A stretch of DNA of 64,000 nt from Schizochytrium sp. TIO01. Taxonomy: Eukaryota; Sar; Bigyra; Thraustochytrida; Thraustochytriidae. The stretch is from NCBI GenBank assembly GCA_004764695.1, contig SMSO01000014.1:3547148-3611147 (forward strand). The letters run 5' to 3'. How positions within the stretch are numbered: the first letter of the stretch is position 1; every line of letters starts with the position of its first letter. Shown piece after piece: positions 1 through 64,000 of the stretch. Under the pieces are notes generated by a model. It was not told the origin of the DNA. It made no database searches and saw only the letters and a list, made by a program, of their open reading frames with translations. The position numbers were made by a program, and so were the translations under genes.

Positions 1-2477
1 CTGACAATAGTTGACCAGAATTTGTATTCACAGCGACCTATATATAGAACTAGCAGCACCAGGCACGAATAAAAAAGAATGCGCATGTAATTTACAGAGA
101 AATAATGAGCTTTTTGTGGATGGTGAAAAATGCTTAAGCTCGTTCCTCTCTCAGGGGGTGCGCGCAAAGACCCCCTGCTATGCGATGAAGTACGATAGTG
201 AATGGTAAGTTTGAGCTTACAAACCTTGGGTGTGATTGCTTGATCGCCTGGAGATTACGCAAGGCCAGGATTCGAGTTTGTTATAATCTTTTCAAACGTG
301 ATGAGCTTGTATGACTGTGTCGTATAATTAGCTTTTGCTTTGGGGGATTGTTGTTAGAAAGTTGGTCTCCGCTACTAAGACACGCTTCTATTCAGGTTTT
401 GAACGAATAGAAGTAACTTCGCACAGAGAAAGCATGTACTATTGAAAGAAAGTTGTCGCTGTCTTTTCTACCTCCCAACGAGTTTGTACTGTTGGCCTTC
501 CTTAATGTAGTCGCCCCGAATTCGTTTTTGCAGTGCCAAAAAGATCTAGGTTTGCCACCCAACAATTTTGGCCACTTGGACGCGCACTTCGAAAGTGCTA
601 CTCTACGGAAGCTTCAGTCTTACGCTAAACCAGAAGGGGATTAGATAAAGCGAAGAGAGCAGCAAGCGCCTCACAAGGTCAGCAAGAAATGTTTAGAGAG
701 CTTCAGACTCAAGTCAAAATCTGCGCTGGACAATGCAATTTATGATATTGGATGACACGAACGAGCACCGGAATTCGACAAGACAAGTCAGTGCCCTTTC
801 CGTTCACGGCTAAGTGTCAGCTATGACACCGCAGGTAAACCTAGCTTCGGTGCCACAGGCTTTTGCCACGGACCTCGATCTGAACAAGAGCGCTCGTCCT
901 AGCGCTGCGGTTCACGACCTGGTCTACTGAATTTTGGGTGCGCTAGAATCAACCTTTGAACGATGAGACAAACGCAGCCCAACTTAAAAAGTCCTCCCCC
1001 GAACGATTCAAGGTAGGGGCGGGCAACACAGCTGGCCAGCTGCAACAGCCACCTGCCTGGCGCTGGCAGCGAGGGATCCCTCGCTAGGCCTAGCGGAAGC
1101 AGGTTTGCTTGCAAGTTGCTAGCACTTAACTTGCAAGCTTTATGATGCTGTCATAGGACTCTTTTAGAGTATTCTATTAGTAGTACGAGTGCTTCGTGTT
1201 CACGCTTTTAAACAACAAAGTCAAGAAAGAAAGTTGTTGATTAGAAAGACTTGAAGAAGAAGACATCTGAGAAAGTGGTCGAGCGTGGTATTGAGCTCAC
1301 TCGTACGGTGGTGGCGTAAAGAATCTAAAGGAGACTATTCACATGATCTAGCAGCTGCAGGTGAATGATTGAAAAGAAGTGCAAATAAGCACATGCTTTT
1401 GTGACATTGTGCACAACTCAATGTAGAATGACGGTACTTAGGCCTACCTACTTTGGCGACGTGTCACAGGAAGAAGAAGACAATGATGGCTATCGCTCGT
1501 TCATAATGACAATGTCACCAAGAAAGATTTCTACCATAACAAGGAGCTGCAAAAGCTTGTTCTCTACCAAAGGTAGAGGTGACACAAGGACTGCAATTAG
1601 TCGACTAGGTTGCTTTTATTCTACCACCCAAGTGCCGCAGAGCATCTTACGATTCGTTAGAAATGATAGCAAGTGATATGAGTGATACCTGCAAAGAACA
1701 GAGGGCTTATGACATATGCAAGCGCTCAAGATCGCCAGATGTACCTACACAGTTCAACAGAGAGATGACCACCACTATTCATGCGAGTCGATCAGGATCT
1801 GTTTCCGAAAGTGGGTGTTGAATTTTTCGCTGGGTCTTTTTGATGTATCGGTGCGCATTGGGTTGTGCACAACTCAATATGTGCTGCTAGCTATTTCTAC
1901 TCTAGGGCAGTTGTCAGTGACTATGAACCGCCGGTATTGCTGTATTGCTGCTGGTCAATACAAAATCTCAAATTCATAGGAGTGATTATCCTGAGGTTTA
2001 TCTTTTCAAGGGTAAATCAAGTTAAATCTCGCACTCGAAGCTGATCCTAGGATCAATGTAAAGCAATAACCAATCCCTAATTATATGGTCGAGGACCATG
2101 AGTGATTGTTTTGGCTTGGGTTTTTACCCAAGCTAAAAGATGAACTTATATCTGTTATATCTGACTGTGAGAGTGACCTCTAATTAGACATAATCTATCA
2201 TTCGGGCCTAGATAGTCTAAACAAACTCTACTTAATGGAGTTTTGCAACTTCTAATGTTTTTGGTAAGAGTAAAGTTGTTTCAATGGATAATCTATGATT
2301 ACCCAAATGCCGGACTTAGGCCACTTGACTCGACGTGCTGTGGATCTACCCCACTACGATACTTGAGCATATTCGATTTTTACAGGAGATTCCTGCAAAC
2401 ATTCTACTGCCAACTGTTGCTGCGCTCTTGAGGTGTTATTGAGGCCTTGGGGGGAGCATAAGTAATAGATTGCCACG
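1..2477. other. Intergenic, no gene recognised
   Basis: Several short open frames occur on both strands, but none exceeds about 90 residues, none shows a recognisable domain, and they overlap one another. A 16-base word, TTGTGCACAACTCAAT, occurs identically at 1407-1422 and 1863-1878. It contains the palindrome TTGTGCACAA. Otherwise the stretch looks like unique noncoding sequence. The last part should hold the promoter of the CoA-transferase gene that starts at 2478. Confidence 0.5.
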
Positions 2478-3813
2478 ATGGCAGCAACACGTGCAACTCG
2501 TGGGATCTTGGGAGGTCTTGTAGTAGTTTCCCTCGAGCAGGCAGTCGCAGCGCCCTTCTGTACAAGCAAACTTGCAGATCAAGGAGCTCGAGTGATCAAA
2601 GTAGAACGCAGACCTCAAGGCGATTTTGCTCGCCACTATGACCGCAACGCAGGAGGAGCGAGCAGCTACTTTGCATGGCTCAATCGTGGTAAAGAATCCT
2701 TTACAGCAGATATTAAAGATGCTGGAGATAGAGAAGATCTACTCAAGTTGATCTCAGGAAAAGCCGACATTTTTGTGCAAAACCTTGCTCCTGGGGCTGC
2801 CGAGCGAGCGGGTTTTGGGAGCGAACATTTGCGTGAACTTAACCCACGGCTTATCACGCTTGATATTTCAGGATATGGAGACGAAGGACCGCGAAGCACT
2901 TATAAAGCGTACGATCTTCTTGTAGCTGCAGAAGCTGGGCTTTGTGATGGTAAGTTTACACCACAGATACATAATTCAAAGCTTGAACCTTTTTAAAAGG
3001 GGTGGTCTATGTATGCGTATATATATATATGCATACAAGCGGAGGTCATCAAGAGCAGGATGGATGGAGCTCGGCTCTGTTTCAAAGAAAACTAACCAGA
3101 TTCGTCGGGTTTTATTTTTTTGGATCAATGTGATAGTCACTGGGTCTCCAGAGGAACCTGGGCGTGTAGGCGTGAGCATCTGCGACATCACTACAGGGAT
3201 GAACGGATATGCTGCGATTTTGCAAGGCCTCTACGAACGTGAGCGGACTGGGCTTGGATCAAGTTACAAGGTTTCTATGTTTGACACCATGGCAGAAATC
3301 ATGAATGTACCCTTTATCCAAACAAAATATAGTGACAATAAAGTCAAGCGCGTAGGCCTTAAACATCCTAGTATTGCACCATACGGAGCATTCACCTCGA
3401 AGGATGACCGAAAGATTTTGATTTCTATCCAAAACGAGCGGGAATGGGTAAATCTCTGTCGTGATGTGCTTCGCGATGTTGATATTTCCACCGATGCCCG
3501 CTTTTCTAATGCCACCGATCGCGTTTTAAACCGCGACGCTTTAGACCAGATTGTTGCGGATGCATTTAGTAAACACAAGGCGGATGACTTAACAAAACTT
3601 CTCCTTGAATCCGGCATTGCATTTGGCGAACTGAATACAGTGGAAGGTCTAGTTTCTCATCCTCAGCTACGCACTTGCTCATACCACACAGAGGAGGGTA
3701 ATCTAATTGAAATTCCGGCCCCTGCCGTGCAACCATTGAAAAGCACTATACGCGATGTCCCCAAGCTCGGCGAACACGACGATGCTATTCGTGACGAAAT
3801 TAGCCGCATTTAA
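2478..3813 (+). CDS. Class III (CaiB/BaiF family) acyl-CoA transferase, two exons
   Basis: Coding exons are 2478-2949 and 3137-3813. They are joined across a 187-bp intron that begins GTAAGT and ends TAG, giving 382 residues. The second open frame continues the same fold exactly at the splice (AGLCD, then VTGSPEEPGRVG). Family members move coenzyme A between carboxylic acids through an aspartyl-CoA anhydride, or racemise methyl-branched acyl-CoAs. The N-terminal Rossmann part (LADQGARVIKVE) and the GYGDEGP segment are typical of the family. The catalytic aspartate is probably Asp146 in AYDLLVAAEAG. Length fits the roughly 400-residue family. The closest subgroup looks like the formyl-, mesaconyl- or succinyl-CoA:glutarate transferases, but the substrate cannot be read from sequence. 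No targeting peptide is obvious, although a mitochondrial or peroxisomal location is common in the family. Confidence 0.9.
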
Positions 3814-4009
3814 GTGAGTGAGAGATATCTTAGTTCTGGAAACATTCTTGATGAGAATTATCAACTGCATCTTCAAACACTCACTATCGTTTAACCCTGT
3901 CAGGAACAGAAGCGATAAACAAATACAGTCGCAAACCGTGTAAGAAAATAGAGAGAGAAATACAGCCCGTTACCCTTTCTCTATTAAGCTGTTTGTTTTC
4001 ACCCCAGGC

Positions 4010-4876
4010 TTATTGTTGTTGCTGCTGCTGAGTGCGAATCTTTTCTCGAAACGCCGCCTGTGCTTCAGCCCAAGCCTGTTGAAAAGCTGCGCCTCCATGG
4101 TTAGCAGATTGCAAACCTGTAACATCAACATCATTTTCTGCGCCATCCTCAAAAACTCTGCGCCACCACACTGTGCGGAGCATATCGGAAAGAATATATT
4201 TAGTCAACGTAATACTCACGCACCTTGTCTCATCTGCTGACGGCTGCAAAGTTGAAGGGAGATCTTGAAGTTCCCACTCCATTTCATTATCTTCTTCATT
4301 TGCTTCACTTTGGCGCCGGCTTGCGGGGATCTGACCTGCTTTATGACGCACAACCGCTCCCCAAACATCCTCAGCAAGTTTTCTATGTAAAATTTCACAG
4401 CTCCCGAACTTGACTATAAGTTCACCTGAAGGTAATAGCTTCACCTTAATATCCTTCGCCTTGGCGCTTTTAGCCACGAAGACATGTACGACGACCTCCC
4501 GTTCACTTTGTGACCAAGCGAACTTTTCCTCCTGGCGACCATTCTTGACAAACTTATCCACACTCGTATCTACCAATTTTGCAGCTGACATTTTGCTGCT
4601 TACGAGTGCTCCTTGAGTCGGTTTTGATACTGCATTGCTTGTCAACAATGTACGCTCATTTGCATCACCACTGTGGTGCTCTAGTGGAGCAGCGTTTGTC
4701 TCAGACGCTTGGACACGAAGGGTTGGCTCTGCGGAAGACCCTCCAAATGTGACAGCAGACGGTGTTTCCAGACGAGTCACACGCGGACCGCTGGGGTTAC
4801 CGTAGGAGTCTCCGAGATCGCTGTCACTGTCGCTGTCATCAAGCTCTAGTTTGTCCCATTTGGAGTAGTCCACCAT
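4010..4876 (-). CDS. CS-domain (p23/NudC-like) protein
   Basis: A 288-residue intronless frame. The N-terminus (MVDYSKWDKL followed by an Asp/Ser run) resembles the acidic start of several co-chaperone proteins. Residues 30-115 are low complexity. Residues about 119-250 form a CS domain of the p23/NudC type. It opens with FAWSQSEREV, continues with a GELIVKFG strand and WELQD, then SITLTK, and ends WWRRVFEDG. An acidic loop (about 185-200) is inserted between the strands. The C-terminus is a short alanine/glutamate helix ending in six glutamines. CS proteins usually bind Hsp90 or fold client proteins, and NudC relatives work with dynein. Which of these applies is not clear from sequence. Its 3' end converges on the CoA-transferase gene with about 196 bp between the stop codons. 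Confidence 0.8.
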   Translation of the reverse strand: MVDYSKWDKLELDDSDSDSDLGDSYGNPSGPRVTRLETPSAVTFGGSSAEPTLRVQASETNAAPLEHHSGDANERTLLTSNAVSKPTQGALVSSKMSAAKLVDTSVDKFVKNGRQEEKFAWSQSEREVVVHVFVAKSAKAKDIKVKLLPSGELIVKFGSCEILHRKLAEDVWGAVVRHKAGQIPASRRQSEANEEDNEMEWELQDLPSTLQPSADETRCVSITLTKYILSDMLRTVWWRRVFEDGAENDVDVTGLQSANHGGAAFQQAWAEAQAAFREKIRTQQQQQQ

Positions 4877-6410
4877 CTTTGCAAGAACGAAGTCGAGTAG
4901 ATTAGGTTTTGAAGAATTGCAGGGACCATTTTTTTTAATTCTCTTGTTCTTCTTCTTCTACAATTCTTATTTTTTAAATTAATATTTATAGGCCAAGGCT
5001 AGGCTAGGCTAGGCCTGTATAGAGCATCTATAGGAGTTTCTCAATCGAGACTTGACTGATGTATCTATCATCTTTGAGTTGTAGCCGGACTCGCGATCAT
5101 TTTAGATGTTTGTTTGTTCGCGTTGCATCCGAAGACAGCTCTTGGTCGTTGCAATCTTGGGATTTGCATTTTGCAACCATGGAATTGCTTGCGTTTTTCT
5201 TTCTTTAGGCCATTGCAAAATTATGTTGTAGCTCGACCTTCGCAACGCGCGCGGAGCGTGCTTAGTATGTGGCCTTGCTCATCGAGCATTGTTTGCGTGC
5301 CTCCTACTCTACTTCTTGACTTGGCCGTGTGATCTTGAATTATGGAAAAATGGAGAACTAGCTTTCATAGGTTTGGTTGCATAAATAAACATATGCTCCA
5401 TACTTCTTGTTCCTCAACGGTTTCTCATTGGGTTTTGGCGTTGCATACACTATGGTTGCGCAAAGCGGCATTGTATTCGTCGTGTTTTTATACAAGACCC
5501 CGATATTGAAAGTTTGGGATGAAGGAATTGGCAACACATCAGACCCATTTCAAGTTTATGGATATTCACATTAGGGAACTTGCACTTGTTGCAAGCGGTC
5601 CAGCAAAGTTGACAATATCCATGCTTGCAGACCTTTCGTGCATTAACAAGTTGTAGTTTCTAACCAGTTTGAGCTTTCTTACGTTTGTGTTTGGTTATAA
5701 TGGTCGCAAAGAATCGTTTTTTATGTTCAACAAGATATTTGCTACAGCACTGAGCGTTATGAAGCTGTATAATGTTTACCGGGGTAGCTTTTAACTGTAA
5801 GAAGCAAAGTTGTAAACCTCGAATGTAACGAAATAGACCTTTATTGCTTAGCTGTTCTGTCATTGCTACCGCCCGCACCCTCAACCCATCTGTCGAAATC
5901 CTGTATAAAATTGTTGAACTCTCCCCGGCCTTCTTTAACATCTTCCCCTTTAAGCAGGATTATAAAATCGCATTTCCATTTCATATGAGCCTCTTATTAG
6001 CATACTTAATGGAGGGCGATGCTCTGATATTGAAGTGGAAGTATTCTTAACGCCATCCCAAGAATTCTGAGCGGGTGAATTCTCAATCAAATAGTGAACA
6101 TTCGCATTTGCTGCCTGCCATGGTTCAAAAGATGGTTTTTGACCTCCAATCTTCATTTTCTTCAATTCCTTTTCATTCGATGGTGAAGTGCAAACTTGTG
6201 AAAGTGCGCAAGTTCATCCTGAAATTGCTAGAAACTGTAATATTATGTATGATCAGGTTTTTTTTGGTGTTGTTGTTGTTAAAATTATTTACTTCAAGCT
6301 ACAGGACTTGAGATGAGTTACGATCTAAGAAACACATAAAACTCTTCAGGAGCGTAAGCATGTACAGTGAACTATCGGCACATGCGCGAAGAGCTCCAGA
6401 AATAATAAAA
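4877..6410. other. Intergenic; possible coding fragments unresolved
   Basis: The first 120 bp upstream of the CS-domain gene are AT-rich, with a pyrimidine/purine run at 4930-4985 and a (GGCTA) array near 5000-5020. Between about 5660 and 6165 the minus strand has three overlapping open stretches that look protein-like. One of them ends in FDRWVEGAGGSNDR. They are in different frames, none has a recognisable domain, and no convincing splice arrangement could be built. This may be a small gene with introns, a decayed gene or chance. Confidence 0.35.
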
Positions 6411-7145
6411 TTACACGGCAGTGAGAGCCTCGTTTTCTTCTAACATAGAATCTTCACCCTGGATGGGGAGATGGAGCTTTTTGCAGAGACGCAAGAAACC
6501 CTCAGGATCGCGGAGGACAAATCGAGTGTGAGAGTTGCAGATGAAGCAACAGGAACATTTCTTTTGTCGAATTTCGATGCAAAGGTACGGACCTTGGACA
6601 AACGAAAAGCTCTGCACCAGCAGCTGTTGAAAGGAAGAGAGCGCACCAACGTGAACAGAGTAGTTGTCTTGGTTAAAATCACTCATCGTGCAAACAGAAA
6701 GGATGCCAACTTTAATACGGAGAATAGCGTTCTCAGAAGAAGACATGTCAACCTCAACGTAAGGAGGATAGCGAATGGTGATTAAGGCGATTAAAATATC
6801 GAAACTGAAGATGAATACGCACAGTGATGGAAGCGAGTAGAATACATCTCGAACTAGCACAGTACTTTCTTCATAATTCAGAGTGCCAGACGCAATAAAC
6901 AAGGCATCCTCAACCAGTACTAGCACATACCCAACAATGATACCCAGTAGGCTTGACAAAATCAGTCCAGTTGCGGTCTGCTTTAAGTTTCCAAGCAAGA
7001 AGGGAAATTGTGTCAATCCAAGGTTGCTTACTGGGTTCTCTTCAGGAATGTAGTCATCGTCCACGCTGGAGTGATTGTCGATGTTCTCCTGCTTTTGTAG
7101 AAGCCCGTGGCCTAGTTGCTCTGTTTCGATTTCAGGGCCCATCAT
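6411..7145 (-). CDS. Two-pass membrane protein of unknown function
   Basis: A 244-residue intronless frame starting with two tandem ATG codons. The first 50 residues are polar. Two strongly hydrophobic segments follow, at about 58-85 (ending LLGIIVGYVLVLVEDALFIA) and about 105-128 (SLPSLCVFIFSFDILIALI). This helix pair and the soluble tail resemble proteins in which a membrane hairpin precedes a bacterial-PH-like domain. The tail contains FVLRDPEGFLRLCKKL, a pattern often seen as the last helix of such domains. That resemblance is weak and is inference. A cysteine cluster (KKCSCCFIC) lies shortly before it. I do not recognise the family. The gene is called real because of its length, its clean start and the coherent membrane pattern. 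Confidence 0.6.
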   Translation of the reverse strand: MMGPEIETEQLGHGLLQKQENIDNHSSVDDDYIPEENPVSNLGLTQFPFLLGNLKQTATGLILSSLLGIIVGYVLVLVEDALFIASGTLNYEESTVLVRDVFYSLPSLCVFIFSFDILIALITIRYPPYVEVDMSSSENAILRIKVGILSVCTMSDFNQDNYSVHVGALSSFQQLLVQSFSFVQGPYLCIEIRQKKCSCCFICNSHTRFVLRDPEGFLRLCKKLHLPIQGEDSMLEENEALTAV

Positions 7146-8105
7146 GATAATATTCTAAAGTGGGTTCTCTACTGTAAGCGATGAGAGACTTGTCTCAACC
7201 TAGATATGCCGAAGAAGACAGTCCCTTCAGGGTTTTAAGTCCCTAGCCCACAACAGACTGCCCCTGCTCTCTACTGCGCTAAGATAGAAGGGGGCACAAC
7301 CTCGTTCGAGAAGAGCACGGATGGAACTGCGACGGCTGCAGTTGCAGGTTTGCTTTCCGACAACACACACGAAGAATTGAATATGAGTCCTTTTTTAAAG
7401 AAACAACAAAAATCAATCAGAAGAACTTGATTCATACTCCCTACATAGGAGTCACTAGTTGCCAACGACATGAAAAATCGGAAAAGCAACTTTCCCCTTC
7501 CTATCATAACCCTCTCACCGCTCTACCACTCTGATCCACTACTAGGCAGTAGCACCTCTTATCTGCTACCTAGCACTCGAACCCCTGTGTTTTCTCATTC
7601 TCTTTTTTTTCTTTTTTTTCTTTTCTTTTTTAAGATAAGAAGATTGAGAACAAACAGCCTCTTCTAATACCTATTTTAAATTTAATTTAATTTAAAAAAA
7701 GCAAAAAAAAAAAAACTTTCTTTCTGATAAAACCAACAGCGTGACTAGACTCAACTCGATTTGATTTCTTTCTTTTCCCCTCTGTCTCAAGTTCTGCTTT
7801 CCTTCTCAACAGTAGATTTAATCACGCACACTTGCGCCCAAACCCGCCCTTAACAGAAGTACTTCCTTGACTCCCTAGGTAGGTAGAAAGTGCATTTGTT
7901 GAACTTGACAGAAAAGAAGAAGAAGAAGAAAAGAAGAAGGAGCAGACGCATTTGGCCTTTGGTAGTGCTGGTTCGATTTAGACTCGCCTTTGAGCAGCCA
8001 TGCAGCCACCCATCCCATCCATGATAAGCCCAAACCCAACTCTTTTAAGACTTCAATTGCCTCTCTCAATCCATTACTTAATTAATTGGACTAAACGAGT
8101 TTTTC

Positions 8106-8110
8106 TCTTT

Positions 8111-8154
<44 letters not shown>

Positions 8155-8156
8155 TC
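8106..8156. repeat. (TTTC)n microsatellite
   Basis: About 50 bp of nearly uninterrupted TTTC units, which suggests recent expansion. It lies in the gene-poor region, shortly after one of the TTAATTAA words (8078-8085). Confidence 0.95.
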
Positions 8157-8460
8157 AATTAAAGCTCCCGTTCCTCGGCCTTTACTGCTATCTATCAATC
8201 AATCAAATCCTTTGGAATAGCACCAAAAAAGAATGAAAAAAACTCAATCAATCAATTACAATAAATAAAATAAGGATGCGAGAAAACCACAATATCGGCA
8301 ACCCATGACAACCAAAGTAGAAAACAATAACAGTCGGAGCTCTTCAGCAAACGCAATGAAACCATCGAACAAGCGAACGAAAGAAACTCGTGGAAGTCCT
8401 TCGCAGTCAATGAGTGGCGCAAAGGCACCATCGCGATAGGAGTGGCTCGTCTGACTGCCT

Positions 8461-8513
8461 CACTCACTCACTCACTCACTCACTGACCGACTGTGAGTGA
8501 GTGAGTGAGTGAG
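8461..8513. repeat. Inverted repeat built of (CACT)n and (GAGT)n arms
   Basis: Positions 8461-8484 are pure CACT units. After a spacer of about nine bases, 8494-8513 are GAGT units, which are the reverse complement of the left arm. The two arms could pair over about 20 bp, making a perfect hairpin or cruciform. A (GAAAGA)n run follows at 8517-8544. Confidence 0.9.
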
Positions 8514-8516
8514 CGA

Positions 8517-8544
8517 AAAGAGAAAGAGAAAGAGAAAGAGAAAG
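8517..8544. repeat. (AGAAAG)n purine repeat
   Basis: Short pure-purine hexanucleotide array directly beside the CACT/GAGT inverted repeat. Confidence 0.9.
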
Positions 8545-8984
8545 CTCACCAAAGTCAATAAGCAGCGCCAACTCTAACTCTTTAGAGAGAGGGAGAGAGA
8601 GCTTTGCTCTGCTTACGAAGCTGCTTTTGCAAAGAGGGAACTAATTGGAGCATAGGAGCACTAAATGGCACGCATGCACAGCATGAAAAAGACCAGAGCA
8701 GGAAAGGATGGGATTGAGTTAGATTAGATTAGATTGGAGTGGAGTGAGTGAGTGAGAGAGTGAGAGAATCAATCGGTTCCCAAAGGATTCGGTCGAGGTG
8801 AGCTGAGTCCCAAACTGAGCGGAACTTTGCGCTCGAGCGGTCGATCGGTCGTGCGTAGGAAACACAGCGCTCCTGCGAAGGCCGGTCGAGTTCCCGCAAA
8901 GCAGCCAGCCATCCCAATGGTCTGTCTTGGCGGCATCGCTCGAGGTGAGATGATCGATTCATCCATGTAAACTCATCAATCAAT

Positions 8985-9133
8985 GAGTTATTCAATCAAT
9001 TGATTATTCAGTCTATCGCGTTATTCAATCTATCGTTATTCAATCAATCGATCATTCAATCTATCGATCATTCAATCAATCGATCATTCAATCAATCCAT
9101 TATTCAATCAATCGATCATTCAATCAATCAATT
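8985..9133. repeat. Minisatellite with a unit of about 16 bp
   Basis: Tandem, slightly degenerate copies of ATTCAATCAATCGATC cover about 150 bp. Variants include TCTATCG, GTTATTC and CCATTATT. The array looks as if it grew out of an (ATCA)n tract and acquired ATCGAT palindromes in most units. Confidence 0.85.
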
Positions 9134-9166
9134 GCACATCAATCGGTGAATGGACTCTTTCCCGTT

Positions 9167-9200
9167 AATTCATTCATTCATTCATTCATTCATTCGTTCA
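9167..9200. repeat. (ATTC)n microsatellite
   Basis: About eight units of ATTC, ending in an imperfect GTTC unit. It lies just downstream of the 16-bp minisatellite. Confidence 0.9.
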
Positions 9201-10072
9201 TTTGTCCATTCACAACGTTCCAAACATTCCAGTAGGAGTTTCTCCTAACCACGTGTAGTCGACCCGTATCCCGTATCCACTCCTACCTTGCAAGAGGTTT
9301 TAGATCGCGTCTGTTTCCCCCTTCAAAGCAGGTGTCTGCCTGTCTAGGCAGAACTAGTAGTAGTTCGTTATACTTTCTGTTGTTTCTTTCACAAATTAAA
9401 GATAAATAGAGAAACGGAGAAGTGAGTCCTGCTCTTTCGAGGTCGTCTGTAGAGCTGGTTAGGGGCGCACTTAGGCACTTCTTTTCTGTTAGATGAAATG
9501 ATAAATGAATAAATCACAAATTTATTGATACTTAAAGATTATAATAATCATAATTTCAAGGACACGTTGAGAGAGAGAGAGAGTTCTTTGTTAACTCTTT
9601 GCGTGTGTCCTCCCGAATGCTCGAGTGCGACTGGACTGGTAGGAAATGCTAATGGAGTGGTAGCAGCAGGTCCTCAGGGGTAAACAAAGGAATAAACAAC
9701 TCAAATGAGATAATGAGAAAGCACGGATATGTATATATAGAGAGAGAGAGGTTCAGACGAAAGTAATCATTTCCGCTCAGGACTGAAACGAACAAACGCT
9801 GCGTTGGGCTCGGGCCCAGAAGAGAGCTGCAGACCTGCCTGTGTCCACGCGAGACCAGCGCTGCGGATGGATGCTGGCTGAGAGCGCCGTATGCCTTGTC
9901 TCCTCAGGGCTGGCTGACTATCCATCCATCCACTCTTGGTCCACGGTTAGCTCTGCCATGAGGAATCGACCAATATGTGATGTGCAGGATCTCATAACTT
10001 CTTTAATTAATGAATTAACTTTTTAAATTAAAAAAAGGTTTTAAAAGTGCGAGAATGAAAGACTGATCGCAG

Positions 10073-10105
10073 ATTTATTTATTTATTTATTTATTTATTT
10101 ATTTC
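10073..10105. repeat. (ATTT)n microsatellite
   Basis: About eight units of TTTA, flanked by the matching sequences TCGCAGA and TCTGCGA. The flanks are complementary and could pair around the array. Confidence 0.9.
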
Positions 10106-11276
10106 TGCGATCTCTCGCTTCGTCCATCTTGGATTATCCATCTCTCGTCGTCCTCGAGAATGGGACTTTTCGGCGCGAGGCCCCTCGACTTGGCGCAATG
10201 CGCTGCTCACCACAAGCTTGGGGCCCGCACAGAGGGCGCAACACTTCAGCGAACGGGCCGAGACCACGCCAATCCCATTCTGAGTACGCGAGGTCCTTGA
10301 TTAAATCTCAAGACGCAAAAAGGGCGCCATCTTTGAATCGCCTCACAGTTAACATGCCCGCTTTGAGTTGTTGAATGACCATGAAGAAACAATCAAACAA
10401 TCAAACAAAGAAATAATCAAACAATCAGACAATCAAAAAATCAAACAGGCGTACACACAGCGACTGGTGCTCGAAAGTCGGAAGACCTGCGAAGGTAGCT
10501 CAGATGAACGCGACCAACGCTCGCCAAAAAGCCTAACTTGGCCTGTTATAACTTTCGTAGGATTTTAGCTTATTTTCCCGTTTCCACCGTGTTACTGTGT
10601 CATCAAAAACCTTCAGCGAAAGGGTTAAAAACGCTCATCATATGTGAGCGACCATCTGTACAGGTAATAGCAGCCTCTTATTGGGTAATAGGGTGCTTCC
10701 TTGCCCCCTCTTTCTTTTCGGGTTTTAACTTTTATGGCCCTGTTTAGTTTATGACTTAACAGTACCACTTCTTTCAAGGTTAAAATAAATGAAATGAATC
10801 ATACCAAAACAAACTTCGAATAAGGAAGGTAAATAAACAAAAACTGGTTAGTCAATGCTCGCTACCATAACTTGGGTAAAAGCTCTTCATCTATTCAACA
10901 AGAATTCAATAAATTAAGGGGAAACAAATAATAATGTAATGGAGTTGGACGTTCAAGTTCCGCATCCCTTCGTGAAACTCTTCGGTTGCGTTTACTTGAA
11001 GGTTCGCCCGGCTAAGAAAACAATCGTCATGCGATTGCGCACTGCGATAGTAAAACATGCCACTTTTTTCGGAGTCTCGAAACCTTGGCAGGATTGTATT
11101 CTTGATCTCCAAAGCCCTCCTGAAACAGCAAGGAGCTGTAGAACGTCCTCGGCTGAAGGTGGGCAATTAAGCAGAAACCCAGGAATGAGAGGACCGGTGG
11201 GTGCTATTCTTTGCGGGTTTGGCAAAGCACTCGAGTCACTATTCAAGCTTCGCTAGTTTTTAGAGTTGGCACCATT

Positions 11277-11327
11277 TTTTCTTTCTTTATTTCTTTATTT
11301 CTTTCTTTCTTTCTTTCTTTCCTTTTT
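11277..11327. repeat. (TTTC)n microsatellite, imperfect
   Basis: A pyrimidine tract of TTTC units with several TTTA interruptions, followed by AT-rich sequence including TTAATTAA at 11351-11358. Confidence 0.85.
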
Positions 11328-12771
11328 GAATTTTTTAGTTGCATTCACTTTTAATTAATAATAATAAACGTAAAAAAGGAGATCAAGTTTTAAATTTATC
11401 TGAAAATATAAATAAATAAACAAATAAATAAATAAAAGTCATAAATTATGGGTTGTTGTAGCTTCGCTATAACCTCTACCTGACTTGCGCGAGGTTCAAC
11501 TTCGAGTTCGTTACCGCGCGGTCCCAGGGCGTGACGAATCGGGTGGCTGCGATGACATGCCTGCTCGTACGCACGCACGCACGCATTGGCCTGACACGCC
11601 AAGCCTGCATCAAACCAGTACGCGGGCTGTAGTTGCCACGCGAGGCGCAGATCGCGATACCGGAGCCCACAGAACCGGCCGCCGTGAACAGCTCAGGTTG
11701 GAGATCGAACAGTCAAACAGCAGCGATCCTTGAGCGAATGGCTGCCTTTGCTGGCGGCAAGGATGGCCAAACCGCTGCGAAGTGGAGGGTGCCTGGGTAT
11801 CAGATCGTGGTCAACCGCCGGGCATCATAGGCGGCTCGTCCGTCAAGAAGCCTGCTCACGATTCGTCGGAGAGGTGCCGTTGCAGCTTGGATCATTTGGC
11901 AAGGCTCTCCAGAACCTGTTCGTGAATTATGGCGAGGCCGAGAGAGAGGTCGAGAGAGACACGGACTAGACTGATTGGAATTCCGCGCTTGGTGTCGGCA
12001 ACATTTGAGAACTCACTCACGAGATCACGAGGTCACGAACTCACATAATCTTCTGCTTCTGCATCTTCTGCTTCTGTTACGATGTGGCTGCCATCTTGAA
12101 TTTCACGAGTTCGGATCCGCAGATTTGAGGAGTTTGATTGCAGCGTCAAATGCCAACCTGCTCCGCTGATTCGTTGGTTTGTTCAACAACATCACATCTC
12201 GTCACGCACAAACGACGTCTCACCTGCCGCCTTCACTCGATGTTCGCATGTGCGCAACGAGGTTGATTTCGACGGCGATGACGATGGCGCCAACGACGAT
12301 GGTGATGATGATGATGATAGCGACGACAGCGATGCTACTTTGTCTCGTGAAGCGAGAGACGGAGCTTGGAGTGCCAGGGCGCTGCAGACTCTGCGAGAGA
12401 GCCAACCTCTGTGTCACGTCCACGCCGCAAGAGCAGGTCGCGAGTCGCCAGATCGTGGCCTCCACCTGCGCCCGTGTTCTCGTGCAGCTCGAGCGCGGCA
12501 AGTGCAATGCAAACTTCACGCTGTCGTTCAGGAGGTTTACGAAGATCTCGAAGACAAACAAACACAGTGTGCCGTGATCAATTGCAATTGATTGATCGCT
12601 CGCTCGCTCGCTTGATCGAGGAAGGGAACCCGAGGCGAGTGATGTGAGGGCCTGTTCGAGCTGAAGAGCTGTGCCTTCAAGTGGAAGGGCTCTTCCACAC
12701 ACTGAACGTGTATACGCAAAGAGAAACTCGCGTGATCACCATGAAATGATCAACATGAAAAGGTCACCATG

Positions 12772-12845
12772 AATCGATCAATCAATCAATGCATCAATCA
12801 ATGCATCAATCAATGTATCAATCAGTCGATTCAATCAGTCAATGC
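12772..12845. repeat. (ATCA)n repeat with interspersed ATGC units
   Basis: Copies of ATCAATCAATGC and ATCA variants over about 70 bp, preceded by three short ATGAA/ATGAT units. Confidence 0.8.
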
Positions 12846-13639
12846 GAAGCTGGAGCACCTTGACTTCCTACCTCCCCACGAACTATTTACATGGCCTTGG
12901 GCGAATGTGGAAGGGCGAATGGTGGCTCTCGTGGCGAACGTACTCGTGACCAGGACCCATATGGCAGGCTCGTGCCAGCTTCGCTACGCATGCGAACCCG
13001 CAGGATCTCAAGACAAGACCAAACAAACAATCAAACAAACAAACAAACGGTGAGGAGCACTCCCGCAGCTCCCAAAGGCAGATCCAAACGAATGGCTCTG
13101 CAAAGGAGCTCAGCGTGCAGCAGTTCGGAGCCCTTGTTGGTTGCCTCAAATCGTGAACCTCCATCCCAGAAAGTCTACCTACGATCTATATTTTCGAGCT
13201 TGCTCGAAAATTACCTTCTGGGGTGTTCCCGTACATCGGCAGGGAGTCTGTTTCCTGAAAGGTCTACCAAGAGTTTTGCTTTTACATCATCCTCCTACCG
13301 TTTTCGGACCCCTTCGTCTTTGAGGAACTGCGAGAATGGCAGCTGTCGGCAGAAGATAAGCAGTATTATTTTGTGGATCTTTGGGGTGGAGGCCTCGAAT
13401 GTAAAAGAACCACTGCAAAGGAAAGACTGCTTCGTTACCTCGCATTTCATCTGTTTTTATGCATGCATCAGATCAAAGGTTCGACTGAAAGAGTGGTTCT
13501 CCTTTGTGGCGTTTTGTAATTAAATCTAAATCTTCTTTCTTTCTTGTTCCTTCTTCTTTTCTTTCTTTTTCCCCGTTCTTTCTTTTTTACTTGACGAGGT
13601 GAAAAATTGTCGCTGAGCCCTTATTCGTAACTACATCAC

Positions 13640-13915
13640 AAACAAACAAAATAGAAACAAATAAATTGAAACAAACAAATTGAAACAAATAAAATTGAAA
13701 CAATAAAATAGAATCAAGTAGAAATAAATATTGAAACAAATATTAACAAATAGAAATAAATATTAACAAATAGAAATAAATAGAAACAAATAGAAACAAA
13801 TAAAAACAAATAGAAACAAATAAAACAAATAAAACAAATAGAAACAAATAGAAACAAATAAAACAAATAGAAGCAAATAGAAGCAAATAGAAACAAATAG
13901 AAACAAACAAACCAA
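13640..13915. repeat. Long A-rich tandem array of (GAAACAAATA)-type units
   Basis: About 275 bp made of repeats of AAACAAATAGA and its shorter and longer variants. The plus strand is almost free of thymine apart from one T per unit. The minus strand is therefore open in several frames and encodes a meaningless Phe/Leu/Ile/Cys run, not a gene. Confidence 0.9.
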
Positions 13916-14521
13916 CAAAAAGAGAAAGGGGAAATGGCCTATTCACAGAGAGACGAGATAAGAAGGTTTCTCTGCTTTGCTCTTTTGCAAAGGGAGGAAG
14001 TCGACCTTCGCAGATGCCGCTGCATATGCCACAAAGCCTCCCGTTCTCGACGAAATTCTCGCATTCGTCGAGCAGCTTCCTTCAGATTCTTCAGCTGCAT
14101 TCGAAAGAAACTATTCTTGCTGAAGCGTGTGTTTTCTTACTCGCGAAAGAAAAGGAATCCCAGCGATGCTAATACATGGAAAGAAAGCAATGGCTTGGCA
14201 AAGGCCATGCACGGTCTTGGCCGCGTTGCAGTACGTGGCGCGAACAGCGTTTGACTGTCTAAACTTCGAGGCGGCTCTGTATTGTGAAAGGCGAACGCTT
14301 CATGGCAGGAGCGAAGAAGACGAGAAAGACGGTCCTTGGGGGAAGATAACAACGCCACTTACAAAAGTGGGTCCAAGTCCCTGAAATTGAATGTCCCCGA
14401 ACTTAGCAGTCTGAGCCAAAACGAACCCGGAATAACTGGGACACCGTTTTGCCCTTTCCCTCGATGATGAGGATTGAGATTGAGATTGAGGACGACGCTG
14501 GCATCAACGCTGTACCATTGC

Positions 14522-14977
14522 TTAATCAGACCCGAAGCTGAAATTCTTCATCAACGAACCAAGGTAAAACCAGGCCTGGAAACGAGGTATACCTAGCTGG
14601 GCAGTGAAATTTTCTGCATCGTGTACATTGACGGAATATATAGCAGCGAGATAGGGGATTACGAGAAGCACCGAATAAAAAGATGAACGGATGTTGCTGG
14701 GTACTACAAGACCATACGAAACGTTCATGAACCTTAATATGGGACGATTTTGGATGTCACAGATCAAGATAAGTGAGACTTTAGCTCGGTTCATTTGCAT
14801 TTCGTGGGACTCGATCCGAAATTGCTGGCTCTGAGGTGGAATAGAATACACATGGGATTTAGAGCTCCTCTTGTTAGCAAACACAGCTTTGCACCAGTCA
14901 TAGTTGAATCCAGCCTCGGTTTGTGCTCCGTTGAACGAGTGGGTGAAAATCGAAGTACAAACCTTCGGTTCAACAAA
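14522..14977 (-). CDS. Possible terminal exon of an unidentified gene
   Basis: On the minus strand a frame of about 150 codons is open from a potential splice acceptor (TGACAG, ending at 14978) to a TAA stop at 14522. The translation has ordinary amino-acid balance (for example NYDWCKAVFANKR and PRFQAWFYLGSLMKNF) and one hydrophobic segment (FYSVLLVIPYLAAIYSV). A pyrimidine-rich tract lies upstream of the acceptor, as expected for an intron end. No upstream exon or known domain was found. An open frame of this length can arise by chance in 64 kb, so the call is weak. Confidence 0.25.
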   Translation of the reverse strand, partial: FVEPKVCTSIFTHSFNGAQTEAGFNYDWCKAVFANKRSSKSHVYSIPPQSQQFRIESHEMQMNRAKVSLILICDIQNRPILRFMNVSYGLVVPSNIRSSFYSVLLVIPYLAAIYSVNVHDAENFTAQLGIPRFQAWFYLGSLMKNFSFGSD

Positions 14978-15697
14978 CTGTCATATGCATAAGATACCTT
15001 TCGTATACTTTAATATACGGCTAGTCTCAGTGAAAAAAAAAAAGAAAACACGCTCATCTGGTCAGTTCTTTTGTAGAAGCAAAGAAAGAATATCAGGAGT
15101 ATTAAAGTTAACATGAAGAAACTGAGCATGAGTATGCGTCACTTTCCTACGAAAGACTTTGAAGAAACAGAAATGCTTACTGGTGTTCGAAATTTTGTAA
15201 ATCTTCAAGCGTTAAGGCAAATAAGCAATCACAGGAGTTCGCGATAGTTATCCATGCTCAGATCTTGCTGTAAAACAGCGCTCTAGTTAGTTCGGAGCCA
15301 CCAAGAGCTTTTCTGTTGGTTGCATGTAAGCTCATGTTAGAGAAAATATCAACTGTACTCTTAGGGAATTACATATGGAGGCACTAGCTAATAGTAGATG
15401 CATAGGTACTAGTATTGGAGCTAAAATAAGCCCGGATAAGCCGGTTCTATTGAATATAAAATGGGTAAAAGAATGAAGATGTCTCAACGGCCGTATTGGT
15501 TAAGTTTCACCTTTTGACGAAAAGCATATCAGAAGAACCGCTGTGCAGATTGTCGAAGATATCTGCGAGACCTTCGGCAAAGCTTATACATACTGTTGCG
15601 CTAAAAGAGACAATTGTGGTTAGGCCCAGGACGGGCTTTGCTTGCGAATAGGCCTGGCAAGTTCTTTGGAGAAGTCAAGTTTCTGCGTTTAGCCGCG

Positions 15698-17986
15698 ATG
15701 GAGCTGTGCAGAAGCGACCTAGCCACCGTGGGACCGGTGTCTGGGCTGAACACGCTAAAAATTTTACCATTTGGCAGCAAGAGTAGGCGACAGCGAATCA
15801 TTGTAGGTGATGGTGCTGGGTTTATCACATGCTTGCAGTCAAAACGAGGAGAGACTTCTGCAGTTTTCAAAGCTCGTGCTGGTGAAAATAGCAACCCTGT
15901 TGCATCACTCACCTTAGATGGCGACAATATCTTTGCAGCAGAAGGTAGAGCAGTTCGAGGTTTTAACAAGAAAGGCAAAGAGACCTATGTGTACAACACA
16001 AGCCTTTCGGAATCTATTCGCCATTTAGTCAACTCAGGATCAACGTTCTGGGTTGCAGGCCAGCTTACTTATACTTCTTTCGAAGGTAGCTCTGAACGAG
16101 AATACTTGAAGTTTGAGGATTCAATCACAAGCCTTGCTGTAATGAATGCATCCACCTCGGAGAAGAGTATTGCTCTTCTTGGAGGCAGTGGTCATAAGAT
16201 TCGCTCTGTGTTTCATGGCGCTATCGTATCTACTCTTGCCACGTCTGGTGTCCCAACAAGCTTACAAGCATATGGGGAAAACTGCGAGCAAGGCCTTTAT
16301 GTGTACGGAACAGCGTCAGGATGCCTCGGGATGCTTCAAGTCTGCGAGTCTGGTCAATTGAAACGTCTATGGGAACTTGCTGGAGAAGGGAGCATCAATT
16401 GCATAAGTACATATGACTTTAATAAAGACGATATTCCGAACATTCTAGTTGGCCGAGACGATGGAAGCGTTCAGGTATTTGCTGTACATGGCACTGATGG
16501 AGCATCCAAGACACAGGAGAGTAAACAAAATGCATTATTCATACCTGAATATGCTTCACTTAAATATGAATGCCAAGTTGATGAGAGTGTTCGAGCAATT
16601 CAGGCAGGTGTGGTCAGCACCCCTGGATATGATGAAATTGTGCTCTGTACATATTCTGGAAATGTCATTAGCTTTAGCACTGAGGCCCTCGACACAGCAG
16701 AGACTGGAGATAAACAAGGGCGAACAAAGGCTGACGTCGATGCCGAGGGTCGCACCACACAACTTCGTGAGGAGCTCAAGTCAGTTCAAAAGCAAATTGA
16801 TGCAACACGCGCCAAATTACTCAAGCTGAATGGGGATACACAATCGAGCCTTGCAATCAACTTTGATCAGTTACATATTAACCACCGTCTCGAATTGCAA
16901 CCTCGAAGGAGCACGTACTGTCTCTCTTTAGAAATGGTAGTTCCAATGTCACTTGTTATTCTTCAGTCAGATCTTCCTATCAAACTCATCGATACTGATG
17001 AAGCGAACATTGATGGTAGCCGTTCATCCCAAAGCATAGTTATCACCAAAAAGGAGTTGCCAACGGGCGGGGTTCATGCAGTATATCGTCCAGAGGAAGC
17101 ATGCAAACGAATCGAAATTCGAATTGGCACCTTAGAAGGTCAATATGGTGAGATCCGGGTCACCGTAGTGGCTGCCACGAAGCCCCAACTTGGCCGTCAA
17201 CTCACGGTAGAGATCAAGCCTCTGTCTTTGCACCAACGATGTGACGTAATTGAAGACTTGGCCAAAATTCCTCTGAGCCACGTACGATTCACAGGAACAT
17301 TCTCGCTTCACCAAGTTCATGAATGGATTCAAGCGTGCCTCCCGTACGTGCCAGCAAGTACACCCACTCCTGAAACTATGAAAACCTTCTCAAAGTCACG
17401 CGGTATGGACGGCCGGGAAGAACCAGGTCAAGAGCAGCCAATGGCTGTACTATACTATCGCAACACTCTGGTAAATAGCGTACTTGTCGTTCGTTATTGT
17501 TCAGGGTTTATTGAAGTGGAGTCTGATTCGATTTCTGCTATCGCGATTGCTCGCGAGGTCATAACAGCTGTGGCGAACAAGAGAAAAGCAAACATCGTCA
17601 TGCGCTTCGAAATTAACCCTGCAACTGTACCATACTTTCTTCAGCGATTGGATGCTCCATTGCAAAAGTACACGAAACTCCATGAGCGCACACTACTTGC
17701 TGATGCCTTGCGTGAAATCTGTAATGACGCAGATGGATCTGCCAATGGAGCGTTTCTTGTACCTGAACATCGCAGTATTCTAGCCAAACCTGAAACCTCT
17801 TCAGTACAGCAAAATCAGTTTACATCCACACTCCAGGCCCTTCAAGGTGTTGTCTCAGATTTGTATGTAGATATAAAAAAGTTTGCAGGAAGCGACATCC
17901 GCAACCCAAACTTTCATGCAGGTCTCTCCCGGATTCTCGATAACTACTCTCTTGATGCACTGCTCAATTTTTTCTCTCAGAATTAA
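15698..17986 (+). CDS. BBS7: Bardet-Biedl syndrome 7 protein (BBSome subunit)
   Basis: A 762-residue intronless frame. The open frame extends 28 codons upstream without an ATG. The ATG at 15698 is chosen because MELCRSDLATVG then aligns with the usual BBS7 N-terminus. BBS7 is a core BBSome subunit, which carries membrane proteins in and out of cilia with intraflagellar transport. Residues 1-330 show the seven-bladed propeller pattern, with IIVGDGAGFITCL, VGRDDGSVQVF and YDEIVLCTYSGNVISF. A short coiled coil (about 350-385) follows. Next come the appendage/platform region (PIKLIDTDE, IEGQYG-like LEGQYGEI and IKPLSLHQR) and the helical C-terminus ending YSLDALLNFFSQN. Length is close to the animal protein (about 715). 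Its presence indicates a ciliated or flagellated life stage. Identification is firm because matches run along the whole length. Confidence 0.95.
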   Translation: MELCRSDLATVGPVSGLNTLKILPFGSKSRRQRIIVGDGAGFITCLQSKRGETSAVFKARAGENSNPVASLTLDGDNIFAAEGRAVRGFNKKGKETYVYNTSLSESIRHLVNSGSTFWVAGQLTYTSFEGSSEREYLKFEDSITSLAVMNASTSEKSIALLGGSGHKIRSVFHGAIVSTLATSGVPTSLQAYGENCEQGLYVYGTASGCLGMLQVCESGQLKRLWELAGEGSINCISTYDFNKDDIPNILVGRDDGSVQVFAVHGTDGASKTQESKQNALFIPEYASLKYECQVDESVRAIQAGVVSTPGYDEIVLCTYSGNVISFSTEALDTAETGDKQGRTKADVDAEGRTTQLREELKSVQKQIDATRAKLLKLNGDTQSSLAINFDQLHINHRLELQPRRSTYCLSLEMVVPMSLVILQSDLPIKLIDTDEANIDGSRSSQSIVITKKELPTGGVHAVYRPEEACKRIEIRIGTLEGQYGEIRVTVVAATKPQLGRQLTVEIKPLSLHQRCDVIEDLAKIPLSHVRFTGTFSLHQVHEWIQACLPYVPASTPTPETMKTFSKSRGMDGREEPGQEQPMAVLYYRNTLVNSVLVVRYCSGFIEVESDSISAIAIAREVITAVANKRKANIVMRFEINPATVPYFLQRLDAPLQKYTKLHERTLLADALREICNDADGSANGAFLVPEHRSILAKPETSSVQQNQFTSTLQALQGVVSDLYVDIKKFAGSDIRNPNFHAGLSRILDNYSLDALLNFFSQN

Positions 17987-18907
17987 ATTTTAAAGTGATG
18001 AAATTCTTTCATCTCTTTGAACTTTATCCTTTGAGAGTAGTTTGCAGTAGTGGCGAATAGTTAGTAACTCTACGCACTAAGAACACGAGCAACCTTTCTT
18101 AAAATCACCTTTATTTGAAGTATGAGAACAGCTCATCATAAAAGGTGCTGGAAGCATTCAACAAAGGTAGAAATAGAAAATATACCTTGATATAGAAAGT
18201 ATCCCTGTCAACAAAACAACAATCTATATTCTTCAATTAACCACTTCGGGCATAAGTATCCATAGAACGCAAGATTTTCTATTATTTTGGTTTCCGCTTC
18301 AGTGCACAGAAAAATTTTCAAGCAACTCAAAGTTTGAACAAACATGCTGTGTCTCTCTACACACTCACTGATGATAGAAGTTCGCATTATCCTTTATTTT
18401 AGGCTTTCGACGTTGAGATTTTGAGCATTTCGTTTGAGTAGGACCTTCTTTAATTAAAATAAAAAATAAAAAAATAGAAGGGGTAGGAAAGGGTCAACGC
18501 CGTAGTGGCAATGATTCAAGAAAGAGCTAAATTTAAATCGTGGTCAAAGCTAATTTCCTTTACATAAAATGAAGAGAAGCTTGAAACTATGCAGAAGTAG
18601 TGAGTATGCAAGATCCCCTTCTGAAATAACCTCGACACAACGTGAATATGCATAGTAAAGTGTGAGCCTATGTGCTCAACAGAGATTTGAATGGTAAAAG
18701 AGAGAAGAGGGTAAACGAAAGGCATAAAAAGAAAGGAGCCTAGCTGAAGTCGCGATCTGTGAAAAAAATAATGAATGCTTTGCCCGAGAACTAGTTCTTA
18801 ATCAACAAAAGCACCCACGTGCACCCCAGCAAGGGTCTAAGTCACACCGATTGAGATTGAGGAGAAGCAAAGCATGTCAGTGATATTATTGTGCTCTGCA
18901 GTCAAAT
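17987..18907. other. Intergenic between convergent BBS7 and RPB4
   Basis: AT-rich spacer between the 3' ends of two convergent genes. It contains one TTAATTAA word (18450-18457) and an A/T run at 18440-18480. Short open frames on the minus strand have no recognisable content. Nothing else is seen. Confidence 0.6.
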
Positions 18908-19351
18908 TTAGAAGTTAAAAGTGCGTCCTGCGGAACGGTTGATCTTATCGAGGACATCGTTGACATCATCCTCATTGAGCTTGTTTTGAAGGCTGGGAAT
19001 TAATGACACAGCCTCATCATATTCTTCAGGTTTCAGGTTGATGAGCGAGACAAGCTCAAATGGTGCAAGTTTTACAACACCCACGTTGCCCTCAGCGTCG
19101 ACTTTCTCCCAAGTCTTCGCCTCAAGCTCACTTTCAAGCTCCTGAACGACACCCTTGTTTACCACGGGGTCCTTAATTTGGCTAAAACGGTTGACATAAG
19201 CGAGAGTCTGCTCGAATACCTCAGGCACAGCCTTATCGTCTTGCTCAAACTTGATCTTGGCTTCCTGCAGCACAATGGCAACCTCAGCGTTGGAGAGGCA
19301 CGGAACGTTGTCAAACTCCGGACCAAGTCGAAGCTCTGAGGCGTCCTCCAT
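18908..19351 (-). CDS. RPB4: RNA polymerase II subunit RPB4
   Basis: A 147-residue intronless frame of the size expected for Rpb4/POLR2D. Rpb4 pairs with Rpb7 to form the stalk of RNA polymerase II, which helps initiation and links transcription to mRNA decay. Typical features are the N-terminal tip-associating strand followed by LSNAEVAIVLQEA, the helix containing LAYVNRFSQIKD, and LAPFELVSLINLKPEEYDEA. The C-terminal helices follow, with SLIPSLQNK and DVLDKINRSAG. The start ATG (19349-19351) is the only one that fits. It is transcribed toward BBS7 and is on the same strand as the glycine cleavage H gene located further right. Confidence 0.93.
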   Translation of the reverse strand: MEDASELRLGPEFDNVPCLSNAEVAIVLQEAKIKFEQDDKAVPEVFEQTLAYVNRFSQIKDPVVNKGVVQELESELEAKTWEKVDAEGNVGVVKLAPFELVSLINLKPEEYDEAVSLIPSLQNKLNEDDVNDVLDKINRSAGRTFNF

Positions 19352-20263
19352 CTTAGCTATCTATGGCTTAGCGCTGTGTTGATGCAAGAATTACCGCTGT
19401 TCTTGGCGAGAAGAGATGAATGTGCTCTCACTTTGACCAACAGGGACCTCTCTACTTCTCCCCCTTCCTACGGCAAACGTCCAAGGAGGCAATTTGTTCA
19501 AAGCGGATCAAACTACCAGGGTAGCCAACCTTTGTCCCCCAGATTAGTGAAGCTTCGCGAGCGCCGCAAGCTAAACGGATTGCGCTTCGAGCGGACGGTG
19601 ATGACCAACTGTTGTTTGCCTGAAAATTAATACCTCGCTAAATCCCTAATAGAATATTAAGATTGCTAGAAGGTAGAGAAGGTAGGCGACGATTAATGAA
19701 AGGGGCTTAGTTTATTAGGTAAGAGGCTCCTACGTAGCAAGTACCCAAGCCAAAGAAAATATCTTAGAGCTTAATCATCAGGATGTGCTTGTATTAGCTT
19801 GCCAAGTCGAAAGGGCCGAGCGTATGTGATTTATTACTCATTTTCTGGAGCTAGATGAAAAAAGATCACCCCCTTTCAAGTTGAAATTACGACTGGGATC
19901 CAAATTAGCAAACAATGTGAGAGTAAATGAGGTTATTTTGGTGCAGGAATTTGTGAGATACCCACTGGCGCTTGTTTCTTTAAATAAAGTCAAAGAGAAG
20001 CTTGCTGGCTCAAAGTGATATTATAGACAAGAAGGTTCGCAAGGTACTAAAGGATAAAGATTTCAAGGTAATCAAGGAAAGGATAGGAACTGATGAGGGT
20101 GTAAAGTAGTGATAATTGAAAAGTCCCAAGTCTCAATGGTTAGTGCAATGCAATAACGCCGGTGTATGGCTATCAGAGCGGGAATGGACAGGAGAACCTT
20201 GAACAACGACGTAGCATATAAATCGGCAGTAGGCAGACGAACATGAGGAAAGTTTTATTGTAT
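19352..20263. other. Intergenic between RPB4 and GCSH
   Basis: About 0.9 kb of unique sequence that should hold the RPB4 promoter and the GCSH terminator. On the minus strand an AATAAA word lies just after the GCSH stop (CAATAAAAC) and is a good polyadenylation signal candidate. No other feature is seen. Confidence 0.6.
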
Positions 20264-21091
20264 TTACTCCTCGCAGAGCTTCTTGTAGGCGTCCTCGTCG
20301 AGGAGGCTGTCGAGCTCAGACTTGTCGGTCATCTCCATCTTGATGAACCAACCGTCGCTCATGGCGTCAGTGTTAACGAGCTCAGGGTTCTCAACAACGC
20401 TCTCGTTGACCTCAAGAACCTTGCCGGAGACCGGGGCGTACACATCAGATGCTGCCTTAACGGACTCAACGGAGCCGAAGGAGTCACCCTTGTCGAAGGT
20501 GTCACCAACCTACACGTTAAAACATATTATCACAAACATATCAATCCCACCGATGCAGGTCAGCCCATCAAGACCACAATTTCCATGTGCAGCACACGAT
20601 CAACAGATCGAATGAACACATATTCACACGCGCCATTCCATGAAGAGCAACATATCGCATTGAAGGATTTTAGCAGAAAAGCAGTCCGAGTTAGTCATTC
20701 ATGCACTTAATAAAATCCCGTGGATTCACCTAGAGTATACGCAGGCATAGCCCATCAACGCCGTCCCTAGATTAGAGCTTTCTGTTGTGGCTATTGTCAT
20801 ATCATCATTGGCGTCCGAGTGAAGATTTCGACTCAATCAAATCGAAGAAAAGAGCTGCAAACGTACCGAAGGAAGGTCGACGTAGACTACATCACCGAGC
20901 TGGGTCTGGGCAAAGTCTGAGATACCAATGACGGCCTTGTTGTCCTCCACGCGGACATACTCGTGCGACTCGAGGTACTTGAAGGTGGAGAAGGAGCGAG
21001 CGGAGGCCGCCATAGGGCGAACCGCCGGGGCCCAGCGAGAGGTCGGGCGCGCCGCGAAGGAGCGGGCGGACTGTCTCATAATCTGCATCAT
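20264..21091 (-). CDS. GCSH: Glycine cleavage system H protein, mitochondrial, two exons
   Basis: Exon 1 is 20867-21091 and exon 2 is 20264-20509. They are separated by a 357-bp GTACGT...TAG intron in phase 0, giving 156 residues. H protein carries the lipoyl arm that shuttles the aminomethyl group of glycine between the P, T and L proteins of the mitochondrial glycine cleavage complex. Residues 1-35 are rich in Arg, Ser and Ala with no acidic residue, a typical mitochondrial presequence. The mature part begins [14 protein letters not shown], then [19 protein letters not shown]. Exon 2 carries the lipoylated lysine in [18 protein letters not shown] and the C-terminal [15 protein letters not shown]. 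Two or three ATG codons stand close together at the start. The 5' flank contains a TTC microsatellite (21188-21213). Confidence 0.96.
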
Positions 21092-21187
21092 GGTTCCTGG
21101 AGGAGAGTTGAGCGCGAAGAGCGAGATGACTTGCGGCGGCGAGAGGACTTGCGCGGCTTGCTGGACTGCTGGACTGCTGGAGCGGCG

Positions 21188-21237
21188 GCTTCTTCTTCTT
21201 CTTCTTCTTCTTCTCTTCCTCCTTTTTATTTACTATA

Positions 21238-21268
<31 letters not shown>

Positions 21269-21270
21269 TA
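21188..21270. repeat. (TTC)n followed by (ATCT)n microsatellites
   Basis: A pure TTC run at 21188-21213 and an (ATCT)n run at about 21237-21268 lie roughly 100-180 bp upstream of the GCSH start codon, within its likely promoter or 5' UTR. Confidence 0.9.
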
Positions 21271-21581
21271 ATTTATTGTAATAACTATTGTTATATTATT
21301 GCTACCATGTAATAGGTAATGTATGTAGTAGAGGCCTATTTATCGTTCACTATTGTTCACTGCTTCAAGTCGCCTTTCTCGCAGACCCCATTTACTACTA
21401 TAGCTTTTATCCTCCTCGATACAGTGATTTATAACCACTATAGTTCACTTGCGTGGATCCAACGCGCTCATCGAAGTGAAGAAACAAGTTTGAAACAAAC
21501 ACAAACATGTAAATATTTAGATCAACAATCCACAAATAACAAATAAACCAAAAATTAAATCGGTGTGCCTTAATACATAGA

Positions 21582-21667
21582 AAGAAAGAAAGAAAGAAAG
21601 AAAGTAAGAAATAGAAAAAGAGTGATTCGTTCATTCATTCATTCATTCATTCATTCATTCATTCATT
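21582..21667. repeat. (AAAG)n and (ATTC)n microsatellites
   Basis: About six AAAG units (21582-21605) are followed after 20 bp by about ten ATTC units (21627-21667). Confidence 0.9.
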
Positions 21668-23147
21668 CCAGCAGGGAGGAAGGGTAAGCGGCGGATCTAA
21701 GTGCTTGCAAGGGCTTTCTTTTTACGAGGGTGCGCACGGTAGGCGGTGTAATGGTTGTTTCCTCACTTACTCAGCCTACTTCAGAGTTTATTTCACATCG
21801 CTTTTTCCTTTTGGGATTATTCACTGCTTTTGTTGAGGACTGTTGGTATCGCTATTGGGTATCACTCGTGTAGAAGTCGTATAGTGCAAACACTAGCAGG
21901 GCGCTGAGATTACTTCTCGAGAGTCCAAAGGGACAGACGGACGCAAACATACATAGAAAGGCACAATCAGAAATAAAAATACATCATGGATCGAGCACGA
22001 TGGATCAGCGTAGAAAAGCTTGTGGCGATCCTCCTCGCTCGGAGATAGTGTGGTTTAAAGGGCGCGTTTGCATCGAGGCATCTGGCCCAGGCCGAGTTTT
22101 GTGAATTGCAAACCAATCTCTCATCGTGGGAAATAAGATGGAGTGGTACAAAGGAAAAACGAATCATTCATTTCCCTCAATGTCTTTTCATTTCCAAGTC
22201 CATTTTTTCGATTAAAAACAATTAAATCGACGACTGCAGAAAGAACGCCAAGCACTAAGAGCGACTAGGAGCTGGTAGGGACGAGAATAAAATGAACACG
22301 TGAGAACAAGGTGAGTGAGTGTTCTAGGATAGATCTAAAAAGGAAATGGACGGTGAGTTAGAATGTTCGGTATTACAATAATGCCAAAGAGGAACAGCGA
22401 AGAACACTTGGAGGCATAAAGTACGAGGCAGTGCGGATGAGGAGGAAGATGAGAGAACAGGGTGAACTTGAACTTGGAGTGGAAATTGCAGATTGAAAGC
22501 GACTGAAGAAGCCGCCAGAGGAGAGGCAGCAGAAAGCTGAAAGAAAAGCAGCGAGGGGGAAGGTGGCATGAGGAATGGATGGGAGGGTTTGCCAGATTAA
22601 GACGAAGAAAGCAACCATCGTGTTGCCAGACTTCTTTTCTTTTTTTACTACTCATCGTCTCCTCTGTATCCTCAGCTTGGGGTTGCTTTGGGTAAGTAGG
22701 TATTTTTTTGGTTTTTTCGATGATGGGAAGAGTTTGCACAGCTTTGTAGCATATGGTGATGCCGAAGGAACTCGATGTACGCCAAACCACCAGACCTAAG
22801 GCGCGTTTCGGGCAGTCTCTTATTTATACAGCTCGGCCTATGGGTGGGCTGTAAGCTCTATTCTCGTTCAATTTAGTTTACTCAGGAATGAATGAAGGAA
22901 TGAATGATAGAGATAGCTCTTCCATTTTAGTTTCTGCTAAAGTCAAAAAATTAATTTAACATGAAATAAAAAGAGAGATTATAATTGTATTGGTCATGTT
23001 CGCTCGATGTGCGATCGAATCAGAACAGGGGCTGACAAATAGACCTGCCGAGCAAGCATACTTCAAGCGTACTAGAGTTTTGTGCAGCTAAGGCTATGGT
23101 GCAAATGCTGCTGCCGTCTCTCTCATCATGATCTACGTGCATGCTTA

Positions 23148-23158
23148 TAAGCATGCAT

Positions 23159-23234
<76 letters not shown>
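23148..23234. repeat. (AAGC)n microsatellite
   Basis: About eighteen uninterrupted AAGC units, starting from a GCATGCATGC seed. The same unit is expanded again at 32181-32217. Confidence 0.95.
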
Positions 23235-26012
23235 AAATAAACAAACAAATAAGCATACCTTACCACCGCTTAGACACCTGACACAGTTGTAATGCGTTGA
23301 AAAGCGAAACTGCTGACGTGGGCCACAGAAGATGGCAAACTATCGAACTTAAGATCAATATCATGTGAACGCATATCTTCTTCGTAGCCTTGGATTATAA
23401 AGAGCGTTTCCAGCTCGAACAGCTGCTGTTTCACGGAGATTCGAGACATGGGTTTACAAGAAAAGATGAGGCCGCCGCGGTCCGTGCTCTGTGACGACCG
23501 TCGAGTTTTTAATTCTGCTTCTCCCTTGGGTTCTGAACGTTGTGATAAATTGTAGGGCAGCAACTTTGTGGAATGTAATGCAGCATAAAACAGCGAAAAG
23601 TCTGCACATGTCGTGAAAGAGGGAAGAGTCATAAGGCATCTCCTGTCGTGGCTCCGTCCTTGTCAGCGTCCCCTGTATGCCAGTAAGTTCATGAGACTTC
23701 ATGCTTTCCTTTTTGTACTTTTCTGAACGTCAGTATCAATTAGAAGTATATACGCACCACTGTCCATGCATGCACATGAAACTTCGAATTGAAAGGTCTC
23801 TCTAGAAAACACAAGTTGGTTTTGAAGGACTCCATGGGAATACGAGGGAACAATTCCAGGAGCAAGATGTGCTTGAAGCGGACAAGTCGGAGTTCTGGCC
23901 CGTTCTCACAGTTGGTGAACTGGTTCTTTCATGTAAATGAGCAGAAGGACTGCTCTAGGCAAATAGTCAAGGTATATATATTAATTTGCCCGACTGTTGT
24001 GAATGTGGATAGCTACAACGCTGATTTTCTTCGCCCTAATTACAATCCATCAAAGAGTTTCATTGAATACTTTACATTTTTTCAACTCATTTTTATTTTT
24101 ATTTTTTTAATTAAAAGAACCCCAGAAGACAAGTATTTCAAGCTTTGTTTCAAGGCTCTGGATTGCAGCGGGGTGGCTCCTGAGACTTTGGGAAAGGGAT
24201 ATTAGTTCAAGATATTTGGAGTCTCTCCGAAGAGTTTAAAAGGAAGATATTGGTCCAAGTTGTTCAAGGCTAGATTTACAGTTTTGGAGTAAGCGATCCA
24301 TCGGGAAAAGATGTAATACCTAGTACTACCTAGGTACGTACTTTCGCTGTAAGCAACCATTAGTAGTACGTAGTCCTGATATTGCTAATGAACCAATCGT
24401 GAATTTCTTGGAGGCGCCCTTACTTTCCCACAGAGCCACAATTGTAGATTCAAGTGAGCAGTGGATTTTTAATAAGTAGTGTTGCTGGTTTATTCCCACG
24501 AGCCTTATTCGGTTTCAACGGTGGCGAGAGATCGCCTACAAGTAGGGTCAACGCCAGTTTTCCGATTAATGAAGAAAATGTTATAAAACTGAGACCGACC
24601 GGCTGGCTGGCCGGCAATTGAAAACCTTCTAACTTAGCGTATAAAGGGAATACAACGATGCTAGAACGGGGCTTTTGGCAAGGCTGAAATAAAACACACA
24701 TTTTAATTAAAACAATAAGTATAGTAGCGATAGTACCTACTGTAATGTCGCGGTGCTCTCGCAGACGATAGAAACATCTTATGTGAACAGGCGCTGCCTA
24801 CCTACAATAGAGATGTATCAAGAACATTTTCCTACAATTTTATAGACAATAGAAACCATAATGTGCCATGGCACCTTATTTAATTTTTGCGAGCCTGTGA
24901 TGATGATAAATTATTTCATGCTGCAGCAGTTGGGTAGAGTGAAAGCTCAGCCAGTAAGCCTTGATAAGCTAGCAGCGGGAGCTTGCAAGACCATTCTCAA
25001 CTCGACGAGAATACAAAAACTTAGGCAAGGCGACAAAAACTAACCTGTTGCCATTACGTTTCAGACAGAGGCCCGGCACAAAGAAGATAGGACACAATAT
25101 TAGTAGGTAGGTAGCAGTATTAGTATTGTCCCGCTACCATTCACTATCAAATATCTGTCTATCATTCTAAACTAAGAATGGTGGTTTCCTATCTATCCCA
25201 TTTCGTAAGCTAGTGGATGCAACGGTGATACAAAAAGTCCTTCTTGGTGTGAGCCCTGTGCAAAGCTTGCAAGCCAAAGTGAAATGCGGCTACCTAGGTG
25301 TAAGGTTGAGATAAGACAGAGAACCTGTACCCAACCACAGCGTAAGGACGACGATAAGGAAGACGCAGAGAAAGACTTGTGTTTCTCGGTTTACCCTGCA
25401 CGTCACCATCGCAAAGAAGTGGTGCTAGTTCCAGAAACACTAATATAGTGGGTAGCTAGCTATCTATCTACCTACCTACTTTCCTTGGTATTATCTTCGA
25501 AAAAGTTATATTTAATGTGCGTTATGAAATATGGTACAACTTATAAAAAGGATCAGATAATTAAGTCACGAACATGGCGGACGAACATATATACATATAG
25601 ACGTACGGATTTCCCTTTTATACATATATGATGTAACTGTGCCTTCTACAATGATCATGAGAATGATTGACTAAATGAATGATTTGTAATTTTCATTGCA
25701 TCAGAACCAGTGCTTTCACCAGTGAAAAACACTTCACTTCAATTGCTACTACGGATCGCGAAACCTCTAAACACGTTCATGAGAAACCCAAAGATAAGTT
25801 TCGCCATGCCTCCTGTTTATTTAAAGTAGCTCTAACGATACATTGTGTGCGCAATAATAGAGTAGCACGTCATCGAGTGTCATAGAATGTTTGATCCTTA
25901 GTTCCCCCAAGAAACATATTTGACCTCCTTGAACTTGCACACGATCGATAGATCAAACATTGAGGGAATGGCAATGACCACAGCATTTGAATTCTTCCTC
26001 TTGAAACTATAA

Positions 26013-28301
26013 TTAGTTATCATATTCGATTGTACCATTCATAGCAGATATTAATGCAGATTGAAGGGCCGCAGCCCTAGCAAGATCAAAGATTGTCCCA
26101 TCAGACGATGAATTTTCCAATGAATTAAGCTCAGCAAAGGCACGCTGGAGTTGATCTACACGCATACAATGCTCATTTAGCAAGTAAAGATAGTTGGCAC
26201 TATTCTCTACTGTCTGCGGGTCTAAAAGCTGAGCACGCAATTCATCAGCGGAATGTTGAAGTGCCCGGCGAAAATTAGTCTGCTTACGGATAGTTTCGGA
26301 CCTCCGCAGTAGTGCCCGACGTGTCGCTGCTAATAGATCAACAGTTGGGATTTCTTGCAAATGAATAGCTTCTCGTCTGATATGTGATACGAGAGTTTCC
26401 AATGGTTCTCTTTCCATACTACCCACAACCCAACGAGTACTACCACTACCGGTATCAATCATCAGCTCGTGCCTTTGAGAGTATACGTGCGTTCCGTCAT
26501 GGGACATACTCGGTATCGATTCCAATTTTATTTTCATAGGTTCTTCAAGAATTGTACAGTGTGCCATAGATTGCTCCATGTCGCTTTCAAAAGCCAAGAG
26601 GCTATGACCAACGCACACAAGCCATACAGGCTCGACACCGCTAGCAGACGATGAGGAGTCTGCTGTAGGAGACGGGACAGTAGTAGACTCACGTGCATTT
26701 GAAGGCGAGTTCGAAGAAGAGGATGAAGACGAGGATGCGGTGTTATGTATCGGTAAGATCGAGAGTTCGAACCATCCCCGGAATGCTGTGTCTGGAATCT
26801 CGAGTGATCTCGAAAGTGGCAGACTAGTTCTATTTTTCATTGATAAACTGGGTCGGGGTTGATTCCTTACGTCATTCGATGGATTCTTGTTTTGTGCTTG
26901 TGCTAGGGCCTCTTGAAGCCGTGCATTTTCGACTGCAATTCGCTCGAACTCGCTAAGAACGCTATCCATTTGGTCTTCGAAAAAATTCCTTTCGTCAATG
27001 CGCAAAATTTGTTGTTCTTGGAGCAGCGCAAACAATTGCTGGCGATTAAGTGATTCTGTTTCTGGAAATGTTGACCCGAGAGAAGCCATGGATATTGACG
27101 ACCCTTGGCGGACCGCGGCTCGTCCATCAGAAAACGTGGGTACAGGAGTACTTTGACTTTGTGAAAGACGGATTGGAGTCTCGCTGGCAATTGTGGATGA
27201 CTGAGCAGCACCAGCAGAACCACTAACACCGACGCCAGATGGTGGATTTATCAGCCCTACGCCAACGGAGGAAAGCCGACCAGGAGTTTGCAGCGGGGAG
27301 TAACCTGCTAAAGGTGGAACTGCCACGAGGCCGCTACCTTCGCGACTGTGAAAGCCTGAAGACGGCGTCCCATTCGCCGTTGCAGCTGTAAATGTCGCCA
27401 ATGATCGTGGTGAAACGGAGTTTCTATCGGTATAAGCTGATGTGGAGCTTGCTCTAGACTCCGCGTCCCGTGCCTTCTTGCGTTCCTTTTTACGCTGCCG
27501 TTTAAGCTCCTTCTTTTCTTTTTTCTCACGCTTACGCTCCTTCTTAAGACGGTGTGCTCTCTCCTGCTCGGTTTCGTGACTCGCGAGTTCAGGGGACTTA
27601 AGGTTGCTCACGTCACTTTTAGTGTGTATAATCTTTACGGTATCACTGTCATCTTCATTCTCATCATCATCGTCATCTTCGTCGTCATTATCACCACCAC
27701 TGCCAAAGTCATGTCGAGACGCCCTTCCATGTGGGGGCTCTGGGTCGCTAACAGTATGTTTTCTCCTCAGCGAGGTTGGCGTTCCTAGTCGTCTCTGTGT
27801 TGTGATTTGAGGTATCTGCTGATCTTGCACTTGCGGGTCTCCCTGCAGAGTGTCCATTCTAGAAACCTGACTCTGCTGCAAAAAATTATTCTGATATTGG
27901 TGCTGAACCTGCTGATTTTGAGGATTTTGCAATCTATATTGCAGAGAGCTCTGCCCAGGATGCTTTGGAGGCGTTAGCCTCGATGTCGACGATCTCGAGT
28001 TATCATCTTGCAGCTCATTTCGGATGCCAGGACTCAATAAGTTTCTGCTCGATACCCCGATGCTAGATCCGCGAGTGTCAATCGCTCCTGGAGATCTCGA
28101 AGCAAGGGAATTTGACCCTGTTATTGAGCTGCGCGAGTTGACTGCAGAATTACTCCTAAAGGAGTCGTTGTTGCCTTGAAGATTCGAGGAGGGTCTTAAC
28201 GCAGCTGAGGAGGAGGATCCAGAGTCAACGCTTCGCACAGAGTCCAGGCTTGAGCGGTCCTGCGAACCCTGACGCCCAGAAGGGCCCGTGGGACTGGACA
28301 T
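26013..28301 (-). CDS. Serine-rich protein with coiled coil and PH-like domain
   Basis: 762 residues from the first ATG (28299-28301); the upstream open codons contain no ATG. Residues 1-200 are low complexity, rich in Ser, Asn and Gln. An acidic run (about 205-230) is followed by a lysine-rich basic stretch near 255-285 that could act as a nuclear signal or RNA-binding patch. A coiled coil lies at about 425-480 (LFALLQEQQILRIDERNFF and onward). Residues about 507-648 look like a PH domain. They start FRGWFELSI and contain VWLVCVGHSLLAFE and HELMIDTGSGSTRWVVGS. The domain ends in a helix with LETLVSHIRREAI. A serine-rich loop is inserted after the first strand. The final 110 residues are helical. 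I do not recognise the family. A role as a membrane-phosphoinositide or protein-binding scaffold is possible but inferred. Confidence 0.75.
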   Translation of the reverse strand: MSSPTGPSGRQGSQDRSSLDSVRSVDSGSSSSAALRPSSNLQGNNDSFRSNSAVNSRSSITGSNSLASRSPGAIDTRGSSIGVSSRNLLSPGIRNELQDDNSRSSTSRLTPPKHPGQSSLQYRLQNPQNQQVQHQYQNNFLQQSQVSRMDTLQGDPQVQDQQIPQITTQRRLGTPTSLRRKHTVSDPEPPHGRASRHDFGSGGDNDDEDDDDDENEDDSDTVKIIHTKSDVSNLKSPELASHETEQERAHRLKKERKREKKEKKELKRQRKKERKKARDAESRASSTSAYTDRNSVSPRSLATFTAATANGTPSSGFHSREGSGLVAVPPLAGYSPLQTPGRLSSVGVGLINPPSGVGVSGSAGAAQSSTIASETPIRLSQSQSTPVPTFSDGRAAVRQGSSISMASLGSTFPETESLNRQQLFALLQEQQILRIDERNFFEDQMDSVLSEFERIAVENARLQEALAQAQNKNPSNDVRNQPRPSLSMKNRTSLPLSRSLEIPDTAFRGWFELSILPIHNTASSSSSSSSNSPSNARESTTVPSPTADSSSSASGVEPVWLVCVGHSLLAFESDMEQSMAHCTILEEPMKIKLESIPSMSHDGTHVYSQRHELMIDTGSGSTRWVVGSMEREPLETLVSHIRREAIHLQEIPTVDLLAATRRALLRRSETIRKQTNFRRALQHSADELRAQLLDPQTVENSANYLYLLNEHCMRVDQLQRAFAELNSLENSSSDGTIFDLARAAALQSALISAMNGTIEYDN

Positions 28302-29127
28302 CTGGTGAACGGCGCTGTCCACGCGACGGGGGACGACGGCGTGCAAGCAAGAGCTGCGCTTTCTTGCCTCAAATAAATTTTTGTTGTTGTCGATCGTTTA
28401 TTCCTGCATCTCACTCGCTGATCTCTTTATCTCTTTTGTTTTAGTTTAAAAAGAAGAACGAGGTTCTTCTTCTTTCTAAGGTTGAGAAAGGAAAAAAAAA
28501 AGGAACACTGGAACAGAACGGAACGGCAGACGATCGAGCGAGCCTTATATGCTCGCTCAAGAGTACTGCACTTGCAATGGTCTAACGATTTTATCAAAGT
28601 GCTCTCTCCTACATCACTGAGGCAAACATATGTGAGATTAGTAATTTACAGCATTTCTGGAGGGATTCTGCCGTCTTGATATATGCGTCAGGCAGTAATA
28701 TGCACAGTGCAGCAATATTTAGAGTGAGTATCTAATAATCAATGAATTCTACTGTTTGTGGAGATGATATCAACGCCAAGGTTTTGGTCGCGAGTTCTTA
28801 TGCTACTATATATGGAGAAGACCTTCCGTATAGTCGCCACATTTTGCATTGGTGCTCCCCCTTTAGATGGCTTCAAGCTCGGTGGCGTGTGCTGCTCCAA
28901 GAAGATCAAGAAAGGCCCTTTCCTTTATCTTTCGCCGCACCACGTGTGTGCACATACAATATCTCTTCTGAAATGGGGGGAAACTCTTCAGAAAATACGG
29001 TTTGGCAAGAAGCTGCACAAAACCTTGAAGCCCTCGCTCGCCGTGAAGTGGGGTCGAGCTGGTGCACGAGCTAGCTTGCAATAGAATTCTGCGAGGAAAC
29101 CGTCTCTCGACAGCAGGTACGAGTAGG

Positions 29128-29157
29128 AGCAGCTCAGCTCAGCTCAGCTCAGCTCAA
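29128..29157. repeat. (CAGCT)n repeat
   Basis: Five to six units of CAGCT. Each unit contains the palindrome AGCT. Confidence 0.85.
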
Positions 29158-30012
29158 AGTCCAAATGGCCCAGCTAGTCACTAAGCCTCCCGTATTCCTA
29201 AGCCGCTTCTGTGTAGGTCCCCACAGCGGCTGCCGAAACAAATGCACGAGATAGTCCCAACTCGAGGAGTCTCGTGGCGTGCGTGGCCTTCTTGCAGCAG
29301 CCCGTCAAGAACGCGAACCAGGCAAGTTCGCGCCGCCAAACCAAAGCAGCCAGCGTCTCCAGCCGCCCCGGCACTCTCGTGCGGACGTCGGTCTGCGGCG
29401 AAGAGGAAAGAGCCCGTCCAAAAGCAGTGACGTCTTTCTCTTTTTGGATGGCGGACAGATGCAGATGAATAAAAGATACTGCTCACTCCCAGTTTGCGGC
29501 ACGTGCTCGAGACGACCAAAGCGAGGCAAGTCCTTCGAGACAGCGCGCCAAGCCCAAGGCGAAGGCAACCAACCGCAAAGCGCTGCCCAGCGTGCCTGAA
29601 GAAGAGACATCTCGGGACCCGAAGACCTGGCTACGCGAGACCTTCCCGAGCTCGGCCTTGGGCTGGCAAGCTTCAAGTTGGCGCAGATCGTTGATTTGAT
29701 TAAGAAGGCGCTTTCTCTGTGAAGAAGCTAAGCTCGTGTGAGAAGAAGAAGGCCATCTGCGTGTTCCTGAAGCGCTCTCAGAGTGTAGGGTGGCGCCTCT
29801 GCCACGCTCGGTCGTTCACTTGTCTGCTGTGTCGCGGGTGTGTGGAACGGAGCGGAGGCGGCCCTGAGCTGCACAACGAAGGCACAGGCGACAGGTGCAG
29901 GCGGAGGGAAGGAGCACCTGCGCAGCTGCTTGTGCTTGACCGTCTAGCTAGCACAGAAAGAACCAAGGAGCGAGTCAAGGAGAAGGAACTGGAGAAAGGC
30001 TTTCTTGTTGGA

Positions 30013-30121
30013 AACAAACAAACAAACAAACAGACAAACAAATACAAACAAACAAACAAACAAACAAACAAACAAACAAACAAACAAACAAACAAACAAA
30101 CAAACAAACAAACAAACAAAC
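30013..30121. repeat. (AAAC)n microsatellite
   Basis: About 110 bp of AAAC units with two point interruptions near the left end. It is open in all three frames on each strand, giving spurious reading frames. Confidence 0.95.
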
Positions 30122-30242
30122 GAGCTTGACCTCTGGCAGCCGTCGCAGCGACCAGAGGCAAAGCAAACAGTAGGAGCCGCGGCAAGTGGGGTCGATCTCA
30201 GCGCATTGCGATGGCTCAGGAAAGGACGATCGACCACTTTCG

Positions 30243-30245
30243 ATT

Positions 30246-30292
<47 letters not shown>
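30243..30292. repeat. (AATC)n microsatellite
   Basis: About twelve AATC units, bounded on both sides by TTCGATT-like sequence. Confidence 0.92.
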
Positions 30293-31073
30293 CGATTCAT
30301 TGATCCAAAGAATCGACCTAAGTCTGCAAAAGCAAAAATCGAGGGCGAAAAGAAGTGCAGAAATCCAACGGGCCACCCTACAGACGCCCTCTCTCGCACA
30401 CTGCCTCTGAGGCCCTCAGTGGGCTGTGAGGAGAGGATTTGCGCACACATGCACCGTGAGCCACCCTACGGAGAGGCCTCGATCCGCTCCAGCTGAACCA
30501 CGTTTCATAGAACCAAGGCAGTCTTGAAGACCTGTTGAGAAAGAACCACGACTTGGAGAAGACCTGAAGACCCGAAGCAGAGCTGAGCAGGGCAGAGCAA
30601 AGCGACCGCTGGAGACCCGGGGTTGCAGGCAGACAGGGCAGAGAGGAGGCTGGAGCGAGGGAGCGAGCGGCCGACGTGGCTTTTTTGAAGAAGGAGGCAG
30701 AGAAGGTTTGGAAGAGCAGCGCAGAAAAAGAAGGAAGGAAGGAAAAAAGAAGTAAAAAGAAACCTTTTAAAAGGTGGCCAAGAGAGTTAGTTAGTTGAGA
30801 GAGAGAGCAGAGACTCGTTGGTTCTTCTTATTCTTATTCTTATTCTCCTCCTTCTTGTTCGTCTCCCTCGAAGCCCTCCTGAAGCCGAGGAAGACGAGCA
30901 GACGAGCAGAGAGGTCCTCCGCAAAGGCCTCGAGCGGGGTGCCTGAGCTCGAACGTCTGCGGCGTGGCCCTCCTTCTGTGGCGCGAGGGTGGTTACCGCT
31001 AACAGCGCCACCCTATGAAGTTGGAACATGTTGGCTCAATCTTCGCCACTTTTCACTTTACTTTTTAATTAAT

Positions 31074-31205
31074 TAACTCAACTCAACTCAACTCAACTCA
31101 ACTCAACTCAACTCAACTCAACTCAACTCAACTCAACTCAACTCAACTCAACTCAACTCAACTCAACTCAACTCAACTCAACTCAACTCAACTCAACTCA
31201 ACTCA
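31074..31205. repeat. (AACTC)n pentanucleotide array
   Basis: About 26 uninterrupted copies of ACTCA over 130 bp with no mismatch, the purest long array in the window. It starts immediately after TTAATTAATTAA (31065-31072 and overlapping). Confidence 0.97.
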
Positions 31206-32104
31206 GGTGAATGCAGATCCATCTTAGCTCCTCCCAAGAAATCGAAAGAAATCGAGAATGCATCGAAAATGCAAGTTCAATCATCGAAGAGTTCAATCAT
31301 CGCCTGCGTGACGGGGAAAGAGAAGACCTTGAGAGCCGCGTGGGCTCAGGAGACGAAAGCGGCGTGCCTGACACGTCTTAGGCCGCTTCCTCTGTGCGCG
31401 TGAGAGCCCGTGGATCGACTTCGAACTGCGATTAGAATGGCAGAGCAGAAACCGCTTTCAGACCCGTGGGAAGCGCGGGAAAAAGAAGGTCCTGGGCGAA
31501 CGTGATGGCAATCATCGCTCGCTCGTTAGATTGATAGACCGCTCGATCGACCGGCCGGCCGTCCATAGTTTGCATCGCAGCGCGGTCGCTGCGAAGGAGG
31601 CGTCCGTCTGATCTGAAATAAACGGGTTTGGTTGGCACTCACTCGCGCTGCTCGAGCCTCTTCTTGAACTTCGTTGAATTTGTTCTTGTTTTGCTTTTTA
31701 TGCTGCTCACGTTCAGGTTTTCCAGAGAAATTATATAAGATAGCAGAAGAAAGAAACTGTAAATTGTCAATCGTTGAAACGGGTAGCAGCGGATAGGCGG
31801 AGCTTAGGCGGTGTGCAGGATGACAAAGTTACCTGGGATTTGTTAGTTTTCTATTTAAAGTTAAGTTAGAATGACTCTAAACCTTAGGTCAATCAAAGCT
31901 TCGCTTCCGTAGGGTGGCGCTGCTGTGAAGAAGTTGGTCATTGGGAATTAGGAAGGTACAGCCTGTTAGTTTTATGAAAGGAGGTCGTCGTGATCTTAGG
32001 ACCTCGAATTCCCTTCTGCAGTTGCTGCGTGGAAGACTTGATGACAAGAGGAGCAAAACCTAAATAGAGCAAGGCCACGCCGAATTCAAGAGCAGCGACC
32101 TGCG

Positions 32105-32179
32105 ACCGAGGGCTGGCTGGCTGGCTGGCTGAGAAGTACTGCTAGGACACTGGGGAGGCCGAACAAGAGCAGTGGAGAC

Positions 32180-32217
<38 letters not shown>
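32105..32217. repeat. (GGCT)n and (AAGC)n microsatellites upstream of the RING gene
   Basis: Five GGCT units near 32110-32130 and about nine AAGC units at 32181-32217 lie 85-190 bp before the start codon of the RING-H2 gene. They are probably in its promoter or 5' leader. Confidence 0.9.
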
Positions 32218-32218
<1 letters not shown>

Positions 32219-32300
32219 CGCAAGCGACGATCAGCGAGAACTGACGGAAAGCGAAAGTCACGAGGTGACAGTTTAGTTGGAAACGAAGTGGTTTTCAAGG

Positions 32301-33440
32301 ATGGTCGGCAGGAGCAACAGCAGCAGCAGCAGCAGTGGTGGCGGCGCAAACAGCCATGGCACAAGATCTCAGGCAAGCGGGTCGGTGGTGGTGAGACCAG
32401 AAGAAATGTTTGGGTCTGAACTAGGCACTGTTTCATGGACTTGGAACCCAAATGCATTTGCACACCGGACCCAGTCAACCCTTTCTGTAGTGGAGAGGCA
32501 AGGTGGAAATGGGGAGTCCTCCCCGGAGAACAGGTATTACATTCATGTGGAGGATGGAAAGCGAAGGGAAAGGACACTTTTCGCCCGGTGCTTTGGCCCT
32601 GAAGGGCAACTCATTGCCCAAAGCATCCTCTTGATCTCTGTGCTTGCTACGACAATCGTCTTGCTAGTACTCTATGCAAGCGCTAAAGAGGTTGGACCGA
32701 TTGCCTGCTGCGCAGTGATGGTTCTCCTTATGGCTTTCGATGTCCACCGTGCTCTTGTGCTTGTCCTGGCTCGCCGCAACGCGTGGTCTGCACCGACATG
32801 GTACCTGTCAACGGTGGCAGTCTTAAACTATGTTAGCTGCTGTGGTGCCGCTGGCTGTTTCGTAGCATTCATGTTCACTGCCATCAGTGTATCATCTCTG
32901 GAAGTCATCCTGCTCTTTGTTGTGCAGGAAATCTTCTATATTCTTTTCTTTGGATGGTTTTTTGCCTTTATGGAGATCTTTCTACCTGTTAGTGCTGGTC
33001 TCATGTTGCCAATCTGGCTCATTCTTGTGCCATTCCGATTCCTCATGAACGCCACTACCTTCTATTCAGACGAAAAGAAACCTGAAGTAACCGTGACCCA
33101 AGAGGAGGTAGATGAATCAGTACCGACCTCTTCTTTCGAAGGAGGCTCGGAAACAGGCGTGCCAAGTGAATGCGCAATTTGCATTGTTGATTTCGAAGCA
33201 GGTGACCCAGTACGCACTCTACCATGCCACCACACCTTTCATAAGGAATGCATTGACCCATGGTTCCTGTCGCACCATACCACATGCCCTTCCTGCCGCG
33301 CACCATTTCGACCCGAGCCTAAGGATGAGGCTAGCAAGGATACGCATGATATTATTGAGGACCCTGTAGAGGGGAATGGCCCTCAAAGTGACTCTGAGGA
33401 AGACCTTGAAGCAGGAAGATCGACGCATGCACAAGTCTAA
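32301..33440 (+). CDS. Multi-pass membrane RING-H2 protein (probable E3 ubiquitin ligase)
   Basis: 379 residues from the first ATG at 32301; the frame is open further upstream but has no ATG. After a serine/glycine-rich N-terminus there are about five or six hydrophobic segments between residues 110 and 250, including SILLISVLATTIVLLVLYA and a long run containing VILLFVVQEIFYILFFGWFF. The cytosolic tail carries a RING-H2 finger at about residues 293-334: CAIC, then PCHHTFHKEC, then CPSC. All eight metal ligands are present. The second cysteine pair is spaced slightly wider than usual. Such proteins transfer ubiquitin to membrane or secretory-pathway substrates. The acidic C-terminus (SDSEEDLEAG) is typical of the class. 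The substrate is unknown. Confidence 0.88.
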   Translation: MVGRSNSSSSSSGGGANSHGTRSQASGSVVVRPEEMFGSELGTVSWTWNPNAFAHRTQSTLSVVERQGGNGESSPENRYYIHVEDGKRRERTLFARCFGPEGQLIAQSILLISVLATTIVLLVLYASAKEVGPIACCAVMVLLMAFDVHRALVLVLARRNAWSAPTWYLSTVAVLNYVSCCGAAGCFVAFMFTAISVSSLEVILLFVVQEIFYILFFGWFFAFMEIFLPVSAGLMLPIWLILVPFRFLMNATTFYSDEKKPEVTVTQEEVDESVPTSSFEGGSETGVPSECAICIVDFEAGDPVRTLPCHHTFHKECIDPWFLSHHTTCPSCRAPFRPEPKDEASKDTHDIIEDPVEGNGPQSDSEEDLEAGRSTHAQV

Positions 33441-34256
33441 ATACCCCACTGCATTCTCCCCCAACCTCAGGGGTAGCATCCTCCCAAGGCACGATTGTTC
33501 TTTTCATCTTCATTTCATCTCGTTTCAGTTTGTTTCCTGGAATGCGTATATATGTATTTCGAAGATAGCAGTACCAATTTGGAGGTTTTCTCTTCGCAAA
33601 TGCGACATATTAATGCATGCAAAACACACAGTCAAAAAAAAAAAAAGAGAGAACAAAATACAACAGACATGTTGTTATGCAGTCATTGAGTGACTATTAT
33701 TTTCGCTGGCATACCCTTGTGTGGTCTTCACGCAAGCTACTTTGTTCTAGTATGTGTCTTTTCTGATCCATTCACGCGTCTTATTGTTTTCTGTAGTTTT
33801 AACAACATGTCTATACAGCCAGCGAAATATCGCGCACATAACAAGGGGATGTGACAATTTTGCGCCAAAAAGGTCGTTGCATGGGTTGCAGTGACTCGCA
33901 AAGCCCACCTCTGTTTGGTTCATTGTATATTCTTCAAGAAAAAAAGCTGGTTGTATTAGGTATGTAATAGCGAGAGGCAAGTAAATCGTCTAAACACCAA
34001 CTTGCCCTCATTGTAGAAATTGTTTATAAGTAGAGTATAGATAGCCTTATATTATTTGTTTTGCATCCTCTTTTTCCTCCCTAAGGTTTTAGACGTTCTG
34101 TACCGGCGATCATCAAAAGAATGATAGCAGAATGTACGGGATGCTCCGCCATTCGTCAGATTTCTTCGCCTTTGATCTTATTTCTTTTATTTCTTAAGTA
34201 TTGCTTAATTGTGTCATGATCAGGCGGTGTGGTGGCGTGATCATATTCAATACTGT
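33441..34256. other. Intergenic between convergent RING-H2 and UGM genes
   Basis: AT-rich spacer between two 3' ends, containing a short A run at 33637-33649. No coding or RNA gene is recognised. Confidence 0.6.
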
Positions 34257-36848
34257 CTACTTGCGAGCAAAGTTAAAGAACAAGCAGTACCAATGCGAGT
34301 GCATAACTTGAGCAAACGACCCAGTAGGGTTAGCACGCAGTTCGGGAATGAACTTATCGTAAATAGCTGTGCGATGAATAGACAACATACGCCGCAAGCT
34401 AGCATCTGTGGCTGTGAAAGCCCAGGTGGAAATAGTCGGGCAAATCTCCGGTTGCTCCTCGTCGCGAAACAACATTCGCAATGCTTGCATTGAGTCTATA
34501 GCCTCAAGCTTGTGCTGACCAAAGGAGAGGCCGGGCTTGCCGAGAGGCAGGACATGTAGAAGGTTGCCATCTTTAGATGTGCTTGAAGAAGGGAGCTTCG
34601 AGAACCTACCCGAGGTTGACCATTCACCATTCTTAGGACGTGAAGCAAGTCGAATGTTTGTCTTCAGAACATTCGGGTGGGCAGCGCGGGTCTTGCCTTC
34701 GCTGAAGAGCTTGAGAGCTTGCAAGTTCAGGGCAGCAGGAACGTCTCCCACCACACTAGCAGCAATGCTACTGTCGATGAAAACATTGGAATCACCAAAG
34801 GCAAAGCTGTGTGCGGAAAGATGTTCAAGCCATACAAGCTCCAGACTTTGAGTCGGTGCAATGTTGCGAATCACAATGCCCTTACCAAGGCGAGTATCAA
34901 GAGCGCAGCGGTTGTGCTGCGCGATCTCGCGCACCTTGCCAAGCAGCTCGTTATCAAGAGAGCGATCCATATTGTAGAGAAAAACCGTGTTGCGCACAGC
35001 TGTTGAGCCAGCAGCTGACTTCCAAGTAGGAGAGGCGCAAAGAGCAGAAAGCCAGTCAAGGCCCTTCGCGTTCCGAACGGCAACGACATAGTGCACACTC
35101 ATTTCAGTTTCCTTGGGAAGCTTGGCTTCGCGCAAAGCTGCATTAAGACGCTTACGACCCTCAAGCTTCACGTAAAGATCAAGAGCGTTTTGAATAGCAT
35201 CATCCATGTTGAAGTACTTGTAGTTGGCCAGACGACCCACAAAGTGCACATTGTTCACCTCCTCTTCGTCCTTGGCAAGTTCACGGTATTTTTCAAAGTG
35301 ACGCTGGTTCTCCTCTGTGGGAAATGGATAGTAAGGTTCGGCGCCATCCTTAATGTCTGTGGAGTACTCACGAATCAAAATAGACTGGGCAGAATCCTGG
35401 TGATACATGTGCTTGTACTCTGCGGTACGTGTGTGGTTTCCATCGCGGAACTGAGGAAAGTTCACCACAAAAGCAGGCTGGTTTACTGCAGGCTCGTCAA
35501 CCACAATGGTCTCAAACTTAATGGATCGGTACTGCAAAGGCTTCAAGTCCACGCCACGGTTGCGAAAAAACTGATCGATCTGGCCGGTAAAGAAGGTTTT
35601 CTCAAACTTAAGATTCGCGAACTGTTCGTTTTTGAGCATCTCAAAGTAGTCAGTTGAGGTAAACACGCGAATGTTCGGGTGATCTAAAGCTTCCTCAAAC
35701 CACCGAGTGTAGCCATCAGCAGGGAGAGCCTGGTGCTTATCATTGGGAAAGTAGCGGTCATCCCAATCAGTGCGCACAGGGATACGGGACAGCACAACCG
35801 GACCAAGATCCTCAGGGTAGACATTCCACTGCTTCTTGGTATACTCCTTGAAAAGTTTGTTATACAATCGCTCACCCACGCGACCCATACCCACCTCGCG
35901 CGAGTTCTTGGCAGTGGAGACATCGACCTCACCAACAGGGCTGTTCTGGCGTTCGGCCTTGAGCCAAGCCTCCATTTCCTCGACAGACTTAATATCCTCC
36001 CCCAACAAAGTATTCACAGTGTCAATGTTTACTGGAATAGGGATGAGTTTTCCATCTACGCGACCGATGACGCGGTGCTCATACGGTGTCCATTCGGAGA
36101 ACCGGTGTACATAGGTCCACACATCAGGTTTACTGGTGTGGAAGAGGTGAGCACCATATAAATTCACCAAAATGTCGGTGCGCTGCTCACGAAAGTCATA
36201 GCAGTTGCCACCGATGTGCGGGCGGCGCTCAATGATGAGGACGCGCTTGTTGTGATGGCGAGCGTACAAATCTGCAAGAACGGTACCCGAGAGACCAGCA
36301 CCAATGATCAGGATATCATATCCCTTCATCTCCTGGAAAGGTAGTACATTGGGAAATTGTTCAGACGCCAAGTCAATCGTCTCGGGTTGTGCTGCACCGG
36401 CGCGGCTTGTGAAAGGCACAACATGCTCCATATCAATGGGCTCCAAAGCATCGTTGGCGCTGGTTTGCACAGAGCTGGGCAAAACAAAATCATCGCCCAG
36501 ACTCTTCGCGTTCACGCCGGCATGCTGCAACCCGACAGGACTATTGGGGAACTTGCGATGAATTTTAGGGAGCTTGATCAAGTTTGACGATGGGTTAAGG
36601 TCGCAAGGAGCACTGGTTCCAAGAGAGTATCCCCGCGCAAACCAAGTTGCGAGAACAGCACTTGTGACAATAACCAGGACCGTCCAGAAGTCACAGCTTC
36701 TGCTGGTCAAACGTTTAAATGTTTGAGAGGAAGAAATGCCAAGACCGCCCATTCCGGAGGCGTGGCGTCGAGGCACGCGGGTTGGGAGGCTGTTTGAGAT
36801 ATTCAGACTGTGCCCTGACTCGCCTCGAGCGCGACGTTCGATAGCCAT
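34257..36848 (-). CDS. UDP-galactopyranose mutase fused to a DUF3431-like domain, type II membrane protein
   Basis: 863 residues, intronless. Residues 53-71 form a single membrane anchor, so the rest probably faces the Golgi or ER lumen. Residues about 176-565 are a UDP-galactopyranose mutase, the flavoenzyme that interconverts UDP-galactopyranose and UDP-galactofuranose. The FAD loop is GAGLSG (183-188), followed by IERRPHIGGN, and GAHLFHTSKPDVW. The typical substrate-site block RYFPNDKHQALPADGYTRWF (365-384) and GRLANYKYFNMDDAIQNAL (538-556) are present. Residues about 583-863 resemble DUF3431, a putative glycosyltransferase family. This part begins VHYVVAVRNAKGLDWL, has NTVFLYNMD and IAPTQSLELVWLEHL, and ends near MHSHWYCLFF. 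Most eukaryotic mutases are about 500 residues and cytosolic, so the anchor and extra domain are unusual. The mutase call is firm; the C-terminal call is by eye. Confidence 0.93.
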   Translation of the reverse strand: MAIERRARGESGHSLNISNSLPTRVPRRHASGMGGLGISSSQTFKRLTSRSCDFWTVLVIVTSAVLATWFARGYSLGTSAPCDLNPSSNLIKLPKIHRKFPNSPVGLQHAGVNAKSLGDDFVLPSSVQTSANDALEPIDMEHVVPFTSRAGAAQPETIDLASEQFPNVLPFQEMKGYDILIIGAGLSGTVLADLYARHHNKRVLIIERRPHIGGNCYDFREQRTDILVNLYGAHLFHTSKPDVWTYVHRFSEWTPYEHRVIGRVDGKLIPIPVNIDTVNTLLGEDIKSVEEMEAWLKAERQNSPVGEVDVSTAKNSREVGMGRVGERLYNKLFKEYTKKQWNVYPEDLGPVVLSRIPVRTDWDDRYFPNDKHQALPADGYTRWFEEALDHPNIRVFTSTDYFEMLKNEQFANLKFEKTFFTGQIDQFFRNRGVDLKPLQYRSIKFETIVVDEPAVNQPAFVVNFPQFRDGNHTRTAEYKHMYHQDSAQSILIREYSTDIKDGAEPYYPFPTEENQRHFEKYRELAKDEEEVNNVHFVGRLANYKYFNMDDAIQNALDLYVKLEGRKRLNAALREAKLPKETEMSVHYVVAVRNAKGLDWLSALCASPTWKSAAGSTAVRNTVFLYNMDRSLDNELLGKVREIAQHNRCALDTRLGKGIVIRNIAPTQSLELVWLEHLSAHSFAFGDSNVFIDSSIAASVVGDVPAALNLQALKLFSEGKTRAAHPNVLKTNIRLASRPKNGEWSTSGRFSKLPSSSTSKDGNLLHVLPLGKPGLSFGQHKLEAIDSMQALRMLFRDEEQPEICPTISTWAFTATDASLRRMLSIHRTAIYDKFIPELRANPTGSFAQVMHSHWYCLFFNFARK

Positions 36849-37409
36849 GCTGGCTGTTGTATTCGAGTATGTCTCGGCTCAAGTTTACCGGTTTCAAGAC
36901 TCCCTTGCTTCTGTGTTTGCAAGCAACGTCAAATGCGAGCAATCAGGCCAATGTCCCAAGACGGCAATAATAGCACGCTAGTGTCCACAATGCTCTCGAG
37001 AACGAGAACGATATGCAGAAATATGCGATGGAATCGCTTTGATTTCGTAAAGATGTATCACGTTTACGGGGTCCACGTGGAGCCCTGGGATAGCAAACGT
37101 TAACCGCTCGATGAGACAGACCTCTCGCGGCGCAGAGTCCGGCGGACTCCAAGATCAGGCGAAGACGAAGGTTGCGAACTCGCACACGGCGCCGTGAGGC
37201 ACCGGAAGAGAGTGGTTGCACCGGACGAGATGTGCAAAATGGGTTTGGCGGCGGCGATGAATAACTTCGACTACACACAATCCTTCACGTTTAATCGTCA
37301 CAACAGATTATAAAATTTAATTAAAATCTAAATTCTGATTCTTTCATTTATATTCTTTTTTTAACCCAATAGTGCTCCAATACTCGCATATAAGAGTTTC
37401 CACTTTCTC

Positions 37410-37448
<39 letters not shown>

Positions 37449-40400
37449 CTTAGTTTTCCTCCTCACTGTAGATAGTTCGTTCTATTTACTCTTGTCGGCA
37501 ATTAGGAGTACCAAGAGCTTACTCATTCTTGGGAGGAGGATGGAAAATGTTCTTGAGAGCAAATCTTCACATGAAGTTGTCGGTGAAAGTTCACGAAACG
37601 ATCATCAATTGACTCGAGTGGCTCTCCAAGCTGTGCCCAGGCAGTGCACATGCACCGAAGAGATTTTCCCATTGTGTGCAACTGAGAGCCATGAACAAGT
37701 CCACTCCTGTGCAGCGAAAGGTTGGGCGAAAAGAAAAAAACGATTTAGCCCTATTCCCTAATCATCAACGATCTTTTTTCTTTACGGCTCTTAACCCTAG
37801 CGAACTAACTAGGAAGGCCTATGTGCCACTAATTTGGAGCCTCTGAGTATTTTATAAAATTAGTTAATGTTAATTAAAAAGCCAAGTTATTTCCAGTTTA
37901 TGCAACCCCTCCTCCCTATTTCTCTGCCATGTCGGCCCATCATCAAAACTCAAGGAAAGGATTTCCAGCTTTCCAGCCTCTCAAGAGTGAAAGTTGCATT
38001 CTGAACTCCTTGCTTCTGGGCCTTACCTCTTGACTAAATCCACCATGTCCTGTTGCGCTAACCTTTTCTGAAAGAAGCTGTCTGATACTGCCTGTATTCG
38101 GCAGATTGAAAATATAATGTAAATTAAAGAATCACTTGTAAGTAGGTACTAGATAAAAGGATAGGCCTTGCTTGCTTGCGGTCAGATAATTAATTATGTG
38201 CCTTTCCATCGTTGTGATTGGTTGGTGGTTTGCAAAGAGCTGAGGTCGTAAGTTGCAGAGGATCTTCGCGCTGGGGAGACTCGAAAGGCCCTGCTGGTGT
38301 TGCTCTGCGAGGACCGTTGAAGCTTCAGCCCAATAATAAACGGAAAGAGGAAAGAAGCGGAAGATTTCAGACCTAGCAAATTACCATAGGCACATTAAGG
38401 ACCTTTATAAGTAATTTGCAATTCTGCTCTTTAGAAAGTTGGCGAATCAGTCAAATGGCTGAGATGGCATTTATTGTGGTGGCGAACAAGTTCATCTTCT
38501 CCCCTCTAGTAGTCGCCGCCATTGTTTTGCACAGAACATACTGCATAGCCATTCGTGAGTGCGTGGGAGCTGTCAACCTTCGTTCCACTAATGATCATTT
38601 TATTTGCCACATCGTTCTCGCAAGAATCGACCTGTACAAAGTTCTTCCATAAACACCCTTAGGCTGGCAGAGTCGACAAATGAGTGTTCTCGGAAGGGCA
38701 TTATCAGCTACAGAATCAACATGAAACTGCACAGACTGTCAGGTTTTCTTGGATTTTAGCAGGGACGGAAGTGGATCAAGGCGACAACTTTTGATAATGT
38801 TTACTCCTACAATTGGGTTCCCAGTTGGTGAGTTTTGATATAGTTTCTGGCATTCATCAACTCGAGAATGTAGGAGCATTATTGCTGTCCATGTGTATTT
38901 TAATGGGCTCTGTATTTTTATCTCCGTTTCTGTTCTTTCATTAGAAACCTACGTTATGCCAGGACACAGACGGGTACTACTCTCCACCTACCTAGTTAGA
39001 TATGAGGTAGATGTCAACAGCTCCATCCATCATCGTGCTGAATAGCGTCTTCTGTGGGTGCTCTTGTTTTTTAAAAGGGTTCCCGTTGCATATTATGAAT
39101 TGCAGGAGCGCATGCGGTCAAGACTGCCAATGCACCTAAGTAGTATGGACAATATGGACAATATTAATAAATCTTTGTTCTGATTAAGTTAAATTCGATA
39201 GAGGAAATGAAACAATCGATCAATCCTTTCTCTGTCAAAACTGAAAGGGTGTCCGTCCGAAAAAGAAACGTTTGTTTGGTGTTGCACTTTTTGCATTTTT
39301 TTAAAGAATCAAATTCGCCAATCCGAAAGCCTTTGTATGGTTTGAGAGTTGTACAAGCCATTCTCTTCATGCAATTAATGGATTATTCGGATTTAGATTT
39401 TGCCCAACTTAATTAGCTGGAGGAATTAATTCTGACTGGTGAGAGTGGTTCTTCTTGGGCAAACTTGTACTTTACGCAACCAAGTAGAGCTGCCTCTCCC
39501 TTTAAAAAACAACAAAAACAAAAAAAAAACTTGTGGCTACTGTAAATTCAGAAAGGCCCTTAGTCTCTATGGGCACGCGGATGAGGTTCGTGCTGAATAC
39601 ATCGCGTTGTAAACACGCTAGTGCTGCGTCAAACCAAAAGGGCAACCCTATGCACAAGAAACTAAGGAGTTCTGTCTTTTGAAGCGGAGTTCAAACTCTG
39701 GTTGTGAGCATCTTTATGATGTTTTTGTCATGCAAGTTTGCACGCAATTGTAGAGTCTTAAGAGAACAAAGTTTCACTTTTCAAGGTTGACATAAATATC
39801 AGCATTTGCACACCTTGCACAACTGAAGTGTACGTACCTACCTACTCGAGTCATATGCAAAGTGCTAGGACACATTGGAAGGATATTTAAGAACACATAT
39901 GTTTGCTGCAAAGGCCGACTTTTTTCAAGATGTCATGCCAGACTAAAGAGTATATGTTGGTTCTCGAATTGAAAAGTAGGTCTTCGTTACAAATTGGGAG
40001 TAGGTATATGAACAAGTCTTTTTTTCAATCTCCTTCGTGAGTGATTAGACATGGTGCTCTAATTGATCAACCTTACTGGCACTGTCAGAAAATCTAGGCT
40101 CTGAATAGCTCGAGGTAGGCAAGGCAGGCCTGGTACGTAGAGGTGAGATTTCGTGCACGTCACATAATAGAGGGTAGTAGTCACCCATTTTCATATGTAC
40201 CTCGCAAAAAGATCAGTTCATTCTCATCACTCCCAAGTTCTGCTCAAATGCCGTCCATTGAGATGCCTGGAGAACAATGCGCATGGTCTCGACGGATGGC
40301 ATCTGCAAACTGCTCATGAATGAATGCTCCAATCCGTATATTTCTTAATCAAATTGAATTCGGAGCTGAGTGACGGCGAATTGTTTCTCATCGTATCTAG

Positions 40401-40478
40401 AAGAAGAAAATGATCGAACGAATGAATAAATGAAAACTAGGACTGAAGAAAGGTCACATCGCAATCTGTGATTCGCGG
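36849..40478. other. Gene-poor spacer between UGM and the redox fusion gene
   Basis: About 3.6 kb. It includes an AT-rich block with TTAATTAA at 37317-37324, a (TTTC)n array, another TTAATTAA at 37870-37877 and otherwise unique sequence. A short frame from the ATG at 37540 to 37761 (73 codons) has no recognisable domain. No gene is supported. Confidence 0.55.
37397..37450. repeat. (TTTC)n microsatellite
   Basis: About twelve TTTC units, similar to the array at 8106-8156. Confidence 0.93.
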
Positions 40479-40511
40479 ATGGCAGCGCAAAAGCCTGCCC
40501 CCCATCGTGCC

Positions 40512-40965
40512 ATGGGCCTCCGTCGAAGAAAATGCGACTTTGCGTGGAGTTCCGTGCTGCTGGTGAACTGGTTTGCCACCAGAGGAAGCGGCATTGTGCA
40601 TGGGTTTCCAATCAATGCTTTGAGGATTCCGAACGGGCGGGCTTTTCCGGCGCTGGGACATCGCAGGGTCACTGGAGGTGGACCGCTGTCCGAGTTTGGA
40701 GAAGATTTTTTGAAGTGCGAGGGCACATGGTACGTGTGAATATTCTAGTTCGAGTCTTGTAAAGAATCGATGAGGAATTAAGTTGCATCTAAATACGTCC
40801 GCGATGTTATATCGATGACTAACAAAAGTAGCGATTCCATGAAGGTAAATTCAAACTGCATTGAATATTTATGGTGTCTTATTCCTGCTTCTCGATGTTT
40901 TATCATGGTTGTGTGGTCTATGATTTTTGCAAATCATCTGGACTCTTGGGATTATTACCCCCCAC

Positions 40966-41012
<47 letters not shown>

Positions 41013-43746
41013 AAACAACAACAAACAAACAAACAGGGCGGAGTGTCTTTGTAGACTGGACTCTGATAATGATGGTGAGACGAACGGGCTTGAACTAGGA
41101 GACCCCTGTTGCGAGTGGAGATTCAACTCTGAACGTCAAATTTTGCCTCGCAGAACTCGGATGCTATCGAATCCTTCGGATTCCTCGTCAGTTACAAATT
41201 TTTCTTTAGAAGCTATAGACTGCTCAGCACCTTTCAGCCCCGGAGAAGGCGTTCTACGTGGCAGCAAAAATTGGGATAATCACTTTGATGAACAAACTGT
41301 TAGGAGTACTCAACCTTCTGATGGTATCAGCCGCTTATTGGAACTTGTTACAGTTGCTCTTTTTGTACGACTACTCACCCTTGCTGAGCAAAATTGGAGA
41401 GCTAAACAGCTTCAACGACAGCAAAGCCTTGGCAAATCCAAAAAACTTCAGTCAAACATTCCATTCTGGTTCATTGCTATTTTGGCCTATCTTTGGGGCG
41501 ATTTGGGTAGTGCAATATCGCATGTTGTGCTTGATAATCCTGAGATTATTCGTCGCTGGCCTCTGCTTAAAGACTGCGCCTCTTCATTTCAAGAGCACCA
41601 CATCAATCCAAAAGTTCTTTCAGCACCCCCATTGTACTTTTTGTTACCTATGATTGCATGTACACTTCGCGAGCCGCAGCTTTATATCTTCTCAATCTTA
41701 GCATGCTTCTTTTTTGTTTTCGCATACATAGGACACATGTATTCTCATGCCGCCCAAGGCTGGGACTTTTTTCTCTTCGATCTAATTCTTCTCTCACGGT
41801 CGCATCACCATGTTCATCACACCACGTTTGCAAGCAACTTCGCTTTTCTTTCTGGATGGACTGATCCGCTTGTAAATTCTATTCTGCTTATTCTTCCACA
41901 AGCTTACGCTGGAACTTGGCTTTTCGGCCTGGGAGGACTATGGAGCGTGTTGCCGAGGCTTGTTGCTTCATTTACAAGATCGGCTTGGTGGATCACACAG
42001 AAGAATCGTCTCGTGATTTATATCCCCTTCATCTTGTTGTTACTTACATATTTTGGGCAAATTCAGCAAAACCGCCATGACTATACAGTTGCAGCACTGA
42101 CATCAGCGGTCGGCCAGGAGGTGGCAACATTATCGGTGCAGGAGACATCTGAGCAGCTATCGTCAAGACTATATGATGACCTTTTGCAAGACACACTATC
42201 CGAAGATATGGGCCTTTCACCTGCTAAGCAGTATTCTGCCATAACGATTGCAGCACATAATCAAGCATCAGATGGATGGCTGGTCTTAGGACAGGATGTC
42301 TTAGATGTAACTGACTGGATCAAATTTCATCCAGGAGGTCAAGAAGTCATGCTTCCTTATTTAGGGTTCAATGCGACCCTTGTGTTCCTAGAGCAAGGTC
42401 ACTCTGATGTTGCTGAGGAGACGACTCGTTTATATAAAATAGGGCAAGTGGCACCAGGTGAAACTGTCCCAGAACCTGAAATTAAGATGGATGTACTTAC
42501 AGATGCGTCTGGTGATGCATTGGGCCTCAAGCGTCCTATATTTTTACAGCCCATACAGGGAGAACCGTGCTTTGGACCTCCCCATCAGCTTGCTGGTGTG
42601 CCTGGTGGTCGTTGGCATCTAGACACAGTAATCCCATTTCTGGAAAAGTATGCACGTGGACGTGGAAGTACATTCGGAATTGTTCATAGCTCTGAACTTG
42701 CTATGCGGCTTTCGATTGATCTAGCCCTGCTCACTCCAGACCTTTTGGAGTCAACCCCGAACAATGCCTTTTACATTCGCACAGGACTGCCTGGCACTTT
42801 GAATCCCACCCAGCTTTCAAGAGAGGCATGGAAATTTGAGTTACGTCGAAGTACCGATGAAGTCCTGCGTGTCTACACCGCCCAGGAAATCCATGAGGCT
42901 GGATCAGTGATGGGTACTGGTGTGATGGAGTGCTCTGGAAATACAAGAACTTGGCACTTTGGTTTGCTGTCACAGGCTCAGTGGACGCGAGGTGTTCGTT
43001 TGCGAGATTTTTTGAAACCCTATGTTGATAAAATGGGTGCAGCTGCATCCACAAAAGATATTCTTGTGGAGGGATATGATGACCACCTGCGAACTGCTGG
43101 AGGCACTAAAGGAGCAAGCTGGGTATTCACGTGGGAACAAGTTGTGGAGACAGGTATGTTTCTTGCGACAGAGCTCAATGGTCAGCCCCTCCCACCTGAC
43201 CATGGCTTCCCTATTCGCCTTGTTGTACCAAATTGGTATGGTTGTACATGTATTAAATGGTTAAGACTTATCAAATTTGTCGACTCTCATAGAGTAAAAC
43301 CAACGGGCCAGATGTTTGAGTTTCGCACAAGAGTTCATATGCAAAGTGCATCATCAACGACTGCATATGGGTGGCACGCAAAGCAAGGCTTATCTGCAAC
43401 CGCCACACGAGCTGAGTTATGGCGACACCTTCCTTCAAACTCAACTTATCTTAAATTTGTTGGATTATTTTGGGGTGGTCAAGCAGATGCAGTTAACCCG
43501 CTCATGGACATTGATTTGCAGTCTGCATCTAAGAGCCTACTTGAGCCTGTCCAAGTCATCAAACCACGTTCGAGAATAACTGAATGGTCTACTTTGTGTC
43601 ATGCAATCCCTCTCGATACAAAATTGTTAAAAGGAAGTAAATTTACTGTCACCTTCCGACCACGCGATTCCAACATCTTGGCCCCGCGGTTACGTTCAAA
43701 AACGAGGTCGACCCCGGCGTGGTACACAAGAATGTTTCAACTTTAG
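40512..43746 (+). CDS. Temptin-like / lipid desaturase / cytochrome b5 / molybdopterin oxidoreductase fusion, two exons
   Basis: Exons 40512-40729 and 41037-43746 give 975 residues; an in-frame ATG at 40479 would add 11. The splice (GTACGT...CAG) restores one temptin-like domain: IPNGRAFPALGH, GGGPLSEFGEDF, then DSDNDGETNGLELGDPCCEW. A signal peptide or anchor precedes it. Residues about 226-351 match the FAD4/PEDS1 (TMEM189/CarF) lipid desaturase family. The histidine sites are kept: SHVVLDN, FQEHHINP, GHMYSH and HHHVHH (329-334, DNA 41803-41820), then SGWTDPL. Residues about 472-544 are a cytochrome b5 domain with HPGG (504-507) and a second heme histidine in GHSD. Residues about 646-960 are sulfite-oxidase-like, with YIRTGLPG and ECSGNTR holding the molybdenum cysteine (Cys705) and active-site arginines. 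The C-terminus fits the Mo-oxidoreductase dimerisation domain. Likely role: b5-fed desaturation of a membrane ether lipid or phosphatidylglycerol. The electron source is inferred. Confidence 0.88.
40962..41036 (+). repeat. (CAC)n(CAA)n microsatellite at the 3' end of the fusion-gene intron
   Basis: CAC units pass into about twelve CAA/ACA units and then CAAA units, ending at the splice acceptor AACAG (41036). The array takes the place where a pyrimidine tract would normally be and is itself open in the frame of exon 2. Confidence 0.9.
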
Positions 43747-44099
43747 TTTTTAATATGTATACTTTTCATGTGATGAACCTGGGGGAACGTGCATTTACTG
43801 AAGAACTTCCATACTGCATACAAAATTCTAAGGAATTCTGAAACAAACGAAGAAATATTACATTTTCTTTAATGTAACTTATCTTTCCACTGCATGCACG
43901 CATGCAGCAAGTAAATTAAGGAAACACATAAGTTTGTTTGATTTTTTTAATTATAAAGAGAAGAAAGTACTACTACTGTTAGTGAAGATGCTGCAGCGGC
44001 GGTATTCTTCTATTAAGTTTGAAGCAACGATGAGAAGACCAGCAAAGGACTTTGTAGTAGATAATGGTGTGATATAATATAAAAACCACGAGGTCGCGA
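43747..44099. other. Intergenic between convergent fusion gene and SSNA1
   Basis: Short AT-rich spacer between the 3' ends of the redox fusion and SSNA1. Nothing recognised beyond likely termination signals. Confidence 0.6.
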
Positions 44100-44435
44100 T
44101 CAGCTTGAACTCTGCTTCTTCTTCTGTAAGTTGATGGACTCGCGTTTGAGCACGTTGAGAAGAGTTTGAGATGATTCGAGAATCTTCATGTAGGCAGCCT
44201 CGGTCTCCTGGATGGTGGTGTCGTATTCCTTGCGGGCCTGAACATGGCGTGCAAGTGACTCATTGACTTTGGACAGGCGGTCAGTCAAAATACTGAGATC
44301 CTTCTGGATCGCTGCTTTCTGCTCCTCGTCCTTAAGAATCTGACGGTTTACTTCTTCTCTCTTGCTGCGAAGATCCTCGATACATTTGACAAGCTCGTTG
44401 TTATAGTTTTGCAGCGAAGCACCCTGCTGCGCCAT
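44100..44435 (-). CDS. SSNA1: SSNA1 / NA14 (DIP13) microtubule and centriole coiled-coil protein
   Basis: 111 residues, intronless, against about 119 in animals. The N-terminus [20 protein letters not shown] and the segment [20 protein letters not shown] are near-identical to the conserved core of SSNA1. The algal orthologue is DIP13. The whole chain is one alpha-helical coiled coil. SSNA1 assembles into fibrils, binds and branches microtubules and locates to basal bodies and axonemes. Its presence again points to a flagellated stage. The tail is lysine- and serine-rich, as in orthologues. The gene converges on the redox fusion gene. Identification is firm because the conserved block spans nearly the full length. 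Confidence 0.96.
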
Positions 44436-46179
44436 CTTTGCTGTTCCCTAATGTGCAAACGTTGTTATACCCTGTTATACCCCAGTTCAAAGAGAATTTG
44501 CCAACCTGTAAATTTGATTCATTCGCATGTTGTTATTGTTAAACAGCAATCAGTGTATGTTCACGTCGTTAGTGTTTCTTCTCTATCAAAATATCGTGCA
44601 CACGCTTGGGTAGAGCCATAGCACTTCCAGGCCATTGCTACGATCATCAAAGAGTTGTTTCCGCCATAAGTCAAACTCAACAGAGCTTTACTCACGAACC
44701 AATACCCGCAAAGTAAACCTGAGAAGGTCGAAACTCCTCCTCTTTGACAACTAAATGCCACTACAAACAACGAAGATGTGGTCTTCCTCCAGGCGTCCGT
44801 GCGGGCCCGTTACTCAGTGTAGCTGAGAGAAGCTAAAACTCACCTAAGCAGCTGGTAATGCTTCTACTTGTCGCTTTGAAGAGGCAAATCCTGCACGAGG
44901 CTTTGACGCGCCGTGCGCAAGAGATATAGTAGCTGTCGGAGACTGATTGAACTTTGCACGCCTTGAAAACCCGCCAAAAAAAGACAATGCAAAACTTACT
45001 ACTAAAGTATACCTTTTCAACCTTTAGTGGAACCACTCACGTACACACTGCATTTTTTTACCTCTCAATACACTACAAATAACTAGGAGGTAAAATTATT
45101 ATTGTACACCGATAATATATTAGTGGCGTGTGAGGGGAGTTCATGTCAGTCTTATGTGAGGTAATATTATAAATTTATGATATATATCCATATTAGTAAA
45201 TAATTAGTGTGTTGAGTGATACAGATGAAACCTTAGACAGAGGGAATACCATTTTGTCCGTTGGAGGTAGATAAAAGGTGAGAGAATGCGCGCGCTCATG
45301 GGTAGGGGAGAATAACGTGCGCAAAGTGCACTGCAAATAAGATAAAGAAAAAAAGAAATCGGAATTCGAAAGTTTATACATGTGGTACAGGGGGGTTCAT
45401 GTGCACTAAAGTGGCATGTCGATTAAGAATCAGATGAAAATGAAGTGACAAAAATAAAAAACCTCGGCATCAATGTCAATGGTGACTATAGTATCTATAG
45501 TATGGTCATTCCAGCTTGATTTAGAGGTGCTTAAAACGTATGTATCTTGATTAGTTAAAGTTTGATTCCTAATGAATTCCTGACTCCCACATAAGGGGCA
45601 GCGAATTCTTACAATAAAATATAGTGAAATGCGTAAATGTATGTGTGACCAGGCCGTGAGGGACCTATCAGTGTGAAATGCCAACAAACAAAAGCACCGG
45701 TTACATATATGGAAGATAAAAAAGCAATCGCGATCTCAAAACTAGTACCAAATTATAACCTTCCTTCCCACCAACTAGCAGAGCATTTAGTTTTGTGATT
45801 GTAAAGCAGCTGTATACTAATAGCCAAGTTAAGGCCCATCCTTGACTATTAGAAGGGCTTCAACTTAGCCAAATCAAGCAAAAGCCTTCGAGTAGAAACT
45901 AGTATTGCAGATATCCCCCGAGAGGCAAAGCTACACTTCTCTAGCTATGCAGTTGCGGCACCAAAAACAGACAGCACCAAATGCTTGTGCGAGTATATCT
46001 TGCTCGGAGCTTAGCAGCGCGTTGTTTGGTCTCTGAATAAGTATCACGTCTTTTGCAACCACTCCTTCATGAATATTATGAAGCAATACTTAATAGCTCA
46101 ATTAGACGGTACAACCATGCGTAGGTTTATTTATTTATACACTGGAATAATAAGTAATCTTGAAGAGGAACGTAATTGT
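44436..46179. other. Intergenic, no gene recognised
   Basis: About 1.7 kb between SSNA1 (start) and EAF6 (end). A minus-strand frame at 45430-45687 contains CPLCGSQEF, but its other half looks random and it has no second metal-binding pair, so it is not called. The remainder is AT-rich and featureless. Confidence 0.5.
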
Positions 46180-46925
46180 CTAATCATCATCTTCGGCAAG
46201 TCTTTTGCGTTTGTTGGGGACTCGTTTTCGCCCTGTAGTAGTTCCAGATGAAGCACCCCCAGTTTTGCTACCCCGCTTAAAAGAAGGGCTTTGTGCGCGG
46301 TTGACGCCCATTTCTGTTGCAAGATCTTCTGGAGGAGAAGCGGACGAAAAAGAAAAGATACGTTCACTGGGCTTCAGCTTTCGCTCCTTCTTCGTCACGA
46401 GCGTCGCGCGAGGCTTGCTGTCAATATATCCTTCCCATCCGCGGACAACATTACCCGTGGTGCTCGTTTCCTCGAGATACCTGTTGCCACAAACATAGAA
46501 TAAGTACCGTTATTGCCCGTCCAAGTTGGATTGGAAATTTTCCCATTAAGATGCAGGATGCGCATTTATGATTTTCCAGGTTTCACCCAAGTTGCCAATT
46601 GCACCGCAAGGTTGAGCACATGAAAAAATCAGAATTCAATTGATGCCGAATCACAGCCCATTGAAAGTGCCCAATATTCACACAAAGTTGATGTTGATGT
46701 TAGTGACACGCACAGAAATTAAAAGTTCAAAAGTATGTCTTGAAAGAGACCGGCGACCATTGCCTCAGCCGTTCATGACGTTGGCACGCCCGCCTCATAC
46801 CAGGTCGAGCTAGAACTGCGACAACGAGGCAGAAAAACGCACCTGTTCTCAAGGTCGAAAAGCTGGCGCTGTACATCATCCAGCGCCGCGCTAACCTGCT
46901 GTCGCCTCGCTTGAATGGACTCCAT
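46180..46925 (-). CDS. EAF6: EAF6 (MEAF6) subunit of NuA4/MYST histone acetyltransferase complexes, two exons
   Basis: Exon 1 is 46843-46925 and exon 2 is 46180-46480, joined across a 362-bp intron (GTGCGT...CAG), giving 127 residues. Exon 1 supplies the start of the coiled coil (MESIQARRQQVSAALDDVQ and onward). Exon 2 completes the diagnostic EAF6 motif: the splice yields ENRYLEETSTTGNVVRGWEG, followed by a tyrosine-isoleucine pair. EAF6 is a small shared subunit of the NuA4 and related MYST acetyltransferases, which acetylate histones H4 and H3. The C-terminal half is basic and disordered and ends KRKRLAEDDD, which includes a plausible nuclear signal. The motif is interrupted exactly by the intron, which supports the splice call. 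Confidence 0.92.
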
Positions 46926-47621
46926 GGCGCCCAAATGAAGAAAAGGTTTTGTTTGCCTAGGTTTTAATGTGTTTCAATAGTACTACTTATAGCTACGTAC
47001 TAACTACTACTAACTTCACTAGTAGTCCTTATCCTTTATATTAGACAACCTTTTTGAGCAGAGAGGAAGATTTTAATTAACGCCGAGAGGTTGCTTGGCA
47101 CAGTCATAATTCGAGAAGTCACAACATTTAGTATACAATGTCTTTGTTACGTGGAGATCTTGAGCTTAAGCTTTTAGACAGTGTAGATTTATAGTTGAGC
47201 TGATAGGAGTTAAAGTGCAACCAAAGCTCAGATTCTTTTCGAGGTCGCTGTTGAAGTAGTTCAAAAAAATTTACAATGAAATGCATAAAGATACAACACC
47301 AAAATTAATTAAAGTATAAAGGCAACTGATCTGCTGGTTTGAAACTGTGGAGCTTTGCGCTATGTGAACTCCAGAAAGCCTAACATAGGAGCGCTAGACG
47401 AGTGCACGAACTACTAGAAATATCCTGATATTTTAACTTCACTGTGGAAGAGATGGCACGAGACCTTCGGAGCGTAATAATATTGGGGTAAAAATAGACT
47501 AATTATACAAATTGAGTCATAACGATCAAAAACACAAGAACTAGCGCCTCTTAGAGAGCAACACAAAGCTCCAAGACATGCAAAAGAAACTTTTGGAATG
47601 CTAGTTTCCTTAAATTAAAGC
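46926..47621. other. Intergenic spacer
   Basis: About 0.7 kb holding the EAF6 promoter and the 3' flank of the next minus-strand gene. Two TTAATTAA words lie at 47073-47080 and 47305-47312. No gene is seen. Confidence 0.6.
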
Positions 47622-48372
47622 TCAATCCCTTGCACATGCTTCCTCTGATTTGTATCCCTCAGGAAGCCAAATAATATCAGGTGGAATCTCCCGCAAGCTG
47701 GGCATATTATCAGGAGCACATTGGTGTGGGGCATCTTCAAAGCATGTTTGGCGAGAATGATCAAGAATGGCAAAGTCGGAAAAGTGAAGCTTTATCTTCG
47801 TATTATCGTAAACCAGTGCATGAAGGCTTCCATTTGTTTGACCTTCCAGCCATTGCAAAAATTGATCACCAACTATTGCCCCGCAGCGAGCCTCCCCCAC
47901 GACCCGCTCAGGATTCTGCAAATGTTGAGCCCACCCAAAACAAAACATTGCATCAGCCTTAGTCTGAAGTACAGCTGGGAGATCTGCGAGACCGTCCTTA
48001 TATAGAGGTCGGTTCCACTCCGTAATTTCGAATCGGAATCCTAGAAATCTGTTGCGCTTGACAATGTTTAGATTCTGAGCATTCATTGATCATTTCCTCC
48101 ACCATGATTGTTCAAGGCAGACCCACATGCACAATATGTTAGCTATATTCAGCTCGCACAAAAACTTGCCCCTCACTTAACCCAGCATTTCTTTGACTTA
48201 CATGCTCAGCAGCTCTCAGCGCATTCGCGCTGTGCACAAAACCTTGCGCCTCCAGTTTACCTGCCACATCCCACGAGCTGAGCTCAGCGTCTACAGTAAC
48301 CAGCGTCATCACCCAAAGCACTATAATCGGTGCTAGCCAGGATAGCCATGTTGGGCTACCATTCCGAGGCAT
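47622..48372 (-). CDS. Secretory-pathway protein with an acylphosphatase-like domain, two exons
   Basis: Exon 1 (about 48160-48372) encodes a signal peptide or signal anchor (WLAPIIVLWVMTLVTVDA) and a short helical part. Exon 2 (47622-48074) carries most of the rest, for about 220 residues. A GTGCGA donor at 48159 and a CAG acceptor at 48075 keep the frame with an 85-bp intron. An alternative GTTTTT donor at 48165 also works, so the exact junction is uncertain. The second exon fits an acylphosphatase-like fold. FLGFRFEI stands where the phosphate loop would be, followed by FGWAQHLQNPERVVGEARC and FLQWL, then KLHFSDFAIL. Acylphosphatases hydrolyse carboxyl-phosphate bonds, but the usual loop arginine and asparagine context is altered. 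The cysteine-containing tail (QTCFEDAPHQC) suits a secreted or luminal protein. Confidence 0.6.
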
Positions 48373-49235
48373 CGTCGGTGTCTGTCTTCGCCAAGATTGC
48401 TCTGGGCACCCTGAGCGGCACTCTCAAAACTGCTTTGCTTCAAGTTCACTCGTTAGAGCCCAATAAATCGAATACCATGCAAAGCATATGAAGCAAAAGA
48501 AAGAAATCCATTTGATATCTGCGCAACTCATTTTTCCCAGTGACGGAGAAACCTCCTCCATCCTTTTTATACGTTCCTTTCACTCTCAATACTCAAAATA
48601 GACTGTGCGCTCCATGGGTTCATACCTTACCAAACTCGTGTATTACATGTAAAACTTCGAACAGCAGCGAGCGTCCGTTGGCAGTATCAATTATGATAGT
48701 ATTTCGGATAAATTAAATAATAAGAGACAAGAAATCGGAGAAACCAGTCTCCGCAACGGCGTCTCGCGCCAGAACCTCTTTGGATCAATCACCTCGCGGC
48801 TGAGCAAGAGCAACCCGCTTGCACCGCTGGCTTACTACCGTCGAACGTGTGCTCTCACGAAAGAGGATCACTGTGTCGACAGGGAGGATTGCTTGCAACC
48901 ATAGCCGATTGGCTTGCTCGCCACTGAGATCAGGCATCGCCTTGGTGATCTTTACTTTCGCTCACCTTTGTCTTTCCCGCGTCATAAAATCGTTTTCTAA
49001 ATACCATTCGTGAATTTGGAGAGATCCATCTGGCGTACTTTGGCCTCTTCACAACGTCATAGTGGTTTGGAATTTGCGTGTAAGACGCAGAGGTTAAAGT
49101 TTTTGTGCACAGCATTTGGATATCTGTAGCGACACGGATTGTTCTGGACGAAATTCTGGCAAACTGTGGAAGAGCCTGGCGACATCTGGGCCTCTTGGCG
49201 GACTTGCAGGAGCTGTTGCAGTAACTTTAGCAAAA
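48373..49235. other. Divergent promoter region
   Basis: About 0.86 kb between the starts of the minus-strand acylphosphatase-like gene and the plus-strand KH gene. The frame of the KH gene is open from 49116 but contains no ATG before 49236. No Tudor-domain exon for the KH protein was found here. Confidence 0.6.
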
Positions 49236-51815
49236 ATGACCGGCCGTGAAGGAGAGGTAGTGGATGCTGTGGGTGTGCCGTATGAACTTTTGCAGTGGGC
49301 TGATTCAGAGGATGCCAACAGTGTTATTGAGAGACTGTACAGTCAGGCTTCAGTGAAATCCATCGAGGTGGTGAAACCCAGACCTGGCAAAGCTAGCTTT
49401 CAGATTACTGCCACAAGCAATGAAAGTTTGAGGTCTGCACGCCTTCTTCTTGAGGAAAACCTGAAGCACCAGGTCGAATACCAGCTTCGAAAGCAACAGA
49501 CGGAACGCATGGAGGAGGATCTTCGCGCTACAAATGCAGAGTTCGAATCTGGACAACGCGTTGAGTTTTCAATTCCAGAGAACCTCATTGGACTTGTCAT
49601 TGGCAAGGGAGGCGCGCGCGTGACCAAGGTAAAGGAGGAAACTGGCGTGGAACGCGTCTTTGTGGACACAAATTCTCGTGTTGTGAGGATCCGTGGCAGG
49701 GACCCTGAAGCGGTTAAAAAGGCCCGTGCTATGCTTGAATACGTGGAGGTAGCTATGCCCCTTACTCAAGGACAGGCTCGAATTGTGATTGGTGAACGTC
49801 GGCGTAATATTGCGGAGATCACACGCAAATCCGGTTGCGTCAATATTACGGTTGAAAAGGACCACTTTCTCCGCTTCGTGGGTACCAAAAGTTGTGTACG
49901 TCTGGCTCAGGATCTCGTCGAAACCCACCTTGATTATGAAGAAAAGATCACGCGCTTGCGAAAGGACGAGCTCCAGATTCAGAAGCAACTCTCTAAGATC
50001 GATGCAGATTTTCGTGACTATCCCGCGGCGATGAACCGTAACAAGCCCCAGCGCCGTGAAGCAGGTGCTCAGCCTACTCAAGAAGATTCTACGAGCACGG
50101 GTAGCACTTCCACAGCAGCCTCTGCAATGGCTGTTGAGCCTAAAACCAAAGCTGATTCCGCTACCAGTACTAACAACAACAACAATAACGATTACAACCA
50201 GCAGAAAAGTTCTTCAAGCTCCGCTGCTTCGAAAAATAGTAACAATAAGAACAAATCTCGTGGACAAATACAGCAAAGTGGAGAAGAAGATTCTGATAAA
50301 CCTGATATCAGGACCTCTACTGCATCCCAATCTACTGTCCGCCAAACAACTCAGATAAAGGACAATAGAACTGAGAAGGCACCGGTAGCTGGTACCCCCA
50401 ATGGAAAGGCTAATTCTGCAGATGATGGTAAAAGGAAGGCTGGCAACAACAAAAAGCCTACCCAGGGATTGCCGGAAGCATCTCTTGTTCCTCAGAGCAA
50501 AGGTTCTGAACAACAAACTTTGTCTGTAAATGCCGCAAGCAACAGCATCGTCAACAAAGAAAAGTCTGGCAAGTCGAAGGGGAAGAATAAAAGCAACAAC
50601 AAAGCAAGCAAGGATAAGGCTTCCCAGGAACCTCCCAAAGCAGTAAAGATTGATGAAGTAAATTCTGAGAAAAAGAAGACAGGTGAACTTGCGACTGTTG
50701 AGATCGCGACTACAGCAGAGAATGGCAAGAAAAAGGCCGCCACAAAGAAACAGAGTATCAAGGCGAAGCAGCAGGATACTCAGTCAAAGGAGCCTCGGCA
50801 AGAGGAGCAAGAGAAGCTACAGACTGGAGACACGAAACAATATGTGGCTCCTGGTAAGCAGAACAAGAAAAATAATAGCAGTAACAGCAGCAAATCTTCG
50901 AAACCAGAGGAAGCTTCTGAAGAGAAGTCCTCTACTCAAGTACCTGTGGATAATACCAAGTCAAAGCCTGCAGAAGAAGACAAAGCCGGTGTGCCTTTGT
51001 CCCGAAACCAGCTTCGTCGTCAACGTGCCAAGCAACAGAAAGAAAGGGAACAGCAACAGCAACAGCAGAAGGGGGGTGCTATGACAGCCACCGTACCCAA
51101 GAATGAATTTTCAAAGGTAACCAAGGAAGTGGAAGTTGCTCCTGCTACTAGTGCTCCGATTGCTCCTGCTACCGCATCTGGGTCCTCATCTGCCCCTACC
51201 AAGAAGAACAAATCAAAGGCTGCAAAGCAGAACAAAGCTGGGAAACAGCCACAATCCCAGCCAGACCCCGTCAAGGACTCAACTTCGGCTGCAGTAGTTG
51301 AAACATCCAGTTCTAAGAAGGAATCCAGTGAACCCGCTCCTTCGAAAGATAAGAAGTCTAGCAAAGGTGCCGATTCCGCGGAGGAGTTGGGCAAGTCCAA
51401 AAGTAAGCGTAACAAGAAGCAGCAGAATAAATCCTCTGCGGACTCAAACAAGGACAACTCTACAAAGGAGAAGACCTCAACAAGCCAAGAAACTGCAGGT
51501 GAGACTCATAGTACTACTGCAGCAGAGTCTGAAAAGCAGCAGGAGCGTGGACAACCTACTGGGTCTCAGCAGGCTTCGGGAAATAAGCCCAAGCGCTCGA
51601 ACAACAAGTCTGCCAAGGCTAAACAGAAGTCCAATGCGAACACAGATGTTGCCCCAGCTACAGAGAACATGAAGCCTAACCAACCTTCAGCAGCTGCAAC
51701 ACATGTTGTGGGCAATGTGAAGAAGCAAGCTCAGCGCAAAAGGAATACCAATTCAGCAATTAAGAAGGAGAATACGAATTTACCTGCGACGAGCAAGGGA
51801 GAGGAAAAAATCTAA
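49236..51815 (+). CDS. FMRP/FXR-like KH-domain RNA-binding protein
   Basis: 859 residues from the first ATG (49236); upstream codons in the frame have no ATG. Residues about 1-80 resemble the KH0 region of FMRP (VPYELLQWADSEDA; SARLLLEENLKHQVEY). Residues about 105-170 are KH1, with IPENLIGLVIGKGG (loop GKGG, 123-126) and the DPEAVKKARAMLEYVEV helix. KH2 follows, with ITRKSGCVNITVEKD and FVGTKSCVRLAQDLVETHLD. It runs into EKITRLRKDELQIQKQL, which closely tracks the FMRP segment after KH2. The KH2 loop is GERR (186-189) instead of GxxG. The tail (about 265-859) is a long disordered Lys/Ser/Asn/Gln/Ala-rich region. FMRP and FXR proteins bind mRNA and control translation and RNP granules. The two Tudor/Agenet domains of animal FMRP are absent. 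Confidence 0.85.
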   Translation: MTGREGEVVDAVGVPYELLQWADSEDANSVIERLYSQASVKSIEVVKPRPGKASFQITATSNESLRSARLLLEENLKHQVEYQLRKQQTERMEEDLRATNAEFESGQRVEFSIPENLIGLVIGKGGARVTKVKEETGVERVFVDTNSRVVRIRGRDPEAVKKARAMLEYVEVAMPLTQGQARIVIGERRRNIAEITRKSGCVNITVEKDHFLRFVGTKSCVRLAQDLVETHLDYEEKITRLRKDELQIQKQLSKIDADFRDYPAAMNRNKPQRREAGAQPTQEDSTSTGSTSTAASAMAVEPKTKADSATSTNNNNNNDYNQQKSSSSSAASKNSNNKNKSRGQIQQSGEEDSDKPDIRTSTASQSTVRQTTQIKDNRTEKAPVAGTPNGKANSADDGKRKAGNNKKPTQGLPEASLVPQSKGSEQQTLSVNAASNSIVNKEKSGKSKGKNKSNNKASKDKASQEPPKAVKIDEVNSEKKKTGELATVEIATTAENGKKKAATKKQSIKAKQQDTQSKEPRQEEQEKLQTGDTKQYVAPGKQNKKNNSSNSSKSSKPEEASEEKSSTQVPVDNTKSKPAEEDKAGVPLSRNQLRRQRAKQQKEREQQQQQQKGGAMTATVPKNEFSKVTKEVEVAPATSAPIAPATASGSSSAPTKKNKSKAAKQNKAGKQPQSQPDPVKDSTSAAVVETSSSKKESSEPAPSKDKKSSKGADSAEELGKSKSKRNKKQQNKSSADSNKDNSTKEKTSTSQETAGETHSTTAAESEKQQERGQPTGSQQASGNKPKRSNNKSAKAKQKSNANTDVAPATENMKPNQPSAAATHVVGNVKKQAQRKRNTNSAIKKENTNLPATSKGEEKI

Positions 51816-52178
51816 TATTGATGCCAAAAATTAAACAGCATATCCCTGGGTCTCTGAACCTACCTATCGTTGAATGCCTTTATACGGCTCGTCTAAGAAT
51901 ATAATGATTATGTGTTTTATAATGACTCTGTAATAGGTAAAAAGAATGATATCCTGATCTATCTCTGATGCGCACATGAAACGCAAAGGGATATATAGAT
52001 TATATAAGGAAAGACAACCGCTTAGATGAAAAGGTCCCTCGCGAAAGCTAGTCAAAGTTTTAGATGAAGGCTCAAAACTTCAACAAGACAAGTGATAAGA
52101 GCAACCTCTATCGTAAGAGTGTTAATGCATTAGCCAAGTTGTGAAGAGTTCACCGAGGCTACAAAAGAAGCCTTGTCC
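51816..52178. other. Intergenic between convergent KH gene and RNF113
   Basis: About 360 bp of AT-rich spacer between two 3' ends. No further feature seen. A 155-codon minus frame overlapping this area is in the wrong frame of the RNF113 gene. Confidence 0.6.
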
Positions 52179-53015
52179 TTATTCCGCAGACGAACTTTGT
52201 TGCGCCTTTGCAATAATCTCATCGGCGGCGTTAAATATACCCTTGGTGGGTTTGCTGCAGATTGCGCACTTTGTCGATTTTGCATTATGTGCAAAGGCAC
52301 ATTTGCGGCAAAAGTAATGCCCGCATAGCGTAACAACTGGTTTTGTGAAGGGTTGGCGACAGATATGGCAAGCGAATGGAATGTCTTCCTTCTTTGGCTT
52401 GTTATCAGGAGTATCTTCGCGATCAAGTGGGTCGCTACCGAGTTTGCCAGCACGGAATTTGTCAGTTTTGCGGCGTTCCTGTGCCTGCCAGTCGCGTTCA
52501 AGCTCCCACCCAGATTTATAATCGCCACGGTCATGAATAAACTTGCAGCTGTCACCGAAGCCACAATAACCTGTCTCTTTATAGTCCTTGCACACATCTG
52601 CTTGGTAATCTACCATCACAGTGGTTTTGATGCTACCACCACCTACAGTACGAGGCCCAAACCTACTCACAGGTTTCTTGGGTGCAGATTCCGCTGCACT
52701 TCCGCGTTCTTCTTCTTCAAGAATGAGAGTAGACATTGATTTTGGTTTTTTAAAGGTGGAGCTTGAGTTCTCCGAAAGCTTTGAGGCATCAGATGTTATT
52801 TGCGCAGGGGCTGCAGAGCAGTCTGAATCCATGCCTCTACGAGAAACCTTGGCAGTTGTGAGGGTGACAGCATCCTCGGAGTCACCTTTACCCTGTTCGG
52901 TGCTCCCTTCAACATTGATGTTTTTGTCGTTTGCGAGGTCGTTCCCAGCACCATCCGTTGCGGAGAAAGCTTCGCCCTCCCTTTCACGCTTGCGGCTGCG
53001 ACGTTTCTTGAACAT
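52179..53015 (-). CDS. RNF113: RNF113/CWC24 spliceosome-associated zinc-finger protein
   Basis: 278 residues, intronless. Homologues (RNF113A in animals, Cwc24 in yeast) join the spliceosome around activation and act at the 5' splice site; animal members also have ubiquitin-ligase activity. The start MFKKRRSRKR is a basic nuclear-type signal. After a disordered stretch, VSRFGPRTVGGGSIKTT leads into the CCCH finger: VCKDYKETGYCGFGDSCKF followed by IHDRGDYKSGWELERDW. Then comes a C3HC4 RING finger, with CHIC, CGHYFC, KC and CAIC ligands all present. The order and spacing of both fingers match the family closely. The gene is divergent from the mitochondrial MutS gene, with a 529-bp shared 5' region. 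Confidence 0.95.
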   Translation of the reverse strand: MFKKRRSRKREREGEAFSATDGAGNDLANDKNINVEGSTEQGKGDSEDAVTLTTAKVSRRGMDSDCSAAPAQITSDASKLSENSSSTFKKPKSMSTLILEEEERGSAAESAPKKPVSRFGPRTVGGGSIKTTVMVDYQADVCKDYKETGYCGFGDSCKFIHDRGDYKSGWELERDWQAQERRKTDKFRAGKLGSDPLDREDTPDNKPKKEDIPFACHICRQPFTKPVVTLCGHYFCRKCAFAHNAKSTKCAICSKPTKGIFNAADEIIAKAQQSSSAE

Positions 53016-53544
53016 GGATAGAGGAGTCGCACTACTTGAAGACCTTTCAATAAAGACTTCGTCCAGCCGACTCGCCGCAGCCAGATCTCAGACGTCAAGG
53101 TTCTAAACCTATTGTCGATTTCGGTCTTCAAGCTATTGTTTTTAATTTTAATTCTTTAATTCTTTTCCTTTTTTTAAATTAATTGAAGGCTTGATAAGCC
53201 TACCGTGGTACTATGGTTTTAAAATGTGTAATCCTAGACTTTTTTTAGATTGCTTCAAATCTTCTTTAGTCTACCTGAAATGAAGGCCAAATTTTCGATT
53301 TTGTTATTCGCTTATCCGAGAACTAAGTGTAAAAGCGTTGATTGGAGACAGATTGTTTAATTTACACCGACATCGTTCAAATTACTCATAAACTTTTTAA
53401 AATTAAATCCATATATATACATACATGTACGTACCTACATAATGATGAGCATTATAATATTTCTTCATTTTAAAAAAATGATTGACGAGAAAGCAGAACT
53501 TAAACGAGCCGCGGTTAGGTCACTAAGCCGTGCAGAACTTCGCC
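53016..53544. other. Divergent promoter of RNF113 and MSH1
   Basis: 529 bp between two start codons. It is AT-rich with long T and A runs (53135-53185, 53405-53480). No separate gene is recognised. Confidence 0.65.
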
Positions 53545-56500
53545 ATGAGCCGCGCTGCTGCATCTATGCGTCGGTTTCAGTGGCGTTTATTCACATTCGG
53601 TTCTGATGTAACACCCCGCTCCGCTCGTACAGGTCGTTCTTTGCTAGACAGCATCAGCCATCAGGTGCCGTGGAGGCCCATGACGACGATGCCTGCGCTT
53701 AGCGAAGCGACTCTGGAGTCTAAACCGAAGAAAAGCCGTGGTCGTGCTCGGAAAACAAAGACCGCAGTAGAGCTTGTAGCTGAGAGGCAGGAGCAGCAGC
53801 GTCTGGCATCGCAAGAGGAGGCTATTAGACTCCAAAAGGGTGCAAAACCCATCTTAGCCCAGTTCTTAAGGATTAAAGAAGAGCTCCCGGACCATGTTAT
53901 TCTGTTTCGCATGGGCGACTTTTACGAATGCTTTTTTGATGACGCTAAGATCGTTGCGGAGATGTTAAAAATTACCCTCGGGCGCAGATATGGTGAGTAT
54001 ATGTGTGGAATTCCGCACCATGCGCTCAATAGGTACTTAAAGCAGGTGCTAGAGCTCAACGTGAGAATTGCGATCTGTGAACAAGACATCAACGGCAGGA
54101 AAGAGGCAACACCAGGCCCATCCTCCTCAGTAGAGTCATCTGAATCAGCAACATCAAAATCGAAGAACACGCGTGAAAAGACCGCGAGCACTATTGTACG
54201 TCGCGAAATTAGAAGAATTCTTACACCCGGAACTGTGACCGATGATGAATTCCTGGAGAGGAGCGAGCAGAATCTCTTGGTGGCAATTGCGTCTGACGGT
54301 AAACGTACAAAGCCTAGCTATGGTCTTGCTCAGCTTGATCTCTCTACTGGTGAGGTGGCAATGGCGCCTCTCGGTTCTGCGAAAGATCTAGAATTCAACC
54401 TATCACGGTTTAAAGCGAAAGAACTCATCATGCCGCGCTCTCTTGCAAGCCTCCCAATTTTGGTTGTTGACGAGGGTATTCGCACAGGAGCATTGGAAAG
54501 CTTAGACGTCGGCCGAGATGATGGTGGAGAAGTTGACCAGCACTTATCAACGGAGCACATGGACGAGGTGGAGGGAATACCAACTAGTAAAAGTGATCAG
54601 TTTGATTCCTTTCACCTAGATGTCATTCGATGTCCAGCGCTAGGCAATTGTTGCTCTTCGTTTCGGCCAGATAACACATTCGACGCGAGCTCGCTCGAAT
54701 CTGTCCTGGATGAAGCAGGATCCATGGAGGAGGTCCCAATAAATAATCTATCTCCTGCGGAGCGTGCTGCCTTGGTTGGCGTGCTCGAGTACGGACGGTT
54801 TGTGCTACGAGGAAAGGTCCCTCACGTGTCAATGTGTGAACGTAACGATTTCTCTAGCTCTAAACTAAGCGCAATGGAGATTGACCCAGCTGCATTGAAG
54901 AGTCTAGAGATTACCCAGACCATCACCGGACGTAAGCGGGGCTCGCTTTTGCACACCATGGATCGAACCATAACTCCGGGCGGTTCACGACTGTTGGGAA
55001 ATGGTCTTCGTACCCCATTCGTCGAGAAGGAGCGCATTGAAGGCCGTCTCAACGCAGTGGATTTTCTTAAATCATCTCTTGAAGCCCGTCATGTAATTCA
55101 AGAGCATTTACGCAATATCTCGGATCCGCACCGCAGCTTGCAGCGTATTGTGGACTCTACATGGCTTAAGCGAGATTTGGCTGTGCTAGCTATTATGCTC
55201 GACCGAGCGGGGAAACTTGCGGATGACCTCGAGCATATTTTTCATACAGAAGCTGAAATTCACCAGCAGCATTCACAGCAGCACCAGCAAAGGATGGCAC
55301 CAGAAGCCCCCTCCTCGCTACGTGTTAGCGTACAACGAATCCAAGAACTTCGAGTCCAGCATGCAAAATTGTTCAGCGAATATCGCAACGGAATTGTTAC
55401 AGACCCAGAAGTGATCACGCTTTTCGATTCCGAACCAACAAAGAAACGGCGGCGTAAGAACACAGCGACAAGCGAGGGCGTTGATGATGGTGCGTCTGAC
55501 GAAGATGGCAATGCAGATGCGTCTAAATCTGAGGAAGGAGTCCTTCATTTAGTTCCAGGTGATATCAAAGTTGGTTTCTCTCCGGAGCTCGATAAATTTC
55601 GTGAACTAAGGTCAAACAAACGAGGTGTCGTGCAGCAAATGGAGAAAAGCTTTCAAGAAATGTTTGGTATTCAACGCCTAAAGGTTGATATGCGGCGAAA
55701 TGGGATGCTCTATATTGAAGTTCCAGCCAAAGAAGCAGAAGGACTTCCTGCGGATGCTGGATTGCGCAAGATACAAGAGTTGCGAGGAAGATCTCGGTAC
55801 CGGCACCCCGACCTTGTGGAGCTTGAGGTCGACATGCTCAAAGCTTCAGAAGATGTATCTGCCATGGAATCCAAGCTAGCTAAACAATTTTCAATGCGTA
55901 CACGAGACTACTCGAGCAAAATTCGCGAAGTCGCAGATGCGTTAGCTGAAATAGATGTCATCAACAGCCTTGCCACCTTGGCTGAAGATATGAACCTTAA
56001 TCGTCCAGTTCTTGTCGATGAACCAGTAGCCCACATATCTCAAGGCCGTCATTTAGTTGTCGAAAGTCAAAGCCGTGGCACTGGAGGTGGTCCACGGTCA
56101 TTCGTCCCAAATCCTGTGTCTCTTTCATCGTCTGCCGATGAAGGCTCACCGGTCTGGCTCATTACAGGCCCAAACATGGGAGGAAAGAGTACTTATTTGC
56201 GCCAGAATGCGCACATCATGATTCTTGCGCAGCTTGGATCCTTTGTTCCTGCCAAAGAGGCTACGCTTGGCATTGTGGATCGTCTGTATTGCCGTGTAGG
56301 CGCTTCAGATGAACTTATTGCAGATCGGTCAACTTTCATGGTAGAGATGCAAGAGACTGCAACGATTCTGCGCCGAGCTACTAAAAATTCCTTCGTCATT
56401 GTTGATGAAATCGGGCGAGGCACCTCAACAAGAGATGGTTGTGCAATCGCACAGTCTGTGCTAGAAGCATTAGTCGATATTGGATGTCGAACATTATTTG

Positions 56501-57006
56501 CCACGCATTTCCATCAGCTACCTGCTTTGGTGTCTCCAGAGGAAGACCGTGTAGAACTGTTTCGCATGAGTTCAGTTTTCGACCCTGGATCAAACGAACT
56601 GATTTACCTGTATGAAATAGAGGAAGGTATTGCTGATAACTCCTACGGTGTGCATGCCGCACGCCTAGCAGATGTCCCTGAATCAGTTCTTTCTCGTACG
56701 GAGGAGCTCCTGAAGGAGTTTGACCAACAAACGCGTTTGGTCTCTGACTTTAGCTCTTTTGATAGCCAAACTAAAGGCTCAAGAAGAAAACCCGAGCTTG
56801 TGAATCCTCAGTCGGTCAAAGTCGAACTAGACTTTCCAGAACATGTCTTTGAAGTAGACCCGAGCACCTGGTCAAAGCTATCTCTGCCCCAACTTGACGA
56901 TCAGCTCCGTAACTTGGATACAAAATGCCTGAGTCGCCAAGATGCCCTCCGCGCCCTAGGAGGTGTGCAGGGATTTCTCCAAGCTCTGTTGCGACCTTCT
57001 CCTTAA
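53545..57006 (+). CDS. MSH1: Bacterial-type MutS, probably mitochondrial (MSH1-like)
   Basis: 1153 residues from the first ATG (53545). The frame is open upstream without ATG. The N-terminus is rich in Arg, Ser and Ala, as expected for mitochondrial import. All MutS1 domains are present. The mismatch-binding FYE is in FRMGDFYECFFDDA (126-128, DNA 53920-53928), and YMCGIPHHALNRYL follows. The connector and core domains include TMDRTITPGGSRLL. The ATPase has Walker A GPNMGGKST (875-883, DNA 56167-56193), STFMVEM, Walker B FVIVDEIGRGTSTRDG, and FATHFHQL. The gene is longer than bacterial MutS (about 850) because of an acidic insert near residues 630-670 and other loops. No C-terminal nuclease of the plant GIY-YIG or coral HNH type is seen. 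The protein recognises mismatches or lesions in organellar DNA. An AATAAA word lies 13 bp after the stop. Confidence 0.93.
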   Translation: MSRAAASMRRFQWRLFTFGSDVTPRSARTGRSLLDSISHQVPWRPMTTMPALSEATLESKPKKSRGRARKTKTAVELVAERQEQQRLASQEEAIRLQKGAKPILAQFLRIKEELPDHVILFRMGDFYECFFDDAKIVAEMLKITLGRRYGEYMCGIPHHALNRYLKQVLELNVRIAICEQDINGRKEATPGPSSSVESSESATSKSKNTREKTASTIVRREIRRILTPGTVTDDEFLERSEQNLLVAIASDGKRTKPSYGLAQLDLSTGEVAMAPLGSAKDLEFNLSRFKAKELIMPRSLASLPILVVDEGIRTGALESLDVGRDDGGEVDQHLSTEHMDEVEGIPTSKSDQFDSFHLDVIRCPALGNCCSSFRPDNTFDASSLESVLDEAGSMEEVPINNLSPAERAALVGVLEYGRFVLRGKVPHVSMCERNDFSSSKLSAMEIDPAALKSLEITQTITGRKRGSLLHTMDRTITPGGSRLLGNGLRTPFVEKERIEGRLNAVDFLKSSLEARHVIQEHLRNISDPHRSLQRIVDSTWLKRDLAVLAIMLDRAGKLADDLEHIFHTEAEIHQQHSQQHQQRMAPEAPSSLRVSVQRIQELRVQHAKLFSEYRNGIVTDPEVITLFDSEPTKKRRRKNTATSEGVDDGASDEDGNADASKSEEGVLHLVPGDIKVGFSPELDKFRELRSNKRGVVQQMEKSFQEMFGIQRLKVDMRRNGMLYIEVPAKEAEGLPADAGLRKIQELRGRSRYRHPDLVELEVDMLKASEDVSAMESKLAKQFSMRTRDYSSKIREVADALAEIDVINSLATLAEDMNLNRPVLVDEPVAHISQGRHLVVESQSRGTGGGPRSFVPNPVSLSSSADEGSPVWLITGPNMGGKSTYLRQNAHIMILAQLGSFVPAKEATLGIVDRLYCRVGASDELIADRSTFMVEMQETATILRRATKNSFVIVDEIGRGTSTRDGCAIAQSVLEALVDIGCRTLFATHFHQLPALVSPEEDRVELFRMSSVFDPGSNELIYLYEIEEGIADNSYGVHAARLADVPESVLSRTEELLKEFDQQTRLVSDFSSFDSQTKGSRRKPELVNPQSVKVELDFPEHVFEVDPSTWSKLSLPQLDDQLRNLDTKCLSRQDALRALGGVQGFLQALLRPSP

Positions 57007-57497
57007 AACTTTTGATGAAATAAAGAACAAACAACTGAATAGATTAGTGATCCACTTGAGCAGAAATCGAAGTATTATCAAGAAGTCAACATCTTTAATG
57101 AGAAATGAGGCAATGCGTAATAAGGGTCGTAGGTGCTTTCTATTTAAATCAACTATAATCTCCGAGCCTTCTCCGCTCCTAAAGCATACCCCAAACCCTC
57201 CATACCTATCTCCTGGAGATGAGATAAACCGACTGAGGTCATGTTAGACTAGAGAGCGGAAAATGCGTTGCGCGGCGGTTGCACGCGAGGGTTTCATCAA
57301 TATACAGGACCTAGTGTATATATGACATAAATTATGAATATATGATGGATAGTGTGCTTATAAACACGAGAGAGAGCATTCTGGTTGTCTCCTGTTTGTA
57401 TGTTCTTTAAATCATTAATCTCAAGAAACGGGATGCAGCAAATCAGCAACCCTTGAAGTCTTTCAAGTCCACTGCGAGGGCCGTGGTCATTATCATC
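57007..57497. other. Intergenic, MSH1 3' end to next gene
   Basis: About 490 bp. The probable MSH1 polyadenylation signal is AATAAA at 57019-57024. The remainder holds the promoter of the next gene; no other feature is seen. Confidence 0.6.
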
Positions 57498-58895
57498 ATG
57501 GCGGGTTCGGCCGCGTTCAAGCTTCCTGGGAACGTTCAGGTGCGCCGGAGGACGGCTCGGACGCAGGAGAAGAGTGACGATGCCGGAAGTAGTCGTGTGA
57601 ACAAGAGAAACGGCAGCGATAAGGATGGGCAAGGAGGCAAAAATGCTGCTCAAAGTAAAAGTTCTATGAGAAACAGTCGTGAGCCTGAAGAATTTAGCTT
57701 CAGCGACGTGGAGGACAGCGATTTTGAGGAAGACCTTACTGGCAATATGGAAATGATGAATCAGAGCAACGAGAACAGCGGTACCGCTGCAGGCAACACG
57801 CGTAAGCGCAAGTCGGCGGCCGAGGTCCTCAGGGCCAGCAAGACCGCTCGTGCTCGGAAGAACCACAGTGATAATGACGATAAGGATGATGAAGGTGGTG
57901 ATGTAAAGCCACCAAAACAGCAGAGGCAGAAACAGCAAAAGCCAAAACCCAAACAGAAGCCAAAGTACCCCAAAGGTATTGCCTTTGCGGTCGATGAGGC
58001 TATGCTTGAATCGGACGGACCTAAATTGGGGCAGTGGGTTCACGAAGCGCTCGGAACAATAATGGAGAATGAACTCAAGGCCTTAGAGGATGTATACAAA
58101 GGGGAATTCTCTGGTGTACTTGATGAATGTAAGTTTCAGAAACAACTGATTGGTAGAGCATTCACTATTAAGATGTTACAACCAACACTACCCTTCACGA
58201 GTGGTCAAGACCATGGAAACATCTTGCAATTTACACATCGTTGCATCATCGAACGTGCTCAACTAACTTCTCTGGGGGATTTATTCCCAATATTTTTGTA
58301 TGCAGTACGTCAATCAAGTGAAAAGGTTTTGCAAAGGGTCAAAAAGGAACTTACAGGTAAGAACGGTGCGGTGTTGGATGATCAGATTGAACAACCTAAG
58401 CCAAAGCCTAATCCTAAAAATCAGCAGTATCGCCAGCGGGAAGCTGAGCTCAAAGCTCTTGTTGAGGAATATAAGCGAGAACTTGAGGAGTGGAAACATG
58501 TTGAGGAGAACCGTTGCCAACAAAAGGAAGGTAGCGTGAAGACCGAGCCCGCCACCTCTCAGGATGGTCAAGGTGCTACAGTACCAAACGACGATGCCAA
58601 GGATACTGCTATTGCTTCCGATAGTGCTTCTAATTCCTCCAAAACAGAAAGCCCGCATATGCTTAAACGGGAATCTTCTGAACTTGATAATGCATTCCGC
58701 TCTACATTGGACAAGACTGTGGCACAACTCCAGGTTCTTAACGCAAGATTACGTGGTGTCAAGGCTTTAGCCTTGGCAGGCAAGCAGACGTCTACAAAAC
58801 TTGCGCAGCGTGTTGATATGGGTGCATTTGAAGCTTACGAAGACAGGTCTAAGCCAAATAAACTCATCAAGGCTCTCGTTTCGGACTATCAGTAA
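57498..58895 (+). CDS. Lysine-rich disordered protein with coiled coil, unidentified
   Basis: 465 residues from the ATG at 57498, the first in the frame and in good context; fifteen open codons upstream contain no ATG. Residues 1-160 are charged and disordered, with basic clusters (KRKSAAEVLRASKTARARK) and an acidic run, which suggests a nuclear protein. A lysine/glutamine/proline-rich linker (about 150-165) leads to a compact, conserved-looking region (about 170-305, including LGQWVHEALGTIMENELKAL and DLFPIFLYAVRQSSEKVLQR). A coiled coil follows (about 310-345, ELKALVEEYKRELEEWKHVE). A second disordered stretch comes next, then a final helical part ending FEAYEDRSKPNKLIKALV. The layout recalls kinetochore MIS12-complex subunits such as DSN1, but no diagnostic motif was found and no family is assigned. 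Confidence 0.7.
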   Translation: MAGSAAFKLPGNVQVRRRTARTQEKSDDAGSSRVNKRNGSDKDGQGGKNAAQSKSSMRNSREPEEFSFSDVEDSDFEEDLTGNMEMMNQSNENSGTAAGNTRKRKSAAEVLRASKTARARKNHSDNDDKDDEGGDVKPPKQQRQKQQKPKPKQKPKYPKGIAFAVDEAMLESDGPKLGQWVHEALGTIMENELKALEDVYKGEFSGVLDECKFQKQLIGRAFTIKMLQPTLPFTSGQDHGNILQFTHRCIIERAQLTSLGDLFPIFLYAVRQSSEKVLQRVKKELTGKNGAVLDDQIEQPKPKPNPKNQQYRQREAELKALVEEYKRELEEWKHVEENRCQQKEGSVKTEPATSQDGQGATVPNDDAKDTAIASDSASNSSKTESPHMLKRESSELDNAFRSTLDKTVAQLQVLNARLRGVKALALAGKQTSTKLAQRVDMGAFEAYEDRSKPNKLIKALVSDYQ

Positions 58896-59352
58896 CTTGT
58901 GATATCCCATTTCTTTCTAAACTCAACCTCTAAGCGAAGAGCCCGCTTAAGCAACCCCTTCGCTGGCACTTCCCTGAATATCCAGCTGTAAAGTCACTGA
59001 TCCTGCAAAATCTGCGCATATATTTTCTATTCTAAAAAGTCTGCGGTAACGGTCTTTTTTTCTGTCCCTTTTGAATGACAAGGCCTTCTCCCATGTTTTC
59101 TTCTCTTTCTCTAGGTTCACTTTGGTAAAAGATCTCAGAAATGCATAGTAAACTGAAAGACAACTTTTACCCAGTAGATCTTTAAAAGACATATACATCA
59201 TATGTGCAACTTTATCTATACTCGTCACTTTCTCATCATTGAGAGAGTAGAAAAAGTATGCCTTCACAAAACTCCTAAATTGTTTATCTAACTAAGACTA
59301 ATGGACCTCATTTTCTACTTTAGTACATTCATACTTCATACAAGTGCTTTAC
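58896..59352. other. Intergenic between convergent genes
   Basis: About 460 bp between the stop codons of the unidentified plus-strand gene and the CEP162-like minus-strand gene. A 106-codon minus frame fits here but lies in the 3' flank of both genes and has no domain, so it is not called. Confidence 0.6.
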
Positions 59353-62300
59353 TCAAGTGGCTAAGTCTTGTGCTGCATTCAATAACATGTCAAGCTCATC
59401 ACGAAAGTGTCTGATCTCAGCATTCTTCGCTGCAAGAACTGCCTCGAAGCGGGCTTCAGCACTATGCAAGTCCATATCTGCACGATGCTTAACATTTTGC
59501 ACAATCAGTTCTAATTCCCGCTCACGAGCAAGAAATCTATTTTCCATATCATTGAGCCTGCGCGTTAAAGCTTGCTGCTGAATCATAGAAGGCGTCGGGG
59601 GCTCGTCGAGCTGTCTTTGTGCTTCCGTGAGACGTGCCTCTAGCTCTGCATTAGCCAATCGCAACCTTCGAACTGCTTCCTCGGACCGCTCAAGTGCAAC
59701 AGTCCAACGCTCTGCAACGCGAGCATTCTCAGTTTCAAGAGCTTGGACCTTTTTGAGTAGCTTCGCCTCCACCTCGCTTGGTACAACATCGTCCGGTGCA
59801 AATCTTGGGTTGTCTGCATTCAAGCCCACGGTGTTGTTTTTTCGAGAAGAAGTTGAGTTCTCTCCATTTGTGTCGCTGCTGTGTGGTCTATTGTTGGACT
59901 CGCGAAGCAAAGCAACCAAGGCTGACGTTTCGTCCTCTGGGTTTTCCTCGAGATTGGTGGTATTCTCTCGAGTCGGTGATGCAAATCCCTCTTCAGGATG
60001 TGACATAATCCGAGGACTCATTGTGTTGCGATGCTTACCGAGATGGATCTGCTTCAGCTCTGTCTTGAGATTTGCATTTTCTTCTTGTAGAGAGTTAAGG
60101 CGTAACTCCAAGGATGATGAAGCGCGTTTGCCTTTTCCAGACAAAGTTTCTTCTAGTTCCTCGACACGGGCCTCAAGAGCAGTTTTTGCAGCTCGCAGTT
60201 TATCCAAGTCTCGGTGGAGTGAAGCGGTCGATGTGTTTATCGGCCCCTCGCGGCGTGCTAAACGCAACGAAGTACTTGACTTTTTTGACAGATCCTCAAT
60301 TTTCTTACGATAAAAGTCTCGGACACGTGTAAGCTCCTGCTCTAGTTGCAGAATCCGCGCTTCTTGTGATGTTGAGCTCGAAGAAGGAACTCCCTCATGA
60401 TGCCCGGAAGCACGGTTACCATCTGTTCCACTATTCATCTGACTAGACGATTCTTTCCCGGAGGCATCTTGTGTATGCGAACGGGCTGATGCATCACCAC
60501 GCTCTTCTAAAAGACGTTCATACCGGAGTTTGACACGTTCATGTTCTTGCCTGAGTGACCGCATACGGGCTGCATGAGTTTTGCTCTTTGACTGAAGCTC
60601 CTCTTCGAGAGTTTCAATTTGTTGGCGTAACTCACGCCTGGTCTCCTTCTCACTTTCTGAAGGACCAGCAGCCAGGATAAGGTTTGCAATACAGTCTGGG
60701 TTCCGTTTAAGAAGAGCCTCTTCAAGCTCTTTCACTTGTTTCTCCAATGAGCGAATGCGCTTTAAGTCAGCAGGTAAAGATTGCTTAATACGTCGGCCAT
60801 TCGAATCAGGCTCTCCAATTTTCCTTTTCACTGGAGAACCAGACTCTAGGGCGCGAATACGTTCCTGCTGCTCATCAATGATTTTCGCGTGCTCTTCAAG
60901 CAATTGCTGGTTCTCAACGTACCAGGCAAGCTTATCTTTTAATGCTTTTGCCTCCGATAGATGCTCAAAGCGAGCCTCTGCTAACTCTTTTCGCAACTCC
61001 TGAACAACTTTCTGCGCAGATGCATTTTCTTGTTGTTGCTGAGCTTCTTTCAAGGCGGCCTCAAACTTGACTTTTTCATCTGCATGTTTTATCTTAAGTT
61101 CTGCAATCTCATCTTGTAGTGCACGTACCTGCTCATCTGCAGACAAAGCTTTACGAAGCTCCTTAGCATCAGCAGCACTATTGGTGTCTTGTGAATTTAA
61201 ATCGATGCCAATTCTCATGTTGGCTCTATACATTTCCTGACGCACCTCCTCAGCATGTGCCTCCGCATCTCGGAGGCGCGCCACTAGCTTTTCATTTTCC
61301 TTTTGGTATCCCGCCAAAAGTCGGTCTTGTTCTGCCATCTCTTTTTCGATGCGCGCCACTTCTTCACGTGGCAATGCCGCGTCAGTGCTTTCCCTTAACA
61401 CAGTACGAAGAGAGGCGCGCACAGCATTTGTGGCATTTATATCTTTCAATTCAGCATGCAAGCTAAAAATTTCTGCCTTTTGGGTGTCCACTGTTGTCCG
61501 CAGTTCTCGCTCACGAGCTAGCGTTACCTCAAGTTCACGAGCAGACTCAAGGCGTAGCTCTTCGGAAGCTGCCAACTGCAGCTGGAGTTCATGAACCTCC
61601 TGGCGCAGACGAACACTTTCTGTTTGAGTCCTGTTCCCTTGTTGCTGTCGCCCAACGGACTGCGTGACGCGATTTGAAGAACTACGCTGAGTAGTTCCAG
61701 TGGGAGGTGGCGGAGGTGGCGGAGAATAGGCTCGTCGATTCTCTCGAGGAGGCTTTTCTGAATCGCGGCCTCGCGATGCACCCTGTTCTTTTCGCAAGAC
61801 GCGCGTATGAACACTGCTAGATTTGAGATCGTACGTACTACTTCTGTTACGACCTTCAGATTTAGAAAGATTTGCAGCAATGGACAACGGCGGCGGGGGC
61901 GGAGGTGGAGTTGGAGGGGGAGGCGGATCAAGTTGTTGAGATGATGTGATCGGACTCCAAAACATTGCTTTGATCGCATCAGCACGAGAATTTGATTCTT
62001 CAAGTACGTCATGGTTTTCAACATGTTCTTCTCCTGCTTGACTGCCTTTTTCAGATTCTCCATCCTGCAACACAGACCTTGTAGAAGACGTCTGACTTTG
62101 ATCAGAACTCTCGTTTTCCTTGTCTATCACTAACGAGTCCATATCTCGACCAAGATTCCTTGCTTGGAATTGCTCCGTGTCAGAGATATGCTCAGGTTCT
62201 GGCGAAGGTGGTGTCATTGGCCGCGGAATAGTCGGTTCACCAAATACATCGTCTGAGTGCCGAGCCGTAGGATGGGCCAATTTGGCGTTATCTGTGTATA

Positions 62301-64000
62301 CCTGTTCAATGTTTTTATGCGGCTCTCTCGACGTGTTACTCTTGTGGTTGTCCATATCAGAGGCCTCTTCTTGTGTTTCACGATCTTCCTCCTGGTAATT
62401 CTGAGTTTTTTGTTTTGGGGACTCTAGGTTTGAATCATCATCGTTATACTCCTCGGATTGCGCTTCCATGATGTCCTTGGCAACTTCATCCGTGGAATCA
62501 GGTTTGTGATGTGCTTCTGTTTGTGGAGATAACTTCTCAGATAGAATTTCGACATCAACTGGGTCTACACCATCAACACGATCACCATCATCGAAGACAA
62601 GGTTAATAAATCCATCGCCTCTTACTTGCGAAACATAACCTTCGTAGTATTGAGTCCAGTCAAATAGACGAGCGCGGATACGCGTGCCAATAACAAGGTT
62701 GTGTGGAGGAGAATCATCTTCATTGTCTGATGCCTTCGCAGTACGAGAGACTTCTTCAGATGCTGGAAAGCGTTCTTCGCGTGGGCTATCATTCTCAAAA
62801 TCAGTGCTTGCATAGTCCTCTGAATCATCGCCAGTGTCATGTGTAGAATCAGGGTTGTATCGAGGGGGCTTTGCTGCTTCATTATTTGTGGGAGGTGGGG
62901 CCTCCGCATCTTGAGCATTCTCTTCGAAGGATCGATAGATGCGCTCAACTTCATCATCATCATTTTCTGTAGCCTGCTGGGTTGCTTGATTTGGCGCTGG
63001 CGGTGAAGAAAGAAGCCCATCTGCATCACTGTCGTCAGGATCCTCCAAGGGTGCATTCATGAGCTGAGATAGATCGCCAATAGAAATTTCTTTCTCAAGT
63101 TGGACAGGGAGCTTGCCGGAGGTCATATGCTCACTTAACCTGCGACGTAATTTCTCTAATGGGTCTTTCTCTTGAACATCTTTGGCAGGCGGCTTCCCGC
63201 GGGAAGGATCGTCTTCGGCGTCAGTATGGTCCTCGTCGTCTTCGTAATTGTCCTCATCCTCCTTGCTACCTTCTTCGTCGTTACGTTTCTGCTGTCTACC
63301 TCCCCCACCACTCTCATGACTATAGTCCTTATGTTCTACCTCCGTCGCGGGCATACGGGTCTGTGAAAGCTGCTTTGTAGACATCAACTGAGACGAGTAC
63401 CCTCCAACCTGAAAATCCGAAGAAGACATTTCTAGGGAGTCAGAAAGTTGGTCGTCGTCCTCCAGCATCGCATTCTGCTCAGCCTGAGCGGCTTCTCTCG
63501 CTGCCTGGAGACGTGCTGCAGCTATTTGCTGTTCCCTACGTTCCCGGTCTTCTTTTGCTTGACGTTCCTCTAATTCCTTTTGCCTCTCCCTGGCCAAGTC
63601 CATCTTTACAGACCCTAGCACATCCGCCATGCGTTCATCTGCACTTTGCCTTCGCTTGCGTTCACGTTCCTCCCTTGCTGCCCGCTCCTGTTCTTTGTCC
63701 CTCTTCGGGGTTTTTTTGGACTTCTTCTTTTTCTTGACCTTGTCTTTTTTATTCAAGTCAATGTCAAAGTCGTAAGCTGCATCCCCAGAACCAGCCCTGT
63801 TCTGTTGCCCGTAGTCCCCAAGTGTCGTGCTGACCTGCACAGCTAGCGACGGAGGCTTGATCCCTCTCGCAGCTCCGTACATTCCAAAACTATCCTCTTC
63901 ATCTAGATCTGCATCTTCGTCGTCTTCATGTCCATATTCATACCTTCCGCCACGGCCATAGCCACCCACAAAGCCTTGAACTCCAGCCCCGATCCCAAGT
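59353..64000 (-). CDS. Long coiled-coil protein with Tudor-like domain, CEP162-like, 5' end outside the window
   Basis: At least 1548 codons are open to the right edge of the window with no stop; the first ATG in view is at 63882, so the 5' end is probably missing. The N-terminal third is highly charged and disordered, with a lysine-rich block and a coiled-coil (about 63.4-63.7 kb). Around 62550-62695 a small beta domain of Tudor/Agenet type is seen (IRARLFDWTQYYEGYVSQ and NLVFDDGDRVDGVD). Two proline runs follow. From about 61.65 kb to the stop there are long coiled coils. The C-terminus (IQQQALTRRLNDMENRFLAR and AEIRHFRDELDMLLNAA) resembles the end of CEP162/KIAA1009, a protein that binds axonemal microtubules at the distal centriole and supports transition-zone assembly. 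The CEP162 assignment is tentative; the Tudor-like domain is an extra. Confidence 0.7.
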   Translation of the reverse strand, partial: LGIGAGVQGFVGGYGRGGRYEYGHEDDEDADLDEEDSFGMYGAARGIKPPSLAVQVSTTLGDYGQQNRAGSGDAAYDFDIDLNKKDKVKKKKKSKKTPKRDKEQERAAREERERKRRQSADERMADVLGSVKMDLARERQKELEERQAKEDRERREQQIAAARLQAAREAAQAEQNAMLEDDDQLSDSLEMSSSDFQVGGYSSQLMSTKQLSQTRMPATEVEHKDYSHESGGGGRQQKRNDEEGSKEDEDNYEDDEDHTDAEDDPSRGKPPAKDVQEKDPLEKLRRRLSEHMTSGKLPVQLEKEISIGDLSQLMNAPLEDPDDSDADGLLSSPPAPNQATQQATENDDDEVERIYRSFEENAQDAEAPPPTNNEAAKPPRYNPDSTHDTGDDSEDYASTDFENDSPREERFPASEEVSRTAKASDNEDDSPPHNLVIGTRIRARLFDWTQYYEGYVSQVRGDGFINLVFDDGDRVDGVDPVDVEILSEKLSPQTEAHHKPDSTDEVAKDIMEAQSEEYNDDDSNLESPKQKTQNYQEEDRETQEEASDMDNHKSNTSREPHKNIEQVYTDNAKLAHPTARHSDDVFGEPTIPRPMTPPSPEPEHISDTEQFQARNLGRDMDSLVIDKENESSDQSQTSSTRSVLQDGESEKGSQAGEEHVENHDVLEESNSRADAIKAMFWSPITSSQQLDPPPPPTPPPPPPPLSIAANLSKSEGRNRSSTYDLKSSSVHTRVLRKEQGASRGRDSEKPPRENRRAYSPPPPPPPTGTTQRSSSNRVTQSVGRQQQGNRTQTESVRLRQEVHELQLQLAASEELRLESARELEVTLARERELRTTVDTQKAEIFSLHAELKDINATNAVRASLRTVLRESTDAALPREEVARIEKEMAEQDRLLAGYQKENEKLVARLRDAEAHAEEVRQEMYRANMRIGIDLNSQDTNSAADAKELRKALSADEQVRALQDEIAELKIKHADEKVKFEAALKEAQQQQENASAQKVVQELRKELAEARFEHLSEAKALKDKLAWYVENQQLLEEHAKIIDEQQERIRALESGSPVKRKIGEPDSNGRRIKQSLPADLKRIRSLEKQVKELEEALLKRNPDCIANLILAAGPSESEKETRRELRQQIETLEEELQSKSKTHAARMRSLRQEHERVKLRYERLLEERGDASARSHTQDASGKESSSQMNSGTDGNRASGHHEGVPSSSSTSQEARILQLEQELTRVRDFYRKKIEDLSKKSSTSLRLARREGPINTSTASLHRDLDKLRAAKTALEARVEELEETLSGKGKRASSSLELRLNSLQEENANLKTELKQIHLGKHRNTMSPRIMSHPEEGFASPTRENTTNLEENPEDETSALVALLRESNNRPHSSDTNGENSTSSRKNNTVGLNADNPRFAPDDVVPSEVEAKLLKKVQALETENARVAERWTVALERSEEAVRRLRLANAELEARLTEAQRQLDEPPTPSMIQQQALTRRLNDMENRFLARERELELIVQNVKHRADMDLHSAEARFEAVLAAKNAEIRHFRDELDMLLNAAQDLAT

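Follow-up and report, generated by a model that had tools for sequence, protein, structure and literature searches.

A single predicted protein of Schizochytrium sp. TIO01 joins, to near certainty, four modules in one chain: an N-terminal temptin domain, a lipid desaturase core, a cytochrome b5 and a molybdenum oxidoreductase domain. The gene lies on the forward strand, as do all features described below, at positions 40512-43746 of the window (the 64,000-nucleotide stretch of DNA analysed here), and its two exons, 40512-40729 and 41037-43746, encode 975 amino acids. Ligands for all three metal sites (di-iron, heme and molybdenum) are present in the predicted protein. Our preferred reading, which we hold tentatively and at a little under an even chance, is that it is a single-chain redox enzyme of a secretory-pathway or cell-surface membrane, in which electrons would pass from molybdenum through b5 to the di-iron site and desaturate a lipid.

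The gene begins with an ATG at 40512 and its stop codon ends at 43746, as a previous sequence-only reading of the window had placed them. The intron (40730-41036) opens with a GT donor at 40730, closes with an AG acceptor ending at 41036 and carries a CAA/CAAA simple repeat near its 3' end. It splits the temptin domain, whose halves score 20.1 and 44.8 bits separately and 83.1 bits when joined (Temptin_C, PF24784; Pfam cut-off 27); the splice is supported because the joined halves outscore the separate ones. Exon 2 is a single open frame of 902 codons, and the longest open frame among 200 single-base shuffles of this stretch was 180 codons. The fusion of the second temptin half, the desaturase, b5 and the molybdenum domain is therefore independent of the gene model, which matters only for the first temptin half and the apparent signal peptide. 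Within exon 2, Lipid_desat (PF10520) reaches 34.0 bits (cut-off 26.4), Cyt-b5 (PF00173) 53.1 bits (23.7) and Oxidored_molyb (PF00174) 101.2 bits (24). With Temptin_C, all four domains exceed their Pfam cut-offs, bearing out the previous proposal of four modules in one spliced frame, and the metal-ligand motifs listed there (EHH, GHMYSH, HHHVHH, HPGG and ECSGNTR) are found as written.

The molybdenum module has bacterial proteins as its nearest relatives found, and third-position GC is uneven along the gene (0.54 in temptin versus 0.30-0.43 elsewhere; 0.40 overall versus 0.50 in the genome's own sulfite oxidase and 0.49 in its nitrate reductase), both of which would fit an assembly join or bacterial contamination. 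Against this, the molybdenum module shares its exon with b5 and one temptin half, the locus was also located within the 64-Mb assembly on a 7.46-Mb contig, the DNA stretch read contains no N, and the cilium gene BBS7 lies in the same window. We consider such an origin highly improbable and, on the strength of the single exon, the fitted intron and the megabase contig, reject it. It is also quite improbable that separate transcripts or proteolytic processing yield a desaturase and a b5-molybdenum part that act apart. An acidic 55-residue linker, which precedes b5 and follows an extra hydrophobic segment (E2, below), and a 100-residue stretch between b5 and the molybdenum domain could be processed, but these 2.7 kb form one open frame that needs no intron, where shuffled sequence gave no frame beyond 180 codons.

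The desaturase core (41488-41883) carries its histidines in ISHVVLD, EHH, HMYSH and HHHVHH. Comparison by hhalign with nine Myxococcota PF10520 proteins, drawn from 16 PF10520 frames, gave 96.9% probability and 27% identity over 128 columns. For the histidines, 30 PF10520 loci were cut out, of which 25 gave a row; 11 wrong-frame rows were dropped and 14, from Myxococcota, were used. The window protein has His at nine of the ten columns invariant across these 14 rows. Eight histidines of CarF/PEDS1 are described in PMC9131029 as kept in all homologues, and all eight are present here in the columns that we assigned to them. The Asp and Phe required by PEDS1 (human D99 and F117) are found at aligned columns 101 and 119, the assignment of numbering to columns again being ours. 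At the tenth histidine column there is a gap, and the ITRHDFxExNG segment is absent. We take the missing column to be the additional PEDS1 histidine of the ITRHDF segment (CarF H113, mouse H131), and to be the one reported as necessary for full PEDS1 activity.

The NCBIfam CarF/PEDS1 model, NF045946, was not among the window protein's matches at E<=1; one tested Myxococcota protein scored 245.8 bits against it, itself under the cut-off of 500. The label 'FAD4/PEDS1-type', given previously, accordingly stands at the level of the PF10520 superfamily, to which the plant plastid enzyme FAD4, a delta-3-trans desaturase of PG, also belongs, and goes no further. The missing histidine and the lack of an NCBIfam match rule out PEDS1 by membership, though the protein could still work in a PEDS1-like way. 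With the plasmanylethanolamine desaturase CarF/TMEM189 (PEDS1), which is b5-dependent (PMC9131029), it has in common the histidine pattern, the active-site Asp and Phe and four core membrane segments; it differs in the absent segment and histidine, in its fused b5, molybdenum and temptin modules, and in a probable opposite orientation. An exon-by-exon search of the best candidates in this genome found no PF10520 match besides the window gene, so if plasmalogen-type chemistry occurs there, this gene is the sole candidate in view.

The cytochrome b5 domain (42247-42450) has both axial histidines, H504 in HPGG and H528 in QGHSD, the latter assigned by resemblance. It stands ahead of the molybdenum domain, the same order as in the genome's own sulfite oxidase. 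The molybdenum domain (42811-43290) has its ligand Cys (Cys705) at 42931-42933, in ECSGN. The C-terminal domain after it (43291-43743) can be aligned to the C-terminal portion of an exported Myxococcota family. Pfam found no match in 43282-43743 alone and no Mo-co_dimer in the window protein, although the C-terminus aligns with that region, so that of the sulfite-oxidase layout (b5, molybdenum domain, Mo-co_dimer) the first two parts are present and the third is unmatched.

This exported family comprises 25 proteins from 23 of 377 genomes. In our tree, from whose 67 rows five near-identical Hymenobacter rows were left out, the molybdenum module groups with all 25 of them (support 100/100) on a long branch of 1.53, and the sulfite oxidase and the nitrate reductase of this genome fall outside the clade. 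Its identity to one member, L021, is 33% over 381 alignment positions, and ECSGN, FGLxS, GASW, YGCxCIKW, QMxEF and the C-terminal WGG and YxR blocks are shared with the family. The six bacterial proteins scanned all have Oxidored_molyb alone, with neither b5 nor desaturase. Upstream, an RR-like motif followed by Cys, as in export leaders, occurs under a loose pattern in 22 of the 24 family frames besides L021. Among the sequences compared, the nearest relatives found are exported bacterial proteins.

A scan of genome contigs with the molybdenum alignment gave 345 confirmed stretches, of which the best 80 were kept, L021 in first place; 40 loci of those 80 (L022-L061) formed a comparison set, and 39 gave a frame. 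Scanning the same contigs with exon 2 yielded 14 pattern matches, none confirmed. In viral contigs, two scans produced no pattern match and a third produced 34, again none confirmed. Across 21 bacterial loci, L021 included, we saw no conserved partner gene: the frames recurring in at least four loci all overlap the molybdenum gene. Nor does the family co-occur with PF10520, which is present in 3 of its 23 genomes as against 95 of 377 overall.

Pocket residues of sulfite oxidase, beside the molybdenum Cys, are R138, R190, W204, Y322 and R450 (chicken numbering). The window protein keeps the Cys and the equivalents of R138, R190 and W204, and lacks those of Y322 and R450, the Y322 column being uncertain. 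Among the 39 other bacterial proteins, Tyr occupies the Y322 column in none and Arg the R450 column in ten, which means that neither absence distinguishes sulfite oxidases from other enzymes here, and we dropped the idea that they exclude sulfite. As aligned, the pocket residues are mixed regarding sulfite as substrate. Since R190 is found in 4 of 25 and W204 in none of 25 members of the Myxococcota family, the chemistry of the window protein, which has both, may differ from theirs. The domain also shows weak similarity both to MsrP and to sulfite dehydrogenases. Animal-type sulfite oxidase likewise has b5 directly before the molybdenum domain and shares the Cys and the three retained residues; the window protein departs from it in lacking an Arg450 equivalent and, at the uncertain Tyr322 column, a Tyr, and in lying on the other side of the tree. 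Nor is it the sulfite oxidase or the nitrate reductase that the cell ordinarily uses, because the genome carries a canonical sulfite oxidase (b5, molybdenum domain and Mo-co_dimer) and a nitrate reductase as separate genes. The previous description as 'sulfite-oxidase-type' thus fits at the Pfam level and fails for the clade, which is that of the exported family, and for Mo-co_dimer.

These likenesses bear on an unlikely reading in which no single circuit exists: the molybdenum-b5 part would be a sulfite-oxidase-like or other oxidase that hands its electrons to an acceptor outside the protein, while the desaturase would serve only as a membrane anchor or have an activity of its own. The order of b5 and molybdenum domain and the retained Cys, R138, R190 and W204 agree with it, as do the divergence of the desaturase core without its ITRHDFxExNG segment and the gap before b5, which holds up to two hydrophobic segments as well as the linker. 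In a mere anchor, however, nine of ten invariant histidines and the PEDS1-site Asp and Phe would not be expected to be kept.

At the N-terminus, a probable signal peptide (40512-40607; MGLRRRK and a hydrophobic stretch) was judged by eye, the stretch scoring weakly. It is followed by the intron-split Temptin_C domain (residues 35-119; 40614-41175). All five other temptin genes of this genome carry Cu2_monoox_C in the same open frame, and fusions of temptin with monooxygenase are described from lophotrochozoans in PMC2762978; these proteins likewise have an N-terminal temptin on an oxidoreductase, with a different catalytic module.

Topology decides whether a molybdenum-heme-di-iron chain can work at all. 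Hydrophobic segment A (41326-41382), equivalent to core TM1, is followed by an A-B loop (41383-41457) of 25 residues with six K/R and one D/E. In 14 of 14 Myxococcota PF10520 proteins (of 16 frames; 13 common to the histidine set) this loop has 0-2 K/R and is 8-14 residues long. Two extra hydrophobic segments, the weak E1 (41884-41940) and the strong E2 (42007-42063), are without counterpart in these 14 proteins. Of the loop residues, 10 of 53 are K/R on one side of the membrane and 4 of 73 on the opposite side; a one-sided test, picked after the sequence had been seen, gives p=0.019. In a five-segment model, where only E2 spans, the figures are 7 of 31 and 7 of 120 (p=0.0096); the bias being equally strong, loop charges do not settle the topology, and b5 and the molybdenum domain would then lie across the membrane from the di-iron site. 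Taken together, the apparent signal peptide, the temptin domain and the loop charges suggest, as moderate evidence, that the catalytic face is on the lumenal or external side, the reverse of the arrangement in CarF. An inverted desaturase fold of this kind would be unusual, since the CarF histidines are described as cytoplasmic (PMC9131029).

That orientation of CarF favours a contender that we rate as unlikely but worth weighing: a cytosol-facing, OLE1-type b5-fused desaturase, in which NADH-b5 reductase feeds b5 and then the di-iron site, and the molybdenum domain also takes electrons from b5, using them to reduce an S-oxide, N-oxide or nitrate-like substrate. Fusion of b5 to a desaturase is a known arrangement, the molybdenum cofactor is made in the cytosol, and the weak similarity to MsrP alongside sulfite dehydrogenases also fits. 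In OLE1-type and front-end desaturases b5 is likewise fused to the di-iron desaturase as electron donor; they belong to another desaturase family and have no molybdenum domain. Against this contender, temptin and the apparent signal peptide point to an external N-terminus, a placement with which the K/R-rich A-B loop agrees, unlike the CarF orientation, and no reductase domain is among the protein's Pfam matches.

In the preferred single-chain reading, temptin, the di-iron face, b5 and the molybdenum domain would all lie on the exoplasmic side, with the desaturase core spanning the membrane by four plus one or two segments. The molybdenum domain would oxidise a small substrate there, the b5 heme would pass the electrons on singly, and the di-iron site would use them with O2 to form a double bond, which may be that of a vinyl ether, in a membrane lipid. 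Such a fusion would make sense because NAD(P)H-cytochrome b5 reductase works in the cytosol, from where it could not supply a desaturase on the opposite face. To our knowledge, no route exists for loading the molybdenum cofactor in the secretory pathway, and this counts against the mechanism. The electron chain from molybdenum through heme to di-iron that was proposed previously is possible on these data. A more specific version, an inside-out di-iron desaturase whose active site faces the lumen or exterior and whose electrons come, via a built-in b5, from a built-in molybdenum enzyme related to exported bacterial proteins and not from cytosolic NAD(P)H, we regard as doubtful.

No such fusion, and no plasmalogens or ether lipids in thraustochytrids, appeared among the literature matches listed, and none of six terms searched occurs in the main text of an A. 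limacinum proteome paper (PMC12221091). If the protein is one circuit, lipid desaturation would be driven directly by the substrate of a molybdenum site, a coupling which we know of in no described enzyme, and it would have to be asked how a eukaryotic cell brings the molybdenum cofactor to the exoplasmic face of a membrane. Were the inside-out version true, we would know of no earlier desaturase powered by molybdenum, nor of any earlier molybdoenzyme in the secretory pathway of eukaryotes. The finding also brings into view a bacterial molybdenum family poorly matched by NCBIfam models: all three of its members scanned score far under the cut-offs of every model that they match.

The fusion gene consists of two forward-strand exons, at 40512-40729 (+) and 41037-43746 (+) of the window, which joined give 975 codons. 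Exon 2 alone is a single frame of 902 codons, against a longest frame of 180 codons in 200 single-base shuffles, and it carries matches above the Pfam cut-offs to Temptin_C, Lipid_desat, Cyt-b5 and Oxidored_molyb, which bears out the sequence-only reading that four modules share one spliced frame. Every motif named in that reading is present, as is a putative second heme histidine of b5. The Temptin_C score supports the splice: taken separately, the halves reach 20.1 and 44.8 bits, whereas the joined exons reach 83.1 bits. Third-codon-position GC reaches 0.54 across temptin and ranges over 0.30-0.43 in the remainder of the gene, which we read as ordinary variation.

The sequence establishes the domains, their ligands and their order. 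The most likely mechanism, which we put forward tentatively, is that the molybdenum domain would oxidize a substrate, b5 would pass the electrons on singly and the di-iron site would desaturate a lipid, all three sharing one membrane face; the direction of flow, the side of the membrane and the substrate are what we infer. A precedent for such a fusion is eukaryotic nitrate reductase, described in a passage of PMC6400420 as a chimera of sulfite oxidase, b5 and reductase. A literature search on such fusions and on thraustochytrid ether lipids gave none with this domain order among the matches listed; orthologues may be annotated in eukaryotic proteomes yet undiscussed in the literature.

The molybdenum domain had been described as sulfite-oxidase-type. 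Its best solved relatives by sequence are indeed sulfite oxidases and dehydrogenases (60-68 bits), but a 62-row tree places it, on a long branch (1.53), together with 25 rows of a Myxococcota family (support 100/100), while the sulfite oxidase and nitrate reductase of this genome fall elsewhere. The best prokaryote-genome match, a Myxococcales protein (L021), aligns to residues 41-420 of the 420-aa query with 33% identity (E 1e-46); the match after it, among the best 80 of 345 confirmed stretches, has an E of 9e-22 over a shorter stretch. The family occurs in 23 of 377 Myxococcota genomes, with 25 matches of 188-908 bits, the 908-bit match being L021 itself, part of the query. In 28 genomes drawn from the prokaryote-scan loci, 2 of which overlap with the 377, the best match scores 110 bits. 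With L021 left out, RR stands upstream of the molybdenum cysteine in 23 of 24 frames, and a loose RR-like-plus-Cys leader pattern fits 22 of 24. Oxidored_molyb is the sole Pfam match in all six proteins scanned, and all three scanned against NCBIfam score far under the cut-offs. The members (L021, L103-L126) make up an exported-type family with the signature ECSGN...FGLxS...GASW...YGCxCIKW...QMxEFAxRTHQ, and no conserved neighbour gene was found beside the 21 loci compared. Transfer from bacteria may explain the grouping among the relatives sampled, which are bacterial.

The pocket columns compared correspond to the chicken sulfite-oxidase residues numbered R138, C185, R190, W204, Y322 and R450. 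The window protein keeps the first four and lacks Y322 (Ala in the MAFFT alignment, Lys in the HMMER alignment) and R450. All 25 family proteins share R138 and C185, but only 4 have Arg at the R190 column and none has Trp, Tyr or Arg at W204, Y322 or R450, respectively; R190 and W204 are residues that the window protein keeps and that are mostly or wholly absent from the family with which it groups. Counts in 39 other bacterial proteins (R138 32, R190 38, W204 38, Y322 0, R450 10) show that the Y322 column, which may be misaligned, has no separating power here and that R450 is weak. These residues neither establish nor rule out sulfite as the substrate.

The claim of a FAD4/PEDS1-type desaturase holds as to kinship with PF10520: against an alignment of nine Myxococcota PF10520 proteins, hhalign gives a probability of 96.9% with 27% identity over 128 columns, and of the 10 His columns invariant in an alignment of 14 such proteins, the window protein keeps 9. 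The tenth lies in ITRHDFxExNG, a segment absent from the window protein in that alignment. According to passages of PMC9131029, eight histidines of CarF/PEDS1 are common to all homologues and essential; CarF requires a ninth, H113, whose mouse counterpart H131 is needed for full activity. The same passages list a required Asp and Phe and describe CarF as crossing the membrane with four helices, every histidine lying on the cytoplasmic side. By our own column assignment, the window protein appears to share the eight histidines, the Asp and the Phe with CarF/PEDS1 and to lack the ninth histidine. The NCBIfam CarF model does not match it at E<=1; the model matches the single Myxococcota PF10520 protein tested, yet under the cut-off. 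Because the ninth histidine and its segment are absent and the CarF model is unmatched, we call the module a putative divergent PF10520 desaturase.

Five other temptin matches occur in the genome, all on contig C36, and in 5/5 a nearby open frame, equal in length and on the same strand, also matches Cu2_monoox_C. These five putative temptin-Cu2_monoox_C genes lie at G000:C36:3378370-3394086 and 3233793-3234998, with four packed into 16 kb. Cu2_monoox_C has a sixth match, on contig C32, with no temptin match nearby. Temptin-monooxygenase fusions are known from lophotrochozoans and were stated in 2009, in a passage of PMC2762978, as not found outside them. Temptin here sits at the N-terminus of probably secreted oxidoreductases, which argues for an exoplasmic N-terminus of the window protein.

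Membrane segments were scored on a crude home-made hydrophobicity scale, lower being more hydrophobic. The four core desaturase segments, A-D, score 0.6, 1.8, 3.4 and -2.6 and resemble those of 14 Myxococcota PF10520 proteins (-3.3 to 2.9, 1.1 to 3.8, 1.1 to 4.8 and -1.9 to 0.3), segment D exceeding all 14 counterparts in hydrophobicity. Downstream of HHxxHH, the window protein has two further segments, E1 (2.7) and E2 (-0.75), where the 14 have none below 4.7. A six-segment model would put temptin, the di-iron face, b5 and the molybdenum domain on the same side. Its loops hold 10 K/R in 53 residues on the non-catalytic side and 4 in 73 on the catalytic side (one-sided p=0.019), by a test picked post hoc, after the data were seen, with globular ends excluded. 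Within the A-B loop, 6 of 25 residues are K/R, against 0-2 of 8-14 residues in 14/14 PF10520 proteins. This bias and the K/R-rich loop suggest an orientation opposite to that of CarF: the reported CarF histidines are cytoplasmic, whereas the di-iron face here is predicted on the other side. Sequons at residues 127, 518 and 874 fit, weakly, an exoplasmic b5-molybdenum part. The chief rival to the internal circuit is a cytosol-facing b5 desaturase fed by a reductase, with the molybdenum domain as a second electron acceptor; desaturases with fused b5 are a precedent. With five segments (E2 only), the charge bias is equally strong (7 of 31 vs 7 of 120, p=0.0096), and b5 and the molybdenum domain would lie across the membrane from the di-iron site, cutting the circuit from molybdenum to lipid.

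The window is C13:3547148-3611147 of a 64-Mb assembly of 37 contigs, in which a genome search finds one PF10520 match, the window gene, and four Oxidored_molyb matches including it. Two of the others are canonical in layout, one a sulfite oxidase (b5, Mo, dimer) and one a nitrate reductase (Mo, dimer, b5, FAD, NAD); since both are encoded elsewhere, we rejected the fusion as the cell's ordinary version of either. A further locus (L008, G000:C24:3585348-3585767) is a 367-aa frame with the molybdenum domain only; its N-terminal stretch is hydrophobic, and its cysteine lies within TWNCVTGW, a context that presumably resembles MsrP.

Elsewhere in the window, 34260-36878 (-) holds a UDP-galactopyranose mutase domain in an 873-codon frame with a long N-terminal extension bearing a hydrophobic stretch, and at 53527-57003 (+) about 107 residues precede MutS_I in the 1159-codon frame of a MutS homologue. 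One frame at 15605-17983 (+) is the BBSome subunit BBS7, which fits a eukaryote with flagella. The 18S gene of the genome appears to resemble the gene of a thraustochytrid near Aurantiochytrium. Nine contigs carry the 18S core pattern at one place each, eight of these lying <75 kb from the contig start; the one on C13 (L019, G000:C13:7158313) lies ~304 kb before the contig end.
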